Below are positions 1 through 64,000 of a stretch of DNA of 64,000 nucleotides, one piece after another. The first letter of the stretch is position 1, and each line of letters begins with the position of its first letter. A program made the position numbers and the translations under genes. A model generated the notes under the pieces. The model did no database searches, was not told the DNA's origin, and saw nothing but the letters and a program-made list of their open reading frames with translations. This DNA comes from Bacteroidota bacterium (GTDB lineage: Bacteria; Bacteroidota; Rhodothermia; Rhodothermales; UBA10348), in contig JAQBZH010000008.1 in the NCBI GenBank assembly GCA_027622005.1, positions 1 to 64,000 on the forward strand, read 5' to 3'.

Positions 1-62
1 TATGCGCCCCGCCTCTTTTCTATTACTAAACCTCCACTCTGCTCTATTTCAAAGCAAGGGGG

Positions 63-665
63 CTAAAATCCTATTCCGAGGCGGACCATAATCGAATTCT
101 GGCGCTGAGCTTCATCCGAATCAAATTCGAACCCGCCAACCTGAAATTTGTCTTTCATAAATCGGGAGACGCCGATAGCATAACGTATCTCAGGAAAGAG
201 CGTCACACCAGCAACGGTAATCGCGAGACCGGCTCCAACGTTTCCTGAGACACTGACCTTTTCAAGCGCTTCGTCATAATCCGAGTTGCTAGATGACGGA
301 AACGAAAGCACAGGCCCAGCCAATAAATACGGTTTTATAAAAGGGGTAGCCGTCAGGTTGAACCTCAAATCGACCGGAACATCGATTAGCGTAAGATCAA
401 AAGCATCGACAATACCGGCCGTATCCAATTCCAAATCGGCAATATCTCTGTAATAGGCTCCAATCCGAAGTCCGACCGGACCGGCACCCATATTGTAGAA
501 TACACCAACGTGATATCCACTTGCGTTGTCAAACGTGGCCTCACGATTGCCGGAAATATCTGACATCGTATCAAAATTGAGTCCTGCGGCTATTCCCAAT
601 TGACCGTAGCTGGCAGCCGGCGTCCATAGAAGGAAAAGAAAAATGAAATAGATTATTCGTTTCAT
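63..665 (-). CDS. Outer-membrane beta-barrel protein (porin family-like)
   Basis: A 200-residue protein starting at the ATG at 665, where a clean signal peptide (MKRIIYFIFLFLLW, ending near YGQ) begins. The frame is open for 46 more codons upstream, but those residues do not look like a leader. After the signal come alternating hydrophobic strands, for example GPVGLRIGAYYRD and PYLLAGPVLSF, and the protein ends in an aromatic residue (RLGIGF), as outer-membrane barrels do. This resembles the short PorT/OmpW-like barrels common in Bacteroidota. The ligand or role is unknown. It is divergent from bshA, with a 162-bp shared upstream region. Confidence 0.75.
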   Translation of the reverse strand: MKRIIYFIFLFLLWTPAASYGQLGIAAGLNFDTMSDISGNREATFDNASGYHVGVFYNMGAGPVGLRIGAYYRDIADLELDTAGIVDAFDLTLIDVPVDLRFNLTATPFIKPYLLAGPVLSFPSSSNSDYDEALEKVSVSGNVGAGLAITVAGVTLFPEIRYAIGVSRFMKDKFQVGGFEFDSDEAQRQNSIMVRLGIGF

Positions 666-827
666 AAAACTGCGTATTTGGTTGAAGGAAATGAAGCTTT
701 GCATCAAGGTAGCCGCCGTAACATTCACTTTTGTATCAAAACTGAATGTAAAGACACTCACCAGGTGCAACTCCGTTATCGACGCGGAGTTTGCCTTAAT
801 CATTAGTATTTATCCGTCTGAAAGCGA

Positions 828-1973
828 ATGAAAATAGGTATCACGTGTTATCCAGTCTACGGTGGTAGCGGGGTTGTAGCTACGGAACTTGGAAAGGCAC
901 TAGCGGCCCGGGGACATTGCGTCCATTTTATTGCCTATTCCATCCCCTTTCGCCTAGGTCATATCCATGACAACATTCGTTTTCACGAAGTAAACGTCAA
1001 TAATTATCCGCTTTTTGAATACCCGCCGTACACCTTGAACTTAACCTCCAAGTTGGTCGATGTCGTCAAATACGAAGAGTTGGACATTTTACACATGCAT
1101 TATGCAATACCTCACGCCACAAGTGCGGTTTTAGCTCGACAAATTTTGGCGTTGGAAGGGATTCGAATTCCCATTGTGACTACGCTTCACGGTACCGACA
1201 TAACCATTGTAGGACAAGACCCGTCGTTTGCCCCCGTCGTCAACTATTCGATCAATCAGTCGGATGGCGTAACGGCCGTTTCTGAGTATTTAAAAAAGGA
1301 AACGCTAAGTAGTGGAGACATCACCGCAGAAATCGAAGTCATTCCGAATTTTATCGATACGAACCGTTTCCGCCCGCTAGAAAAGGGCCACTTCAAACAG
1401 GCATTGTGCCCCAACGGTGAGAAATTACTCGTTCACGTTTCAAACTTTCGACCTGTAAAGCGCGCTGTTGAAGTGGTAAACGTTTTTTACAACCTAAGAA
1501 GCCTGGGATATGCTATTAAGTTGCTATTGGTTGGAGACGGTCCAGACCGTGCCGCTGCGGAACACAAAGCCCGCGAATTGGGGGTTTATGAGGAAATTCG
1601 GTTTTTAGGAAAGCAAGAACCGGTCGAAGAGATTCTTTCAATTGCAGACATTTTTTTGATGCCTTCTAGCTCAGAAACGTTTGGATTAGCCGCGTTGGAA
1701 GCAATGTCGTGTGCCGTACCAGTGGTCGCCTCCGATATTGGAGGTGTTCCGGAGCTGGTCATAGACGGGGAAACCGGCTTTTTATGTCCGTTGGCAGATA
1801 TGGAGATGTTTACAGCTAGAACTAAACAACTCTTGGACGATCCCGAGTTGCTTAAAAAAATGGCGGCGGCATCACGAGAAAGAGCCGTCAAGGTATTCGA
1901 TACGAGTATTATTATCCCGCATTACGAGTCGTATTATGAAGCGGTAAGAGAATCTGTATCATCCGCGGTTTAG
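828..1973 (+). CDS. bshA: N-acetyl-alpha-D-glucosaminyl L-malate synthase BshA
   Basis: A GT4-family glycosyltransferase of 381 residues, the usual BshA size. By family knowledge it joins GlcNAc (from UDP-GlcNAc) to L-malate, the first step of bacillithiol synthesis in the cytoplasm. The N-terminal Rossmann domain carries the BshA-type start CYPVYGGSGVVATELG (residues 7-22). The C-terminal domain has the GT4 donor-site block SSSETFGLAALEAMSC followed by PVVASDIGGVPE (about 280-310). MHYAIPHA (about 90) and TLHGTDIT also match BshA. The ATG has no strong Shine-Dalgarno sequence. The stop lies 2 bp before a GTG-started kinase-fold gene, so the two are probably co-transcribed. bshB and bshC are not in the window. 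Confidence 0.93.
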   Translation: MKIGITCYPVYGGSGVVATELGKALAARGHCVHFIAYSIPFRLGHIHDNIRFHEVNVNNYPLFEYPPYTLNLTSKLVDVVKYEELDILHMHYAIPHATSAVLARQILALEGIRIPIVTTLHGTDITIVGQDPSFAPVVNYSINQSDGVTAVSEYLKKETLSSGDITAEIEVIPNFIDTNRFRPLEKGHFKQALCPNGEKLLVHVSNFRPVKRAVEVVNVFYNLRSLGYAIKLLLVGDGPDRAAAEHKARELGVYEEIRFLGKQEPVEEILSIADIFLMPSSSETFGLAALEAMSCAVPVVASDIGGVPELVIDGETGFLCPLADMEMFTARTKQLLDDPELLKKMAAASRERAVKVFDTSIIIPHYESYYEAVRESVSSAV

Positions 1974-1975
1974 GC

Positions 1976-3034
1976 GTGCAGCATTTAATCAGTCAGAAAA
2001 AAGCCAATTATCCTATTTCGGATTATTTGAGGTCCTATCTGACGCGATACGGTCGTATTTGGTCGGAATCGATTCGATATCGGGACTTGAACCGATTTAC
2101 CAATGCGATTCCCCTCTATGACGAAAAGGGGAAAGACACTCTCTGGTCTACTGTTCTGTATTCTGAGTCCGATCGGCAGGAAATACACCAGCAGCTTTTA
2201 ACAGCTTACACCATTCTCAAAGCAGATGGCGACACCTCGATTACAAAGTATTTATACATTGATCGGGTCGACCAATGCATCCACGGCAACACGCTCCCTT
2301 TCCGAATCCGAGTTGTAAACCGTATAAACGAAAATTTTGACTACTTCTACGTCAAAAAAGTAGATGCCAATCGGATCTACGGTCTGGAAATCGAGCACAT
2401 CCTTTCGCCCAACCGGATCAACTATTTCATTCATGCGCAAACTATAGTTGAGGAGCACATCATAGGCATTCCGGCGGACGCATTTTTACGCGAAGAAATC
2501 CCGGTTACTAATTTTGATCAGGTTCGCCTAGCCAAAGAGTTTGTCAAATTTAACGAACGCTGTTTCATCTCGTTGCTGGGTGACATGCATTCTGGAAACT
2601 TCGTGATCGAGTTGACCAGAGACTTTGAAAAATGGCATTTTCGAATGCATTCGATCGACTTTGATCAACAAAGCCATCATTGGAGAAAGGAAGTTTATCT
2701 GCCGGAATGTTTTGAACAAAACGCGCTTTTCGTGTCGATTGTCAACCGGAATCTAGCGCCGGAAAATGTCCTCCAATACCAAAAGGAGGAACGAAGCCTG
2801 GTAGCAAACCGCGTTCGCGTCTCTCACGGACGCTTTAATCAACTGATGGATGTGATGAAAGAAGATATTATATCCCCGGACGACTACGTCAAACGATTGG
2901 GCCAACAGCTCTCCGAACATTACAAAGAAGCAAAATTTGAATCGTGTGAGACTATGGGAGAAATCGTTTTCGCTTCCATCACTCGACTCCTCGACACCTC
3001 TCTCCCGGCTTCCTTCCCACGAGTAATGGTCTAG
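1976..3034 (+). CDS. Kinase-fold (APH/HipA-like) protein linked to bshA
   Basis: A 352-residue protein with a GTG start 2 bp after the bshA stop. I do not recognise a named family, but the order of motifs is that of the protein-kinase/aminoglycoside-phosphotransferase fold: a candidate ATP-anchoring lysine in FYVKKVD (about 124-130), a candidate helix-C glutamate in GLEIEH (136-141), a hinge-like IVEEHIIGIP (157-166), a catalytic-loop-like GDMHSGN (202-208) and a metal-binding IDFD (227-230). The GDxHxxN...DxD pattern is intact, so it may be catalytic. The first 90 residues are highly charged and have no signal peptide. The substrate is unknown. The tight link to bshA suggests a job in thiol metabolism, but that is inference. 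Its TAG stop overlaps the stop of the convergent downstream gene in a CTAG palindrome. Confidence 0.6.
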   Translation: MQHLISQKKANYPISDYLRSYLTRYGRIWSESIRYRDLNRFTNAIPLYDEKGKDTLWSTVLYSESDRQEIHQQLLTAYTILKADGDTSITKYLYIDRVDQCIHGNTLPFRIRVVNRINENFDYFYVKKVDANRIYGLEIEHILSPNRINYFIHAQTIVEEHIIGIPADAFLREEIPVTNFDQVRLAKEFVKFNERCFISLLGDMHSGNFVIELTRDFEKWHFRMHSIDFDQQSHHWRKEVYLPECFEQNALFVSIVNRNLAPENVLQYQKEERSLVANRVRVSHGRFNQLMDVMKEDIISPDDYVKRLGQQLSEHYKEAKFESCETMGEIVFASITRLLDTSLPASFPRVMV

Positions 3035-3702
3035 ACACCCAAAAAGTCATTTAAAAACGGATTGTTTTTGCGTTCCTCACCAATGGTTGTCATTGGTCCG
3101 TGACCAGAATAAACCCGAATACTATCGTCCAGCGTCATTAATTGCTGAAAAATTGACTGCATTAGTGTTGCTAGATTTCCCCGCCAAAGGTCGGTGCGCC
3201 CGATAGAATGCTGAAACAGCACATCACCCGAAAGAACAAAACCGTTTTTTTTGTCCAAAAAACTAACAGAACCAGGAGAATGACCGGGTGTGTGGAGGAC
3301 ATTCCATTCGACATCGCCGAACCGGATTACTTCTTCGGGCTCAATAAGCCTGACCGGAAGCGGAGGTTGTTTGATTTTGATGCCAAACATATTCGATTGA
3401 AATGTGGCCTGCTCCAGTAATACCTTGTCTTCACCGTGCACCTCAATTCCCTGGCCGTAATACTCGCTTAAGTCAGCACAACCAAAAATGTGGTCAATAT
3501 GCGCGTGCGTGAGTAATATCCGCGATACCTTGGTTCCGGTGGAATGCACATACTCGATCAACTCGTCGCGTTCCCAATCGGCGTGGCACGACGGGTCCAC
3601 GATTACGCACTCTCCAAGGCTTGAGACTACATAACAGTTGGTTGAAAATGGGTTATATGTGAATGACTTTATGACCACTGCGGTAAGCACCAAGAGAAAC
3701 AT
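3031..3702 (-). CDS. MBL-fold metallo-hydrolase (glyoxalase II-like)
   Basis: A metallo-beta-lactamase-fold hydrolase of 215-223 residues. The zinc-binding signature THAHIDH (HxHxDH) is followed by HTPGHSPGS, a GDVLF aspartate and YSGHGP, giving the complete binuclear metal set of hydroxyacylglutathione-hydrolase-like enzymes. Family members hydrolyse thioesters such as S-lactoyl thiols or persulfide adducts; the substrate cannot be told here. The open frame begins at the ATG at 3702, but the family normally starts at VIKSFTYNPF, so a GTG at 3678 is an equally likely start. It converges on the kinase-fold gene with a 4-bp overlap. A role with bacillithiol is possible given bshA nearby, but this is only context. 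Confidence 0.85.
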   Translation of the reverse strand: MFLLVLTAVVIKSFTYNPFSTNCYVVSSLGECVIVDPSCHADWERDELIEYVHSTGTKVSRILLTHAHIDHIFGCADLSEYYGQGIEVHGEDKVLLEQATFQSNMFGIKIKQPPLPVRLIEPEEVIRFGDVEWNVLHTPGHSPGSVSFLDKKNGFVLSGDVLFQHSIGRTDLWRGNLATLMQSIFQQLMTLDDSIRVYSGHGPMTTIGEERKNNPFLNDFLGV

Positions 3703-3756
3703 AATTAAATCAACGGTATAGGTCAGATAACAGACCTAACCCTGAAAACGGGGCCG

Positions 3757-5217
3757 TTGTGCCACGCCAAGCTATTGAAACAGTTTCATCGAATGATCCT
3801 TCGGATGCTCCCCGGCCCCATGGTGGCCTGGATCGGAGTTTTGATGTTTCTTTTGGTGATGCAATTCTTAATTAAATACTTGCCGCAATTGGTCGGCAAA
3901 GGGTTACCCGTCCTGGCAATCGCCGAATTGATCGTTTATAATTTGGCGTACATGTTGGTCTTAGCAGTTCCCATGGCTGCACTCATTTCAACACTCATGG
4001 CGTTTGGAAAGCTCGCGGAATCTAACGCCTACGCCGTCATTAAAGGAGCCGGGGTTTCGTTTCCTCAATTAGTTTGGCCCGTTTATGTAGCTGGATTGCT
4101 GTTAGCCGCTGGCATGTGGTATTTCAACACGGAAATTCATCCGGAAGCTAATTTCAGGGCCCGAAACCTGTGGCAAGATATTCGATTGGCTAAACCCGGA
4201 TTTGACCTACAAGCGGGTGAATTCTACGACGGAATAGAGAATTACAAGATTTTGGTTGGTGATATTGCCCAAGACAACGCCAACCATCTAAACGATATAA
4301 CCATTTACGATTACTCCGAGGGGTCCCGTTTCCGAACGGATATCCGGGCTTCTTCGGGAATGTTGGAGCCCATAAAACGGGGTGGATCACTCAATCTGGT
4401 CCTATTTGATGGAGAAATCCATCGAAAGCGATCCCCTGGGACGTTGGACACTGATCGATATGAAAAACTATCCTTCAAACGTCACTTGCTCCGGATTTCG
4501 ATGGAAGACCTGGATTTTAAGCGGTCCGATCCGGCGGAGGGACGCCGGACCGATCGCACGATGAAATCGGATGAAATGAAGGCCTTGGTCGATTCCCTTG
4601 AAACAAGTGCAGAAGGTCAACGCGTTCAATTGCGATCCATCATGGCGTTATTAGGTACCGGAGCCGTAACCCGAAATGAAATGGGGGTCACTGTCCGTGA
4701 TGATGTTCGTTCGAGCTTGCCGTTCATTTCCGGAGCATCGGCTGATAACGGAGGCTTAGTGGGGGTCGAAACGAAGCAATTGGCTGCCAAGACCATGCGC
4801 GGTGTCCAAGTTCAGGTGGCTGCGGCCCAGCGATCAATTCTTTGGGCGCATTCCAAAGCTGATCGATATCGGGTGGAAATACATAAAAAGTATTCTTTGG
4901 CTCTGGCTTGCCTGATTTTCATGATGATTGGGGCCCCGCTGGGTCTGTTTATACGGCGCGGTGGTTTAGGAACGTCAGCGGCTTTGGCAGTTGCGATATT
5001 TCTGTTTCACTGGGTTTCCTTGGCCAATGGCGAAAAACTAGCAGATCGCGGTTACCTAGAACCTTGGATTGGAATGTGGATTGCAGATATTATTACCGGA
5101 TTAATTGCGCTCTATTTGACGTTTTTTGTTTGGCGAGATTTGAATTCCATCCCCCGATTTTTCTTTTCTTTTCGAAAACCGGTTCCGACCAAAGTTTTGG
5201 ATCCGTTGACGTCTTGA
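3757..5217 (+). CDS. LptF/LptG family permease (LPS export)
   Basis: A 486-residue member of the YjgP/YjgQ (LptF/LptG) family, an inner-membrane subunit that with LptB extracts LPS or a related lipid for transport to the outer membrane. Three helices lie in the first 130 residues (LMFLLVMQFLIKYL, MLVLAVPMAALISTLMAFGKLAESNAY, AGLLLAAGMWYFN), then a soluble jellyroll-like periplasmic region of about 250 residues, then three C-terminal helices. The motif PMAALISTLMAFGKLAE is typical. The frame begins at a TTG (3757); another TTG at 3775 or the ATG at 3793 are alternatives. The family usually has a short amphipathic stretch before helix 1, which favours a TTG. It is followed 45 bp later by rsmI. 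Confidence 0.88.
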   Translation: MCHAKLLKQFHRMILRMLPGPMVAWIGVLMFLLVMQFLIKYLPQLVGKGLPVLAIAELIVYNLAYMLVLAVPMAALISTLMAFGKLAESNAYAVIKGAGVSFPQLVWPVYVAGLLLAAGMWYFNTEIHPEANFRARNLWQDIRLAKPGFDLQAGEFYDGIENYKILVGDIAQDNANHLNDITIYDYSEGSRFRTDIRASSGMLEPIKRGGSLNLVLFDGEIHRKRSPGTLDTDRYEKLSFKRHLLRISMEDLDFKRSDPAEGRRTDRTMKSDEMKALVDSLETSAEGQRVQLRSIMALLGTGAVTRNEMGVTVRDDVRSSLPFISGASADNGGLVGVETKQLAAKTMRGVQVQVAAAQRSILWAHSKADRYRVEIHKKYSLALACLIFMMIGAPLGLFIRRGGLGTSAALAVAIFLFHWVSLANGEKLADRGYLEPWIGMWIADIITGLIALYLTFFVWRDLNSIPRFFFSFRKPVPTKVLDPLTS

Positions 5218-5262
5218 ACCTCGGCCTCATTCGATATTCCGACCATTTTTTCTCCTGATTCC

Positions 5263-5970
5263 ATGCAAAAACCGGGAACGCTTTTTCTCGTTCCGACCCC
5301 AATCGGCAACCTCGGCGACATGACGGTTCGCGCTGTGCAAACGCTTAAATCGGTTGCCCTCGTCGCGTGCGAAGATACCCGAACTTCGGGTGTCCTTTTA
5401 AACCACTATGGTATAGAAACGCCCAGAACGAGTCTACACGCTCACAATGAACACGGAAAAGTGCAGAGGATTGTTGAAAAAATGATTTTGGGCGAAGATG
5501 TGGCACTTATTTCAGACGCTGGCACTCCGGGTATTTCGGATCCCGGATATCTTCTTACCAGAGCCGCCCTCGATGCCCATTTGAACGTGTGTGCTCTTCC
5601 GGGGGCTTCGGCTTTGATTCCCGCATTGGCTGCAAGTGGATTGCCAACCGACAAGTTTGTATTTGAAGGCTTTTTACCCCCCAAAAAAGGGCGCCAAACA
5701 CGTATCAAAGAATTGGTCGAGGAAGATCGGACCGTTATTTTTTATGAATCCCCACACCGAATTGGCAAACTCATAGCTCAAATTATGGAGTTCGCGGGTG
5801 AGGATCGCCAGGCGGTAATCGCTCGAGAATTGTCCAAGATCTACGAAGAATACGTTCGCGGCACCCTGAAAGAGTTGGCCGCGTGGGTCGCGGCCCAGCC
5901 CAAAGTCCGCGGAGAAATCGTCTTTTTATTGGCCTCCCAAAAGAACTCGGAACGAATCAAACTGGTTTAG
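5263..5970 (+). CDS. rsmI: 16S rRNA (cytidine(1402)-2'-O)-methyltransferase RsmI
   Basis: A tetrapyrrole-methylase-fold SAM enzyme of 235 residues that 2'-O-methylates C1402 of 16S rRNA in the decoding site. The signatures are VPTPIGNLGDMT (10-21), CEDTRTS, SDAGTPGISDPG (84-95), and the FEGFLPPKKG and FYESPHR blocks. It is shorter than the roughly 285-residue E. coli protein because the C-terminal extension is missing, as I recall is common in Bacteroidota. The start ATG is well placed before the first beta-strand. It sits between the LptF/G permease and the DUF2723 gene, all on the plus strand. Confidence 0.95.
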   Translation: MQKPGTLFLVPTPIGNLGDMTVRAVQTLKSVALVACEDTRTSGVLLNHYGIETPRTSLHAHNEHGKVQRIVEKMILGEDVALISDAGTPGISDPGYLLTRAALDAHLNVCALPGASALIPALAASGLPTDKFVFEGFLPPKKGRQTRIKELVEEDRTVIFYESPHRIGKLIAQIMEFAGEDRQAVIARELSKIYEEYVRGTLKELAAWVAAQPKVRGEIVFLLASQKNSERIKLV

Positions 5971-6015
5971 GGTGCGTTCATCTCGCCGCACATCACCAAT
6001 CGAATTTAGCATAGC

Positions 6016-8892
6016 ATGAACTGGAATCGGACCGAAAAACTCGTAGCAGCGCTAGTATTTGTCTATTCTTTGATCATTTACCTGTTGACGGTTGCGCCTG
6101 CAGCTTCCTTTTGGGATTCCGGTGAATTCATTGCTATCGCAAACCGACTTCAAGTTTCCCATCCGCCGGGTGCTCCGTTTTACATGTTGGTCGGAAGGCT
6201 ATTTTCGATGTTCGTCCCCACTGCTTACGTCGCCTTCTCGGTAAATCTAGTTTCCGTTCTATGCAGCGCCATAACCGTTTTGTTGCTGCATTTGATCATT
6301 GTGCGCTTCATTCGCGAGTGGCAGGGAAATCCATCCGTATGGAATTCTATAGACCGCATTGTGGCCCTGACGGGTGGAGTTATTGGGGCTTGTACCTTCG
6401 CAGCGACCGATTCTTTCTGGTTCAACGCTGTTGAAGCGGAAGTTTATGCCATGTCGATGCTCTTCACCTCAGCGGTGGTTTATCTCATACTTCGCTGGAG
6501 AGAGGAGGCCGCTCTCGAGGAAGAACGACTCAATTCGGGACAGCATCGTTTTGGATTGGCTACCAATCGATATCTAATCTTGATTTCTTACTTCTTTGGA
6601 TTGGCCATCGGCATTCACCTATTGAATCTGCTGGCGATCTTCTTCATCGCCCTGATCGTGTTTTATACTGAGTTTGAAAATGCCGAATGGACTTCAGGAC
6701 AGCGTTTTTGGGGGCTGGTAGTGACTGGGGTTGTGTCTTCGTTGGCGTTTTTGGCAGTTTATCCCGGAATCGTTCAAATTTTACCTGGCGTTTTAGGCGA
6801 CTCCCCTGCCCCTCTTTTCCTAACGATTACTTTATTCGCCCTAATTGTATTTGGCGTTTATTGGACGCACCGCCAAGGAATGCAAGCGCTCAATTTGATC
6901 ATGCTTTGTTTGACGGTCGTAATGATTGGGTACTCATCATATACCCTGATCTTCATTCGAAGCGCCTCGAACCCTCCCATTGACGAAAACGACCCTGAAA
7001 CAGTAGAAGGCATTGTTTCCTATCTAAAACGAGAGCAGTATGGAAATACGCCCGTTCTGAAAGGGTTTTCGTATGATAATAGCTTGGGAACGGTTGAAAG
7101 TCGTAAGGGACAGGAAAAGTACTTCCCTCGCCGATATTCACCCGAACCAAGTCATATGCGTGTTTATGGTCAATACGCTTCGGATTCGGAGTTTTTCTGG
7201 CAGTATCAGATTGGCCACATGTATGTTCGCTATTTCATGTGGAATTTCGTTGGCCGAGCCAGCGATGTACAGGATGCCCCTGCCATAACGGGGCTGTCCA
7301 GTCAAGAAAGTGATCAGTATTACTATCAAACGCCGAGCGAAAAATCTAGTCGAAACGCCTACTACGGCTTGCCGTTACTCTTGGGACTCATTGGAGCCGC
7401 CTTTCATTTTATGAAAGATTGGCGTCGGGCATTCGCCGTGCTAGTCTTGTTTCTGTTGACGGGACTTGGGATTATCCTGTATTTAAATCAGACGCCATTT
7501 CAACCACGAGAGCGGGATTACGCTTATGTGGCCTCTTTCTTCGCTTTTAGTATCTGGGTGGGGATCGGAGCCTCTGGTCTCGTTCGACTGGCGCACGATT
7601 CCTTAAAAGAGCGTTTTGAAGACGCTCGCCTCCGGCCCGTTTTATTAGTTATCTCAACGGTCCTGTTCGCCGCGGTTCCTTTGTTGATGATGTTCGTCAA
7701 TTACGATGACCACGACCGGAGTGGCCAATACGTAGCTGGCGATTATGCCTACAATATGTTGGTTGGTCTTGATGAAAATGCCATCATCTTTACAAATGGA
7801 GACAACGATACTTTTCCGCTGTGGTATGCTCAGGAAGTCGAAGGCTTTCGTCAAGACGTTAGAGTGGCCAACCTTTCGCTTCTGAACACTCCTTGGTACG
7901 TAAGGCAGTTAAAGAATCAAGCTTCGAGAGATTCAGATCCCCTACCTATTTCGCTTGCAGAGAGCGCCATCGACGACCTCCAAATCGTGCCTTGGCAGCC
8001 ACGGGAACTCGAACTACCGGTAGATAAGGCGGCCATCTTAGGTACTTCTGAAATGGATGCCCGGATCCAACATGAAGATTCAAGTTTGATTGAGAGCCCC
8101 ATGAAGTGGTTGTTGGAGGGTCGTCCATACAGCAAGGAATTCAATCTCTTGTACGGCGCTGACCAGGCAGCTCTAAACATCTTGATGACCAATGCCCAAC
8201 AGAAATGGAAACGACCGATTTATATCGCGGTCACGGTTAGTCCTGATGGTCAGTTGGGCCTTGAAAATTACTTCCAATTAGAAGGTCAGGCGTACCGAAT
8301 TGTACCGATCAAACACGAGGATCAGTTGGGCCGCGTCGTGCCAGGATTGACGAATGAAAAGCTGAAGCTGTTCCGGTTTAGAGGGCTAAACGATCCCGAC
8401 GTCTATTTCGATGAAAACATTCGTCGAATGACGGATAATTACCGCAATATTTTCTCCCACACGGCCGAGAATATGGCTCGTGCAGGTCAAATTAAGGAAG
8501 GATTGGAACTGATGGATTGGTTTATGGAGCAAGTTCCATTTTCGACCATTCCTGGGGACGAGTTGTCGTTTGCGTTTATGGCTCAGGCCTACGCCTCGCT
8601 CGGAGAATCCCAAAAATCGGCAGATATTTGGAAGATTGCCGAGCCTCTAATTCTACATAATCTGAAAAATGCGTCGAGCAGTAGAGAAATTGAACGAGCC
8701 GCCCAATTTATTGAAGTGATTCGTGGAACCTACCTTGAAATACGGGACTTCGAAGCCTACGCAAGCTTTATGAATGCCATCTCGGAGATCACGGCTGATT
8801 CATCCTATCGTCCAACCGCGGCGGAAATAGAGGCCATGTTTGACGCTTCAGCGGAAGCTTTAGGGAAAGATTCACTTGCGGACAACGAATAG
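6016..8892 (+). CDS. DUF2723 family membrane protein (GT-C-like, with C-terminal repeat region)
   Basis: A 958-residue polytopic membrane protein. The N-terminus matches DUF2723: helix 1, then SFWDSGEFIA (31-40) and HPPGAPFYMLVGRLF (49-63). The acidic residues D34/E37 in the first external loop resemble the catalytic loop of GT-C glycosyltransferases such as protein O-mannosyltransferases. About a dozen hydrophobic segments run to residue 580, followed by a soluble region with TNGDNDTFPLWYAQEVEG (about 595) and a helical C-terminal part resembling TPR repeats. By family it is a predicted glycosyltransferase acting on secreted or lipid-linked substrates; acceptor and sugar are unknown. No partner glycan genes are adjacent. 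Confidence 0.85.
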   Translation: MNWNRTEKLVAALVFVYSLIIYLLTVAPAASFWDSGEFIAIANRLQVSHPPGAPFYMLVGRLFSMFVPTAYVAFSVNLVSVLCSAITVLLLHLIIVRFIREWQGNPSVWNSIDRIVALTGGVIGACTFAATDSFWFNAVEAEVYAMSMLFTSAVVYLILRWREEAALEEERLNSGQHRFGLATNRYLILISYFFGLAIGIHLLNLLAIFFIALIVFYTEFENAEWTSGQRFWGLVVTGVVSSLAFLAVYPGIVQILPGVLGDSPAPLFLTITLFALIVFGVYWTHRQGMQALNLIMLCLTVVMIGYSSYTLIFIRSASNPPIDENDPETVEGIVSYLKREQYGNTPVLKGFSYDNSLGTVESRKGQEKYFPRRYSPEPSHMRVYGQYASDSEFFWQYQIGHMYVRYFMWNFVGRASDVQDAPAITGLSSQESDQYYYQTPSEKSSRNAYYGLPLLLGLIGAAFHFMKDWRRAFAVLVLFLLTGLGIILYLNQTPFQPRERDYAYVASFFAFSIWVGIGASGLVRLAHDSLKERFEDARLRPVLLVISTVLFAAVPLLMMFVNYDDHDRSGQYVAGDYAYNMLVGLDENAIIFTNGDNDTFPLWYAQEVEGFRQDVRVANLSLLNTPWYVRQLKNQASRDSDPLPISLAESAIDDLQIVPWQPRELELPVDKAAILGTSEMDARIQHEDSSLIESPMKWLLEGRPYSKEFNLLYGADQAALNILMTNAQQKWKRPIYIAVTVSPDGQLGLENYFQLEGQAYRIVPIKHEDQLGRVVPGLTNEKLKLFRFRGLNDPDVYFDENIRRMTDNYRNIFSHTAENMARAGQIKEGLELMDWFMEQVPFSTIPGDELSFAFMAQAYASLGESQKSADIWKIAEPLILHNLKNASSSREIERAAQFIEVIRGTYLEIRDFEAYASFMNAISEITADSSYRPTAAEIEAMFDASAEALGKDSLADNE

Positions 8893-8943
8893 ATTGGATC
8901 TGCAGGTGTTTCGACGTTTATCGTAGACTCAGAAAGGCCGGTT

Positions 8944-9786
8944 TTAACGAACGACCGTTATCGTTCCCATTTTGGAATGGCCGCTTGCCGTTAATCGATA
9001 ACTATAAAGACCAGAAGGTAGATTCGAGGTCGGAATGCGCATTTGTTGGCTTCCGGCGGAAAGAAGACTCGTTTCGGATTGATGACTGATCCGGCCAACC
9101 GAATCGTACAAAAATAAGGCTACGCTTGCAGCAGCGGCGAGGTCAAAAGAAACCGTGAAAGCTTCCCTTGTCGGGTTCGGGTACGCTTGCTTTAAAGTAA
9201 GGGCTGAGGGGAAAAGCTCATCTTGAACGGCGGTATTCCCGGCATTCGCCAAAGGAAACGAAGTCGTGTAAATAAAGTCGTTGACAGGAAAACCGTCTCC
9301 GTTGGCTGTGTTGGCGGCTGCATAAAAAATCACATTACCGCCGGCGGCTACTGGGGGTATCCACTTTACCTTCCATTGATAGGTGTCGGTCGCCCTCGGG
9401 GCTAAAGGTGCATGTGTCAAATATTGAAACGCAAGACCACCGTCGGCCAGCTTCGTACCTTCTGTTTCTTCCCAGCTACCGGTCATAGATCCGCCGGCGT
9501 CCCGAACCGTAATCTGGAATCCGAAGCGGGCTGCTCCGGGCCGCGATGTCCGAATGGTCAGTTCCACCGGAATTCCGCTTTGATACGCCGCAGGCCCCTC
9601 GATCGAAACTTGACCATTGCCAGAATTTACCAGATTTGACCAGTGACAACCCCCGTCGGCGCAAGTAAGATCGCCGGGAGCCCCTGTCCTCCCCCCTGGG
9701 GCACCGGTAGACAGCACCGAAGCCGCCAATAACCAAGTGCTTAAAAGCAGGACTACATAGGGAAACGCTCTTAACTGTAATCCCAT
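8944..9786 (-). CDS. Secreted Reeler/choice-of-anchor-V protein with T9SS type A sorting domain
   Basis: A 280-residue secreted protein. A signal peptide (about 1-27) precedes TGAPGDLTCADGGCH, whose paired cysteines are typical of the choice-of-anchor V (Reelin-N-like) domain. A beta-sandwich of about 150 residues follows. The last 85 residues are a T9SS type A C-terminal sorting domain: LKQAYPNPTREAFTVSFDL, then a LYDSVGRI-like strand, PSGLYSYRLTASG and a short basic tail. By family knowledge such proteins cross the outer membrane through the PorKLMN/SprA machinery. Its presence implies a T9SS in this organism. It is the last gene of a four-gene minus-strand run that includes rsfS. Confidence 0.88.
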   Translation of the reverse strand: MGLQLRAFPYVVLLLSTWLLAASVLSTGAPGGRTGAPGDLTCADGGCHWSNLVNSGNGQVSIEGPAAYQSGIPVELTIRTSRPGAARFGFQITVRDAGGSMTGSWEETEGTKLADGGLAFQYLTHAPLAPRATDTYQWKVKWIPPVAAGGNVIFYAAANTANGDGFPVNDFIYTTSFPLANAGNTAVQDELFPSALTLKQAYPNPTREAFTVSFDLAAAASVALFLYDSVGRISHQSETSLLSAGSQQMRIPTSNLPSGLYSYRLTASGHSKMGTITVVR

Positions 9787-9795
9787 TTGTTTTTC

Positions 9796-10299
9796 CTATT
9801 GAGTGGCTACTCGAACCACAAATGGGTGCGACAATTCGTTCAATTTCAACGAGTAAGATCCAATGCCATATTCACCTTCTAAGTCGAGGTAATATCGATA
9901 AGGCCGTAAAACGCTCGCACAGACAGCTCCCCCGGGGCGTCGCATGGTCAATGTCACCAAAATCAAGTTACCTGCACGCTGTTGTACCACATTGTGAAGC
10001 TCAGAACAGGCGTCTGGAAAAGATCCTTTGATCAGGACTTCGACCTGCCCCGTGGCTGTGGAGTTCGTTATTTTTGCCGGTCTGATGGTAACGGACTCGT
10101 ATGTGGCATCAAAGAAACGATATTCGGTTGTTCCATCCGGGGGCGAGATCATAATTGTTTGCCGACCGTCAACAGAAACACCGTCTTCCCGATGACCAAA
10201 CTCATCCTCCGGTTTTAGCGGAGAAAGGGCGATGCATCCAGAAATTGCCATCGATCCCAGCAAAATGAAATAGGTGGTTGACAATACCTTTTTGTGCAT
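9796..10299 (-). CDS. Small predicted lipoprotein, unknown function
   Basis: A 167-residue protein with a lipoprotein signal: charged MHKK, a hydrophobic stretch and a lipobox ending SGC at residue 22. The rest is a compact beta-rich domain with DGRQTIMISPPDGTTEYRFF and a cysteine pair (C118/C131 region) that could form a disulfide. I do not recognise the family. It lies 9 bp before the T9SS-cargo gene and 14 bp after rsfS, so it is probably co-transcribed with both. A role in the envelope is the only safe statement. Confidence 0.7.
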   Translation of the reverse strand: MHKKVLSTTYFILLGSMAISGCIALSPLKPEDEFGHREDGVSVDGRQTIMISPPDGTTEYRFFDATYESVTIRPAKITNSTATGQVEVLIKGSFPDACSELHNVVQQRAGNLILVTLTMRRPGGAVCASVLRPYRYYLDLEGEYGIGSYSLKLNELSHPFVVRVATQ

Positions 10300-10313
10300 A
10301 ATCGCCCGTCAGA

Positions 10314-10778
10314 TTAATCTTTGAGTATTTTGACATCGGCCGCGGATCCCATTTCGTCCACGGTGGCGTGGGGAGCATCTCCCCACAACCTTTCTAAAGA
10401 ATAATATTCCCTTTGTTCACGTAAAAATACATGCACAACGAGGTCCACGTAGTCCATCAACACCCAGTTGTGATGCTCTTTTCCTTCAACGTGCCACGGA
10501 CGTTCACCAGCCTTTTCTTTTAAATTGGCGCGAACGGATGCCACGATAGCTTTGACTTGAAGCTCTGAATCCCCGGTGGCAATCACAAAAAAGTCCGCAA
10601 CTCCACTTACAATGCGGACATCAAGAACTTCAATGTTTCGACCCTTTTTTTCAAGGATAGCGTCAACCGCCAACCTAGTAATCAACTTAACCGGGGCGTG
10701 GGTTTTTCTTTTTTTGTCCTCTAAGCGCTCGGGTGCAAATCCACGAGGTTCAAGTTTCAAATCTTTAATCTTTAGCAT
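10314..10778 (-). CDS. rsfS: Ribosome silencing factor RsfS
   Basis: A 154-residue RsfS/Iojap family protein that binds ribosomal protein uL14 and blocks 50S-30S joining when nutrients are scarce. The recognisable core runs from LAVDAILEKKG (about 36) through VLDVRIVSGVADFFVIATGDSELQVKAI to the conserved HVEGKEHHNWVLMDYVDLVVHVF and YYSLERLWGDAP. It has about 30 extra basic N-terminal residues compared with E. coli RsfS, so a later start is possible, but the ATG at 10778 is the only good one. It is downstream of a LytR_C-domain gene (39-bp gap) and upstream of a lipoprotein gene. Confidence 0.94.
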   Translation of the reverse strand: MLKIKDLKLEPRGFAPERLEDKKRKTHAPVKLITRLAVDAILEKKGRNIEVLDVRIVSGVADFFVIATGDSELQVKAIVASVRANLKEKAGERPWHVEGKEHHNWVLMDYVDLVVHVFLREQREYYSLERLWGDAPHATVDEMGSAADVKILKD

Positions 10779-10817
10779 TAAGGCTCCCTGGAAATCATCC
10801 AGTTTTTTTCAACTGTT

Positions 10818-11321
10818 CTATTGGATTGAGTCTGGAACGGCCATATCCACGTCAAGGCTATCTCCAAAATCGATCACTCGCCAAGGCCTAATCTGTTCAA
10901 AATCATTCCCGATTACGATCGTGGCATCGAAAAAATACTCGGGACCTACATCCACTTGAACAGAAGAAGCTGGAAGGCCAATGGCCAAGGCTACTTGTGC
11001 TGCCGCGTCGAGGTTTCCGATTCGGTCTAAGATCACCGATTTTTCTAGAATACCCTCTGGATAGTTATCCGTACCAACCACATCAAAGCCCTCCTCGCGC
11101 ATAAATTCCATCATTTTTAGGGCAAGGCCTGGTTTCCCTGTGGCATTGAGAATGTTGACCTGGATGATGTTTCCAAGCAAATTACCCGGGTTGTCAAACC
11201 GATGAGGGTCGGGAGTTACGGTCGTAACACGAATAAAAAAGGCGTAAAAGAGCGTTACGGCCACCCCTAGCAATAGCAGAATACCGAGGTTAAGTAGCCA
11301 ATTATTGAATCTAGTAGTCAC
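10818..11321 (-). CDS. LytR C-terminal domain protein, membrane-anchored
   Basis: A 167-residue protein with a GTG start. One N-terminal transmembrane helix (about 8-30, LGILLLLGVAVTLFYAFF) anchors a periplasmic LytR_C-type domain beginning VNILNATGKPGLALKMMEFMREEGFDVV (about 57-84) and ending near FDATIVIGND. This domain occurs at the C-terminus of LytR-CpsA-Psr cell-wall ligases but is found here without the catalytic LCP domain. It may bind cell-wall material; the exact role is not known. It is first in a run with rsfS, a lipoprotein gene and the T9SS-cargo gene. A gap of 85 bp separates it from the preceding minus-strand gene. Confidence 0.8.
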   Translation of the reverse strand: MTTRFNNWLLNLGILLLLGVAVTLFYAFFIRVTTVTPDPHRFDNPGNLLGNIIQVNILNATGKPGLALKMMEFMREEGFDVVGTDNYPEGILEKSVILDRIGNLDAAAQVALAIGLPASSVQVDVGPEYFFDATIVIGNDFEQIRPWRVIDFGDSLDVDMAVPDSIQ

Positions 11322-11406
11322 TAATTCTTTGAAGCACAGAAGTTAAAAATACAAGATTAAAATGAAATCAAGTTACAATTAACTCGAATATTGGCGCTTT
11401 TTCGGA

Positions 11407-11970
11407 TCAACGAAGGCGATCATTCCAGAATAATTCCCTGCCTGTCGAATTGTAATCCGCTTGTAACGAGCTTCCACCGTACCGAGAATAACCATTTCCG
11501 TAACCCCCGTATCCACCGTATCCGTAAGGATTCAACATCGAACCGTACGGATTCTGGCGAAATGACAGATGGATCTCCATATTTTCTTTGGGGCGGTAGG
11601 CTATCTGGGCATTTTTAATAAAAACCTGACTATCGTTCTGTCCCGTGACGCTCATTCCGCTCTGGCCTGACAATGGGGAGTAAGCTGCAGCAACATCCAT
11701 TCTAGCGGCCAATTTGGAGCTAAACTGCCACTGCATCGTGTTGGTGTACATGGACAGGCTATTTCCACCCATCGAAGACAGCTCGAACGAATGGCTCATC
11801 GCAAAATGCTCGGGAGAAAAATATTTGTTCAGCGAAAAACCCGAGCCACCTTGATCATACAAAGGAACGGAAGCTTTTGCGGGAGAGCCTGCTGAACGCA
11901 ACTGAGCTTGAACAGGGCTATTTGCAGCCAGTAAAAGGGCAAAAAAGAGAGCAAATAGAGAAGTTCGCAT
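11407..11970 (-). CDS. Secreted protein with Gly/Tyr-rich tail, unknown function
   Basis: A 187-residue protein with a clear signal peptide (MRTSLFALFFALLLAANSPVQA). The middle contains segments like FSLNKYFSPEHFAMSHSFELSS and YTNTMQWQFSSKLAARMDVAAAY, which read as amphipathic beta-strands of an outer-membrane-associated protein. The C-terminal 45 residues are rich in Gly and Tyr (YGGYGGYGNGYSRYGG), then a short charged end. I do not recognise a family. It is upstream of the LytR_C/rsfS run and divergent from tsaD. The AT-rich 151 bp between it and tsaD should hold both promoters. Confidence 0.65.
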   Translation of the reverse strand: MRTSLFALFFALLLAANSPVQAQLRSAGSPAKASVPLYDQGGSGFSLNKYFSPEHFAMSHSFELSSMGGNSLSMYTNTMQWQFSSKLAARMDVAAAYSPLSGQSGMSVTGQNDSQVFIKNAQIAYRPKENMEIHLSFRQNPYGSMLNPYGYGGYGGYGNGYSRYGGSSLQADYNSTGRELFWNDRLR

Positions 11971-12121
11971 AATAGAAGACCTATCTGTAGACTTGGAGGA
12001 AGTCGGAATGTCGTATTATATAAAGGCATACGACTCAAGTCAAGAACGTTCCGCGTGCCCTATTATTTTGTGCCCTGTCTAATAATATTTTTATTGACCT
12101 AGAAGCTCTCAATTCCGACAC

Positions 12122-13138
12122 ATGTCCAAAGCATCCGTATTACTTGGGATTGAAACATCGTGTGACGACACGGCCGCGGCTGTATTAATTGACGGAAGTT
12201 TGATGTCAAATGTGGTTTCGTCTCAGCCTCAGCACATTGAATTTGGGGGAGTCGTGCCAGAAGTCGCTTCCAGGGCGCATGAAAAGCTTTTAGTTTCGGT
12301 CGTTGATGATGCGCTAAAACAAGCCGGAATCGGCAAAAATGAGCTTACAGGCATTGCCGTTACAAAAGGACCAGGGTTAATTGGCTCGTTGATGGTCGGG
12401 GTCTCTTTTGCCAAAGCTGCAGCGCTCGGTCTCGGCGTTCCTTTTATTGGCGTAAACCATCTTGAAGGTCATCTGGCTTCGCTCTTTCTTTCCAATCCTC
12501 CGCCCCCCTTTCCACACCTGTGTCTGATCGTATCTGGAGGCCACACTCAACTGATGCAAATCGATGCTCCTGGTCAGTTTAAGGTCCTTGGTAAAACTAG
12601 AGATGACGCGGCTGGAGAGGCATTCGATAAAGTTGGTAAAATATTGGGGCTTGATTACCCCGCGGGCCCCCAAATTGATCGACTCGCCATTGCGGGAAAC
12701 CGCTCCTTTCATCCGTTTCCTAGGACTCGGCTGAAAGGATACGATTATTCGTTCTCTGGGATCAAAACATCCGTTTTATATTATCTAAACTCTTTTGATG
12801 AAATGCATCGAGAGGAGCTAATACGGAATTCCCTTGCAGATATTTGCGCTTCTTTTCAAGAAGCCGTGGTAGATATGCTCATTAGTCCGATTAAAAAAGC
12901 CATTAAAGATACCGGCATTCGACACGTCGGGTTGGTGGGCGGCGTATCAGCGAATTTGCGCCTCAGAACGAAAATGCTCGAACTCTTAAAACAAAACAAA
13001 GGCCAATTGTACGTTCCCGAAATGGCCTATTGTATGGACAACGCAGCGATGATTGCGATGGCCGGCTATTTCCGGTTGAAAAATGGAGAACAAAGCGACC
13101 TTTCTGAAATTGCCAATCCGTCCCTAAAACTACTTTGA
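12122..13138 (+). CDS. tsaD: tRNA N6-adenosine threonylcarbamoyltransferase TsaD
   Basis: A 338-residue Kae1/TsaD ASKHA-fold enzyme that transfers the threonylcarbamoyl group to A37 of ANN-decoding tRNAs, working with TsaB and TsaE. It starts LLGIETSCDDTAAA (7-20). The metal-binding HLEGH lies at 113-117, followed by LIVSGGHTQL, DDAAGEAFDKVGK and, near the end, LVGGVSANLRLR and MDNAAMIAMAG. The length and all family blocks are standard. Its TGA overlaps the TTG start of the chorismate mutase gene in a 4-bp TTGA, so translation is probably coupled. Confidence 0.97.
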   Translation: MSKASVLLGIETSCDDTAAAVLIDGSLMSNVVSSQPQHIEFGGVVPEVASRAHEKLLVSVVDDALKQAGIGKNELTGIAVTKGPGLIGSLMVGVSFAKAAALGLGVPFIGVNHLEGHLASLFLSNPPPPFPHLCLIVSGGHTQLMQIDAPGQFKVLGKTRDDAAGEAFDKVGKILGLDYPAGPQIDRLAIAGNRSFHPFPRTRLKGYDYSFSGIKTSVLYYLNSFDEMHREELIRNSLADICASFQEAVVDMLISPIKKAIKDTGIRHVGLVGGVSANLRLRTKMLELLKQNKGQLYVPEMAYCMDNAAMIAMAGYFRLKNGEQSDLSEIANPSLKLL

Positions 13139-13479
13139 GCACTTTAGAAGATATCATTGAACGGATTCAAGGCGTTTTTGACCAAAATCAAGAAGGCGAC
13201 CCGGATGATATTTCGTTTTGGCGAGATCGAATCGATGCGATAGATCAGATTTTGTTGATTCTTTTAAACGAGCGATCCAATTGTGCCAACACCATTGGAC
13301 ACGTAAAAAAGAAATTAAATCTTCCGATTTATGTCCCTGAAAGGGAGAAAGTAGTCCTGGAAAATGTTCTAAAGGGTAACAAGGGTCCCTTGGATGACCA
13401 CGCAGTGCGTGGATTGTTTGAACGCATCATAGATGAAACCCGGTCGCTCGAGCGCCGAAAGTTTCAAAACATGGACTAA
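13135..13479 (+). CDS. Chorismate mutase, AroQ class
   Basis: A 114-residue all-helical AroQ-type chorismate mutase that converts chorismate to prephenate for Phe/Tyr synthesis. The pattern WRDRIDAIDQILLILLNERSNCANTIGHVKK (about 25-55), then IYVPEREKVVLENVL and a final LFERIIDETRSLE helix, matches the family, including the Arg, Lys and Glu residues that line the active site. The start is a TTG overlapping the tsaD stop. There is no prephenate dehydratase or DAHP synthase fusion; it is a stand-alone domain with an acidic 22-residue N-terminal lead. It is followed 12 bp later by mltG. Confidence 0.88.
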   Translation: MSTLEDIIERIQGVFDQNQEGDPDDISFWRDRIDAIDQILLILLNERSNCANTIGHVKKKLNLPIYVPEREKVVLENVLKGNKGPLDDHAVRGLFERIIDETRSLERRKFQNMD

Positions 13480-13491
13480 TAGTTACCCGAA

Positions 13492-14553
13492 TTGAAGATA
13501 ACCCGAACCCATATTTGGACACTAGTAGGTATCGTCATTTTAGCCGGTCTTACTACGGCTTTCGTCGTCAATGATCAGTTCTTTGGCGATGCCACAACGG
13601 GTTTTGATCAGGCTCAGCCTTTCAATGTGTATCCAGAGGCGTCGATTGAACAGGTGGCAGATAGCCTAGTGGCTAACCGGATTTTATCAAAAAAATCTGG
13701 CCTTTTGCTTCTGGCGTCATTGAGTGGCTGGGGTGACGTAATCAAAGCAGGTCATTATGAAGCTACGGTAGGTCAGTCCAATCTCGATCTACTCATTATG
13801 ATGAGACAAGGGAGGGAAACACCTATTCATATGGTCGTTCCTGGCGGGACGTATAAGGAGCGACTAATAACGAGAATGGCCAAAGACATGGCCTTTTCCG
13901 AGGACGACCTCAAAAATGCGTTGGGTGATGTTCGACTGGCAACTGAACTAAAGACCGACACGACGCATTTGTGGGCCTACATGGTCCCAGATACCTATTT
14001 CTTTTACTGGCTAACGAGTCCAGAAGACGTCATTCGAAGGCTAAAAGACCAAGCCGATAAAGTCATAGCTGCGACCATTGACTCGGTTCAGAGCTTACCG
14101 CAGAACATGACTCCGGATGAGGTCGTGCGTATGGCCGGAATCGTTGAATGGGAATCGGCCCATAATCCCGAAAAAGCGACCATAGCCGGGGTTTACTTGA
14201 ATCGATTAAAAAATAAGTGGAAGCTCGACGCCGACCCCACGGTTCAATATGCCATCATGAAAATAGAGGGCGAGAAAAGGCGGCTGTTTTTTAGGGATTA
14301 CAAAATGAATCATCCCTATAACACGTACAAATTTAGAGGATTGCCCCCCGGACCTATCACCAATCCTTCAATGCCCTCGATTCAAGGGGTTTTGAATCCA
14401 GAAACCCATGACTACTTCTTTTTCGTCGCTAAGGGAGATGGACAGCATCTTTTTAGCAGATCGCTGAATGAGCACCGCCAGCGCGCACGCGATTATTATA
14501 GGTTGATGCGAAAAAAACGCGCTGAAGAAGAAGCGGCAAAGGCGTCTGAGTAA
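13492..14553 (+). CDS. mltG: Endolytic murein transglycosylase MltG
   Basis: A 353-residue YceG/MltG family protein that cleaves nascent glycan strands at the inner membrane. The TTG start gives one N-terminal membrane helix (about 8-27) with the remainder periplasmic. A LysM-like/YceG subdomain (GHYEATVGQSNLDLLIMMRQG) precedes the catalytic domain with VEWESAHNPEKATIAGVYLNRL (218-239). E221 aligns with the catalytic glutamate of E. coli MltG. DADPTVQYA and RGLPPGPITNPS follow, all conserved. It is last in the tsaD, chorismate mutase, mltG unit. The gap to the convergent gene is 69 bp, without an obvious terminator hairpin. Confidence 0.94.
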   Translation: MKITRTHIWTLVGIVILAGLTTAFVVNDQFFGDATTGFDQAQPFNVYPEASIEQVADSLVANRILSKKSGLLLLASLSGWGDVIKAGHYEATVGQSNLDLLIMMRQGRETPIHMVVPGGTYKERLITRMAKDMAFSEDDLKNALGDVRLATELKTDTTHLWAYMVPDTYFFYWLTSPEDVIRRLKDQADKVIAATIDSVQSLPQNMTPDEVVRMAGIVEWESAHNPEKATIAGVYLNRLKNKWKLDADPTVQYAIMKIEGEKRRLFFRDYKMNHPYNTYKFRGLPPGPITNPSMPSIQGVLNPETHDYFFFVAKGDGQHLFSRSLNEHRQRARDYYRLMRKKRAEEEAAKASE

Positions 14554-14622
14554 TCTAAACGCCTAGAAAATGTTTTGCTCGCTTCAGAGGATTCGTACTA
14601 AGGTATCTGCGGACCCGCACCT

Positions 14623-15120
14623 TTAGAAAAAGCTGTAAACAAACGCTTTCAGTCCCATAAGAATTCCAATCAGGCCTAGGAGAAACCCCGCTCCGTACCA
14701 GATTCGCCCGATTTTTGGCAAGTAAATGACGAATTGCAAGGCGCCAAACAGCACGGTGACGCCGCCCATCATCAACCAAAGCTCTTCAAAGGGTCCTGTT
14801 GGTCGAATCAGACTAAATACCACCAACGCCGGTATCCCAATGCCGATCAATGTTGTGGCCGCAAACGTAACGAGCGTAGTGATGTACGACCACCCAATAT
14901 TCGCTTTAACCCCAAACAATCTTTCCCTTACAACGCGGTAGGATCGATCCCGAACGAGAAGGATGGACACGATTGGGATAAGAAGGACGCCGTATTTAAT
15001 TACGATTTGAGCCGAAACGCGGTCAAATCCTTGCCCGTACATGAACCAAACGACAACGGCCATTTCCGCAGCAGCCAACAAAACGAGCCCGAACAATACG
15101 TTTTTGATTAGGTTGGCCAA
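14623..15120 (-). CDS. Four- to five-helix integral membrane protein, unknown function
   Basis: A 165-residue hydrophobic protein with a TTG start. Predicted helices lie at about 8-26, 40-56, 78-102, 112-130 and 138-158, separated by short basic loops (VRDRSYRVVRERLFGVK is the largest). I recognise no family signature. It converges with mltG and is followed upstream by a long perfect hairpin (15202-15234). It resembles small uncharacterised DUF-type membrane proteins of Bacteroidota, and its function cannot be inferred from context. Confidence 0.6.
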   Translation of the reverse strand: MANLIKNVLFGLVLLAAAEMAVVVWFMYGQGFDRVSAQIVIKYGVLLIPIVSILLVRDRSYRVVRERLFGVKANIGWSYITTLVTFAATTLIGIGIPALVVFSLIRPTGPFEELWLMMGGVTVLFGALQFVIYLPKIGRIWYGAGFLLGLIGILMGLKAFVYSFF

Positions 15121-15201
15121 AATAGAATGTTCGTTTGATTGTAAACCGATGCTTTGCTTGTCGTGTCTATCCCCATAAATCAGGTACCCGATCTAGGGAT
15201 G

Positions 15202-15234
15202 GTAGGGGGGAATGCCGAAGGCATTCCCCCCTAC
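15202..15234. terminator. Perfect 15-bp hairpin with 3-nt loop
   Basis: Two exact 15-nt inverted arms (15202-15216 and 15220-15234) flank a GAA loop. A run of five T follows on the plus strand, which is the form of an intrinsic terminator for plus-strand transcripts. It also lies 4 bp beyond the stop of the minus-strand FadL-type gene, so on that strand it would form a 3' stabilising hairpin without a U tract. The G6/C6 block makes it very stable. Confidence 0.6.
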
Positions 15235-15237
15235 TTT

Positions 15238-16830
15238 TTAAAACCCAAACGTAACGCCTAATTGGAATCGACTCCGCATGACGTCTTCCGTTACATACGG
15301 TGCCGGTGCGTCAACGAAATCGGTATAAACTTGGTATTTGTCTTCAAACGACTCTCTCATCCATGAAAAATCAGCTCGAATATTTTTACCAATTGTGTAT
15401 CCGACGCCAGCACTAACAAACGTCCGGTCTCGATTGATTTCGGCACCTCCGGCTTCCAACTTATTAGCGTGGGCATCGGGATAAATCGCTAGTCCGGCGC
15501 GAACGACCCAAGAATCATCCAAATTGTAAACAACGCTTAATCGCGTATTAAGAACCGCATCCAGCCCCCTAGTGATGGCTACATTTTCGTCGGCGAAATT
15601 ATCCTCTTCTGAATCCATTTCCATTTGCGACCAATCAATGTATTCGATATCAGCCGCTATATGGGCTTTACCGAATGTATGGGCTGCACCTAAGCCCAAT
15701 TTCCAAGGCGTGGTAAACGAGTACGTAAAGGAACCTGTACCAGCGTCCCGATCATCGCCACCATACTCAAAAGAATCTCCATTGTCGAAAAGGGTCGAGA
15801 GAACCGTACTATAATTGTCATCAACCGAATAGTAAGTCGGACTTTCGACCGACATTCCAAGACTAAGATTGGGCCGGACCACTGCGGAAAACCCAAAACG
15901 CACATTGGCGCCTACAACATCGGACTCAACTCTTTCTTGAAATCGTAAAAAATCGAAGTCCGTGGTTCCGCCAAACCCATCATTATGATTGTTGAAATCA
16001 TCTTCTACCAATTCCCGAGAGTAAGTGTACGTCCCGAACGGGATATTGATGGACGCCCCAAACATCACATCTTTCGCAATCTCCATGGCCCCACCCACAT
16101 TGATTTCAGACATCCGGCCGGTTTCGTCAACGAAACCAATCTGACTTAATGTCCCCCTCGTCACTGCCGGCGTAAATGGGACCGAATTGCCAGCACTCAG
16201 CTTATCCTGATCCAGATCGATCGCGAAGGTTTCGAATCCAATAAATGATAGCGTTCTGTCAAACGATGGAAACGTGCCATCGGCATCCGTTTCTAACGTA
16301 AACTCACTCTCAACTGGCATCAAAAAGTCCGTAAACGAATTGGATTGGTTGTTCCCTTTGAAAAGTAGACTCCTTTCAAAACTAGCTACTTGATTGAAGG
16401 AGGCTCCAACCACCATGGATCCTTGTGTTGTAGGCAGTTTAAAGAGATAAGAGAGGCTTCCGAGTCCAGATGCCGTTACGTCGTTTTTCAATGGGCTCGA
16501 GATGCCAGGCGCCGTAAATACACCTTTATCCGTCGTGTTTAGCCCTGTCAGTGAACCACTAAAATACGAGCCTTTCGCCCAGCCAAGCCCAGCCGGATTC
16601 GTAAAAAAGGCAGAGCCGTCGGATACCCCCGCTATTCCTGTGCCCGCCAAGCCCATATTGATTGCATTTACACCCGGCGCTCTGCCGGCCAATCGATAAG
16701 CGTCATCTCCGGTTTGGCCATAAGCAATGCCTGTAAACATCCAAGCCAACGAACAAATAACAAATGCCAGAATCGTGATCTCCCAATAGCTTTGATGCTG
16801 GAAGGCGATGGTTTTAACCCTAGTTTTCAT
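15238..16830 (-). CDS. OmpP1/FadL family outer-membrane transport protein
   Basis: A 530-residue outer-membrane beta-barrel. A signal region (about 20-38) is followed by the FadL/OmpP1-like start: AINMGLAGTGIAGVSDGSAFFTNPAGLG, the NPAG motif of long-chain fatty-acid and hydrocarbon porins. Many amphipathic strands follow, for example SLSYLFKLPTTQGSMVVGASFNQ and LSLGMSVESPTYYSVDDN, and the protein ends with an aromatic residue (LGVTFGF). Members move hydrophobic compounds across the outer membrane; the substrate here is unknown. It starts at the ATG at 16830. It is downstream of the Ser/Arg-repeat lipoprotein gene (138-bp gap), on the same strand. Confidence 0.85.
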   Translation of the reverse strand: MKTRVKTIAFQHQSYWEITILAFVICSLAWMFTGIAYGQTGDDAYRLAGRAPGVNAINMGLAGTGIAGVSDGSAFFTNPAGLGWAKGSYFSGSLTGLNTTDKGVFTAPGISSPLKNDVTASGLGSLSYLFKLPTTQGSMVVGASFNQVASFERSLLFKGNNQSNSFTDFLMPVESEFTLETDADGTFPSFDRTLSFIGFETFAIDLDQDKLSAGNSVPFTPAVTRGTLSQIGFVDETGRMSEINVGGAMEIAKDVMFGASINIPFGTYTYSRELVEDDFNNHNDGFGGTTDFDFLRFQERVESDVVGANVRFGFSAVVRPNLSLGMSVESPTYYSVDDNYSTVLSTLFDNGDSFEYGGDDRDAGTGSFTYSFTTPWKLGLGAAHTFGKAHIAADIEYIDWSQMEMDSEEDNFADENVAITRGLDAVLNTRLSVVYNLDDSWVVRAGLAIYPDAHANKLEAGGAEINRDRTFVSAGVGYTIGKNIRADFSWMRESFEDKYQVYTDFVDAPAPYVTEDVMRSRFQLGVTFGF

Positions 16831-16968
16831 ATTGCCTAAGTATCTATTTTTTAGAGCTTTGTAGACATTGATATCAGCGCTTTTTTGGCCGTTCTCTGCC
16901 CGTACCCAACAAGGGATAATGGGAGGTGATAGAAGTCAAAAAAGCTAATGTTAGCCGGATGGGCTAGG

Positions 16969-18276
16969 TCAATTGCCCGTGCGAGAAGAACTTCTGGAAG
17001 AACCGGATCCTGAAGACCGACTCGACGAACCTGAAGAAGATGATCCGGATGATCGGCTGCTGGAGCCCGTTGATGAGCCCGTTGATCGGCCGCTTGAACC
17101 CGATGACCGGCCGCTTGAACCCGTAGATGAACCCGATGACCGGCCGCTTGAACCCGTAGATGAGCCCGACGAGCGGCTACTAGAGCCTGTCGAACGCCCG
17201 GTCGAACTGGACCCTTTTGAACTCTCTGTTCCAGAAGAACGCGAGCTACCCGATCTTGAGGATTCGGTTGATCGTGTAGTTCCGCTTGAACGCGTGCTGC
17301 TTCCTGTAGACCGCGAAGTAGAGGAACCCGTCGATCTTTCGGTCGCGCCCTCTGACCTGGTCGAAGAACCTGTTGATCTAGTACCAGAAGATCTGGGGTT
17401 TTCGCCACTCCGATTCCCGGATGTGGTTCGAGTAGCCGTTCTCCCCGTACTGATTGTCGTACGTGAAGTATTATTTCCATCATTGGAAGCCCCGATAGTC
17501 GAGCGTGTAGCGCGAATAGGAGTATCCGACTTCCCTGCCGAACTCGCGCTTCCTGACGTGTTTACAATGGTTCTCGATCCCCGATCAGCTATACCGGTCG
17601 AAGATCCGCTTGTCAAATTGCCTCGGTTACTGTTAACTCCGACGCGGCCGCCTCTCATTTCCTCGTCTCGGCCGCTGGTCAAAGCGCTTCTTGCCATGGT
17701 AGCGTCTCGAGCTCCATAATTTCCTCGTGCTACCGAGACTCCACCCGAATAGGGATAACCGTAGTTACCGTAGCCATACTGGTTGTATCCGTATCCACCA
17801 AATCCATTACCGTAGCCATATCCGAAGTGGCCATATCCGTAACCATAGGACGAATAACCCAATCCATACCCAAATGGGCTCCCATAGCCAAAAGAGAAAC
17901 TCCATCCCGGAGAATACATTCCGGCTAAGGAGTTGCAGTAAAAGACGTCCCAGCAACTGTAATTAGAATACCCAAAACCGTAAAAAGAGTCGAAATAACG
18001 GCTGTATGTGTAAGGGTCGTGATTATACCAGTCGTAGGAATCGTACACGTCTTCATCGACGTAACCATCTTCATAATACTTGCGCACAACTACGTCGCCG
18101 TCTTCTTCGTAATCAGCTACAACCTGATCTAATCCACCGTGTGGACGTTCGAAGGCTACTAATTGGGTATAACAACCGCTAGTAAAAATGAGGGCGAAAA
18201 GGCCCAAAACGAGCGGTAGAAAGGTTTTAAGCGGGCGGTTGCCGTGGCTAACTGGGTGCAGTTTTTCGGTCTGCAT
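16969..18276 (-). CDS. Lipoprotein with Tyr/Gly-rich segment and long Ser/Arg/Thr/Gly repeat tail
   Basis: A 435-residue predicted lipoprotein. I place the start at the ATG at 18276, which has a good Shine-Dalgarno sequence (AAGGAGT, 7 nt upstream) and begins a lipoprotein signal ending LIFTSGC. The frame is open for 67 further codons upstream but those carry no leader. After the lipobox come an acidic Tyr/Asp-rich stretch (VVRKYYEDGYVDEDVYDSYDWY), a Gly/Tyr-rich stretch of about 80 residues, and then more than 200 residues of degenerate SSGRSSGSS/RSTGSS repeats ending RTGN. The tail is basic and probably disordered; a surface or cell-wall-binding role is inference only. The repeats create long spurious open frames on both strands. 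Confidence 0.75.
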   Translation of the reverse strand: MQTEKLHPVSHGNRPLKTFLPLVLGLFALIFTSGCYTQLVAFERPHGGLDQVVADYEEDGDVVVRKYYEDGYVDEDVYDSYDWYNHDPYTYSRYFDSFYGFGYSNYSCWDVFYCNSLAGMYSPGWSFSFGYGSPFGYGLGYSSYGYGYGHFGYGYGNGFGGYGYNQYGYGNYGYPYSGGVSVARGNYGARDATMARSALTSGRDEEMRGGRVGVNSNRGNLTSGSSTGIADRGSRTIVNTSGSASSAGKSDTPIRATRSTIGASNDGNNTSRTTISTGRTATRTTSGNRSGENPRSSGTRSTGSSTRSEGATERSTGSSTSRSTGSSTRSSGTTRSTESSRSGSSRSSGTESSKGSSSTGRSTGSSSRSSGSSTGSSGRSSGSSTGSSGRSSGSSGRSTGSSTGSSSRSSGSSSSGSSSRSSGSGSSRSSSRTGN

Positions 18277-18600
18277 ATCAATAACTCCTTTTTTATGGCT
18301 TAGTGGCAAATCCGACCCTGGTAGTTTAATTAAGCACGAAACATCATTAAAGTTTCCTTCTAACTCTGCCGCACTCAATTGTCGTTTTGGCACACATCCC
18401 CTTTTTGAATTCATCTCATGGGGTTGGCATTTGGTGAAAACTACGGCAAATACCGCGCCGAATCGTGTCCGAGTCATCTAAGCGGTGTATATACCGTTTT
18501 AGTGACTTCAATTCTAGGCAACTGCTCGCAGAACTGTACAGTTTTACTTTTGTAGGACCGCATAGTAAGTCGACTTTCTTCTTTTCGAATCTATAGTAAA
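18277..18600. promoter_or_regulatory. 324-bp divergent intergenic region with two palindromes and a Bacteroidota-like -7 box
   Basis: This region separates the repeat lipoprotein (minus) from proS (plus). TACTTTTG at 18545-18552 fits the Bacteroidota -7 consensus TAnnTTTG and would put the proS transcript start about 40 bp before its ATG. Directly upstream is a perfect 12-bp palindrome AACTGTACAGTT (18532-18543), and at 18483-18496 an imperfect one (CGGTGTATATACCG). I see no clear -33 TTTG. Part of the region reads open in frame with the lipoprotein but is unlikely to be coding. Confidence 0.4.
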
Positions 18601-20073
18601 ATGGCTGAAGCAATCACCTCGCGTGAACAAGATTATTCTCAGTGGTATTTGGACGTTATTAAGTTTGCAAAGCTGGCGGATTATTCCCCAGTCCGCGGGT
18701 GCATGATTATTCGGCCCAATGGCTATGCCTTGTGGGAAAATATGCAGAAGGCTTTGGATGAAATGTTCAAAGCAACGGGGCATCAAAACGCTTATTTCCC
18801 GATTTTCATCCCCCAGTCGTTTTTGGCGAAGGAAGCAGCGCATGTGGACGGCTTTGCGAAAGAATGTGCGGTCGTTACTCACTCTCGTCTAAAAATGGAT
18901 CCAGTCCTTGGACTGATTGCAGATCCCGATTCCAAGCTCGAGGAGAATCTCATTGTCCGGCCCACGTCCGAGACGATCATATGGGATACCTACAGCCGCT
19001 GGATTCAGTCCTGGCGTGATCTTCCTATCCTCTTGAACCAGTGGGCCAATGTGGTTAGGTGGGAAATGCGAACCCGCTTGTTCTTGCGCACCATGGAGTT
19101 CTTGTGGCAAGAAGGGCATACCGCGCACGCCACCGAGCAGGAAGCGATCGCAGAAACGCTAACGATTTTAGACATCTATGCCAAATTCGCTGAAGAATAC
19201 ATGGCCGTACCGGTCATTAAGGGAATTAAAACCGCCTCCGAGCGCTTTGCAGGGGCTGTAGAGACCTATTGCATCGAAGCTATGATGCAAGACGGCAAGG
19301 CCCTTCAAGCCGGAACGAGTCACTTTTTGGGTCAAAATTTTGCCAAAGCATTCGAGTGCAAGTTTCAAAACAAAAACAACGAGCTGGAATATGTTTGGGC
19401 CACTTCGTGGGGCGTCTCGACCCGCTTGATCGGCGCCTTAATTATGGTTCATTCGGATGATCAAGGACTCATCCTGCCACCCAAACTTGCACCTACCCAA
19501 GTCGCCTTGGTGCCGATTTATCGTAGCGACGAAGAACGCACCAAAGTGCTCGAGACCGCAGGGAGGATCAAAGCCGAGTTGACAGCCGCGGGCGTACGCA
19601 TAATTGTTGACGACCGCGATGGTTTCAGACCCGGTTGGAAGTTCAATGAGTATGAAGTTCAAGGCGTTCCAGTCCGCCTGGCCCTCGGTCCTCGAGACGT
19701 CGAAAATGGAACTGTGGAAGTGGCTCGACGGGACAATGGATCGAAAACCACTGTTTCCAGCGCCAACTTGGGCGAGTTCATGCTGAAAACACTCGACGAA
19801 GTTCAAAACGGATTGTTTGAACGAGCCCTTAAGTCGCGTGAAAGCATGACGACTACGGTTGAAACGTATGAGGAATTCCTGTCTGTTCTCGATTCAAAAG
19901 GTGGGTTTGTCCGCATGCATTGGGACGGTACAGACGAAACAGAGCAACGGATAAAAGAAGAGACTAAGGCTACCATTCGATGTATTCCGCTCGAAGGATA
20001 TGACGAAGCCGGGTTCGATCCGATTTCAGGTAAGCCGTCCAAAGGCTATGTCTACTTCGCCCGATCTTATTAG
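18601..20073 (+). CDS. proS: Prolyl-tRNA synthetase, archaeal/eukaryal-type
   Basis: A 490-residue class II synthetase that charges tRNA-Pro. It begins [42 protein letters not shown] (about 5-46), the hallmark of the short ProS type 3 found in archaea, eukaryotes and a minority of bacteria. It lacks the INS editing insertion of E. coli ProRS. Class II motif 2 ([24 protein letters not shown]) and the C-terminal anticodon-binding domain are present, ending with the typical YVYFARSY. It is monocistronic by appearance, with its own divergent promoter region. Confidence 0.96.
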
Positions 20074-20120
20074 GGCCCCGTAGGGTATTTGGGCTCAGTC
20101 CGGCTTCTAGGCCTCCTAAT

Positions 20121-21371
20121 TTATCTTACTTTGAAATCAAGCGGGAGCCCCAAAATAATGGACGGTTTCCGGAGTGTGCTGTCGGCCGAGGGGCTAAACA
20201 AAGGCCATTGACTGTTGGCCATATAAAAAAGTGAGTCGTTGGACACAAAACCCACCGTGGGGTCATGGTAGTCAGGATGGTTGGATTCGAGCGTCACTAC
20301 GGCTCCGATGGTCGTTGGCGTTAGCAATTCAACAAAAATAACGCGAGGCGGGACCATACCATTTTGAATAGCGATCAAGCCCCCGTCGTACGCTATAAGC
20401 CCATCAATTCCGAGAAGTGTGACGCCAACTCCCGCATCAATCAAATGAGCCGAACCCGTCGAAGGGTCGACATGAAATATGCCCGCGGCGTAGTCTGCCA
20501 CATACAGCCTTTTATTTAGGTATGCTATTCCTTGAGGAGAGGTGAAAGGATCGCCCACGGAGAGTGGAATTAGTTGATCTTCCTCTACTTTGTAAATCCC
20601 GGGGGCCTGACTATCGGAAACGAAAACTTCGCCCGCGGGACTGATCTCCACGTCACCAAACCAATGATTTAGGGTATCCTTTGGCGAAATGGCAAGATCA
20701 ACGACGCCGGTTGATAAATCGATTTTTACAATTTGGGACGACCCAACTAATTCCGGACTGGCTCCTCCCTCTTGGGTCGCCGTAGCGGCGACCCAAACGT
20801 GATTTTCAAACGTTTTCATTCCCAAAGCGCTTCGAGGACTGAGATCAACTAAAGTCGCTCCATCATTCCATGCAATTCTGTTCTGACGAACCGAGGCCAT
20901 GAGCCATTTTCCATCTACCCGAGCAATTCCTTCAGCTTGAAAGTTTGGATCCGAACCGACAAATGCCCGCGCTGAAGCGACCTTGGGATTATTATTTCTC
21001 AAGAGTCGAAACTCCAGATCTTGCCCGACAGATATGGCGCGTAAACCAACGAGGTCTGGATCATCGAACGAGACATACACCCCCATTTTGGCCAAATTCT
21101 CAAAGGTACTCAGGGCAGATAGCGTATCGCCATTCATTAAATAGGCGCGTCCGAGATGGTATTCAAGCGACGCATGAGCCGGTCGTAATTTGGTAGCTCG
21201 CTTCAATCCTTCGAGGAAATCGGCCAGATTGCCCTCCTCAAGGGCTGAAAAAGCCGCGCTTGCAGCCAGCCGTCCTTCACGAATTCGTTCGGCTGTGGGG
21301 TCACCGGGCTGCTTTTGAGCACATCCTGCTAGGAGTAGAACTAAGAAAATGACCCATTGTAAACGTATCAT
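20121..21371 (-). CDS. Lipoprotein with TPR-like helices and a six-bladed-propeller-like domain
   Basis: A 416-residue lipoprotein. The start is the ATG at 21371, preceded by AGGAAG and followed by a lipobox signal (WVIFLVLLLAGC); the frame is open 71 codons further upstream without a leader. Residues about 30-95 form TPR-like helices (LEEGNLADFLEGLKRATKLRPAHASLEYHLGRAYL). The rest has repeated propeller strands such as NHWFGDVEISPAGEVFVSDSQAPGIYKV and SPQGIAYLNKRLYVADYAAGIFHVD, as in SMP-30/NHL-type proteins. Such proteins may bind or hydrolyse small molecules; no catalytic set is evident. It is convergent with proS and divergent from the PAP2-like gene. Confidence 0.75.
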   Translation of the reverse strand: MIRLQWVIFLVLLLAGCAQKQPGDPTAERIREGRLAASAAFSALEEGNLADFLEGLKRATKLRPAHASLEYHLGRAYLMNGDTLSALSTFENLAKMGVYVSFDDPDLVGLRAISVGQDLEFRLLRNNNPKVASARAFVGSDPNFQAEGIARVDGKWLMASVRQNRIAWNDGATLVDLSPRSALGMKTFENHVWVAATATQEGGASPELVGSSQIVKIDLSTGVVDLAISPKDTLNHWFGDVEISPAGEVFVSDSQAPGIYKVEEDQLIPLSVGDPFTSPQGIAYLNKRLYVADYAAGIFHVDPSTGSAHLIDAGVGVTLLGIDGLIAYDGGLIAIQNGMVPPRVIFVELLTPTTIGAVVTLESNHPDYHDPTVGFVSNDSLFYMANSQWPLFSPSADSTLRKPSIILGLPLDFKVR

Positions 21372-21441
21372 AGCTTCCTGTTTAAGCGGGCTGGGCCCGA
21401 AATTTTGAGAAGTCCCAAGGTATTTATTCGGACACTTATAA

Positions 21442-22089
21442 ATGATGCATAAATCCGTCGCTCGAAACGGCGCGTGGTGGGTGTCAATGATTTTGAACCC
21501 ACTCATCGTACCTCCTGTACTATTTGCAGTTGTTGCGCGGTCAATTGGGTTTTCAAGCTGGAATATGGGAATTATTATCGTCACATCTGTACTTTTGTAC
21601 TGTGTTGCTCCTTTGGCGTATCTCCTTGTCCTGCTTAAAATTAAAGCGATTGATAGTATCGAAGCTCGAGATCAATCAAAACGCCAATCTCCCTTGTACT
21701 GGGGTGCGTTATGGCTAACCGTCGCTGTTCCAGTTATGATGTGGGCTTCAAACGGGAATTCACCTGTATTTGGCCTCATAAGCACCATTTTCGCTGTAAA
21801 CATCTTCATTATTGCAGCTATCAATCGATCGTTTAAGATTTCGATTCATGTTTCAAGTGTATCCGGATTTCTTTCGCTACTATTCGCGCTACAATTCTGG
21901 CAGCTGGTGGAGTCTGAGTTATTGAGCATTCCCTTAGTCGTGGGGGGCATTGCAAGCATTATTCTGGTGGGCTGGGCTCGATTTCATTCAAAAGCTCATC
22001 AATTGGCCGAAATAGGATGGGGCGTTGTCTTCGGCCTCGTGGCTCCTGCCCTGGAAATCACCCTATTAACATTGTTTTGGAAAGGGTAG
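21442..22089 (+). CDS. PAP2-like integral membrane protein
   Basis: A 215-residue polytopic protein with about six helices. The C-terminal half resembles lipid phosphatase PAP2 proteins of Bacteroidota: FKISIHVSSVSGFL supplies the central histidine region, and GWARFHSKAHQLAEIGWG gives an R-x5-H-x3-E variant of the R-x5-H-x3-D motif. The first PAP2 motif is less clear (IEARDQSKRQSPL may be its counterpart). If active it would dephosphorylate undecaprenyl or phospholipid phosphates at the outer face of the inner membrane. Some catalytic residues deviate from consensus, so activity is uncertain. Confidence 0.55.
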   Translation: MMHKSVARNGAWWVSMILNPLIVPPVLFAVVARSIGFSSWNMGIIIVTSVLLYCVAPLAYLLVLLKIKAIDSIEARDQSKRQSPLYWGALWLTVAVPVMMWASNGNSPVFGLISTIFAVNIFIIAAINRSFKISIHVSSVSGFLSLLFALQFWQLVESELLSIPLVVGGIASIILVGWARFHSKAHQLAEIGWGVVFGLVAPALEITLLTLFWKG

Positions 22090-22243
22090 AAATTGTCCCC
22101 CGTTACTTTACCAAGCTACAAGACTCTTCCATTCGGTATGAACCAACACCAACCCTCCGAAATCAGGAACGAAGCCAGAATGCCGGTGTAGTTGGACTGC
22201 AGAATTTCTCCCGCTCTGTTTAACCATCAGTTGAATTATCCGC

Positions 22244-24766
22244 TTGGTCACACGCTCCATTCTTGACTTTCGAGCTGTTTCAAAAATATGGGTGGCCTGT
22301 TGGCTAGTTTTTTTAGGTGCGTTTTGTCTTGTTGACACGTCCTATGGGCAAGAATGGGGCGCCGTTTCTGGACGCGTATTTGCCTCCGATACGAAATATC
22401 CCCTACCCGGCACATCAGTGGTGGTATCCGGCACTAATTTTGGCACCGCCACCGACGTAGATGGCCGATTTTACCTCCGTTTGCCGTCTGGCAACTACTT
22501 ACTTCGATATTCTTCCATCGGATTTCGTTCGGTGTTGGATTCCGTTATAGTGGCGGCCGGAGAAGTATCGACGCGTGAAGTCAGCTTGGAGCCCCAACCG
22601 ATTGAAATTGGTGAAATCACCGTTGAAGGCCGATCTACGACTGAAGTTGGGGCCTTTGAATTGACCGCAGAAGACCTTGAATCTATTCCGGCGCCCATGA
22701 AAGATGCCCTGAGGGCGCTTCGAGTTTTACCTGGCGTGGTAGTCAACAATGAGTTGTCTAACCAGTTTTCCGTTCGGGGTGGCGGCTTCAACGAGAATCT
22801 GTTTTTCGTCAATGGTTTCGAAATTTTCCTCCCCTTTCGGCCCCGAACGGGTGAACAGGAAGGACTATCGCTGATCAACGGGGACTTAGCAGAAAAATTG
22901 ACTTTTTATACAGGAGGATTTCCGGTGCGCTTCGGCGGAAAACTTTCCTCTGCCGTCGATGCAGCATATCGAAAACCGCAAGACCGTTCAGAGTCTTTAA
23001 GGGCCACGGGCTACGTCTCGATGTTAGACTTTGGTTTATCTGCCAGTTCTTCGGCATTAAACGGTCGCTTGGGATGGCTTGTTGGCGCCAGAAAATCGCA
23101 GGCGCGGCGGTTTTTTGAAAAACAGGACCTCAAGGGAGAGTATCACCCAAATTTTAGCGACCTGCAGGCATACGTAGGATACACGATCAGCCATGGACAC
23201 GAGATCGAAGTCTTGGGCATGTACGCGCAAAACGAATTTCAACTCGACCCCAGCGGTCGGAAAACATATTTTGGAACCCTGAGCCAAAACGAGGCCTTAG
23301 CTCCATCCAATCTAAAATCATTGTGGATTCGATTTGATGCCGACAACCAAGAGCTGGATTCGTACGAAACCGGTTTTGTGGGCATTCGGTCGTCGAATCG
23401 ATTGACGCCTCAACTTCGCGCGGAGCACGATTTCTCCTTGTACAAGACGGCAGAATCGGAGTTTTTAGATCTTTCTGGTACAGCTATTCTTTTTCAAGTG
23501 GACTTAGGGTCCGACAATCCTGACGAAGGAGACGGACTCTACCCCACCGGTTCAAGTCAACAGATAGACGCAGCCGATAACCGAATTGAAGTAACAACTT
23601 CAACCGCAACCGGAAGATGGTATTTAAATTCTACTCGTCACGCCGCCGAAGCTGGTTGGTCCGTCCGCCATTTCGGATTTAACGATAGGCTGGAGGAAAA
23701 ATCGGTGGTAGTCGGGCGTTCCACTCAAGGAGATATCGTCCGAATTGTAGCCGATAGTTTGTCGGGTAATGCGAAACTGGACGCCTGGCAATCTTCGATT
23801 TTCGCCCAAGACACGTTTGATCTGCTAGAAGGAGATCCCGGAAAACTAGTTTTGACCGGTGGAATACGGGCTGACCATTTTTCCTTTACGGGTGAATGGA
23901 CCTTCTCCCCGAGGGCTTCTTTTTCGTACTTGAAGAGTCCGATAACGACCTATTTCGGATCGATAGGCATATATCACCAAGTCCCAACCTACCGAGAACT
24001 GCGTGGCAAGCCGGTTCTGGGAGAAACGATTTTAGGGGCATTAAACCAGGATTTGGCTTCTCAAAGGTCTCTCCAGATTGTTTTGGGAGGAGAATATTTT
24101 ATCCCGTCCAAACGATTCTATATCCGAGGAGAAACCTACGTTAAGAGGATTACCAACCTTATTTCGTATGACATTGAAAATGTGCGGGTCTTGTATTCGG
24201 GTGAAAACGACGCAAAAGGGTTGATGTACGGTCTTGACCTCCAAATGCGTGGCGAATTAGTGCCGGGGATGGAGAGTTGGATCAATTACTCCTTCTTGAA
24301 AGCAACGGAGGAATTCGAATCGGCCTTTGTGACACCGCAAAACGAGGGGCGCGTAGCACGACCTACAGACCAGCGTCATACGGTTTCGCTATTCGTCCAA
24401 GACTATATCGCTTCAGATCCGAGTTGGAGCATCCATTTGCGCGCGCTATACGGATCAGGCCTTCCGTATACGCCCCCGATCCCCGGCCAACGACTTGGAA
24501 ATCTGCTTGCTCAAGCTCCGGGAGACCGTTTTTCGGCTAGGTATACTCGCTTTTTCCGATTCGATATGGGGGTAACCAAGAAAATCACGCCCACTCAAAC
24601 CAATTCGCGTGTGGCAATTGAAGTCACCGCAGAGTTTTTGAATGTGTTTAATATGGTCAACACCGTCAGTTATACGTGGGTACCCGATGCTTCGGGGATT
24701 TGGCAGCGTATTCCTACCCGTCTGACTCCTAGAACGTTTAACGTCCGCGCAACGGTTCGATTCTAA
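22244..24766 (+). CDS. TonB-dependent receptor with CarboxypepD_reg-like domain
   Basis: An 840-residue outer-membrane receptor. A TTG start gives a signal peptide (about 12-35) ending SYGQ. Residues about 40-110 form the CarboxypepD_reg-like sandwich (VSGRVFASDTKYPLPGTSVVV...TATDVDGRFYL). The plug follows (AMKDALRALRVLPGVVV...FSVRGGGFNENLFFVNGFE), with the conserved RGG and G-plus-aromatic blocks. The 22-strand barrel region ends with VRATVRF. It takes up an unidentified ligand using TonB energy; no SusD partner or siderophore genes are adjacent, so it is not a SusC/D pair. It converges with the sulfatase with 1 bp between stop codons. Confidence 0.9.
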   Translation: MVTRSILDFRAVSKIWVACWLVFLGAFCLVDTSYGQEWGAVSGRVFASDTKYPLPGTSVVVSGTNFGTATDVDGRFYLRLPSGNYLLRYSSIGFRSVLDSVIVAAGEVSTREVSLEPQPIEIGEITVEGRSTTEVGAFELTAEDLESIPAPMKDALRALRVLPGVVVNNELSNQFSVRGGGFNENLFFVNGFEIFLPFRPRTGEQEGLSLINGDLAEKLTFYTGGFPVRFGGKLSSAVDAAYRKPQDRSESLRATGYVSMLDFGLSASSSALNGRLGWLVGARKSQARRFFEKQDLKGEYHPNFSDLQAYVGYTISHGHEIEVLGMYAQNEFQLDPSGRKTYFGTLSQNEALAPSNLKSLWIRFDADNQELDSYETGFVGIRSSNRLTPQLRAEHDFSLYKTAESEFLDLSGTAILFQVDLGSDNPDEGDGLYPTGSSQQIDAADNRIEVTTSTATGRWYLNSTRHAAEAGWSVRHFGFNDRLEEKSVVVGRSTQGDIVRIVADSLSGNAKLDAWQSSIFAQDTFDLLEGDPGKLVLTGGIRADHFSFTGEWTFSPRASFSYLKSPITTYFGSIGIYHQVPTYRELRGKPVLGETILGALNQDLASQRSLQIVLGGEYFIPSKRFYIRGETYVKRITNLISYDIENVRVLYSGENDAKGLMYGLDLQMRGELVPGMESWINYSFLKATEEFESAFVTPQNEGRVARPTDQRHTVSLFVQDYIASDPSWSIHLRALYGSGLPYTPPIPGQRLGNLLAQAPGDRFSARYTRFFRFDMGVTKKITPTQTNSRVAIEVTAEFLNVFNMVNTVSYTWVPDASGIWQRIPTRLTPRTFNVRATVRF

Positions 24767-24767
24767 A

Positions 24768-26189
24768 CTATTTTTGGACTGGTGTTGGAAATAAGACGCC
24801 GGCTTCCCGTTGCCACCTTTTAAGCTCCGCTAACATGGCGGTGGTAAGCTCTGAACGTACCATAGCAAGGTCCCTGGTCTCCGAAGGGTCCTCGTCTAGG
24901 TTGTACAGTTCAGCTTCGTCATTTTCAAAAAACTGGATTAGCTTCCACGGTCCTTTTCGAATAGCGCCGCTGGGACTTCCGCCCTGGTTGCCATAATGAG
25001 GGTAATGCCAGAACAACGTTCGTTCCGGCTGATTTTTGCCTCGTAGAACGGGGACGATCGATCTTCCGTCCGTTATTTTGGATTCAAGCCCAGCGATTTC
25101 TAACATAGTTGGAAGGTAATCTATGCTGCTTACCAGTTCAGCAGATACACTACCAGGCATGGTCTCCCCCGGCCATTTGATGATAGTTGGTTCCAAGATC
25201 CCGCCTTCATAAAGCCAGCCCTTTCCGGCCCGGTACGGAATGTTTGAGGTAGGATGTCCCTCTGATGTGCTCAGGCCCCCGTTATCCGAAGTAAAAATGA
25301 TAATGGTTCGGTCCGCGACGCCAGCATCTTCGATGGCCGCCATTACTTCTCCAACGGCGGCATCCATCGATTCAATCATCCCCGCATATATGGCATGATC
25401 CTGAGACTGCCTGACCTTTCTCAAGCCTTCTTCTCCCCAAACCGTCTGGCTGCCCAACGCCAACTTCTTAGCTTCGTATTTGGATTGCAATTCCGGCGTC
25501 GTCATCAACGGAGTGTGGACGGAATAGAAGGATAGAAAAGCTAAGAACGGCTTATTGCTGTTGTTTCGGATGAAATCGGCCGTTTCGCGTCCAAGCCGCG
25601 TCGGCAAAAGCTCCCCGTCCGGACCATCATCCAATTTTGGATTACCGTATGGTGAAAAATACCTACTACCTCCATATGGTCCACCGGCTTCATGTCCACC
25701 TCTGTTTACCTCAAATCCGTGGTCTTCTGGATAAAAGCCTTCATTCCCAAGGTGCCACTTTCCAGCAAAAAACGTCGCATATCCCTTTTTTTTGAGTGCT
25801 TCTGCCATCGTTAGTTCGCTGGATGGCAGTTGATCTACATAAGGAGCAGGAAGCATCTTTCTGGAGTCAGCATAGTTCGGCCCGACCTTGTCCGGTTGAA
25901 CAGCTCCAAAATAGTCCGTGGTTTGAAGTCTACCGGGATATTGCCCTGTCATGATGCTCGCGCGAGTTGGACTACAGACCGGGGCGGCGGCATAAGCTTG
26001 AGTGAGCCGAATTCCTTCAGAGGCGAGCTTGTCGATAGACGGAGTTTCGTAAAACGTCTGGGGATTATTCGCCCCGATATCCATGTATCCCAAATCATCT
26101 ACTAGAATGAAGACGAAATTCGGCTCCCTGGGCTCAGCGTAGCCGAAAGCGAGAAGCGCCAGGACCGCGAGTAAATGGTACTTTTTCAT
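24768..26189 (-). CDS. Secreted sulfatase (alkaline-phosphatase superfamily)
   Basis: A 473-residue sulfatase starting at the ATG at 26189, which begins a signal peptide (MKKYHLLAVLALLAFGYA). The metal-binding DD of FILVDDLGYMD lies at 31-32. The formylglycine motif is CSPTRASIMTG with C72, the cysteine-type that anSME or FGE-like enzymes convert to formylglycine. FAGKWHLGN, SDNGG and HYPHYGN also match the family. The substrate is not clear from sequence; polysaccharide or arylsulfate desulfation is typical. No maturation enzyme is in the window. Its start overlaps the end of the frameshifted EamA gene by 56 bp on the same strand. Confidence 0.92.
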   Translation of the reverse strand: MKKYHLLAVLALLAFGYAEPREPNFVFILVDDLGYMDIGANNPQTFYETPSIDKLASEGIRLTQAYAAAPVCSPTRASIMTGQYPGRLQTTDYFGAVQPDKVGPNYADSRKMLPAPYVDQLPSSELTMAEALKKKGYATFFAGKWHLGNEGFYPEDHGFEVNRGGHEAGGPYGGSRYFSPYGNPKLDDGPDGELLPTRLGRETADFIRNNSNKPFLAFLSFYSVHTPLMTTPELQSKYEAKKLALGSQTVWGEEGLRKVRQSQDHAIYAGMIESMDAAVGEVMAAIEDAGVADRTIIIFTSDNGGLSTSEGHPTSNIPYRAGKGWLYEGGILEPTIIKWPGETMPGSVSAELVSSIDYLPTMLEIAGLESKITDGRSIVPVLRGKNQPERTLFWHYPHYGNQGGSPSGAIRKGPWKLIQFFENDEAELYNLDEDPSETRDLAMVRSELTTAMLAELKRWQREAGVLFPTPVQK

Positions 26190-27095
26190 AGGTCTTCTTG
26201 TCCTTTCCAAATACAACGATGAGTGCAACGGCGACCACTAAAACCACAATCCCAATGATCATGCGCGGAACGACTGGTTCATGCGCGATCCAAGCGCCTA
26301 AAATCACCGCGACAACGGGATTAACAAACGCATACGAAGCTATTTGCTTGGGCGGGGCGTTTCGCAACAGCCACACGTAAGAAGAAAAACCGCCCCAGGA
26401 CCCAAACACAACGAGGTACCACCACCCCAAAATGGAATCGGTACTCATGGCACTAAAACTAAACCCGATGGATTCACCGGCAATCAACCCCATAATTGAA
26501 ACGGCAGCGCCTCCGGCAAGCATTTGGACAGCCGATGACATAAACAGATTATCGGGCATCGAAATCATCTTACTTCGCAGGGATCCAACAGACCAAGAAA
26601 TGGAAGCAACAACGACGGCCAGTACTGCCAATCCACTTTTTGAGCTTGCCCCGAGTGCCAGTTCAGGCCATACTAAAAGTATGACTCCTCCCAATCCCAA
26701 CACCAATCCTGTAATCACATACCGGTTGGGGACTTCGCCTTTGAGCATCGTCCAGTCCAACAAGACCATCCAACAGGGTACGGACGTGACCAATAAGGCG
26801 GCCATACCCGAATATACAGCTCTGCCCAAGCGACCAGACTTGTTCCCAACCCCAAAGTAAGCATTCCAACCACGGCGGCGTTACGCATTTGAGCTTTGGA
26901 GGACGTCTTAATGCCCCGTGCTCTCAAAAAAACAAACAACAATCCGCCAGCAAAGACAAAACGCGAGCCTATGGCAAAAAACGGCGGGATCGTTTGAACT
27001 GCATAGGCAATGGCTAAATAGGTTGATCCCCACACCAGATATATCATCACAAATGCGACGATCAGGTGAAAGGTTCGGTTCTGCAAGAGCGACAT
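26134..27095 (-). pseudogene. EamA/DMT-family transporter, frameshifted
   Basis: The N-terminal part (from the ATG at 27095) has typical EamA helices: FVMIYLVWGSTYLAIAYAVQTIPP, then GLGTSLVAWAELYI. It then leaves the frame near 26822 and runs into unrelated residues up to 26715. The expected continuation (YSGMAALLVTSVPCWMVLLDW, then the second EamA repeat to about residue 300) is in another minus-strand frame, open from about 26829 to 26134. A shift of one inserted or two deleted bases around the TATATTCGGG stretch joins the halves into a normal ten-helix drug/metabolite exporter. It is either a recent pseudogene or an assembly error. The 3' end overlaps the sulfatase start. Confidence 0.8.
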
Positions 27096-27409
27096 TGAGC
27101 GGCGGAATTGGGTGTTTGAGCAAGGTACGTTATTGCCAGATTTCCGACTACGAAGAGATATTGGATTTACTTAGAATCAAGCGCCCGTTTTTGAATCTGT
27201 ATAGCAGCGAATTAGCCTTTTTAAAGGTCTGACAAGACGCCGCACAGTAACTATTTGAGCTTTTTTTTCGGGAAATGGCGTGGACCGATGGTGAAAATGC
27301 GTTTCCCTATTAGAAGGGACTTTTATCGGCCACCTACCGATCCTTGAAATTCATGTTACAAAGTTGTGCCAACTTCCTCTGTACTTGAAGAACAACGATC
27401 CCCCACGTT
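27096..27409. other. 314-bp intergenic region, nothing clear
   Basis: This is the upstream region shared by the EamA remnant (minus) and the TPR-CHAT gene (plus). The only structure I see is a weak 12-bp palindrome CCTTTTTAAAGG at 27216-27227. There is no strong Shine-Dalgarno sequence before the CHAT ATG, and no convincing TAnnTTTG box. Short open frames here have no family-like features. Confidence 0.4.
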
Positions 27410-30400
27410 ATGAAAACACCCTCGCTCTCCTTCGTAATCACATCCTCAGCTGTCATCGTATTGGTCTTCTGGATGGTTCGCAGCTCGTCATCCAAAATTC
27501 CGACTTCAGAATCCAGCACCCCATTGTCCTTGGTAGACAGTTTGTATTTGGAGGCTCGTAACACCCATGTGATGCCTTTGGATAAACTAACGTCTGCATT
27601 TGAGTCATCGCTTTTAAACAATGAGCTGAGATTAGCCGCCGACTTTGCACTCGGAATTGTTTACGAAAACATCGGATCTGGAGACCTGGAAAACGCCAAG
27701 GCGTTCATAGACAATTTTCTCCTTGCACAGGACTCTTTACCTTCAATCCGAGCGCTTGGTTCATGTGGGAGCGGCTATTTGGATATCAAAATAGGCCCGT
27801 CGAACGACGCATTGTCAGATTTAAACATTTGCCTTGAATACTTTGCAGCGAATCGTCACGTGTATCCACATGTTTATGGTCACGCGCTTCACTTAACAGC
27901 GCTATGGTTTCATGAACAGGGACAATTCGAAAAATCACTCGAATACTACAATACTGCGCTTGAATTCAGAAAAGACAATACCAGCGATTCTCAGATAGAT
28001 CGAGCCGCGACCCTCAATAATATTGGTAACGTATACTGGAAAAGTGGTCAATTAAGAAAAGCTTTGACCTATCACGAGCGTGCACTTCTCTTAAAACAAA
28101 ACATCTTAACAGCAGGACATCCTGATATTTCAGCAAGTTTAAACAATATTGGCAACGTATTAGCCGACTTAGGTGAATACGAACAAGCTTTAGAATTTCA
28201 CAAAACTGCCTTTGGCCAAAGAATGGGCAATTTGGGAAAACATCCTGCTACGGCTCATTCCCTTCATAATATGTCTGAAGCTCTGTTTCATTTAGGTCGG
28301 CACAGCGAATCATTCGAATCAATGAAAAAGGCGTTGGACATGAAGCAACAAACAGTAGGATCTCAGCACCCCGATTACATCAATTCGATTTCATACTTAG
28401 GATATTTCTATTCCTATACGCATAGGTTTTTACTTGCAGATTCCTTGTTTAATATTTCCTCCGTATTTTGTCGCTTAAACAAATCTTATGTCTGTTCGGA
28501 TACTGAAGTTCTTCAGAATCTTCACCTCCTTAAACAAGGCAAGGTCCATCAAATTGAGTCCTTATTGGACGTTGCGACCCAAAATGAGCGAAATATTGTA
28601 GCGAACTCAAATCCATTGACGTCTGAGCTTTATCTCGGCATGGCAGAACATTTCCGAAAACTCAAAAACTATCCAAAAGCACTTAAATTTGCCAAGCTCG
28701 GGATTTACGCTGCGTCTGGATTGAAATATGAAAATTTGTTGCTTACCCCAACTGCTACAAACAATGTTTCTAATAGAGATCGACTCATTGATTTACTGGG
28801 AATAGTTAGTACCCTTTATAACGAAATAGCACACCACACCAATTCTAAAGAGAACTTAATTTTTGCGCAGCAGGCAAACGTTTTGTCACTTATTCTTTTG
28901 GACGAGTCATTTAATGACCCCTGGACTGATATTTCAAGAAATAGGTCGTCAAACTACTCGAAGGATATATCAGAAAGAGGTATTCGAACATCTCTAAGAT
29001 TATTTGAAATAGATGATAACAAACAACATCTGTACTCGGCTTTTGAATTTGCAGATTACGGGAATAACTGGGCACTTCAGGCACATTTAGTTGAGGTAGA
29101 ATCTATCGCAAAAGCCGGGGCTCCTGAATTTTTAGTATTGGAATTAAAGTCTTTAGTTTCGGAACTAGTAAATCTAAATAGAAGAGAGAATACCAGAAAG
29201 ACTCAAGTCTCAATCATTTCATCTTCGAGATCAGATTCAATTTTTTCCGTGAAAGAACGACTAGCAAAATTGAGAAAGAATCTTCTCGACAATTATCCAT
29301 TGTTTGCTGAATTCAGAAGTAATAGACCTAATAATAGTCTTTATTATTTACAGTCTTATTTATCTATAAATAATTCAACATTATTGGAATTTTTTGAGCT
29401 CGATAACCAACTGTTCACGATTCTCGTCAATGCAACCGAAATATCTTTATTTGATCTGGGTAGCGCGAAAACTGTTGAATCTTGGGGCCAGCGATTTGTG
29501 GATGCGATGGATCCGGAATATCCGACACTTTTTTTAGAACCGAGTAGAAAACTGTCTGAGTTAATTTTTGAACCTCTTCGATCTAAAATTGAGACTTCAA
29601 ATCTAATCGTTATCCCGAATTCAACCATCCAGAATATCTCTTTCGAGGCCCTTTCAAATCCTTCGCCTAAATCGAAATTGAACAAAAATGGCCAGGGCTT
29701 CCTGATCGAGGAATTTTCATTTGTTTACACATTTTCTGCCTTGTCATATTTACGATCTCAAAATTCATCCTCTATACTGAAGGATCGAAAAATATTAGCA
29801 GTTGCTCCTGTTTTTGATCGTTCACCTTCCATGTCCTCAAATGTTAAAGACTTTTTAACTCAAAACTCTGAATTCGGAGAACAAGGTGAAATCACAGTAG
29901 AACCCTTACTGGGGTCTTTAAAGGAGCTTGAATACATCTCAACCCTTTCGAAAAAGGGCTCTTCTAATCCCAATCAAGTTCAATTAACAGAACAGCTGTT
30001 GCGAAAAGATGCCTCGGAGTACGCGATTAAAAATAAAAATTTGCGTGATTTCAACATTCTTCATTTTGCGACACACAGTTTTTCAGATATAAACGACCCG
30101 TTTAGTTCTGGCATTTTACTAGAACTAGATGGTACAAATGGAGAAGACGGAATCTTGTTTACTAGCGAAATTTGGGGGCTCAACATTAACGCCAACTTGG
30201 TTGTATTGAGCTCCTGTGATACTGCAAAAGCAGGTGGTTCGAAAATGACCAGTTTATCTGGATTTGCAAGCAGCTTTTTCTTTGCAGGTGCGGAAAACCT
30301 ATTTGCTTCGATATGGCCTAGCGATGACCTTGGTAACCAAATATTGATGCACCAAGTTTATTCACATATTTCCGCAGGGAAGTCGATCGCCAGTTCGTTG

Positions 30401-30532
30401 CGGTCTGCAAAATTAGAACTTTTAAAAGATGATGGGCCGATTTCACATCCATACTATTGGTCGGGGTTTATCCATATAGGATCGTCGGTGGGGTCGGAGA
30501 ATTCGACGGCAAATGATGTTCGTTTTAGATAA
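27410..30532 (+). CDS. TPR-CHAT protein, membrane-anchored caspase-like protease candidate
   Basis: A 1040-residue protein. A single N-terminal hydrophobic segment (about 8-23) is followed by Ser-rich sequence, then TPR repeats between about 150 and 330 (ATLNNIGNVYWKSGQLRKAL, SLNNIGNVLADLGEYEQALEF, SLHNMSEALFHLGRHSESF), more helices to about 600, and a C-terminal CHAT domain (about 690-1030). The caspase-like dyad is intact: H889 in HFATHS (885-890) and C936 in LSSCDTA. CHAT proteins are clan CD peptidases, and TPR-CHAT relatives serve as partners in type III-E CRISPR and other defence or signalling systems. No such genes are adjacent. The DNA is visibly richer in A/T than its neighbours, which suggests transfer. 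Confidence 0.88.
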   Translation: MKTPSLSFVITSSAVIVLVFWMVRSSSSKIPTSESSTPLSLVDSLYLEARNTHVMPLDKLTSAFESSLLNNELRLAADFALGIVYENIGSGDLENAKAFIDNFLLAQDSLPSIRALGSCGSGYLDIKIGPSNDALSDLNICLEYFAANRHVYPHVYGHALHLTALWFHEQGQFEKSLEYYNTALEFRKDNTSDSQIDRAATLNNIGNVYWKSGQLRKALTYHERALLLKQNILTAGHPDISASLNNIGNVLADLGEYEQALEFHKTAFGQRMGNLGKHPATAHSLHNMSEALFHLGRHSESFESMKKALDMKQQTVGSQHPDYINSISYLGYFYSYTHRFLLADSLFNISSVFCRLNKSYVCSDTEVLQNLHLLKQGKVHQIESLLDVATQNERNIVANSNPLTSELYLGMAEHFRKLKNYPKALKFAKLGIYAASGLKYENLLLTPTATNNVSNRDRLIDLLGIVSTLYNEIAHHTNSKENLIFAQQANVLSLILLDESFNDPWTDISRNRSSNYSKDISERGIRTSLRLFEIDDNKQHLYSAFEFADYGNNWALQAHLVEVESIAKAGAPEFLVLELKSLVSELVNLNRRENTRKTQVSIISSSRSDSIFSVKERLAKLRKNLLDNYPLFAEFRSNRPNNSLYYLQSYLSINNSTLLEFFELDNQLFTILVNATEISLFDLGSAKTVESWGQRFVDAMDPEYPTLFLEPSRKLSELIFEPLRSKIETSNLIVIPNSTIQNISFEALSNPSPKSKLNKNGQGFLIEEFSFVYTFSALSYLRSQNSSSILKDRKILAVAPVFDRSPSMSSNVKDFLTQNSEFGEQGEITVEPLLGSLKELEYISTLSKKGSSNPNQVQLTEQLLRKDASEYAIKNKNLRDFNILHFATHSFSDINDPFSSGILLELDGTNGEDGILFTSEIWGLNINANLVVLSSCDTAKAGGSKMTSLSGFASSFFFAGAENLFASIWPSDDLGNQILMHQVYSHISAGKSIASSLRSAKLELLKDDGPISHPYYWSGFIHIGSSVGSENSTANDVRFR

Positions 30533-30535
30533 CGT

Positions 30536-31741
30536 TTACCTGCGCCCATTAGCAAGTTTGATCGATTCTGGAAGCGACCGGAGTTTTAGCATTGAAATAG
30601 CTCCAAACAAGCATCCGGGAAATAGGATGGTGAAAGCCCATTCGAAGCCTACATATTGGATTGCGATTGGAATGATTTGAAGGGTTATGAGTGTCACCAG
30701 AAATCCTAGGCTCGTTTGGACTTGAAGAGCGGTTCCGACATATTGGGGATCGGCCAGCTCAGTGAGGGCTGTGCTGAATTGAGCGCTATCTGCTATGACG
30801 AAAAATCCCCATATCAAACAAATAATGGTTAGCGGGATGGGGTACGGATACAGGAATCCAGCCAAAAGACAACACCCTCCCGAAGCGATTAGAGAAAGAC
30901 TCGTAATTTTAGTTCTACCTACCCTATCTGCCGAAATGCCGGCGAGAAACGAGCCCACGGCGCCGGCTGCAAATACGCCGAAACTGGCATACCGGGCGAT
31001 GTTTTCTGACTCTCCTGCCGAGTTGTAGCTGGCCGTCAGCATGATTGGGACCCAGGCCCAAACGGCATACAATTCCCACATGTGGCCAAAGTAGCCGAAG
31101 TTTACCAGTCGAGTAGGACGATGGGTTAGTCCTTTGGTAGCTTGTTTCCAGTCGAATTTTGCAGCAGCTCCTAAATGGGGGCCGGATTTAATAAAACCAA
31201 ACGCTAGGCCGGCGGCAATGAGGGACATTAGTGACGTACCGATCATTACAAAACGCCAATTGGGTAAAAGCGATATCTGGGAAGACAAGGCATTTAATAA
31301 ATGCGGAAGGCCCGACCCGAGGGTGACCGCCCCGACTAGCAAGCCGATTCCGCGCCCTCGATCTTCTTTGCACCAACTGGCTACGATTTTCATGGCTGGC
31401 GGGTAAACGCCAGCCATCGTGGCCCCGGTTAAGAACCGGAAAATCAAAGCAGACTCAGGACCACCTGAAAAAAAAGGAATAAACGCGTTGACCAACGCAC
31501 CTAGAACCGCATTATAGGCCATTATTTTAGTGGCGCTAAATCGATCCGCCCAATTAAAAACCGCGCTCGTTAGAGCGCCTACCACAAACCCGATCTGAAC
31601 GGACATGGTCATCCAGGCTTTCATCGTCGCAGAAAGATTCCATTCCAAGGCTAGTTGAGGGACAACCGCCGATGCTGAAAACCACAACGACATCGATAGC
31701 AGCACAACTATGGAAAGCAGTGTCAGGTTTTTGGCTTTCAT
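30536..31741 (-). CDS. MFS transporter
   Basis: A 401-residue major facilitator with 12 hydrophobic segments. It begins with a helix 1 of the kind MSLWFSASAVVPQL, and the loop 2-3 region (NWADRFSATKIM) and the C-domain ADRVGRTKI are the usual cytoplasmic basic motifs. GVYPPAMKIVASW in helix 4-5 resembles the CynX/NimT/NarK-type branch, but the substrate cannot be told. It starts at the ATG at 31741. Its stop is 3 bp from that of the convergent TPR-CHAT gene. A long perfect hairpin lies 114 bp upstream. Confidence 0.85.
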   Translation of the reverse strand: MKAKNLTLLSIVVLLSMSLWFSASAVVPQLALEWNLSATMKAWMTMSVQIGFVVGALTSAVFNWADRFSATKIMAYNAVLGALVNAFIPFFSGGPESALIFRFLTGATMAGVYPPAMKIVASWCKEDRGRGIGLLVGAVTLGSGLPHLLNALSSQISLLPNWRFVMIGTSLMSLIAAGLAFGFIKSGPHLGAAAKFDWKQATKGLTHRPTRLVNFGYFGHMWELYAVWAWVPIMLTASYNSAGESENIARYASFGVFAAGAVGSFLAGISADRVGRTKITSLSLIASGGCCLLAGFLYPYPIPLTIICLIWGFFVIADSAQFSTALTELADPQYVGTALQVQTSLGFLVTLITLQIIPIAIQYVGFEWAFTILFPGCLFGAISMLKLRSLPESIKLANGRR

Positions 31742-31854
31742 AAATACTCAACCAACTTTCAAGAATCGTTTTGGCGACAAACCATTGAAAGTAGGCTTTT
31801 TAATACTTCCAATTGGACCCATCCATCGACAGCGGCTGCAAACTTTCGTGCTAC

Positions 31855-31893
31855 GATAAAGGGCGCGGCGATTTTATCGCCGCGCCCTTTATC
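31855..31893. terminator. Perfect 18-bp hairpin, copy 1 of a shared element
   Basis: The arms 31855-31872 and 31876-31893 are exact inverted repeats around a TTT loop. The core (GGCGCGGCGAT / ATCGCCGCGCC) is the same as in the hairpin at 33829-33859. It sits 72 bp past the stop of the M28 peptidase, on whose minus-strand transcript it would fold. There is no pure U tract after it, so it may act as a transcript-end stabiliser or belong to a dispersed palindromic family. Confidence 0.55.
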
Positions 31894-31965
31894 ATCAAAA
31901 TCAAAATACCCTACGAATTTCAGAGTCCTACTGAAATTCACGGATTAAAGGCCTTAGACTTGAGC

Positions 31966-33651
31966 CTAGCGACCCGTAGGTCCAGCCACGTTTACCCTTG
32001 GAAGCGGTTTACGTGGAAGCAGCTCGTCTCTTTCCGATGTGTGATACACAAATGAGGCAATAATCGTTGCAGCTTGCTTCAGATCCGCTTCAATGGTGTG
32101 GTCGAACACGTCCATGTTGGAGTGATGTGTTTTCGGGCTATAAGCAATGGTGTCTTGAATAAACTGAAAGCCAGGAAGACCGATGCCGTCAAAAGACAGG
32201 TGATCCGTTCCTCCCGTTCCATTCAATGTCAGTGTAGCTGCATCCAAATCATGAAATGGGGTCAGCCATTGACGGAAAATGGGAGCAACAGCTTCGTTTC
32301 CCTGGAGATGAACCCCTCGGATCCGGCCGGAACCGTTATCCATGTTGTAATAGCCCGAAAATTTTTCATATTCAGTATGAAATACGGTCGGAGGTTGGCC
32401 ACGGCCTTCTGACTCAGCAAAATTGGCAGATACATAGGCCCGGGATCCAAGCAATCCTTGCTCTTCACCCGTCCAAAGTGCGATACGAATGGTTCGTCTT
32501 GGGCCCTTACCTTGATCGGCATACACCTTCTTCAGAATGCGAACGGCCTCCATCATGGCTGACGATCCAGCAGCATTGTCCGTTGCTCCCGTGCCGGCAT
32601 GCCAAGAATCGAAGTGGGCGCCAAGCATCACAATTTCGTCCCCAATTTCAGGATCCGTTCCTGGGATTTCGGCGATAACATTGTATTCGTCGAGATCATT
32701 GCTTGTAAATTCAACTTTGAGGTCTACACTCACTTTGACCTTAATACCTTTTTCCAACATTCGGGCGAGCCTGTTGTAATGCTCGACTGCAACGGTGAAC
32801 TGCGGGGGTGTAGGCGGAGCATCGACGGACTGAGCGCCAACTCTAGTGCCTGGAGCATCCTCAGCGCTCGTTGGAACCGCGGCGCTTGAGACAAAGATAG
32901 TTCCATAATCCCCTTTGCTGCCGGCATCCAATACAGCGATCGGCATTTCACTGAGAACCAGGTTGCGCATAGCAGCGGCTACTTGGAATGCACCGGCCGC
33001 ACCGCCTGGCCCCCGTCCACCGCCCTGTCCCCGTCCACCGCCCTGTCCGCGTCCGCCGCCTTGACCCGCGGGCTGCGGAGCAGCATTCGCCAATCTAAGT
33101 AGCGACGCGTCGGTGTGACGTTCGGCAATGGCTTCAAATGGCTCTTCAACTTCGCGGATGGCTTGAATCATAACAACCTTACCGGCCAACTTTCCGCGAT
33201 AAGCCTCTACTTCTTCTGCCGTTGAAGCGGATACCAGAACCAATTCTCCCGCAACATGGCCGTTGGTTCCGGGGGACCAAGCCTTTGGATATGCCATCAA
33301 ACTGATCATCCCAAACTCAGACGTAGCTTCTAGGTTAAAGTGCTTCAAGGTCCACCCACGGCCAAAAGGACCCCATTTGCTCTTATGCGCATTTTTGAGG
33401 CCCATATCTTCAAATGTCTTTACGGCCCAGTTAGAAGCGGCATCTAAAGCTGGCGATCCTGTAAGGCGGGGGCCGAAAACGTCCGTCATCCAGGACATAT
33501 AATTCATTACGTTGCTGTTTTCCAGCCCTTCTGCGCGAATCAAATCGACTGCTTTTTGGTCGACAGGCTCAAGCGTGGTTTGGGCAGAAACAGGAAGCAG
33601 TACTAAAGCCAATAAGATGGCTCCGATACCGACTTTGAATCGGTGGGTCAT
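31966..33651 (-). CDS. Secreted M28 family metallopeptidase with PA domain
   Basis: A 561-residue zinc aminopeptidase or carboxypeptidase-like enzyme. The start is the ATG at 33651 with a signal peptide (VGIGAILLALVLLPVSAQ). The M28 core has GAHFDSWHAGTGATDNAAGSS (H346 as first ligand) and TGEEQGLLGS (catalytic and ligand glutamates), with a further aspartate and a C-terminal TDHLSFDGIG histidine block. A protease-associated-like domain is inserted before it. Inside that region is a Gly/Arg/Gln tandem repeat (GQGGGR three times, nucleotides 33013-33066). It probably degrades peptides in the periplasm or outside the cell. It is followed by hairpin copy 1. Confidence 0.9.
   Translation of the reverse strand: MTHRFKVGIGAILLALVLLPVSAQTTLEPVDQKAVDLIRAEGLENSNVMNYMSWMTDVFGPRLTGSPALDAASNWAVKTFEDMGLKNAHKSKWGPFGRGWTLKHFNLEATSEFGMISLMAYPKAWSPGTNGHVAGELVLVSASTAEEVEAYRGKLAGKVVMIQAIREVEEPFEAIAERHTDASLLRLANAAPQPAGQGGGRGQGGGRGQGGGRGPGGAAGAFQVAAAMRNLVLSEMPIAVLDAGSKGDYGTIFVSSAAVPTSAEDAPGTRVGAQSVDAPPTPPQFTVAVEHYNRLARMLEKGIKVKVSVDLKVEFTSNDLDEYNVIAEIPGTDPEIGDEIVMLGAHFDSWHAGTGATDNAAGSSAMMEAVRILKKVYADQGKGPRRTIRIALWTGEEQGLLGSRAYVSANFAESEGRGQPPTVFHTEYEKFSGYYNMDNGSGRIRGVHLQGNEAVAPIFRQWLTPFHDLDAATLTLNGTGGTDHLSFDGIGLPGFQFIQDTIAYSPKTHHSNMDVFDHTIEADLKQAATIIASFVYHTSERDELLPRKPLPRVNVAGPTGR
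33013..33066 (-). repeat. 18-bp tandem repeat inside the M28 gene
   Basis: Three 18-bp units: 33013-33030 and 33031-33048 are identical, and 33049-33066 differs at a few positions. Each encodes a GQGGGR-type hexapeptide on the minus strand. The in-frame period means copy number can change without breaking the gene, so length variation between strains is expected. Confidence 0.8.
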
Positions 33652-33828
33652 GATAAAAATGGTTTGATTACAACAACAACATCTGGATGTTAGACGATGA
33701 GGCGGCATCTTCATTCCACGTTTGAACGGCTGATATTTAAAAGATAAACCGCGTTTAATTGCCCGACGGTGTGCTGCGCTCTGGACCTTTCGAAAATCAA
33801 TTCGGCTGATGGGATGATCAAAACGAAA

Positions 33829-33859
33829 AGTGGCGCGGCGATTTCATCGCCGCGCCACT
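33829..33859. terminator. Perfect 14-bp hairpin, copy 2 of a shared element
   Basis: The arms 33829-33842 and 33846-33859 are exact inverted repeats around a TTC loop, with the same GGCGCGGCGAT core as the hairpin at 31855. It lies 27 bp beyond the stop of the zinc metalloprotease gene at 33887 (minus strand). It is not followed by a U tract on that strand. Confidence 0.55.
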
Positions 33860-33886
33860 CAAATTCACTCTTGACCCAAGCAAAGA

Positions 33887-36379
33887 CTAATCTTCGTCTG
33901 TGTCTAGGATCGCGTCGATTCTGGTTGACAATTCGCGAAGGTGCAAACGCGTCATAGAGTCCGACGTGCGGCCGGCCGCTCTGTCAATCTGTGACTTCAC
34001 ATCTTCCAACTCTCCACGAACAAGAGCTTTTATGTCGGATTGTGCCACATTTACGGACGTAAATCCAATTTCAAGCAAAAATCCGGTTGCGACGAAATTT
34101 GGCGAATTTAGAAGTGACGCCATTTGGTCTACATAACCGCGCTGAAGATTTCTGCGGTAGGAGTCGATCGCGGAGGCACTTGCCAATTCCTTAAATACGG
34201 CGCTCTGAACCCCGCTGAATAGGTCGAGCATCGTGTATCCGTTGGACCCATACCGATTCTGAATCTCCGACAAGCGAGCGAGCACTTGAATGTTCAGAAC
34301 TCTGCCAAGAGCTCCTACCTGGTAGCCTCGGATTCGATTTTCCGTTCCAACAATTTCAATTCTCTGTAGAATATCATTGCGAATGAGCCAGGTTGGGGTC
34401 GTCCAAACATAATCAGAAAGCCATTGAATGGCACGTTCCTGGCGTTCTTTGGAAACGGGTGTATAAACGACACCGGCCTGATCAGTAGTCTTATTCTGCT
34501 GATAAATGCCCCCCAGATTGGCCGCGACGTGACCGATATAACGGTTGTACTGCCCACCTACGTTGCCATAAAGTTCATTCAACTGATCGTAATCGTGCGC
34601 TTCGTCTTTGCTCCAATCGATCAATTTGTCCAAGATGCGCTGTAGGTTTAAAATTCCGAGCCGTGAAGCTTCCATTTCATCATTTGAAATGTTTTCAGTC
34701 TGAGCACGATGGTCAGAAGGAATGCTTGCTCCAAACCACATTGCAGGATCGTTTGCTCTTTCCTTTACCCATTGATTGAGAATGAGGCGCTCATCTTCCG
34801 GAGTCCGCTCTCCATCAAACCATGAGTAAGTCCACTTTCCTGCCCAATCGTCATACTCTCCAACCAATGCGCTGTATTGAGTTACGCCGTCGCCAGGCTG
34901 TGCCACGTAGTTAAACCGGGCATAATCCATGATAGAAGGTGCTACACCGTGCTTCGTCGTGAATTCTGGGTCGCGAAGCTGCGCTATGGAATAAGCATAG
35001 GAAGAACCCATGTTGTGTTGATACCCCAACGTGTGGCCCACTTCGTGTGCTGAAACGAAACGGACCAACTCCGCCATCACCTCATCATCAAACATCGCAG
35101 TTTGGGCCGATGGGTTGATGGCAGCCGTCTGAATCAAATACCAGTTGCGCAGAAGCTGCATCACGTTGTGATACCAATTGATATCGCTTTCCAAAATTTG
35201 ACCGGTTCGAGGATCATGCACGTGGGGACCCGAAGCATTTTGAATGTCGGACGCGAAATACCGTAAAACGGAATAGCGAGCGTCTTCCGGGCTAAAGTCT
35301 GGATCTTCCTCAGCGGTTGGTGCCATTTTCCCAACAATCGCATTCTTGAAGCCAGCCGCTTCAAACGTCCTATTCCAGTCGTTTACTCCTTGAATCAGAG
35401 CGGCACGCCATTTAACCGGCGTATTTTGGTCGATGTAATAAACAATTTGATCGACCGGCTCAACCAATTCTCCTCGTGCATAAGCAGCTGGGTCTTTTGG
35501 CTCAAGCTTATATCGAGTTACATAACACGTGGTCTCGGCGCGTTGTTGGGTGCCGTTGTATTCGGTGAACTGAACGCTAAACAAGCCAACTCTATCGTCG
35601 CACAAACGTGGCTTCATGGGCACAGCGGGCAATTCCACCATCGACTGGGCCATTTCAACGGTAATAGTATTCGTAGAAGAATTCGACGGAGCGGCGCCTG
35701 CTTCATACGTCAATACGTGCCGAACTTCTACGTTTTTGGGAAAACTCTTTACGGAAGAGATATACGAACGGCTTCCGTCAACCCGGCGAACTTGAAATCG
35801 TGACCTGTAAAAAGACGGCAGCCCTAAAGACGGCACATCGGAGTTATAGAGCGAAGTGACATCAACCACAATCCCCGAACTGTCTGCACTTAAGGCTTTA
35901 ATTTCAAAAGAAGCAACAATGGGCTCTAAATTTGAATTGCGCACAGCCTGATAAATCGGATCGTTTTCATCGCCACGATTTTCATACCCGACCACTTTTA
36001 GAAATAGGTTGTTGCCGTTTCTGTCCCATCGTACGACTTGAGTGTTGGCTTTTTGTCCGCCGTATCCAATATCCTCGGCTGTTTTAGCGATACGCGTAAC
36101 TAATAGAAATTCCCGTCCCAGTTGGGAATTTGGGATCTCGTAGTAGTAGGTTTGATCGTCACGATAAACCGTGAATAGGCCGTCGTCTTTGACAAATGTG
36201 TCTTTAATGACTTCGGAGAATGGCTTTGGGCCTTTCTTATCGTCCTTTTTGTCGGCAGCGGACTTTGCCGCGTCTGCCACACCGGGCTTTGTGGTTTGCA
36301 CTTCTTTTGAAGAAGTACACCCAGCCACCACTAGAAACAGGGATAGCACAGTGGCTAGGTAAGTATTGGAATTCCTCAT
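33887..36379 (-). CDS. Zinc-dependent metalloprotease lipoprotein (DUF5117/DUF4953-like)
   Basis: An 830-residue lipoprotein: the signal ends LVVAGC, followed by a Lys-rich linker. The order of parts fits the DUF5118/DUF5117/DUF4953 metalloproteases of Bacteroidota: an N-terminal beta-rich region of about 350 residues, then a metzincin-like site HEVGHTLGYQH (H445, H449, H455 as zinc ligands and E446 as base), and an alpha-helical C-terminal half. A Met near SIMDY (about 480) could be the Met-turn. It probably acts on proteins in the periplasm or at the surface. It lies upstream of the M28 gene, on the same strand, separated by 235 bp with hairpin copy 2. Confidence 0.88.
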   Translation of the reverse strand: MRNSNTYLATVLSLFLVVAGCTSSKEVQTTKPGVADAAKSAADKKDDKKGPKPFSEVIKDTFVKDDGLFTVYRDDQTYYYEIPNSQLGREFLLVTRIAKTAEDIGYGGQKANTQVVRWDRNGNNLFLKVVGYENRGDENDPIYQAVRNSNLEPIVASFEIKALSADSSGIVVDVTSLYNSDVPSLGLPSFYRSRFQVRRVDGSRSYISSVKSFPKNVEVRHVLTYEAGAAPSNSSTNTITVEMAQSMVELPAVPMKPRLCDDRVGLFSVQFTEYNGTQQRAETTCYVTRYKLEPKDPAAYARGELVEPVDQIVYYIDQNTPVKWRAALIQGVNDWNRTFEAAGFKNAIVGKMAPTAEEDPDFSPEDARYSVLRYFASDIQNASGPHVHDPRTGQILESDINWYHNVMQLLRNWYLIQTAAINPSAQTAMFDDEVMAELVRFVSAHEVGHTLGYQHNMGSSYAYSIAQLRDPEFTTKHGVAPSIMDYARFNYVAQPGDGVTQYSALVGEYDDWAGKWTYSWFDGERTPEDERLILNQWVKERANDPAMWFGASIPSDHRAQTENISNDEMEASRLGILNLQRILDKLIDWSKDEAHDYDQLNELYGNVGGQYNRYIGHVAANLGGIYQQNKTTDQAGVVYTPVSKERQERAIQWLSDYVWTTPTWLIRNDILQRIEIVGTENRIRGYQVGALGRVLNIQVLARLSEIQNRYGSNGYTMLDLFSGVQSAVFKELASASAIDSYRRNLQRGYVDQMASLLNSPNFVATGFLLEIGFTSVNVAQSDIKALVRGELEDVKSQIDRAAGRTSDSMTRLHLRELSTRIDAILDTDED

Positions 36380-36514
36380 TTAACTCTGTATTGGATCGTT
36401 CTTGGTATGCTGGCAGGATGAGTTAAGCTGCCGAAATAGGCCGGATGGGCCATTAATCAAAGGTAGTTATGATTGCTTCGCCAATCAAATAATATGGTTT
36501 TGAAAGTTTTCAGA

Positions 36515-37786
36515 TTACTCTGACTTAATTCCCTGAATGGCTATCAACCGATCGGTTCGTGCAAATAAGTCATGGTAGTAGACAAAAGCCGTGTACAGGT
36601 TTTCCAGTTGGGGTAATCCGCTGCGCATTGCTGAGGAAAGCGCTGGATTGGTGGTTGCATAGACGTATTCGTATCGGCCCTGTTTTAAGAGGAGATCCGT
36701 TTCGTACCAATTGTCTACGGAGTTCCAGATCAAAACATGGTCCGGGTGAATCTGCCAATCGTTGAAGCTTCCAACGATGTAGACTTTTTCAGCTACTGGC
36801 AAATTGTCTGCTGGCACTAGCTTAAATATTGCCTGCACATATTCGGACGAATAATCTGGTTCTGTGACAAATCGATTGGCCGAGCGAATAACCATTTGAC
36901 CATTGAGAAAAGGTGCCAATTGAGTTCCTGCGAATCGGGCTCGATCAGGCTCAATCTCTATTCGCCAAGGGCTAGTCTGTTGATTAAACCTTTCAACTCT
37001 CCCCCCAGTACGTAGCTCAGACAAGTCTATGAAGAAATTAGAGGGCCGGGGCTGAAAGGACTCTTCAGGCCGTAAATAAAAGGTCAGATCGGGTAAAACA
37101 TCGAGCGTAGGTCTTGTCACACAACGGCTTTCGGCAATTTCGGAGTTTCTTACAAAGCACACCGAATAATCAAATGCGTTGGTGTTGGCCGTAGGTGTGC
37201 GAAATCGAACAAAAGGTTGGATGGAGCTGGCACGATTTCCGGCCATCATCACACGATCCAATTTCATATCCACCGGAGTCGATTGTTCGGTTACAAAAAA
37301 TCTTCGTTCAAACAAAGCTGCTTCTTCATTGCCTTGCTCAGAAACGCGAAGCACATAATTGCCGCTTAATTTGAAATCAATGTTGCGATTCGGAAAATTG
37401 TATTCATAGTGGATATACGGGATGATTGTGGCTCCAGAAGAGCGAAAATCCTGAATAGCATCCTGATGAAAGGCGGTCAGAAATTCGGAAGGAAATAAAT
37501 CGCGTTCCCATTTCTGATTAGCATGGTATACATAAATGGAGAGTGGCCGAGAAGGCCGTTCAACGATGTCAAATGCCAATCTGAGGGATAGTCCAGATCG
37601 TATTTCGACGATGGGAAGCGACGTCTCACTCTGCTCTGGATGTAACTGAACGGAGCGTATTTGGGGGTGATCGATAACAACGTCGACTCTCTCACTAGAA
37701 GAAACTTCAGGGACCGACGTTCCAACTTCGGACAAAGCAGAACACCCGGCAAAAAACAGCAGAAAAATCAGGAATATGATTTTCAA
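36515..37786 (-). CDS. T9SS plug-like lipoprotein (DUF5103 family)
   Basis: A 423-residue protein with a lipoprotein signal (FLIFLLFFAGC). The segments VQLHPEQSETSLPIVEIRSGLSLRLAFDI, WERDLFPSEFLTAFHQDAIQDF and IPYIHYEYNFPNRNIDFKLSGNYVLRV match DUF5103, the family of the Plug protein that closes the SprA translocon in type IX secretion. The C-terminal third (KVYIVGSFNDWQ...YEYVYATTN) looks like a carbohydrate-binding or E-set fold, as usual in this family. It supports T9SS in this cell, with the cargo at 8944-9786. The next minus-strand gene is 23 bp downstream. Confidence 0.82.
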   Translation of the reverse strand: MKIIFLIFLLFFAGCSALSEVGTSVPEVSSSERVDVVIDHPQIRSVQLHPEQSETSLPIVEIRSGLSLRLAFDIVERPSRPLSIYVYHANQKWERDLFPSEFLTAFHQDAIQDFRSSGATIIPYIHYEYNFPNRNIDFKLSGNYVLRVSEQGNEEAALFERRFFVTEQSTPVDMKLDRVMMAGNRASSIQPFVRFRTPTANTNAFDYSVCFVRNSEIAESRCVTRPTLDVLPDLTFYLRPEESFQPRPSNFFIDLSELRTGGRVERFNQQTSPWRIEIEPDRARFAGTQLAPFLNGQMVIRSANRFVTEPDYSSEYVQAIFKLVPADNLPVAEKVYIVGSFNDWQIHPDHVLIWNSVDNWYETDLLLKQGRYEYVYATTNPALSSAMRSGLPQLENLYTAFVYYHDLFARTDRLIAIQGIKSE

Positions 37787-37809
37787 GACTACAGAATATT
37801 GTAGGACAA

Positions 37810-38742
37810 CTATAAAATATGATAGGACAGGCCTACCGATAGCACTTCTTTCAATTGCGCCTGATCGCTGACGTCTTTGTCATAGAGAACGGACCATTCA
37901 AAGTTGACTTGAAGCCACGAATTCACTTTCATGTTGACCACATTTTCCCAGATTAAATCGGGGCTTTCCGGCGTGTTAAACGCAGCAAAGAGACCTAGGG
38001 TCGATTTGATGAATACGTTTTTGAACAACTCTTTGTTAAAGTCGGTAAATGCTTCAATGCCGAGTTCATACCGTACTGATTTATCGGGGTCAACATTATA
38101 AAGGGGCCGTAATTCGGCAATGGTTACAATGGTTTCTTTTCCGGCAATACCGAATCGCTGAGATATCCAGGGCCGTGCTTGGTAGGTCATTCCAACGGAC
38201 TGTGTAATGGTAGCAGGCGCTAAAAAAGCCGAAACTTTAACAGGAGGTCTTCTCCCATCTCCAAACGGGTTTTTTTCAAAATTGAAACCTGAGGCAAACT
38301 GTGTTCTCGCCTGGATAGCGGCTGTGGGGTGCAATTTGTCTAAAAATCCGGCTCCATTATAATTGAACGTGGCTGAAAGACGGATCAAATCCTCGGCCTT
38401 ACGAAATTGTAAGGTGTCCTGCTTTACCAGACCAAACCTGAGCTTGGCGTCTAATTTTTGTTGCCATCCTCCTCGATCAACCTCCGTATTTCCGTCAATT
38501 CCCACACTAAACGCTAGCGTATTCACCCCGCCTTCGGCCCAATTCTGAAATCCGACCTGAGATCCGGCCAAACGTCCAATTACTTCGGATTTCCATAGGC
38601 CTTTTGTTGAATCAGGAGCCGTTTGGGCAAAGGAAAGCTGACTGAGCGTGGATCCCGCCACCAGCAAAACAAGTCCGATGCGAGACGTAGCTCTAACGGT
38701 CGAAAAAAGAAGCGTCCTGGTAAAAAAGTCGAAATGAATCAT
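37810..38742 (-). CDS. DUF3078 family outer-membrane protein
   Basis: A predicted outer-membrane protein of about 310 residues. A hydrophobic leader ends SQLSFAQ. The family block is GFQNWAEGGVNTLAFSVGIDGN, the NWAxGGxNS signature of DUF3078, followed by strands LDAKLRFGLVKQDTLQFRKAEDLIRLSATFNY and an aromatic end (VGLSYHIL). I use the ATG at 38742; an ATG at 38757 and a TTG at 38787 are alternatives. The role is unknown. It ends 23 bp upstream of the DUF5103 gene, so the two are probably co-transcribed, beginning after the terminator of the small histone-like gene. Confidence 0.8.
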   Translation of the reverse strand: MIHFDFFTRTLLFSTVRATSRIGLVLLVAGSTLSQLSFAQTAPDSTKGLWKSEVIGRLAGSQVGFQNWAEGGVNTLAFSVGIDGNTEVDRGGWQQKLDAKLRFGLVKQDTLQFRKAEDLIRLSATFNYNGAGFLDKLHPTAAIQARTQFASGFNFEKNPFGDGRRPPVKVSAFLAPATITQSVGMTYQARPWISQRFGIAGKETIVTIAELRPLYNVDPDKSVRYELGIEAFTDFNKELFKNVFIKSTLGLFAAFNTPESPDLIWENVVNMKVNSWLQVNFEWSVLYDKDVSDQAQLKEVLSVGLSYHIL

Positions 38743-38797
38743 AATAAATAAGGGCATTGGGTGCGACTCGACAAAAATAAATGTCAAAAGTTACCGC

Positions 38798-38834
38798 AAA
38801 AAAAAAGGTCGTGCCAAAAAGACACGACCTTTTT
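38798..38834 (-). terminator. Intrinsic terminator of the histone H1-like gene
   Basis: The arms AAAAAGGTCGTG (38802-38813) and CACGACCTTTTT (38823-38834) pair perfectly around a 9-nt loop. On the minus strand the stem is followed by a run of nine T (38798-38806), a textbook intrinsic terminator 22 bp after the stop at 38856. It isolates the small gene from the DUF3078 gene. Confidence 0.85.
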
Positions 38835-38855
38835 CTAATTCCCAAAAAATCGAGA

Positions 38856-39029
38856 TTAGTCGTTTTTTTTGTTCTGAACTTCAACACGAATGTTTTGAGA
38901 CATCGTTTTCAGGTCCTGCATAGCTTTACGGACACGGGTTCCGGCAGCTTTGTTGCCTTTTTCATAAAATTTGCTAAAGTCATCTTCTAATCCGTCCACG
39001 AAGCCTTTTAGGTCGGCGAATTTACTCAT
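38856..39029 (-). CDS. Histone H1-like mini-protein
   Basis: A 57-residue basic/acidic helical protein beginning MSKFADLKGFVDGLEDDF and containing KFYEKGNKAAGTRVRKAMQDLKTM, the conserved core of the small bacterial histone H1 (Hc1-like) proteins of Bacteroidota. The segment GNKAAGTRVRKAMQDLK is the most diagnostic. It is preceded by GAGG 7 nt before the ATG and followed by a strong intrinsic terminator, so it is almost certainly a monocistronic, well-expressed gene. By family it would bind DNA and help shape the nucleoid. A long plus-strand open frame over it (38781-38990) is a shadow. Confidence 0.9.
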   Translation of the reverse strand: MSKFADLKGFVDGLEDDFSKFYEKGNKAAGTRVRKAMQDLKTMSQNIRVEVQNKKND

Positions 39030-39272
39030 TTGGATTCCTCTATATAATAGATGTGTTCTGTAACCGAGGCGTGTTGAAGTTCACCTCGTACTAATCAGGC
39101 TCAAACTAAGCTCTGTTTGCTCTGCTGTCAAGAAATAATCCTTGTTTTGAAGCGTTTTTGGGCATTTTGTTTGTAATAATCCCAAATTTCACCCAACCTC
39201 GAGCCCTTTTTACGGCACCTAAAACGTGGAAAGTTCAGTACTTCGAACCAAAAACCTGGTAGCGATTAAAGT

Positions 39273-39962
39273 TTATGAATCGCGCGGCAATGAAGGCCCT
39301 GAAATAGACCAAATTGAAAGATCTGAACGGTTCTCGATCAATTTTGAGACCCAGTTATTCTTTATAAGGCCGCTTAATTGTTCACCTCCGTCTTCCGATT
39401 CCAATACGCCAAACTTACCTGTAACTCGTTGGGAGAGAATCGAAATGGACACCTTCTCCGACATGTTTTTTACCATGGCAGAGGCCATCGTAACGGGATG
39501 AACATCGCGCAGTATACCGCTTTCCGCTCGGCAGACGGACATCACGATTGGAACGACCATTGGAGCTTGCCAAAGACCCAAACTTATAGCTTTTTTGGCC
39601 ATAATCTCGCCGTCGACAGACCGAAAAAGGCCCCTTTCAAAGCCCAACATTCCTACCGCAGCGACTCCTTCGTCTGTCAGCCGAGTTACGATGGTTTTTT
39701 TCTCTTCTCGAACCAATTTTTCCACATCTTCGGAGATTTCTCTAGTAATTAGGAGTTCATCGCGCTCAAATCTTCCGGTATCGAGTCCGTTTTGAAGAAG
39801 CAGTCGTTCGATTTTTTCGTCACAACCAACGATCAAACACATCCTTCGACCATCTCGATGAGCTTTCGCAACGCTTCTGGACAACGCATCCCAGAACATC
39901 AAATCCTCTTGAGGACGATAGTCTACGAGTAGAATTTCAACCCTGTCTGAAGACGATTTCAT
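39273..39962 (-). CDS. Amino-acid-kinase-like protein with degenerate active site
   Basis: A 229-residue cytoplasmic protein starting at the ATG at 39962 (a TTG two codons upstream is an alternative). The region MCLIVGCDEKIERLLLQNGLDTGRFERDELLITREISEDVEKLV, then VTRLTDEGVAAVGMLGFERGLFRS, follows the order of acetylglutamate kinase (ArgB-fold) sequences. The glycine-rich phosphate loops expected there (KLGGS near the start and HGGGP) are replaced by LLVDYRP and VGCDE, so ATP binding may be lost. No arg genes are adjacent. It could be a regulatory pseudoenzyme or a decayed gene, though the frame is intact. It is divergent from dnaE (125-bp gap). Confidence 0.5.
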   Translation of the reverse strand: MKSSSDRVEILLVDYRPQEDLMFWDALSRSVAKAHRDGRRMCLIVGCDEKIERLLLQNGLDTGRFERDELLITREISEDVEKLVREEKKTIVTRLTDEGVAAVGMLGFERGLFRSVDGEIMAKKAISLGLWQAPMVVPIVMSVCRAESGILRDVHPVTMASAMVKNMSEKVSISILSQRVTGKFGVLESEDGGEQLSGLIKNNWVSKLIENRSDLSIWSISGPSLPRDS

Positions 39963-40087
39963 AAACAATCAGTTACTAACATGCGTTGATTCCGGAGACG
40001 AGGAAGACGTTATTACAACCCTGCCTTTCTACCGTTTGAATAGGCCAATTTCACGTCCAAGTACGCTTTAACGCCCCGATAGATCTT

Positions 40088-43000
40088 ATGGATTTTTGCC
40101 ATCTGCACTGCCACACCCAATATTCTTTATTAGACGGTGCGGCGCGCATTAACCGGTTGGTGGCAAAGGCCCAAGAATTGGAAATGCCAGCGCTCGCTAT
40201 CACTGACCATGGCAATCTGTTCGGTGTCCCGGAATTTTACACCGAGGCAACCAAAGCCAATATTAAGCCCATCATCGGATGTGAGTTTTACGTGACGCCC
40301 GTTCGGATGGCCGACAAAACTAATCGGGTTAGATACCACCAGGTTTTACTGGCGAAGAATGCAGAGGGATATCAGAATCTCATTCGTTTGTCCTCCCTCT
40401 CCTATACAGAGGGTTATTATTACAAGCCTAGAATTGACCTGAACGTCCTTATGGCGCACTCGGCGGGTTTGATTGCGACTACCTGTTGCCTTCAGGGGCA
40501 TGTGCTTCAAACGATACTGAAAGAAGGTGAAGCTGCCGCCAGGAAAGTCTTCGAGCAATACCTCGATATTTTCGGCTCAGACTATTATATCGAGATTCAG
40601 GATCATAAGATTGCCGATCAGCAGAAGTGTAACGCCATACTCTTGAAATGGGCCCAGGAATACGAGGTCGAACTCGTTTCCACGAACGATGTCCACTACG
40701 TCGAACAGGCCGACTCAGCCGCTCAAGACGTGCTTCTTTGCCTTCAAACCGGTAAGGATCTGTACGATCCGAATCGGATGAAATTCGAGAATGATCAGTT
40801 TTACCTGAAGTCTGGAGCTGAAATGGAGTTGGCACTTCGCAACGTAGATGCCACTCAGGTCAAAAAGGCGCTTTCTAATACGTTAGTCATCGCGGACAAA
40901 TGTGACTTTCAGTTGCCAATTGGCCAGCTGCTCATGCCCCACTTTCCCCTTCCTGCGGCCTTCGGAGAGGACGTGGATGCTTATTTACGGCATTTGGTCT
41001 ATCTACGGGCTAAAGAAAAATGGGGCTCATTGACGCTTGAGCAAACGGAGCGCATCGACTATGAACTGGGTGTTGTTTCGCAAATGGAGTATGCCGGCTA
41101 TTTCCTCATCGTGCAGGATTTTACGACGGCAGCTCGGACGCTCGGCGTTTCAGTCGGACCTGGTCGGGGCTCGGCCGCAGGCAGTTTGGTCGCTTATTGT
41201 CTCGGAATTACAAACATTGACCCGCTTAAGTATGGTCTGCTGTTTGAACGCTTTCTAAACCCGGAAAGGGTAAATATGCCCGACATCGACATTGATTTTG
41301 ATGATCGAGGACGCAGTAAAGTGATTGACTACGTAGTCGAAAAGTACGGCCGGGAAAACGTGTGTCAGATCATCACGTTTGGAACGATGGGACCTCGCTC
41401 AGTTATCCGGGATGTTGCTCGCGTGCTGCAGATTCCGCTTCCGGAGGCAGACCGAATTGCTAAGCTCATCCCGGAGGGCGCTGGGGTGACTCTTGAGAGC
41501 GCTTTCAAAGACGTTCCCGAGTTTAAACGTTTGCTTCAAGACCCGAATGAACAAATTCGCAATTTATTGCACTATGCAAAGGTGTTGGAAGGTTCGGCCC
41601 GTCACACCGGAGTGCACGCGGCGGGGGTCATCATTGCCCCGGGAGCTGTTAGTAATTTCGTACCTGTCTCGCTGGCTAAGGGAAAGAGCGGAAACGATGA
41701 TGTTATCATCACGCAGTATGCTGGAAATTGGGTAGAATCGATTGGTCTTCTCAAAATGGATTTCTTGGGGCTGAAGACGTTAACGGTCATTGATGATACG
41801 TTAGACCTTATCAAACAGGAGCACGGCCTGGAATTGGATGTGGATACAATTCCACTCGACGATACGGCCACTTTTGAGCTATTTCAGCGCGGCGACTCCG
41901 TTTCCATTTTCCAGTTTGAATCAAGCGGTATGCGGGAATGGCTTCGTAAGCTCAAGCCTACTTCTATCAACGATTTGATTGCTATGAATGCGCTCTATCG
42001 GCCTGGGCCGATGGAGAACATTCCGACTTACATCGCCCGAAAACATGGAAAGGAAGTTGTTTCGTATCCGGACGAGATGCTAAAACCTATCCTGGAGCCG
42101 ACCTACGGAATACCTGTGTATCAAGAACAGGTCATGCAAATGGCGCAAGTGATGGGGGGGTATACGCTAGGTAGTGCGGATATTCTTCGTCGCATCATGG
42201 GCAAGAAAAAAGATTCGGAGATGGCCGATCAGCGAGCCATTTTTGTGGCAGGTGCCGCCGAAAAATCGGTTTCAGAAAAGGTTGCCAACGAAGTCTTCGA
42301 TTTGATGGCCAAGTTTGCGGGGTACGGTTTCAATAAATCGCACGCAGCTGCTTATTCGATCGTGGCCTATCAGACGGCGTATCTCAAAGCGCATTATCCG
42401 GCCGAATTTTTAGCAGCGTCCATGACAAACGAAATGTCGGACACTAAAAAGCTGGCCTTTGTTTTGGACGAAGCCCGTCATCTAGGACTTGAATTGCTTC
42501 CGCCAGACCTTAACGCATCCAGAGCGCGTTTTACAGTGGAAAAGGGGAAAATTCGATTCGGCCTCGGGGCTATCAAAGGCGTCGGATTCGGCGCAATTGA
42601 AGCTATCGAAAAGGAAAGGGACAAAAATGGCCCTTTTACCACTTTATTTGAATTCGCGCGCCGGGTCGACCTACGAACCGTCAATAAAAAGGCCGTAGAA
42701 AGTCTCGCGAAAGCCGGGGCCATGGACCGAATGGATGGTCATAGAGCGCAGTTCGCGGAAGCTGTAGAGATTGCGATACAGTACGGTCAAAAAATCGCAG
42801 CGGACCGCATGGCGGGGATGATTTCGTTGTTTGGCGATCCGGGCGGTGACGGCTCTGTGGGTATCGAACCGACGTTGCCAACCGTCGAACCGTGGGCCAA
42901 GGCCAAGATGTTGAAGGAAGAGCGCGACGCCGTTGGATTTTACGTATCAGGACATCCACTTGAGTCGTATTTGGCGGAGTCGCGGGCTTTTGCGTCGGCT

Positions 43001-43582
43001 CAAATTGCAGACGTTCCCGAAATTGTTGAAAGAGAAGGTCCAGCAGAAGAAGCCTGGTCCTACAGGAATAGCCGCCCTCAACACTCCTTTTGCGCGGTGT
43101 TAACTGAGGTTCAACACCGCTCCAATAAGTCCGGAAAACCGTTCGCCATTTGTCAATTCGAAGATTTCACTGGTCAGGCCGAATTGGTCTGTTTCTCAAA
43201 CTCCTACGACAAAGTTCAGCGCTATCTCATGGTGGATGAGATCGTATTGATCAAAGGAAGCGTCGAAATGCGTGGCGGAACGGCCAAAGTCATTGCCAAT
43301 GACATCATTCCTATGTGGAAAGTGCGAGAGCAAATGGTCAAGTCTTTGATCTTGAGACTATCGAGTACTGAGCTAAGGATCGAACAAGTGGAAAAGCTCG
43401 ACAAGCTTCTATCCGAACACAAAGGCACGTGCAAGCTTTATTTTGACCTCGTCACAGACACCGACCCCGTTCCATGTCGTGTGATGAGCCGAACGTCCGT
43501 CATCGACCCCAACGAAGAAGTGATGCGAGGTTTATCCAGCATTTTCGGGCGTCGTTCCATAACGGTTGAGGGCGAAAACTAA
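40088..43582 (+). CDS. dnaE: DNA polymerase III subunit alpha
   Basis: The 1164-residue replicative polymerase (DnaE1 type). The N-terminal PHP domain begins FCHLHCHTQYSLLDGAARI. The palm has PDIDIDFDDRGR (398-409), where D401 and D403 correspond to the catalytic aspartates. VGPGRGSAAGSLVAY, GPRSVIRDVARV, NALYRPGPME and KYGFNKSHAAAYS-like blocks (GYGFNKSHAAAYS) follow in order. A C-terminal helix-hairpin-helix and an OB fold (AVLTEVQHRSNKSGKPFAI) are present. The length is normal. It is the first gene of a plus-strand run with an M23 lipoprotein, yidD and moaB. Confidence 0.98.
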   Translation: MDFCHLHCHTQYSLLDGAARINRLVAKAQELEMPALAITDHGNLFGVPEFYTEATKANIKPIIGCEFYVTPVRMADKTNRVRYHQVLLAKNAEGYQNLIRLSSLSYTEGYYYKPRIDLNVLMAHSAGLIATTCCLQGHVLQTILKEGEAAARKVFEQYLDIFGSDYYIEIQDHKIADQQKCNAILLKWAQEYEVELVSTNDVHYVEQADSAAQDVLLCLQTGKDLYDPNRMKFENDQFYLKSGAEMELALRNVDATQVKKALSNTLVIADKCDFQLPIGQLLMPHFPLPAAFGEDVDAYLRHLVYLRAKEKWGSLTLEQTERIDYELGVVSQMEYAGYFLIVQDFTTAARTLGVSVGPGRGSAAGSLVAYCLGITNIDPLKYGLLFERFLNPERVNMPDIDIDFDDRGRSKVIDYVVEKYGRENVCQIITFGTMGPRSVIRDVARVLQIPLPEADRIAKLIPEGAGVTLESAFKDVPEFKRLLQDPNEQIRNLLHYAKVLEGSARHTGVHAAGVIIAPGAVSNFVPVSLAKGKSGNDDVIITQYAGNWVESIGLLKMDFLGLKTLTVIDDTLDLIKQEHGLELDVDTIPLDDTATFELFQRGDSVSIFQFESSGMREWLRKLKPTSINDLIAMNALYRPGPMENIPTYIARKHGKEVVSYPDEMLKPILEPTYGIPVYQEQVMQMAQVMGGYTLGSADILRRIMGKKKDSEMADQRAIFVAGAAEKSVSEKVANEVFDLMAKFAGYGFNKSHAAAYSIVAYQTAYLKAHYPAEFLAASMTNEMSDTKKLAFVLDEARHLGLELLPPDLNASRARFTVEKGKIRFGLGAIKGVGFGAIEAIEKERDKNGPFTTLFEFARRVDLRTVNKKAVESLAKAGAMDRMDGHRAQFAEAVEIAIQYGQKIAADRMAGMISLFGDPGGDGSVGIEPTLPTVEPWAKAKMLKEERDAVGFYVSGHPLESYLAESRAFASAQIADVPEIVEREGPAEEAWSYRNSRPQHSFCAVLTEVQHRSNKSGKPFAICQFEDFTGQAELVCFSNSYDKVQRYLMVDEIVLIKGSVEMRGGTAKVIANDIIPMWKVREQMVKSLILRLSSTELRIEQVEKLDKLLSEHKGTCKLYFDLVTDTDPVPCRVMSRTSVIDPNEEVMRGLSSIFGRRSITVEGEN

Positions 43583-43696
43583 TCTAGACCCTCTTGGCAA
43601 GGACTAGGGCAAAACGCATTCGAGCGCGTAACCAGCTAGTCCGAGGTCCGTAGGGAAATTTCGACTCCGCGATTGTTTGATTTAGCCTGCTTACTC

Positions 43697-44815
43697 ATGC
43701 GAAAAGCCCCCTTCTTGGTATTGATATGGCTCTTAACAGGCTGTTCTGCCCAAATAGACGAGCTTCGTTCGTCGTACGCCCCTCGTTCTGCTCGTGAAGC
43801 CTACGTCCTAGGCCTCGAAGAAACAGGAATTTCGAATTCCGAAATGGCCAGTCGCTGGTTGCGTCAGGGCGAGGAGGTTTTGGCTTCACCCGTCGTTCCG
43901 AGTTTGCCCTATTTAGAAGAGGGCCTTCTCAATCCGACACAAATTATGGCCGTAGGTTATCAATTGTCTCTCAAAAAAGGGCAGCATTTGATAGTTGATG
44001 CGCGTCTTCAGGGATCTTCCCTTCTTTTCCTAGACCTTTATGATCAAACTGGTTCTGGCTTTAGAAGAGTGGTATCTGCCGATTCTACTTTCCTCCTTCG
44101 ATACGACATTAATAAATCGTCCACGTATGTTTTGCGCCTCCAACCTGAAATACTGGCCGAAGGTCTTTTTACGCTATCGATCAAAGTCGAGGCGTCTATC
44201 ATTTTTCCGGTTTCTGGGAGAGGGGTAACCGATATCGGGAGTCGATTCGGGGTTGAACGTGACGGTGGACGAAGACGCCATCATGGGGTTGATATTTTTG
44301 CAAATCGGGGTACGCCGGTGATTGCCGTTCGAAAAGGGTTTATCAGTAGCACCCGAATTGGAGGTTTAGGGGGGAAAACAGTCTGGCTTCGCGACCAATC
44401 CGGAAATAATTTTTATTACGCCCATCTCGACTCCCAGATGGTGCGGGAAGGCCAGAGGGTGGTTCCCGGGGACACGTTGGGTCTTGTCGGTAACACGGGT
44501 AACGCAAGAACTACGCCGCCGCACCTTCATTTCGGGGAGTACGATCGGGGTCCCCACGACCCTTGGCACTTCCTATACATGCCGCCGGGGCGCCCATCAG
44601 ACCTCAACGCCGATCCGACGCGGTTTGGCACCTCCGTATTCGTAGAGCAGGCCTTGCGCCTTCAACCTAGTGAGAAAGCCGATATGATTGGGCCTGATTT
44701 TACGCCGCTAAACGGGATCGTGATTGGCGCGACCGGATCGTTTTATCACATCCGATTGGAAGATAAAACGGAAGGATATATCCATAAATCTTTCGTTGCC
44801 ACAGCTTCCCCGTAA
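43697..44815 (+). CDS. M23 family metallopeptidase lipoprotein
   Basis: A 372-residue lipoprotein with an ATG start at 43697 and signal ending LIWLLTGC (a TTG eight codons earlier is an alternative). Two beta-rich regions precede the peptidase. The LytM/M23 domain (about 180-300) has RRHHGVDIFANRGTPVIAV (first His and Asp ligands) and PPHLHFGEY (HxH), so the zinc site is complete. An SH3-like C-terminal segment follows (GIVIGATGSFYHIRLEDKTEGYIHKSFV). It probably cleaves peptidoglycan cross-links at the outer membrane. It lies 114 bp after dnaE and 38 bp before the yidD start. Confidence 0.9.
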   Translation: MRKAPFLVLIWLLTGCSAQIDELRSSYAPRSAREAYVLGLEETGISNSEMASRWLRQGEEVLASPVVPSLPYLEEGLLNPTQIMAVGYQLSLKKGQHLIVDARLQGSSLLFLDLYDQTGSGFRRVVSADSTFLLRYDINKSSTYVLRLQPEILAEGLFTLSIKVEASIIFPVSGRGVTDIGSRFGVERDGGRRRHHGVDIFANRGTPVIAVRKGFISSTRIGGLGGKTVWLRDQSGNNFYYAHLDSQMVREGQRVVPGDTLGLVGNTGNARTTPPHLHFGEYDRGPHDPWHFLYMPPGRPSDLNADPTRFGTSVFVEQALRLQPSEKADMIGPDFTPLNGIVIGATGSFYHIRLEDKTEGYIHKSFVATASP

Positions 44816-44853
44816 GGAAACCCTTTTTGCGGAAATGGGTGATATTCGTCGGT

Positions 44854-45138
44854 ATGAAAAATTATCTAGCTATCTTACCTCGACGAATATTGATTGGACT
44901 CGTACGAGGATACCAATTGATTCTCTCGCCTCATCTGGGATCGGCTTGCCGATATCACCCCACTTGTTCTGCGTATGCGATTGAAGCCATAGGCAAATAT
45001 GGCGCGTGGAAAGGCGGTATTTTGGCGACTCATCGCATTTTCCGGTGCAATCCATGGGGTGGACACGGAGACGACCCTCCCATTTGGTATTCCGAACGAC
45101 CGGGCCGCAAAGAGAGCCACGACTCGAGCAGTTCATAG
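44854..45138 (+). CDS. yidD: Membrane protein insertion efficiency factor YidD
   Basis: A YidD protein of about 94 residues from the ATG at 44854 (a TTG at 44827 would add nine). The family signature is complete: LIGLVRGYQLILSPHLGSACRYHPTCSAYAIEAI, then GAWKGG, ILATHRIFRCNPWG and GDDP. The two cysteine pairs characteristic of the family are present. YidD is a small inner-membrane-associated protein that aids YidC-dependent insertion. It is not near rpmH/rnpA/yidC here, as often in Bacteroidota. It lies between M23 and moaB. Confidence 0.93.
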   Translation: MKNYLAILPRRILIGLVRGYQLILSPHLGSACRYHPTCSAYAIEAIGKYGAWKGGILATHRIFRCNPWGGHGDDPPIWYSERPGRKESHDSSSS

Positions 45139-45211
45139 ACAAATCGGGGCTTGACCTGTACCTTTCTTCCCAAGCGGCTTTCCCTCCCCTCATTTTTACC
45201 GACCAGACCTC

Positions 45212-45715
45212 ATGTCAGCCTCTTTACATGAATTAAATGCGGCCACCCAAAAAGCGCGAATTTCGGTCATTACCTGTTCCGATACCCGGACAATCAATTC
45301 CGACACCAGCGGCGCATTTATTGTTGACACGATTAAAACCGCTGGGCATGAATTGGTCTCGTACGTGATTACGCCGGACGATTCCGCACTATTGGCGCGT
45401 GCCATTATCCAAGCAAAAAAAGAGCGCGCAGACCTGATTTTGATCAATGGCGGAACCGGTATCTCGAAGCGGGACAACACGTTCGATACGTTAAGCCGGA
45501 TGATAGAATCACCGCTTCCAGGCTATGGAGAGCTTTTCCGATACCTGTCGTTCAAAGAGATAGGCGCTTCGGCTATGTTATCTCGCGCTCAGGCGGGCAG
45601 AATGGGCGACACGTTCATCTTTTCAATGCCTGGCTCTACGAGTGCCGTTCATTTAGCTATGACCACCCTAATCTTGCCACAAATCGGGCATATAGTTCAG
45701 GAAACGAGGAAATAA
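45212..45715 (+). CDS. moaB: MoaB/MogA family molybdopterin protein
   Basis: A 167-residue molybdopterin-binding (MoaB/Mog) fold protein. ISVITCSDTRTINSDTSGAFIVDTIKTAGHELVSYVITPDD (about 16-56), then LILINGGTGISKRDNT (typical TTGGTGxxxRDxT) and IFSMPGSTSAVHLAM (near 142) are the family blocks. Family members adenylylate molybdopterin before molybdenum insertion. It is the only molybdenum-cofactor gene visible, and other moa/moe genes must be elsewhere if the pathway is present. It follows yidD by 73 bp. Confidence 0.88.
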   Translation: MSASLHELNAATQKARISVITCSDTRTINSDTSGAFIVDTIKTAGHELVSYVITPDDSALLARAIIQAKKERADLILINGGTGISKRDNTFDTLSRMIESPLPGYGELFRYLSFKEIGASAMLSRAQAGRMGDTFIFSMPGSTSAVHLAMTTLILPQIGHIVQETRK

Positions 45716-45814
45716 GCGGGCTTCCGATCGACTGGCAGTAACCGTAACGCGCAAAAGACAGGACGATTCGAATAGACCCGCTTCAACGAGCAGAGCTACT
45801 GTTGTTTTAGCGAG

Positions 45815-46285
45815 TTAATTAGAACTGGTTGAATCCTGCGGCGCCAATTCAGCATGTTGGCGCGTACTGTCTGAACCCATCGAAGAACGAGAGGCAGCTG
45901 TACTATCTCTTCCGGTTGATTCTGGTTTACGTATAACTCGTTCATACCAAGAAGCAAGCTTTAGATTCTGCTCCTCCGTAAGAAGCGGCATCATATCCGT
46001 TTTTAAGGAATCCATCAGCGTAGATCGATGCCACTGATAATGACGAAGAAATATGCTCAGTTTTGATTGGTAAGTTTTCGTAAGCGACCGAAGCGTGTCT
46101 TCTTGGGCCAGATCTACCGGATCGATATACTTATCGATAGCGGCGTAGAGACCACCTTGCCTCCGCATTTCACTTAATTTTTCCATCCTTCGATTATGCA
46201 TGGTGCTTTGACCTAAGGCGCCTAATGCGATCCCTATCAAAAGCATGCCGACCAATACGAAAATGGTTTTAGCGTGTAATTTCAT
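45815..46285 (-). CDS. Membrane-anchored helical protein with Ser/Thr-rich tail (CpxP/Spy-like candidate)
   Basis: A 156-residue protein with one N-terminal helix (TIFVLVGMLLIGIALGALG) and a periplasmic part with charged helices: EDTLRSLTKTYQSKLSIFLRHYQWHRSTLMDSLKTDMMPLLTEEQNLKLASWYERV. LLTEEQ near the end of the helices is reminiscent of Spy/CpxP or heavy-metal-resistance-type (ZraP-like) proteins. The last 35 residues are Ser/Thr/Asp-rich. It lies 9 bp downstream of the candidate anti-sigma factor and is the last gene of the sigma-factor unit. A sensor or chaperone role in envelope stress is inference from context. Confidence 0.65.
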   Translation of the reverse strand: MKLHAKTIFVLVGMLLIGIALGALGQSTMHNRRMEKLSEMRRQGGLYAAIDKYIDPVDLAQEDTLRSLTKTYQSKLSIFLRHYQWHRSTLMDSLKTDMMPLLTEEQNLKLASWYERVIRKPESTGRDSTAASRSSMGSDSTRQHAELAPQDSTSSN

Positions 46286-46294
46286 GGTTCTAAC

Positions 46295-46672
46295 CTATGG
46301 GTGATCGTCTAAATGGATATCATAAGCAGAGGCCAGGGTAACCGGTGGGAGTCCGAAAACCATCTCTGCAGCTGACTGCTCAAACTCATTTTCGTTCGAT
46401 AATAACTGAATATTGTAAAAGGCCAGTGCGATCACAACGAAGAGTCCTGCTACGAATACAGGACGAAACCAGCTGAAAAGTTCAGCCAACCAGACTTCCT
46501 CCGTGTTCCAACTTTGAGGTCTGCGCAATGCGCGCATTACGCGCTCGGCGGGCATAGACATCATGGTTTCATTTCGTTCTGTTTCAACGAGATGCCTGAG
46601 TTCATGCACGAACGCATCTGAGAGTGAACTCAAATATTTATTGTCGCTTTCTTTTTGTTTCTGGGTACGCAT
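46295..46672 (-). CDS. Candidate anti-sigma factor (single-pass membrane protein)
   Basis: A protein of about 125 residues from the ATG at 46672 (a GTG at 46696, overlapping the sigma-factor stop, would add eight). The cytoplasmic part, LSSLSDAFVHELRHLVETERNETMMSMPAERVMRALRRPQSW, resembles the helical sigma-binding part of small anti-sigma factors. One membrane helix (VFVAGLFVVIALAFYNIQL) follows, with a short outside tail ending HLDDHP. There is no zinc-binding HxxxCxxC motif. It follows the ECF sigma gene directly, the normal place for its anti-sigma partner. Confidence 0.65.
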   Translation of the reverse strand: MRTQKQKESDNKYLSSLSDAFVHELRHLVETERNETMMSMPAERVMRALRRPQSWNTEEVWLAELFSWFRPVFVAGLFVVIALAFYNIQLLSNENEFEQSAAEMVFGLPPVTLASAYDIHLDDHP

Positions 46673-46685
46673 AATATCGTAGCGT

Positions 46686-47342
46686 TTAGTTCTCACTCAA
46701 TACGGTTGAATCGCCAAGATCAATTCTCAGTCGATCCAATCCTCTCTTCAGCCGGGAAAGGACCGTACCGTAAGGCACATCCAAAATCCGGGCCGTTTCC
46801 TCTGTACTAATGTCTTCTATCAACCGCAACACAATCACGGCTCGCTGATTGTCGGGCAGCTTGTTTACAGCTCGACGAAGTTGTGTCCTTCGTTCTCCGG
46901 AAGTGATCCCAAAGTCCGTCCGATCGCTCGAAATGGGATCTGATTCTGGAAAATCGGTCCAAGGCTTCAGCCACATAGTTCGTTTTCGCTTGCGAAGCGC
47001 ATCCAAACTTTTGTTGATGGCCATTCGAACCACAAAAGTTTTAAGCGACGCATCTCCTCGAAAGGAATAAATCGAACCGTGAAGCTTAATAAACACTTCC
47101 TGAACGACGTCGTCCACTTCCGGGACAGGCCCCAGCATTCCCGTAACCGTTCGCGATACCTCATCCATAAACCGCTCAACCAAAATCCGAAACGCGTGGT
47201 CATTGCCGTCAAGGGTGGCAGCAATTAAAGACGATTCAGAACTTGAAATTGAAACCGGTAAATTCCTGACAGCCGTCAGCTCTGTCGAGTCGACCGACAG
47301 ATGCGAAAACCAAGCGGATATGGATTGACTAGCTTGCAACAA
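46686..47342 (-). CDS. ECF RNA polymerase sigma factor
   Basis: A sigma-70 family ECF factor of up to 218 residues with regions 2 and 4. Region 2 contains GNDHAFRILVERFMDEV and VDDVVQEVFIKLHGSIYSF (the DExVQExF block), then RMAINKSLDALRKRKR. Region 4 contains LPDNQRAVIVLRLIEDISTEETARILDVPYGTVLSRLKRGLDRLR. The start is uncertain: two TTG codons (47342, 47339) open the frame, and about 30 N-terminal residues before region 2 are not conserved. It is followed by a membrane anti-sigma candidate and preceded by a small secreted helical protein, all on the minus strand. Confidence 0.9.
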   Translation of the reverse strand: MLQASQSISAWFSHLSVDSTELTAVRNLPVSISSSESSLIAATLDGNDHAFRILVERFMDEVSRTVTGMLGPVPEVDDVVQEVFIKLHGSIYSFRGDASLKTFVVRMAINKSLDALRKRKRTMWLKPWTDFPESDPISSDRTDFGITSGERRTQLRRAVNKLPDNQRAVIVLRLIEDISTEETARILDVPYGTVLSRLKRGLDRLRIDLGDSTVLSEN

Positions 47343-47380
47343 TAAATTCCTGAACCTCGAGCGCGTAACAAATAACTTCT

Positions 47381-47818
47381 TTAACGACCCTGCCCGGGTG
47401 GCCGCCCGCCACCACCACGACGTTGTTGCTGCTGGGCTGCCTGAACTTCTGAGTATTTTTTCAATTGGTCAGCCGTCAAAACATCTCCGAGCGCAGCTAC
47501 GGTTTCTTTTTCCAATTCGGACATTTTTCCACGCATGGCTTCGCGATTTCCGCCGGCCTGCCCTGATGCCCGAAGTTCCATCATCGTTTTTACCCTCTTT
47601 TCTTGGGCTGACCACAGAATTTCTTTAACCTTTGGGCTCTGCTCTTCGGTTAGAGCCAAAGTTGTCGTTAACGAAGCAAAGTTGGCATCAAATGCCGCTT
47701 TTTGTTCGGCCGGCGTTTGTTGACCGCCACGTCCTTGAGCCAGGACTACGTTGGCCGATCCGAATGCCAAAATGGCAAACAGGCTACAGCCTACGATTAG
47801 CTTAATTTGAGAACGCAT
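47381..47818 (-). CDS. Secreted Spy/CpxP-like helical protein
   Basis: A 145-residue secreted protein (signal MRSQIKLIVGCSLFAILAFGSANVVLAQ). The mature part is helical: ADFDANFASL-like helices (AAFDANFASLTTTLALTEEQSPKVKEIL) and AALGDVLTADQLKKYSEVQ, with LTEEQ and LTADQL resembling the LTxxQ motif pairs of Spy/CpxP periplasmic chaperones. The C-terminus is Gln/Arg/Gly-rich (RRGGGGRPPGQGR). It lies 38 bp before the ECF sigma frame and is divergent from cysS. Together with the similar protein at 45815 it brackets the sigma/anti-sigma pair. Confidence 0.7.
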   Translation of the reverse strand: MRSQIKLIVGCSLFAILAFGSANVVLAQGRGGQQTPAEQKAAFDANFASLTTTLALTEEQSPKVKEILWSAQEKRVKTMMELRASGQAGGNREAMRGKMSELEKETVAALGDVLTADQLKKYSEVQAAQQQQRRGGGGRPPGQGR

Positions 47819-47931
47819 GATTATTTTTGTTTACTGTTCAATACGCCTTAGACGAGTCTTCTAACAATACATTCCATTTCGCCCCGATCTACCAGTCCAA
47901 CATCTGATGAAATTTGAACAGAACCAAGTAG

Positions 47932-49500
47932 ATGGCGTTTGGAAATCGTAAAATACCAATCCATTCGTGTTCGAATCTATATAATACTGCATTGCAAAGG
48001 GACTTTCGGATCTATAATACGCTGTCACGTTCGGTGGAATCTATTCTTCCGATAAAGGAAGGACACTTGTCGTTTTATTCGTGTGGCCCCACGGTTTACT
48101 CTTATGCTCATATCGGTAATTTCCGCTCGTTTGTCACAGCCGATTTAATCCTTCGAACGGCCAAGGCTGTTGGTTGGAAGGTGACTTACGCCACCAATAT
48201 TACCGATGTCGGGCACCTTACCGTGGATGACTTCTCCGATTCAAGTGGAGAAGATAAAATGGCAAAGGCACTTCGATCCAAAGAAGGCGAAGCGTTTGCC
48301 AATGTTTGGGATCTGGCACGCTATTATTCCGGCAAACTGATTGAAGACTGGCAAATTCTCAATCTTTTAGAACCGACTGTTCGTCCGCGCGCCACCGAGC
48401 ACATGAGGGAGCAAATTGCTGCAGTGCAGAGCCTTTTGGATAAGGGTCATGCGTATGAAACCTCCCAGGGCGTCTATTTCTCGGTTACCTCTTTCCCCAG
48501 TTATGGGCAACTTTCGGGGAATACCCTGGATAACGAATTGGAGCAGACCGTCAGAAACGTCGTAGTCGACACGGAAAAACGTGATCCAAGGGACTTTGCC
48601 CTGTGGAAGAAAGACGACAAGCATTTGATGCAGTGGTTTAGTCCTTGGGGCTGGGGCTTCCCGGGTTGGCATATTGAATGTTCGGCCATGGCCATGGCTT
48701 ATTTGGGTGATGAAATTGACCTCCATGCCGGTGGAGAAGACCTCATTTTCCCCCACCACGAATGCGAGATTGCTCAGTCTGAGTCACTTACCGGTAAACC
48801 GTTCGCCAAGTATTGGGTCCACACGCGCTTTTTACAGGTGGAAGGCGAAAAAATGTCCAAAAGTCTTGGGAATTTCTACACCGTCAGAGACTTAGTGGCG
48901 CCGACGTCCGAAGGCGGAAAAGAAATTGATCCACTGGCGGTTAGGATGACGTTGCTTTCGGGTCATTACCGTAAGCCGTTTAATTTTACCATTAAAACGT
49001 TAAAAGGAAACGTCAAACACCGAGAACGCCTTGCTGAAATTGTTAGCGTAGTTGGATATTCCGACTCCGCAAACAGGATCTACGAAGGCGATTTTGGCCA
49101 TGCCCTTCAAGCCACTTATCATCGGGCACTAGACGCAATGACAGATGACTTAAATACTCCTACGGCCCTCGTGGCCTTGTTTGGGGGTACGAAGATGATT
49201 CTTTCTAAGCTTGCCAATTTGACCGCTACTGAACAGGAAGCGATTCGATCCTGGCTAGCTGATATGAATGAATTACTGGGCGTAATTCAGGTATCCGGGA
49301 AAAGTGCGACTGTTGAAGATAACCGGAGCGACTCAAGTCTGGGAGTTAAAGTGGAAGCATTGCTAGTTGAACGCCAACAAGCTCGCGTCGACAAGAATTG
49401 GGGCCGTGCGGACGAAATCAGAAAGGCTCTGACTGATTTGGGCGTCGAAGTAATGGATACACCCGAAGGGGCGAAATGGAAAAAAATAGGATCACTCTAA
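47932..49500 (+). CDS. cysS: Cysteinyl-tRNA synthetase
   Basis: A class I synthetase of 522 residues that charges tRNA-Cys. It has the HIGH-type YAHIGN after CGPTVY (Cys in the zinc site) and the KMSKS motif (GEKMSKSLGNFYTV). WHIECSAM and HAGGEDLIFPHHECE supply the remaining zinc ligands. The C-terminal DALR-type helices end with LGVEVMDTPEGAKWKK. The first 20 residues from the ATG at 47932 are unlike the family, whose start normally aligns with DFRIYNTLSR. A TTG at 47992 is therefore a possible true start. It is divergent from the Spy-like gene. Confidence 0.95.
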   Translation: MAFGNRKIPIHSCSNLYNTALQRDFRIYNTLSRSVESILPIKEGHLSFYSCGPTVYSYAHIGNFRSFVTADLILRTAKAVGWKVTYATNITDVGHLTVDDFSDSSGEDKMAKALRSKEGEAFANVWDLARYYSGKLIEDWQILNLLEPTVRPRATEHMREQIAAVQSLLDKGHAYETSQGVYFSVTSFPSYGQLSGNTLDNELEQTVRNVVVDTEKRDPRDFALWKKDDKHLMQWFSPWGWGFPGWHIECSAMAMAYLGDEIDLHAGGEDLIFPHHECEIAQSESLTGKPFAKYWVHTRFLQVEGEKMSKSLGNFYTVRDLVAPTSEGGKEIDPLAVRMTLLSGHYRKPFNFTIKTLKGNVKHRERLAEIVSVVGYSDSANRIYEGDFGHALQATYHRALDAMTDDLNTPTALVALFGGTKMILSKLANLTATEQEAIRSWLADMNELLGVIQVSGKSATVEDNRSDSSLGVKVEALLVERQQARVDKNWGRADEIRKALTDLGVEVMDTPEGAKWKKIGSL

Positions 49501-49515
49501 ACCGACATTACCGAA

Positions 49516-50025
49516 ATGGCATACGCGAGTAAGTTACTAGACACCGGCACTATGGAAGGCGGTTTGGTCCGAATGATCGAGCGATTCAAGACCGAGGGAA
49601 CGCTGATTGGAGAGGCTAAACTAGATCAATTCATAATGGACAATCCGAATGCCGCTTTGCTGGGGATGTTGTTCGATCAACGAGTGCGGGCAGAATATGC
49701 ATTTGCGGGCCCTCATCGATTGTTTGAACGCTTAAGACATTTGGACTTCAAGAAAATAGCCAAAATGAATCTGGAGGATTTAGCGGCTGCTTTTGGTGAA
49801 AAGCCAGCTGTACACCGCTTTACCAATGTGATGGCGGAAAGAACCCATCAGATCGCCAAAATCGTTGTTGAAAAATATGATGGGAAGGCTGAAAACATGT
49901 GGAATCAAGGCGTCGACTTTCCAACCATTCAAAAGAGATTGATTGAATTACCCGGTTTTGGGCCAATGACAGCGTCCAAAATGAAGTATGTGCTCCATTA
50001 TTTCGGCTATCGTGACTTTTCTTAA
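49516..50025 (+). CDS. HhH-GPD family protein (TIGR03252-like)
   Basis: A 169-residue protein matching the uncharacterised HhH-GPD family I know mainly from actinobacteria: NPNAALLGMLFDQRVRAEYAFAGPHRLFERL, then FGEKPAVHRFTNVMAERTHQIAKIVVEKYDG and IELPGFGPMTASKM, the helix-hairpin-helix. The fold is that of DNA glycosylases, but it is shorter than Nth/MutY, and I see neither the Fe-S cysteines nor the catalytic lysine of Nth. A DNA repair role is plausible but unproven. It starts 15 bp after cysS, so the two are likely co-transcribed. Confidence 0.8.
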   Translation: MAYASKLLDTGTMEGGLVRMIERFKTEGTLIGEAKLDQFIMDNPNAALLGMLFDQRVRAEYAFAGPHRLFERLRHLDFKKIAKMNLEDLAAAFGEKPAVHRFTNVMAERTHQIAKIVVEKYDGKAENMWNQGVDFPTIQKRLIELPGFGPMTASKMKYVLHYFGYRDFS

Positions 50026-50105
50026 AGCCAATCCCCAAACGTCCCGAAATTTTCGCGATCGGTAGTAACCGGACCCTACTTAGTCAACTGTTTTGCTTGG
50101 GAGTC

Positions 50106-50366
50106 TTAAGCAGCCATCGCAAGGAAATTATTATCCGTTATGGTCAAAGGACCAATCACTAGATAATTGCCGCTCTGTTTGATTTCAATGGCTGGCCGTT
50201 CAAGTGACGGTGTGTACATAAACGAGTCCCATGCGATGTCCACTGCTGCGTCAATTAACTCTGAAGCGTCCCACTGTCCGGAACGTGAGAATATTGATCT
50301 TTCCCAGCCCAAGGCTCCGCCCGGTAGTGTACGTACGTATTTTTCAAGGTATTCGTGTGCACCCAT
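50106..50366 (-). CDS. Small acidic protein, unknown function
   Basis: An 86-residue protein. The ATG at 50366 is supported by an unusually strong Shine-Dalgarno sequence for this genome (GGAGG, 8 nt upstream); the frame is open 27 codons further upstream without support. Recognisable stretches are MGAHEYLEKYVRTLPGG, WDASELIDAAVDIAWDSF and IEIKQSGNYLVIGPLTI, suggesting helices followed by a beta-hairpin. I do not recognise a family. It lies between the cysS/HhH unit and the terminator of the Trk operon. Confidence 0.6.
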   Translation of the reverse strand: MGAHEYLEKYVRTLPGGALGWERSIFSRSGQWDASELIDAAVDIAWDSFMYTPSLERPAIEIKQSGNYLVIGPLTITDNNFLAMAA

Positions 50367-50447
50367 TTTCTCATCCTCCTTTTCCCTCTGTTTCCAGAAT
50401 TTCAAAGTCAGTTTAGTGTCACTCTTTTTATCGGCAGGTCCTTTCAA

Positions 50448-50484
50448 ATAAAAAGGCAGCTACCAAGAGTAACTGCCTTTTTAT
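50448..50484 (-). terminator. Intrinsic terminator after trkH
   Basis: The stem arms 50449-50459 (TAAAAAGGCAG) and 50473-50483 pair perfectly around a 13-nt loop, with A and T tracts on both sides so that it can work in either direction. It lies 77 bp past the trkH stop on the minus strand and marks the end of the five-gene unit that begins at 58669. Confidence 0.85.
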
Positions 50485-50559
50485 CTTCCAAAACTCGTGC
50501 CGGGCGCGCCAAATCAAAGAGTTATTACTTCGAGTGGTCAAAAACAGCCAATGAACAGT

Positions 50560-52068
50560 TTACCTCTTCCAAAAAGCGGGTACAAAAAGGATCACCACAG
50601 TAAAGATTTCGAGTCTTCCTGCCATCATCAACAGAGAAAGCACCCATTTACCCATAACGGGAACGTGTGCATAGTTCTCGGATGGTCCCAAAGTCCCAAA
50701 CGCAGGCCCAATGTTACCAACACTGGACAGTGTGGCCCCAAATGAGGTCAGAATATCCAATCCAAGGAAAGACATCAACAGCGTCCCAAGGGCAAGCATA
50801 CCCAAATACAGAACGATAAACGAAAGCACGTTTTTCATTACCTCTTGGGAGACAACTCGGTCATTTAGGCGAAGAGGCATCACCGCTTGCGGATGGATGA
50901 GCTGTTTGATCTCCTTAAACGAGTTTTTAAACATCAACACATGGCGAACCACTTTGACCCCACCTCCGGTTGAACCGGCCATTCCCCCGATATAAAAACA
51001 GACAAAAAGGATACCAATCGCCATTGGGGGCCAGATTTCGTAGTCTGCGGTCCCAAATCCGGTCGTGGTGATAATGCTTGCAGCTTGAAAGGCGCCGTAT
51101 CGGAGGGCGTCGGCAACGGAGGCATAGCCCTCAAAAACACCATCGGCTTGAAGATTAGGAAGAAAACTCATACTAGGCGTCCAAATGCTAAACGTAATCA
51201 GGGCCGTTGCTGCCAGCATGATTCCGGTGTAGACCCGAAATTCGGTATCTCGAAATACGGTTACTGTTTTGCCCCGAAGAAGCCTAAAATGAAGCGCAAA
51301 ATTGACCCCGGCTAAAAACATAAAAACCGTAATAACCCAATCGATATAAGCCGAATCAAATTGCCCTACGGATCCATTTTTTGTTGAAAAACCGCCCGTT
51401 GCCATGGTCGCAAAAGCGTGATTTACGGCATCGAAAGGGGTCATCGCCGGCAAAAGAAAGCCAATCTCGGCAACCGTAATGCCTACATAAATCAACCACA
51501 ATCTCTTGGCAGTTTCCTGTACTCTGGGCGTTAGCTTATCAGCCGAAGGTCCAGGTACTTCCGCCTTATACAACTGCATCCCCCCAACCCCCAGAAGCGG
51601 AAGGATGGCGAGCGTCAAAACAATGATCCCCATCCCTCCCATCCAGTGAGCCAGGCTTCTCCAAAGCATAAACGAGCGCGGCATGGACTCAATGTCCATA
51701 TTTCCTGCGCCGCCGAAAATGGTGGCACCCGTCGTTGTAAAGGCACTCATCGTTTCGAAAAACGCATCTGTATACGACGCCAACACCCCTCCGAATACAA
51801 ACGGAAGGGCTCCAATTAAGGAAAGTACCAACCAAGCCAGGGCAACAATAGCAAAGCCGTCCCGAATTTGAAGCTCCTGATTGGCTTTCTCTTTGTAAAA
51901 CCACGATACGGCTCCAATAAACAGCGATATCAATGCGGTAAATCCAAATGCCCACCATTCCGCTTCGCCGTAGAACAGCGCCACAAGCATTGGAATTATC
52001 AATGCCGCACCAAGGAAGAATACCAACATTCCTAAGGTGTAAAAAACGGCTTTTAAATTTAAGACCAT
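50560..52068 (-). CDS. trkH: TrkH family potassium uptake channel
   Basis: The 502-residue TrkH/KtrB-type membrane subunit of the Trk potassium uptake system. The selectivity-filter repeat is visible as FETMSAFTTTGATIFGG, followed by FATMATGGFSTKNGS, AASIITTTGFGTADYE and, in the last repeat, FGATLSSVGNIGPAFG. FLLWRSLAHWMGGMGIIVL-type sequence (FMLWRSLAHWMGGMGI) is also characteristic. It imports K+ at low osmolarity cost under control of TrkA. Start ATG at 52068, 12 bp after the trkA stop. Confidence 0.96.
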   Translation of the reverse strand: MVLNLKAVFYTLGMLVFFLGAALIIPMLVALFYGEAEWWAFGFTALISLFIGAVSWFYKEKANQELQIRDGFAIVALAWLVLSLIGALPFVFGGVLASYTDAFFETMSAFTTTGATIFGGAGNMDIESMPRSFMLWRSLAHWMGGMGIIVLTLAILPLLGVGGMQLYKAEVPGPSADKLTPRVQETAKRLWLIYVGITVAEIGFLLPAMTPFDAVNHAFATMATGGFSTKNGSVGQFDSAYIDWVITVFMFLAGVNFALHFRLLRGKTVTVFRDTEFRVYTGIMLAATALITFSIWTPSMSFLPNLQADGVFEGYASVADALRYGAFQAASIITTTGFGTADYEIWPPMAIGILFVCFYIGGMAGSTGGGVKVVRHVLMFKNSFKEIKQLIHPQAVMPLRLNDRVVSQEVMKNVLSFIVLYLGMLALGTLLMSFLGLDILTSFGATLSSVGNIGPAFGTLGPSENYAHVPVMGKWVLSLLMMAGRLEIFTVVILFVPAFWKR

Positions 52069-52080
52069 TTTAGTGGGTGA

Positions 52081-53433
52081 TTATGGAGCTGCAAATAAGC
52101 TTTCCACCTTAGCAATTTGGCCCGGCATTACGAAAACGAAAGCACTTGTTCCTGCCTCAATTCGTGTGAGTCCGGTGGCAATTTCGACATCTTTGCCGCT
52201 ACTGACCGCGCCCACTAAGACCCCAGCTGGCAGTTTCAAATTCATTAGAATATCTGAAGTAATCATAGAACGCGGCGCGGCTTCAAATTCCAATATTTCT
52301 GCGTCCATCCCGTGAACGGTGGCCACGCTCTTCACATGCTTGCCTCTAAGGAATCGCATAATTTCGCGTGAAACGGACAGTTTTTTGTTTACGGCAGCGT
52401 CCAGGCCGATGGATTGACTGATCGGGATATAAGCTCCTTTTGACAGAAGCGCCACCGTCTTTCGAACGGTTAAATGCTTCGCCAACAGACACGTCACAAG
52501 GTTCGACTCTTCGCTGTCCGTAACAGCAATGAAGGCATCCATATCGGAGAGGCCTTCGGTAATCAACAAATCGATATCGGTGTCGTCCCCGTGGATCACC
52601 AAAACAGAACCCAACATTTCCGCAAGTTGTTCGGCTCGCTGCCTGTCGTCTTCGATCAACTTGATGCTTTTATGCTTTTCCTGGCTCAGGCGGTAAGCCA
52701 CTTTTGCCCCAATGTCGGTGCCCCCCAATATCATAATATTTTCGATGCGCCTGTCAGACTTTCCAAACAGCTCCAAAATGGGCGGAACACTCTTTGGTCG
52801 CGACAGAACGAACACCTGATCGTCCTTTCTAAATCGTTCGTCACCGTTAGGCAAAATGGTTCGAATCCCTCTGGTTATCGCCATCACTCGAAAACGAATG
52901 GAAGATTCCCCAAAAACCACTTCCCGTAACGTTTTTCCAATAACAGGGCTGTCGGAATCCAGACGAAGACCGACCAAATGGAGCCGGTCGTCGGCCAACA
53001 TGACCACGTCGGTGGCGCCTGCCCGCCGAATCAATCGGACAATCTCTTCCGATGCGCTCTCTTCCGGGTGAATGACCAGATCTATCCCAAAATCCTCGGC
53101 ATTTAAGACGGCCTTGGTGTTCGATAATTCGCCCGACCGAACCCGGGCCACGGTGGTTTCAACTCCCAATCGATCGGCCAACATACAAGCGATAATATTG
53201 ACTTCGTCGATGGCCGTTACGGCAATCATGATCCGAGCTTGCCGAATGCCGGCTTCCTCTAAGACGGCGGTTGAAGTCCCGTTTCCGCAAACCGTCATAA
53301 CGTCCAATTTATCGCTCACATAGGCCAAAGCCTCTGGGTCAGAGTCGATTACTACGACGTCATGCTCCGCGTGAGACAATAGTTTTGCCACATCAAATCC
53401 TACGACTCCCGCTCCTAAAACAATTGCTCTCAT
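52081..53433 (-). CDS. trkA: Trk system potassium transporter regulatory subunit TrkA
   Basis: The 450-residue cytoplasmic RCK protein that gates TrkH. It has two NAD(H)-binding Rossmann domains (GAGVVGFDVAKLL near 7 and GGTDIGAKVAYRL near 234) and two TrkA-C (RCK_C) domains. Acidic ends of the second beta strands (VVIDSD, KLIEDD) fit NAD binding. It lies between tenA (24 bp upstream) and trkH (12 bp downstream). Confidence 0.95.
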   Translation of the reverse strand: MRAIVLGAGVVGFDVAKLLSHAEHDVVVIDSDPEALAYVSDKLDVMTVCGNGTSTAVLEEAGIRQARIMIAVTAIDEVNIIACMLADRLGVETTVARVRSGELSNTKAVLNAEDFGIDLVIHPEESASEEIVRLIRRAGATDVVMLADDRLHLVGLRLDSDSPVIGKTLREVVFGESSIRFRVMAITRGIRTILPNGDERFRKDDQVFVLSRPKSVPPILELFGKSDRRIENIMILGGTDIGAKVAYRLSQEKHKSIKLIEDDRQRAEQLAEMLGSVLVIHGDDTDIDLLITEGLSDMDAFIAVTDSEESNLVTCLLAKHLTVRKTVALLSKGAYIPISQSIGLDAAVNKKLSVSREIMRFLRGKHVKSVATVHGMDAEILEFEAAPRSMITSDILMNLKLPAGVLVGAVSSGKDVEIATGLTRIEAGTSAFVFVMPGQIAKVESLFAAP

Positions 53434-53457
53434 GCTGTTACGATATCATTCGAAATG

Positions 53458-54177
53458 TCAAACGGGCCAACTTTGCTGGTTCCAGGCCTGATCCCAAAAC
53501 ATCCACTCGTATTTTACGCTCAAATCAAATGCTTCCATAGCGATTTGATGGTCCTCGGAGCTTTTCTCTAGAGATTCTCGCTCTAAAAAAAGCAAAAGCT
53601 CATTAGTGTACGACATGAATGACGGATCTGTGTACGTAAGGAGCCAGTTTCTATACAGATGATCCTCGGGGATTTCTCCGTACAACTGAGAAATCATAAT
53701 CCCAATTTCGGTATACAACCACGGACACGGCGCCAAGGCGGCTAATCCTTTTAACAGAGATCCTTGTGCGGCACAGGTCAGCATATGATTTTGGTACGCC
53801 CGATTATTCGGCGTAAGCTCAAGTCTAGCAACGTCTTGTGCTGAATATCCAAACTGTTTTCCGTATTCAGTATGCAATTGTTGCTCGACGACCAAGGCCA
53901 ATTTAGCGCCTTCAATAAACCACAATTTATCCTCCGGTCGATGATACCTAGTTGATAACACCGAACAGACATCCGCATAACCTTCCAAATATCGAGCGTC
54001 CTGCATTTGATAAAACCGAAAACGCTCGGCAGAAAGCGAGCCATCAATTAAAGCCTTCACAAACGGATGTTCGAAAGACGCCTCCCAGGACTTGAGAGCG
54101 TGTTGTTTGCAACGAAGGGCGAAAGGATGCATTTTTTGGGTGAAAAGGGGCAAATTATGGCTCAGATGAAGGGGCAT
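53458..54177 (-). CDS. tenA: TenA family thiaminase II/aminopyrimidine aminohydrolase
   Basis: A 239-residue TenA protein that salvages pyrimidine breakdown products of thiamine. WEASFEHPFVKAL, FYQMQDARYLEGYADV (D60), APCPWLYTEIG with the catalytic cysteine C151, and the final YEWMFWDQAW (glutamate) are intact, so it should be active. The ATG abuts the TGA of the histidine kinase gene with zero spacing (TGAATG); a second ATG at 54132 (codon 16) matches the family start better. No TPP riboswitch or other thiamine gene is visible nearby. Its place between a sensor kinase and trkA is odd. Confidence 0.92.
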   Translation of the reverse strand: MPLHLSHNLPLFTQKMHPFALRCKQHALKSWEASFEHPFVKALIDGSLSAERFRFYQMQDARYLEGYADVCSVLSTRYHRPEDKLWFIEGAKLALVVEQQLHTEYGKQFGYSAQDVARLELTPNNRAYQNHMLTCAAQGSLLKGLAALAPCPWLYTEIGIMISQLYGEIPEDHLYRNWLLTYTDPSFMSYTNELLLFLERESLEKSSEDHQIAMEAFDLSVKYEWMFWDQAWNQQSWPV

Positions 54178-57100
54178 TCAATTGCCTGTTTTGTTCAACG
54201 GTACTTTGATCCAGAAAGTACTTCCTTGTTCAAAGCGGGTAGTAAAACCAATTTCTCCATCCATATTCTCAATCGTTTTTCGGGCGATTGCCAGTCCTAG
54301 CCCTGTTCCACTCGTCTTTGTTGAAAAACTAGGGACGAAAATCTTCTCCCATAAATTTCTGGGTATTCCTGTCCCATTATCAATGACCTCGCTCAAAACG
54401 AACCACTTTTCGTCTTCCAACACGGCTTGGGAAGTAACTACAATTTTAGCGGTCCGCCCTTCTGGAACAGCTTGAATAGCGTTTTTCAGGAAATTGATGT
54501 AAACCCTTCTCAGGGCTTCCCGATCGGCTTCAACAATGTATCGATCGGTACTCAACCGGGTCTGAATTTCGACATTGTCTTCCGCCTGCATCAATTCAAC
54601 GGCTTCCAAGATTACTGCATTTAGATCGACCTCTTCTCGAATGTGCGTAGGCATGCGGCCAAAGGAAGAAAACTCGTTCGCAATCCGGGCGAGCGTATCA
54701 ATTTGTTCAATTAGAGTCGTGGTCGTCTGATTGAATTTAGCTGAAAACTTGTCTTCATCCGATCCATTTTCGCTTCGTCTAGAATACGCTGAGCGTAGAT
54801 GTTGAATGGACAGCTTCATGGGGGTCAAAGGATTCTTGATTTCGTGTGCCACTTGCCTAGCCATCTCCTTCCAGGCTAGTTGTCTTTCCTGCTGTCCAAT
54901 TAGTCGTTGACTTTCTTCCAGTTGGTCCTGCATCGTATTGAAGGAATCAACCAGCCCCGCGATTTCGTCCTGCGTTCCAATCTGTGCAATTCGTTCGAAG
55001 TGGCCTGCCGCTACAGCTTGAAGCCCAGCTCTTAACTGCGCAATGGGACGCGTCAGTGCGTTTGCAAGCAATGAAGCCGTGACCATCACCACCAGTACCA
55101 ACAATAAAAGTGATCCAAATAAATAGGCTACCGTTCGTGCTCGTTCCTCTTCGATGCGCTCTTGTTCCGGAAGCGTCGGAATCGAAATAACGTATTTCGG
55201 AAGCCCCTTTTCATCCGTAAGAGTTCTAAAGCCGGCCGTATACTCGAACTGACCAAGGTTTTCATTGATCGCCACAAACCGAAATCCGTCTAGATATAGA
55301 GACGAAAACGCGCCGATAGGTAGGCGTCTTTCAATGAGTCGATCCCGAATAAGCTCAGGTCGACTTGCCTGCTCGACATCTATTCCACGGTAAATAACCA
55401 GATCCAGACCAACGCGCGCCGAAAGCGAATCCACATCGGTTCGTTCCAGGACGTGATAAGGGAGCTCTTCCCCACTGGTGTCCAACTGCAGTGTTTCTTC
55501 CACTCGATCCAAGTGCTGACGGAGCCATGAATCGATGGCGCGATCATTTTCGCCAGTGACGACACCCATTCCCACAAAGCCCATCGCGAATACGGTAATG
55601 ATGCCAACCGAAAAGAACGCGTTCAGCACCTGATCTCGAAATCGTTTGGGCTCGGGATCCGATCGTCGATTTTTTAGCCTCCAAACAATACCTCCTACAT
55701 AAACCGGAAGTACTAAGAACATTCCGGCAACCACGATCCGCAAAAGATGGTAGAGTTTATCAAAAATATTGGTTGTGCGACGTCGAACTGCAATGACCGA
55801 TGAATGGGACTCCGAATCGAGCGTCTCTTCCATCCGATAATACGTGTGGTACGCTCGGTCTCGAATTCCTTCTTCGAGCCACAATTCCGGATTACTTCGA
55901 AGTTGGGCCAAAACACCTTCTTCCAAAAAGGATCGACCAAAATTCCTTCCCTGGCTTCGGATGAGAATTCCATCTTGAAATTGAGCTATCGACAAATCGG
56001 CGTCCTGGTTGCCGTAATACCCCGTCGGGCTCAACACTTTTGGAAACGGAGCGCCGGCGGATTCGGTAATGATGCGTTGCTCCGCGCGGACTAGGGTGTA
56101 AAAAGCGCCTTGACGCGGGTCAAGCTGAAATCCGGTATAGCGAAATCGATTTTCGTCCATTAAACCCGTTAACTTCTCGATCATAGGCCCGTTTTGCCCG
56201 AATTCTCGATACATCTCGGCGAACAGTTCAAAATCGAATTTGTCGGCTTCGTCCCGTGTCGATCGGGGTACCCGACGAATCAGACTGCTGTAACGGCCAA
56301 GAACCTGTCCGTCTAATGCGTGAAGCGTCACGGTTACATCATAGCCGGCCATCGCGGATAACAAAAATCCGCCGGTGGATTCTTCGGCCAAAGAATCGAG
56401 TCTGGCGCGCTCTGATGGCTCTTCAGTTTGCTCGATAGATGAATAAGAAGATTGAAATCCGGGGGACGAGGCAGAAGTGAGCACCTGCGAAATCGCAAAC
56501 ATAATCCTGGAATCTTGATCTTCCAGAAAAGAGAGCGCCGCATCTTTCATATTGAGGTGCGTCTTTTGATCAGCGCTTACTTCCAGCATCGGAAATAAAA
56601 GGATCGACGTGACCATCACCAGCGGTACGATGTGTCTTAACGCCACCATGGGTGACCGTTTGGCGGGTTGCACTGGATTAATTCGGGCGGACACAATCAC
56701 TGCCAGTAGAATGACCGCAAATATCTCCAAAGGTGCACTCCAACCCACCCAACTAAAGATGAATCCCACCACAACTGCCGACACCAAATAGATCAAGCCA
56801 ATGCTTAAGGTTGAAGGCAGCAAGGAGGCGTCTTGTTTGTTCCAATTCAACAACATCCAGACGAGTCGACCACCGACCAAGACGGTTGTAAATACGATCA
56901 TCAAAAGCGAGCCAAAAACGACCAATATCATTCGCTCAGGGAGCAATCCCGACCGAGCAAAAAAGTCCAATGTGCTGTCTAATATGGTATGGGTGGACAA
57001 TTGGAATAAAAACGAAGCAAAAAACGCCACGATGACCACGTGCCCTAGTATCACAAGTCCAGTTCCAATTCGAAAGGAATGCCGCCCTTCAAAATGCAGA

Positions 57101-58269
57101 TTTTCCGCGATCTGTTTTCGAACTCGAGCCGTCATCCTTAGAAAAACCAACCCGGCCACGGTGATAAAAACCGCTGTTATAAACAGGTCTCCTATGGTTC
57201 GTAAGGCTCCAAATCCAAATTCGGAAGCCAGATGCTGAGGATCAAAGAGAGGTGCCAGAGGCGATTTTCCCATTTGCCATCTGGCAGGAATATCAAACGC
57301 TAAAAGAAACCAACGGGCGAAGAATAAACCAGCTAAATACGTCCCTAACCGCCCCAATAAAGAGGGCGTTTCTGTAGCCTCCTCCTGTGGGTAGAGGGGT
57401 GAAAACTTTGCCCACATGGTTCCTGTTGAGACGACTATTAGCCACAATACCAACAGAAAAGACCAAAATACCAGTATATCGTCGTATTTCTGCGCGCGAT
57501 CCGATTGCAACGACTGGGGCGATGGTTGGCTAATGCTAAGGCGCCCAAAGACGGTTCCATTCTTGGACGCCAATAAGCGTTCAGCCGGATTCCGAGCCGT
57601 TAAGTGCTCTCCAAATTCAAAGACGACCGGTGTTTTCAGGCGTTTGGACCACTCTTCGTTCCACGAATAGTCTCTTAAGTAGTCGTTTTTAATGGGCATG
57701 AAAGATTCTACTACCCTTCCCAATCGCACCGCGCCCAAAATCTTCTCGCCATCCATGACGGGTATCCAAACAACCAAAGCCGTTCGTTTCGAACCATCTT
57801 TAACGACCCGGTTAATGGGTTCGGCCAAAAATTCCGGGGCCGAAACACCCGAATCCATCGGAAATACCGGGCCGGCCCAAGCCAGAAGGGTCGGAGCGTA
57901 GTCATAAATTTCGAGAAAGGACCTGTCTTGCAGCTCTATAGAGGCTACAGTCCTAATAATCTTCTCGTTTTTTAAAGGACTTGCAATTTGCTCCCGAAAG
58001 CCCTCAATGATTTCGGGGGATTGCGCAATTTGCTCGGCATCATGGCGCAGGTCGCCCAACAATTGCGCCAAGCTTTCATCTATCTCCTGATAAGCGTTCT
58101 CCTGCCATTTTACTAAGTGGTCACTGCCGAGTGCTTCCAGTCGAGCCTCGTCCCATGAGCCAATCATTTTGGTCAAAATGAATGCGGCAACCAGAACCCC
58201 AGCTACGACCCAATTTGCACCGGGAGCCATTCGAACCCATTTAGAAATGATTCCAAAACGATTACTCAT
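54178..58269 (-). CDS. Very large membrane sensor histidine kinase
   Basis: A 1363-residue protein. An N-terminal helix (about 18-37) and a periplasmic CHASE/dCache-like region of about 220 residues precede a cluster of six to eight helices (about 265-570). A second extracytoplasmic region (about 575-820) follows, then a helix near 830, and a third periplasmic region up to about 1040. HAMP lies near 1060-1120. HisKA follows, with the phospho-acceptor H1142 in HEIKNPLTPMKLSIQHLRSAY, then the ATPase N-box (NFLKNAIQAVP), G1 (DNGTGIP) and G2 (GTGLGLAIARK). It resembles NtrY-type kinases at its C-terminal end only. No response regulator is adjacent. It overlaps DUF4783 by 8 bp and abuts tenA. Confidence 0.9.
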   Translation of the reverse strand: MSNRFGIISKWVRMAPGANWVVAGVLVAAFILTKMIGSWDEARLEALGSDHLVKWQENAYQEIDESLAQLLGDLRHDAEQIAQSPEIIEGFREQIASPLKNEKIIRTVASIELQDRSFLEIYDYAPTLLAWAGPVFPMDSGVSAPEFLAEPINRVVKDGSKRTALVVWIPVMDGEKILGAVRLGRVVESFMPIKNDYLRDYSWNEEWSKRLKTPVVFEFGEHLTARNPAERLLASKNGTVFGRLSISQPSPQSLQSDRAQKYDDILVFWSFLLVLWLIVVSTGTMWAKFSPLYPQEEATETPSLLGRLGTYLAGLFFARWFLLAFDIPARWQMGKSPLAPLFDPQHLASEFGFGALRTIGDLFITAVFITVAGLVFLRMTARVRKQIAENLHFEGRHSFRIGTGLVILGHVVIVAFFASFLFQLSTHTILDSTLDFFARSGLLPERMILVVFGSLLMIVFTTVLVGGRLVWMLLNWNKQDASLLPSTLSIGLIYLVSAVVVGFIFSWVGWSAPLEIFAVILLAVIVSARINPVQPAKRSPMVALRHIVPLVMVTSILLFPMLEVSADQKTHLNMKDAALSFLEDQDSRIMFAISQVLTSASSPGFQSSYSSIEQTEEPSERARLDSLAEESTGGFLLSAMAGYDVTVTLHALDGQVLGRYSSLIRRVPRSTRDEADKFDFELFAEMYREFGQNGPMIEKLTGLMDENRFRYTGFQLDPRQGAFYTLVRAEQRIITESAGAPFPKVLSPTGYYGNQDADLSIAQFQDGILIRSQGRNFGRSFLEEGVLAQLRSNPELWLEEGIRDRAYHTYYRMEETLDSESHSSVIAVRRRTTNIFDKLYHLLRIVVAGMFLVLPVYVGGIVWRLKNRRSDPEPKRFRDQVLNAFFSVGIITVFAMGFVGMGVVTGENDRAIDSWLRQHLDRVEETLQLDTSGEELPYHVLERTDVDSLSARVGLDLVIYRGIDVEQASRPELIRDRLIERRLPIGAFSSLYLDGFRFVAINENLGQFEYTAGFRTLTDEKGLPKYVISIPTLPEQERIEEERARTVAYLFGSLLLLVLVVMVTASLLANALTRPIAQLRAGLQAVAAGHFERIAQIGTQDEIAGLVDSFNTMQDQLEESQRLIGQQERQLAWKEMARQVAHEIKNPLTPMKLSIQHLRSAYSRRSENGSDEDKFSAKFNQTTTTLIEQIDTLARIANEFSSFGRMPTHIREEVDLNAVILEAVELMQAEDNVEIQTRLSTDRYIVEADREALRRVYINFLKNAIQAVPEGRTAKIVVTSQAVLEDEKWFVLSEVIDNGTGIPRNLWEKIFVPSFSTKTSGTGLGLAIARKTIENMDGEIGFTTRFEQGSTFWIKVPLNKTGN

Positions 58270-58669
58270 CAGCCCGCTCGATCAGAAACTCCCGAATCTT
58301 CCAACCGCCTTCAGCGACACGCAGCCGCAAATAAAAGGAAAGTTTTTCGGTGGCTTTTTTGGGAGAGTATAGACCCTCAATAAACCACGCTCCCGATGAC
58401 TTAGTGGACGAAATAATCTTAAAATCATGGGGTGGATAGTCCTTAAAAAAGCTTTTTAACAGTAGAGTAGCTTGACTTCTGGAATAAAAACGACCTTCAC
58501 CAAACTGCACGATTTCAACAGAATTCATGGTTTGACCTGCGATTCCAACCGCATCGGCCGCCAGAATGGACGCTTTGAGTTCGCCTAACAACTGGTCCGT
58601 TGCTTGTGCTGAACCGATGGTCGGCGCCATGGCCATGAGCAATAAAAGAAGTAGAAATACGCGTTTCAT
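58262..58669 (-). CDS. DUF4783 family secreted protein
   Basis: A 135-residue protein starting at the ATG at 58669 with a signal peptide ending near GSAQA. The compact domain with LLGELKASILAADAVGIAG, VQFGEGRFYSRSQATLLLKSFFKDYPPHDFKII and YLRLRVAEGGWKIREFLIE matches DUF4783, an NTF2/SnoaL-like fold. It overlaps the kinase start by 8 bp and is the promoter-proximal gene of the operon. It could deliver a ligand to, or modulate, the kinase's sensor region; that is inference. Confidence 0.82.
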   Translation of the reverse strand: MKRVFLLLLLLMAMAPTIGSAQATDQLLGELKASILAADAVGIAGQTMNSVEIVQFGEGRFYSRSQATLLLKSFFKDYPPHDFKIISSTKSSGAWFIEGLYSPKKATEKLSFYLRLRVAEGGWKIREFLIERADE

Positions 58670-58763
58670 ATTGGCCAAATCTGAAGAATCGGTTCGTTAA
58701 GGTAGCAATTGATCCGGATTGCTCCGATATCTGTTCCAAACACTAAACCGAAAAAGGAAACAG

Positions 58764-58785
58764 TCGAAGGAGTTTACTCCTTCGA
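58764..58785. terminator. Hairpin between mutS2 and DUF4783
   Basis: Ten-bp exact inverted arms (58764-58773 and 58776-58785) around a two-base loop. It lies about 210 bp past the mutS2 stop on the minus strand. There is no U tract after it, so termination is possible but not certain. The rest of the 326-bp gap (58670-58995) holds nothing else recognisable apart from the duplicated mutS2 end. Confidence 0.4.
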
Positions 58786-58976
58786 GGTCTACATTCTAGC
58801 AATAAACGCGCCTCCTTTATAATTGCGTCGAATTCGGCTGATAAGCGCTATCAATGAGTTCAGGCGTGTCTGTTTTGGCTGACAGAATTGACCAAAACAT
58901 AGGCCAGCCAATTAAATTGGACAACCAACTAATTCACCACCAACGGTAAGCGTCAAAAACGCGGTCCCAGGGTAAC

Positions 58977-59013
58977 TAGAAATAAACGTGTGTAATTAGA
59001 AATAAATGTGTGT
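58977..59013. repeat. Duplicated 17-bp unit at the mutS2 3' end
   Basis: Units 58977-58993 and 58997-59013 are identical except for one base (C/T) and lie at a 20-bp period. The second unit contains the last codons and the stop of mutS2, and the first is an extra copy just outside the gene. It looks like a small replication-slippage duplication. Confidence 0.8.
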
Positions 59014-61404
59014 TACGCCGGCCCCGCCTTCGGACAAAGGAGCTTCTTCGTACCGGAGGATTCCATTCGCCGAATCCAGATACTCGTGTAAAGCTTTTCG
59101 GAGCGCTCCGGTACCCGTTCCGTGTAGGATTTCCAATCGCTGCACTCCAGCTCCTAGTCCTTGATCTAGAAATCGGACGATTAATGAAAAAGCTTCGTCT
59201 ACGCGTTGGCCTCTGATGTCCAAACGGGTCTTAACCGATTGAATGGACAATCTTCCATCCGAACCTAAGCTTTGACGCACCTTAACTTCCTGCTTAGCTT
59301 TTCCTCCGATTCGAACCAGGCGGCTCAGTTCGATCTTCATCTGCATACTGCCGTAAGCCACGACGGCCGTTTTTCCTTCCAAATCTGCAATTTCTCCGAT
59401 CGTTTCGGCCTCATCCATTCGTACCCGATCTCCGATTCGAATGGGAATATGCAACTCGGAAAGATCGCCACTTGATTTCCGCCGACCCTGCTTCTTCTTG
59501 GTTGACCTCTGAATCTCCTTTTGCAGAATGGACTTGGCCTCTTCTAAGTTCTTTCTGGAAGAAACAGTTACCGCTTTTGATGCGGCGGACTCCTTTATTT
59601 CTCGAATAGCCTGTTCAATCGACTTATTGGCGGTCTCGTATACGGCCTCGGCTTTTCGAAGTGCTTCGGCCCGAATGCTTCCCCGTTCTTCTTGAAGAAT
59701 AGCTAGTTTATTGGCCAGGGAATCACGTTGCGTTTCTAATTGAGCTTTTAAGGCCTCTGTGTTCTTGAGCGTTTCTGCCAAAAGAGCGTTTCGGGTCATT
59801 AAATCGGCAATCAGGTTCTCAGCCTTCACATGTCCTGAGCCCGACAATTCCTTGACTCTGGCGATAATCGATTCTGGTAGTCCAACTCTAAGAGCTATCT
59901 CCGCAGCATAGGACGAACCCGGAACGCCAGTTACGAACTGATAAGTCGGCTTTAATTCTTCCTGATCGAAGACCATCGATGCGTTCATTACCCCATCGGT
60001 TTCATGCGCGAACACTTTCAGGGGTCCAAAGTGGGTTGTGGCAATGGTCCGAACCCTATTCGCCAGCAGTTGCTCAAACGTTGCACGGGCCAGCGCCCCA
60101 CCCGCCTCTGGATCAGTGCCCGTTCCCGCTTCATCGATTAATACCAACGATTGTTCATTGGCTTCCGAAAGGATGAGGCCGAGCGTTTTTAAATGCGAAG
60201 TGAAAGTAGACAGATCATCTGCTAAAGATTGCTCATCCCCAATATCCACAAATAGACTGTCAAAAAGATCAAAACGAGCATTTTCCCCAACCGGAATGGG
60301 AATTCCATGAGCTAGCATCAAAGCCAACAGACCAACGGACTTCATCGTAACCGATTTGCCACCGGCGTTAGGTCCCGAAATAATGAGTACCGTGTTCTCG
60401 GCGCCAAGCTCCAACGCAAAGGGAACGACGCTTCGAGTGCCACCCTCCTTCAAAAAATGGAGTACCAAGGCTGGATTTCTGCCTTCTGTAATGCGAATCA
60501 GCCCCTCTATTTTAACTTCCGGCACCGTTCCCGAAATAACGTTTCCCAATCTCGCTTTGGCCCATTGCAAGTCAAACCGAGTAAGCTGGCCATATGCGGC
60601 TTTAATTTCGGGAAGCGAATCTCGTATGGAATCGGTCAATCTGACCCGGATAGCCAATATTTCACGCTGCTCCTCTGCTTCGAGCTCCCGAACTTCATTA
60701 TTTCCGATCAGGGCTGATTCGGGCTCGATATAAACCGTTTGGCCGGACGCCGACACGTCGTGAACGAAACCGCTGATTTTCCTTTTGGCTTCAGCGCGGA
60801 TTGGAATGACCAATCGACCACCTCGAACGGTTGGTTGATCGTCAGCAGCAAAGCCTTGAGAACTAGCGTAAGCCAAGGCTTTCATAGCCGCTTCCCGAAC
60901 CCGATTTCGGGTTTGAACTAGCTCCCTCCGAATCCTTTTCAATTCCGATGATGCTGCATCCAAAACGTCTCCACTTTCATCGATGGAGCTAAGGATTAGT
61001 TTTTTGGCGTCCCCCTGCATGACGATCGTCGAAAAGGACCCATCGACCAACGGATATTTAGCTTTGCGGGCCGAAAAGTAGGACTTGATAGAGTCAAACA
61101 ACTCCATTACTCGCGCTATGGCATACAAATCAAGCGCTTCCAGAGCCGCACCTTTCAGGGACGCCCTTGCCAGCGGGCTTCGAACATCATCAAACTCCCT
61201 AAACCCAATCGGATCGTCGAACTTCAAACACTGTTGAAGCTCATCAACCAGGCGTAGTTCATGTACGACTGCATCGACCGAGTTGAATGATCGAATATCA
61301 GATGATGAACGAAGAGTGGCTTCTCCAGCAACGCGCTGAACGAGCCAGTCGAGCACCACATCAAAACCCAATTTCGAAGCGCTTTCAACAGGAAACAGAT
61401 TCAT
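58996..61404 (-). CDS. mutS2: Endonuclease MutS2
   Basis: An 802-residue MutS2 protein. The ATPase P-loop GPNAGGKS is at 344-351, followed by the Walker B region (LVLIDEAGTGTDP) and the MutS-family TTHF motif (TIATTHFGPLK). A coiled-coil insert follows (LLAETLKNTEALKAQLETQRD), then a KOW-like strand and a C-terminal Smr domain (LDIRGQRVDEAF near 728, LHGTGTGALRKAL near 758). The mismatch-recognition domain of MutS is absent, as expected. MutS2 acts in recombination suppression or ribosome rescue depending on species. It follows the nucleotidyltransferase gene by 8 bp. Confidence 0.96.
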   Translation of the reverse strand: MNLFPVESASKLGFDVVLDWLVQRVAGEATLRSSSDIRSFNSVDAVVHELRLVDELQQCLKFDDPIGFREFDDVRSPLARASLKGAALEALDLYAIARVMELFDSIKSYFSARKAKYPLVDGSFSTIVMQGDAKKLILSSIDESGDVLDAASSELKRIRRELVQTRNRVREAAMKALAYASSQGFAADDQPTVRGGRLVIPIRAEAKRKISGFVHDVSASGQTVYIEPESALIGNNEVRELEAEEQREILAIRVRLTDSIRDSLPEIKAAYGQLTRFDLQWAKARLGNVISGTVPEVKIEGLIRITEGRNPALVLHFLKEGGTRSVVPFALELGAENTVLIISGPNAGGKSVTMKSVGLLALMLAHGIPIPVGENARFDLFDSLFVDIGDEQSLADDLSTFTSHLKTLGLILSEANEQSLVLIDEAGTGTDPEAGGALARATFEQLLANRVRTIATTHFGPLKVFAHETDGVMNASMVFDQEELKPTYQFVTGVPGSSYAAEIALRVGLPESIIARVKELSGSGHVKAENLIADLMTRNALLAETLKNTEALKAQLETQRDSLANKLAILQEERGSIRAEALRKAEAVYETANKSIEQAIREIKESAASKAVTVSSRKNLEEAKSILQKEIQRSTKKKQGRRKSSGDLSELHIPIRIGDRVRMDEAETIGEIADLEGKTAVVAYGSMQMKIELSRLVRIGGKAKQEVKVRQSLGSDGRLSIQSVKTRLDIRGQRVDEAFSLIVRFLDQGLGAGVQRLEILHGTGTGALRKALHEYLDSANGILRYEEAPLSEGGAGVTHIYF

Positions 61405-61412
61405 CCTTAGTA

Positions 61413-62405
61413 TTACCCGGACACTTCGCTGTGATCGCCAATGTTTAGTTTGCCAGAAAACGAACGAACAGTGGCATTTTTACCAATCAATGAATTTGAA
61501 AGCGACGAATCCGATACTCGAGCGTTTTCAAATAGGATCGAGTTCGAAATAGTAGAGTTTTTAACTACAGCACCTGCTTCCACGGAAACATTGGGGCCAA
61601 TTTCGCCCCCTTCCAAAGTCGCCCCCGGCCCCAGAAATACGGGGGGATGCACAACAGTGCCTTTTCCAGTGGCCGTATGACCTTCATGTTTGAGGATGAA
61701 TGAGGTCGTTTCAGACAATGCGGGGATATTTCCGCAGTCTAACCATTCTGTGACGGTTGCTGTTTTGAAAACTTTGTCCTCTTTCAACAGCAAATCAAAC
61801 GCATCTGTGAGCTGATATTCATTCCCAACACCCGTAATATTATGGTCGAACAGGTGCTGTATTGCTTTTTTCAAGATTTTAAGGTCCTTGACGTAATAGA
61901 TTCCGATGAGCGCTTCAGTAGAAATAAGAACTTGCGGCTTTTCTACCAAACGAACGATTCGGTCTCCTTCACGGACAGCAACCCCGTAAGCGCTTGGATC
62001 GTCAACGTGTTTGACCCATGCCACGACGTCCGCGGCGGTCAGGTCCACGCCCGGGTTCATATAAAATAGGGTATCAGCAAAAACCACGATGCCCTCGCCC
62101 TCCATTTGATCGGCGGCGCACGCAACAGCATGAGCCGTGCCTAAAGCAACGTCTTGAACTACAAAATGGGCGTTTGCGCCATGTTTAGAGCATATTTCAG
62201 TCAAGGTTGTTCTAACAGCAGGACCAAAATCTGGGCCCAAAACAAAAACGCCGTCCGTTATGGGGCGTGGTAAAACTGAAGAGAACATGTCCACAATGCG
62301 TTCAACCATACTCTTTCCACAAACGGGAAGGAGCGGTTTGGGAGTAACGTGGGAATGGGGGCGGACACGGGTACCGCGACCAGCCATCGGTATAATCAAT
62401 TTCAT
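61413..62405 (-). CDS. Sugar-phosphate nucleotidyltransferase with LbH domain
   Basis: A 330-residue NTP_transferase. The N-terminal signature is IIPMAGRGTRVRPHSHVTPKPLLPVCGKSM (4-33), then VFADTLF and VEKP. The C-terminal 90 residues form a left-handed beta-helix (GPNVSVEAGAVVKNSTISNSILFENARVSDSSLSNS), as in GlmU- or GCD1-like enzymes. It couples a sugar-1-phosphate to a nucleotide; glucose-1-phosphate or mannose-1-phosphate are likely, but the exact donor cannot be told. It lies 30 bp after the phosphoethanolamine-transferase-like gene and 8 bp before mutS2. Confidence 0.88.
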   Translation of the reverse strand: MKLIIPMAGRGTRVRPHSHVTPKPLLPVCGKSMVERIVDMFSSVLPRPITDGVFVLGPDFGPAVRTTLTEICSKHGANAHFVVQDVALGTAHAVACAADQMEGEGIVVFADTLFYMNPGVDLTAADVVAWVKHVDDPSAYGVAVREGDRIVRLVEKPQVLISTEALIGIYYVKDLKILKKAIQHLFDHNITGVGNEYQLTDAFDLLLKEDKVFKTATVTEWLDCGNIPALSETTSFILKHEGHTATGKGTVVHPPVFLGPGATLEGGEIGPNVSVEAGAVVKNSTISNSILFENARVSDSSLSNSLIGKNATVRSFSGKLNIGDHSEVSG

Positions 62406-62435
62406 AGAATGTGGGTCTTTTTTAGCCGAATAAGC

Positions 62436-64000
62436 CTATTTTTGCCGGTTCTTTTTTGCGAACTCTCCCGACACAGAATGAGGTAGCTCGATCTGATATT
62501 CGGTAATCTCTCCGTCCACATTGTAAATATGCGGCACGCGAGGAATATATGAGTCGGATGATATCAAATGGCTAGCCCGGTCCGTAACAGACCAGCCTAA
62601 CATATCCGCTATCAAATAAGATGCGTCTTCAATGGGATACAGGTCGTCCTTATGGTCCTTGATCCTTCGCACGCGAGATGAATCAGCGTACGTCATATCA
62701 TACCATACTATGAATGGAACGTCCACTTGGACTTTCGACAGTTGTGGAAACCCATGCGCGCCGCCGGCTACTTCTTCACCGTGATCCGAAAAGTAGACCA
62801 TCGCAGCCGAGCGCGTATCGGATTCTGCTGTTTCCAAAATGCTCCGAAGCGTTCGGTCCGAATGATAGATGGTCGCATCATAATCAGCCGTCGCTGAATT
62901 TAAGGCTAGCATGGCCTCTTTGTCGCTCTCTTCTGATCTCGCTGAATACCTATAGTGGCTTCCAATCATATGCAATACGACGAATAACTTCCCCGTTCGT
63001 CGTTTTTCTACCAGTTCACTAAAGCGTCGACCTAATTCAACGTCCATTTTATCGCCGCCAACCTCATGCGAAATAAATGCGTGCTCCTTGGATTTGTGGG
63101 CAATCGCCCCCACCACGGTGTCGGTTGCCCCTACTGGAGCCTGATTAGACAACCAAACCGTATGATAACCGGCTTCGTTGGCCATATCCACGATATTCCA
63201 AAGTTCCTTATAAGGTGCTACGTCTTCAACCGTGGCAAAGGTAAGGGCTCGCTTGAGTGATTCGCGGGTTAGCGGAGACGGCGAAACGGCGTTGGTAAGA
63301 GCAATAAAATTGGGGTTTTCCGCCTGCATTCGATCCAAAAATGGAGTCGTTTTCGTGCCATAACCATACAATGAGTAGTGATGCCTGGTTGAGCTCTCTC
63401 CAATGACTACAACGACCAGATCCGTGGCCAAAATGGACGAGTCCTGAGTGATAAAATCCGGTTTCTTCGTCCAATTTACCTCAGCAAATCCGGCCTTTTC
63501 ATGGTAATAAGACGCTGTCAAGAGCCCTTCCCCTATTACCGGAACACCTTTGTACACGCGCGAAATCGTGGTGAGTGGGTTGTGAAACATGTCAAACCTG
63601 TCCGCTTTGTTTTCCATAGCGAAACCAAGAGGAATAACCATCAAAATCGACCATACAACGAACGCCCATTTTGAAGATATATCTTCTTTATTGGCTCGGT
63701 AGAAAAGGATTGAAACGGCCACGGCAAAAAGAGGCACGGCAATCACCGACGCCTTCGGAATGAGATTGAAAAACTCAGTGGCCTCTCGTTGATCGGTTTC
63801 AAACAACGAATAGAATCCACCCATAGAAATTCGCGATCCGAATAAATCGTAGTGGGTTCGATTGATTAAAAAAACGGCTGTATAAGCCAAAACCAATACA
63901 AACTTGGTGATTTTGCCCGCAAAAGACAGCACCAGAAGGACGGTCGCGGCACCAAAGAGGACTCGAAATAAAATCTGAACCCATTCTCCGAGGTCCCACT
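62436..64000 (-). CDS. Phosphoethanolamine transferase-like membrane sulfatase-fold protein (5' end outside window)
   Basis: The frame is open through the window edge, so the start lies beyond 64000; the readable part covers the C-terminal 521 residues. Hydrophobic helices at the beginning (for example FAGKITKFVLVLAYTAVFLI, ASVIAVPLFAVAVSILFY) precede a periplasmic sulfatase-fold domain with VVVVIGESSTRHHYSLYGYG, the EptA/CptA nucleophile region, then TPFLDRM, HMIGSHYRYS and YFSDHGEEV (metal ligands). By family it moves phosphoethanolamine (or a related group) onto lipid A or core sugar; the exact acceptor is unknown. An apparent GTG start at 63932 is not the true one. Confidence 0.85.
   Translation of the reverse strand, partial: WDLGEWVQILFRVLFGAATVLLVLSFAGKITKFVLVLAYTAVFLINRTHYDLFGSRISMGGFYSLFETDQREATEFFNLIPKASVIAVPLFAVAVSILFYRANKEDISSKWAFVVWSILMVIPLGFAMENKADRFDMFHNPLTTISRVYKGVPVIGEGLLTASYYHEKAGFAEVNWTKKPDFITQDSSILATDLVVVVIGESSTRHHYSLYGYGTKTTPFLDRMQAENPNFIALTNAVSPSPLTRESLKRALTFATVEDVAPYKELWNIVDMANEAGYHTVWLSNQAPVGATDTVVGAIAHKSKEHAFISHEVGGDKMDVELGRRFSELVEKRRTGKLFVVLHMIGSHYRYSARSEESDKEAMLALNSATADYDATIYHSDRTLRSILETAESDTRSAAMVYFSDHGEEVAGGAHGFPQLSKVQVDVPFIVWYDMTYADSSRVRRIKDHKDDLYPIEDASYLIADMLGWSVTDRASHLISSDSYIPRVPHIYNVDGEITEYQIELPHSVSGEFAKKNRQK

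Follow-up and report, generated by a model that had tools for sequence, protein, structure and literature searches.

Among bacterial TPR-CHAT proteases, those that have been studied best are cytoplasmic and act together with CRISPR complexes. A second setting for the CHAT domain is the membrane: DdvA of Myxococcus xanthus carries a sigma-binding cytosolic part and illustrates that CHAT, when it belongs to a membrane protein, may act as a sensor rather than as a protease. DdvS, an ECF sigma factor, regulates a CBASS/CRISPR island (PMC12288465). The His/Cys pair of Csx29 is given as H615/C658 in one study (PMC10028731) and as H585/C627 in another (PMC9729208); cleavage by Csx29 needs both its His and its Cys, and the activating allosteric change is carried by the TPR domain (PMC10028731). 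HetF of Anabaena combines CHAT and TPR with one predicted transmembrane segment (PMC8406250). A literature search on extracytoplasmic CHAT proteins returned nothing direct.

We describe here a TPR-CHAT gene of a member of the Rhodothermales. The term window refers to the whole stretch of DNA that was analyzed, 64,000 nucleotides long, and coordinates are positions within it.

Gene and predicted protein

The TPR-CHAT gene spans positions 27410..30532 of the plus strand, begins with ATG and encodes 1040 amino acids; its product is the sole CHAT protein found in the genome. The stop-to-stop frame exceeds this open reading frame by 7 codons only. Because both adjoining genes lie on the opposite strand, the gene forms a single-gene unit. 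All features of the protein that follow are given with their plus-strand coordinates. At the N-terminus, a hydrophobic helix (residues 6-25; 27425..27484) is predicted to be a membrane anchor or signal segment. The best-scoring TPR repeats in Pfam, kinesin-light-chain-like by sequence, extend over about residues 160-330 (27888..28399), and further helical repeats and a linker, poorly conserved and including the most AT-rich stretch, occupy residues 331-639 (28400..29326). The CHAT region comprises residues 640-1028 (29327..30493). It includes the codons for H889 (30074..30076; motif HFATHS) and C936 (30215..30217; motif LSSCDT), both of which are invariant in orthologues. The Pfam CHAT profile (PF12770) matched residues 710-1025 with an E-value of 4.6e-49 and 167.8 bits, the gathering cut-off being 24. 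The original prediction had placed a CHAT dyad of H889 and C936 behind TPR repeats and one N-terminal membrane segment. Both residues are present and correctly numbered, the Pfam matches bear out the repeats ahead of CHAT, and a single helix is predicted at the N-terminus. The anchored, stand-alone form that had been proposed is likewise supported.

The AlphaFold2 model of the whole protein (mean pLDDT 80) consists of the helix at residues 6-25, helical repeats up to about residue 653 and then an alpha/beta region. When the CHAT region was modeled alone (pLDDT 81.6, pTM 0.86), a caspase/separase-like fold was predicted. A structural comparison with Csx29 had been suggested, and a Foldseek search with this predicted model returned Csx29 as the best match (E 7e-14, TMq about 0.6), its protease region aligning with the CHAT region over nearly the full length. 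DdvA and separase came next, the latter with an E-value of 2e-7 and about 10% identity. By sequence, in a profile search of solved structures, DdvA was the only CHAT match (E 4.5e-9), and Csx29 gave no detectable sequence match with the CHAT profile.

Neighboring genes and synteny

The syntenic upstream neighbor is an EamA transporter gene on the minus strand (26134..27095), split by one frameshift into ORFs 26715-27095 and 26134-26829, in agreement with the frameshifted transporter gene that had been noticed beside the TPR-CHAT gene. Compared with an intact orthologue of 309 amino acids, the two parts show 67 and 72% identity. EamA is intact in G001, G002, G009, G013 and G017, as well as in the available part of G003. 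The frameshift is either a recent change or an assembly error. Downstream, and convergent with the TPR-CHAT gene, lies a syntenic MFS transporter gene (30536..31741, minus strand). The window also encodes, at 36515-37786 of the minus strand, a type 9 secretion plug-protein domain (PF17116), which points to a host of the Bacteroidota type.

A TPR-CHAT gene is present at the same locus in 18 of the 27 genomes of the family, which belong to 7 of its 10 genera (g1, g2, g3, g5, g6, g7 and g9). Fourteen of the 27, the window's own genome counted, were recognized by a best MFS match close beside a CHAT gene; anchoring on EamA, the TonB receptor and the zincin added four more (G006, G010, G020 and G026). 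Some of these 18 copies are incomplete, G006 and G010 having only the front part of the gene on the contig and G026 only the CHAT end, and in G002 the gene is split across two contigs. Within the genus, four of the five other species (G001, G002, G003 and G004) likewise carry the gene next to these transporter genes. The fifth congener, G005, is 85% complete in about 410 contigs and gave neither a CHAT nor an MFS match; its site is therefore not seen. Genera g8 and g10 have TPR-CHAT genes at other chromosomal places (L079:9380-12478, L084:7013-9970, L135:1859-4870 and L136:228-3302), and the N-terminus that these encode is lipobox-like. The gene had been called isolated, a description that is not compatible with the orthologues found in synteny across the genus and in most of the family. 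The TPR-CHAT gene is resident and is kept at one chromosomal place.

Base composition

The GC content of the TPR-CHAT gene is 39.6% and its GC3 37.4%, the measured neighbors ranging from 45 to 52% GC. Relative to a sample of 445 ORFs of at least 200 amino acids, drawn from 722 kb of this genome including the window, the z-scores are -3.7 for GC and -3.0 for GC3. A single sampled ORF was lower in GC, at 22%, and is probably N-masked sequence. The gene thus differs in composition from its flanks, as had been stated from the outset. Of the two observations named as refuting the original prediction, a syntenic orthologue throughout the genus is borne out in four of the five congeners, and a base composition like that of the neighbors is not borne out. 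The GC dip is gradual, and its minimum of 31% is located near positions 29100-29400, ahead of the CHAT domain.

A gene of low GC between conserved flanks is not necessarily an imported one. Orthologues were compared over flank GC values from 47 to 63%; outside genus g3, orthologue GC minus mean flank GC was between -0.06 and -0.12 in 11 of 12 cases (the exception being G020, with -0.02), and in the four g3 genomes the difference was within 0.014 of zero. As AT-richness is common to same-locus orthologues in other genera, it is no mark of recent import. The AT-bias is heritable at the locus; faster evolution together with weaker codon selection is a plausible cause. The reading as an imported gene fails on comparison with relatives, which have orthologues at the same site and share the bias.

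Divergence of the CHAT variants and disrupted copies

H889 and C936 are conserved in every CHAT-bearing row of the two alignments (17/17 in A1 and 19/19 in A2). In the genus, identity is mostly about 63-93% for the flank proteins that were compared and 34-63% for the CHAT domain, falling to 34-43% between CHAT variants. Two CHAT classes appear in the genus, G000, G003 and G004 on the one hand and G001 and G002 on the other. AU tests on CHAT, for groups that were chosen with the trees already known, rejected both the G001+G003 grouping of the zincin tree (p 9e-10) and the G000+G001+G003 grouping of the MFS tree (p 6e-4). These tests reject the view that, within the genus, the CHAT variants were inherited in the manner of the species. 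For the TPR half, monophyly of the genus was rejected as well (p 0.007), with long branches in play. The MFS and zincin trees also disagree with each other, which means that recombination is not special to the TPR-CHAT gene and that the whole region is affected; the zincin tree is disturbed by the very long, misframed row of G020 and was used for well-supported pairs only. It is possible that one allele has taken the place of another at the locus. Comparison of the CHAT domains of G000 and G003 gave a pN of 0.22 and a pS of 0.76, values reported in place of dN/dS because synonymous sites are mostly saturated; the CHAT domain is under purifying selection. The TPR-CHAT protein is fast-changing, with rapid divergence and allele discordance.

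In-frame stops interrupt the orthologues of G004 (after codon 364; L072:4627-7752) and G017 (after codon 630; L078:5974-8997), the CHAT half keeping the His/Cys pair in both. In G003, the CHAT fragment begins at about residue 667 and is directly preceded by an IS3-like transposase gene with HTH_21 and rve domains (L004:2292-3119, minus strand). The positions of H889 and C936 are thus retained even in disrupted copies. As three syntenic copies look disrupted, the gene seems dispensable in some lineages; the disruptions come from draft assemblies, and errors may be among them.

Export signals of the orthologues

All sequences with an available N-terminus, syntenic or not, were inspected for a Cys located at the hydrophobic segment or immediately behind it, some start codons being uncertain. 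Such a Cys occurs in 13 of 13 orthologues outside g1 and g5 and in none of the five from these two genera. A lipobox was called with a relaxed pattern, into which 9 of the 13 fall and 4 do not. The window protein has no Cys in its first 40 residues and hence no lipobox. Its charges (K2 before the helix, R24 and K29 after it) do not fix topology alone. The Cys-bearing export signals of the orthologues suggest an extracytoplasmic position of the TPR-CHAT body, with a CHAT domain that would face the periplasm rather than, as in Csx29, the cytoplasm. The comparison of N-termini indicates an ancestor that was probably exported and lipidated, the segment being here either an uncleaved anchor or an ordinary signal segment.

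Discussion

The most likely reading of the locus is a fast-evolving, stand-alone envelope caspase-like sensor-peptidase. We consider it fairly probable that this resident, fast-changing gene encodes an exported, membrane-anchored TPR-CHAT protein in which the TPR half would control dyad-dependent cleavage of an envelope protein; export, topology, protease activity and TPR control of activity are what we infer from the data. The ancestor was probably a lipoprotein that faced the periplasm. The genus of the window and one other lack the Cys for the lipid anchor, and in them the N-terminal helix probably functions as a transmembrane anchor. A ligand or partner in the envelope probably binds to the TPR solenoid, whereupon the CHAT domain would be rearranged, in the way of the TPR-driven allostery of Csx29. 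Once rearranged, the CHAT domain would use H889 and C936 for site-specific cleavage of an envelope protein close by.

The envelope location could also be combined with a CHAT domain that is not catalytic, the protein being a sensor or scaffold in which CHAT is a binding module, as it may be in DdvA, and the dyad is retained for a structural reason or to bind peptides. That DdvA, a transmembrane anti-sigma factor, is the nearest solved relative by sequence speaks for such a role. We regard it as unlikely, since H889 and C936 remain invariant amid drift at most positions, which is the pattern expected for catalysis, and since the 5 residues before the helix leave no cytosolic domain to relay a signal. 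The chance is smaller that the protein faces the cytoplasm and that a trigger binding to the TPRs makes it kill or arrest the cell, in phage defence or regulated cell death. The fold closest to that of Csx29 and the intact dyad would agree with this, and the fast divergence, the discordant alleles and the broken copies would suit a conflict gene; against it stand the Cys-type export signals of the orthologues, the lack of a defence gene among ten neighbors and of a Cas1 or RAMP match in the genome, and a fixed position in 18 of 27 genomes, unlike that of a mobile defence island. PADLOC assigned to the window protein a generic TPR model only and no specific defence model, returned no match for any of the ten neighbors, and gave scattered weak matches among orthologues. 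A part in defence or regulated cell death, which the original prediction had cited for TPR-CHAT relatives, hence finds no positive support here.

A recent horizontal import of an AT-rich gene beside a decaying transporter gene would account for the GC z-score in its own genome, for the EamA frameshift and for locus variants that conflict with the flank trees. We hold it to be highly improbable: locus, orientation and neighbors are the same in four congeners and in other genera, the AT-bias is common to those orthologues, and EamA is intact in CHAT-bearing relatives. A recent foreign island was discarded on the presence of the gene at the site in the four congeners and on this common bias.

The sensor-peptidase that we favor may be taken one step further, although here we can only speculate: the ligand-binding TPR half of a stand-alone envelope caspase-like sensor would be diversified by allele exchange at a fixed locus, for example to recognize phage adsorption or contact with rival cells, and the sensor would respond by proteolysis outside the cytoplasm. 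We rate this version as decidedly doubtful. If the favored reading is true, caspase-like proteolysis would reach as far as the cell envelope, through a branch that is resident, exported, probably derived from lipoproteins and invariant in its His/Cys pair. Thanks to the apparent switch from lipoprotein to anchor and to the two allele classes in one genus, topology and ligand variation can be tested directly.

Among known systems, Csx29 resembles the window protein in that its TPR domain precedes a CHAT region which is made up of a pseudo-caspase and a caspase and contains a His/Cys pair. It differs in working with the partner Cas7-11 on the substrate Csx30, whereas the window protein has an N-terminal anchor. 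Membership in the Csx29/Craspase system was ruled out on the basis that the genome, 97.5% complete, gave no match to PF03787 for a RAMP-type effector, a profile that may miss Cas7-11, and no match to Cas1 for CRISPR adaptation. DdvA (PDB 8ROT/8RW5) is, like the window protein, a membrane protein with CHAT; the window protein differs from it in lacking an N-terminal cytosolic sigma-binding domain, and no sigma factor is encoded among the neighboring genes examined. In HetF, CHAT is N-terminal (aa 1-555) and the protein acts at the divisome, whereas the order in the window protein is anchor, TPR, CHAT. Separase shares with the window protein helical repeats, a caspase-like protease region and the fold match, and differs in being eukaryotic and in cleaving cohesin.
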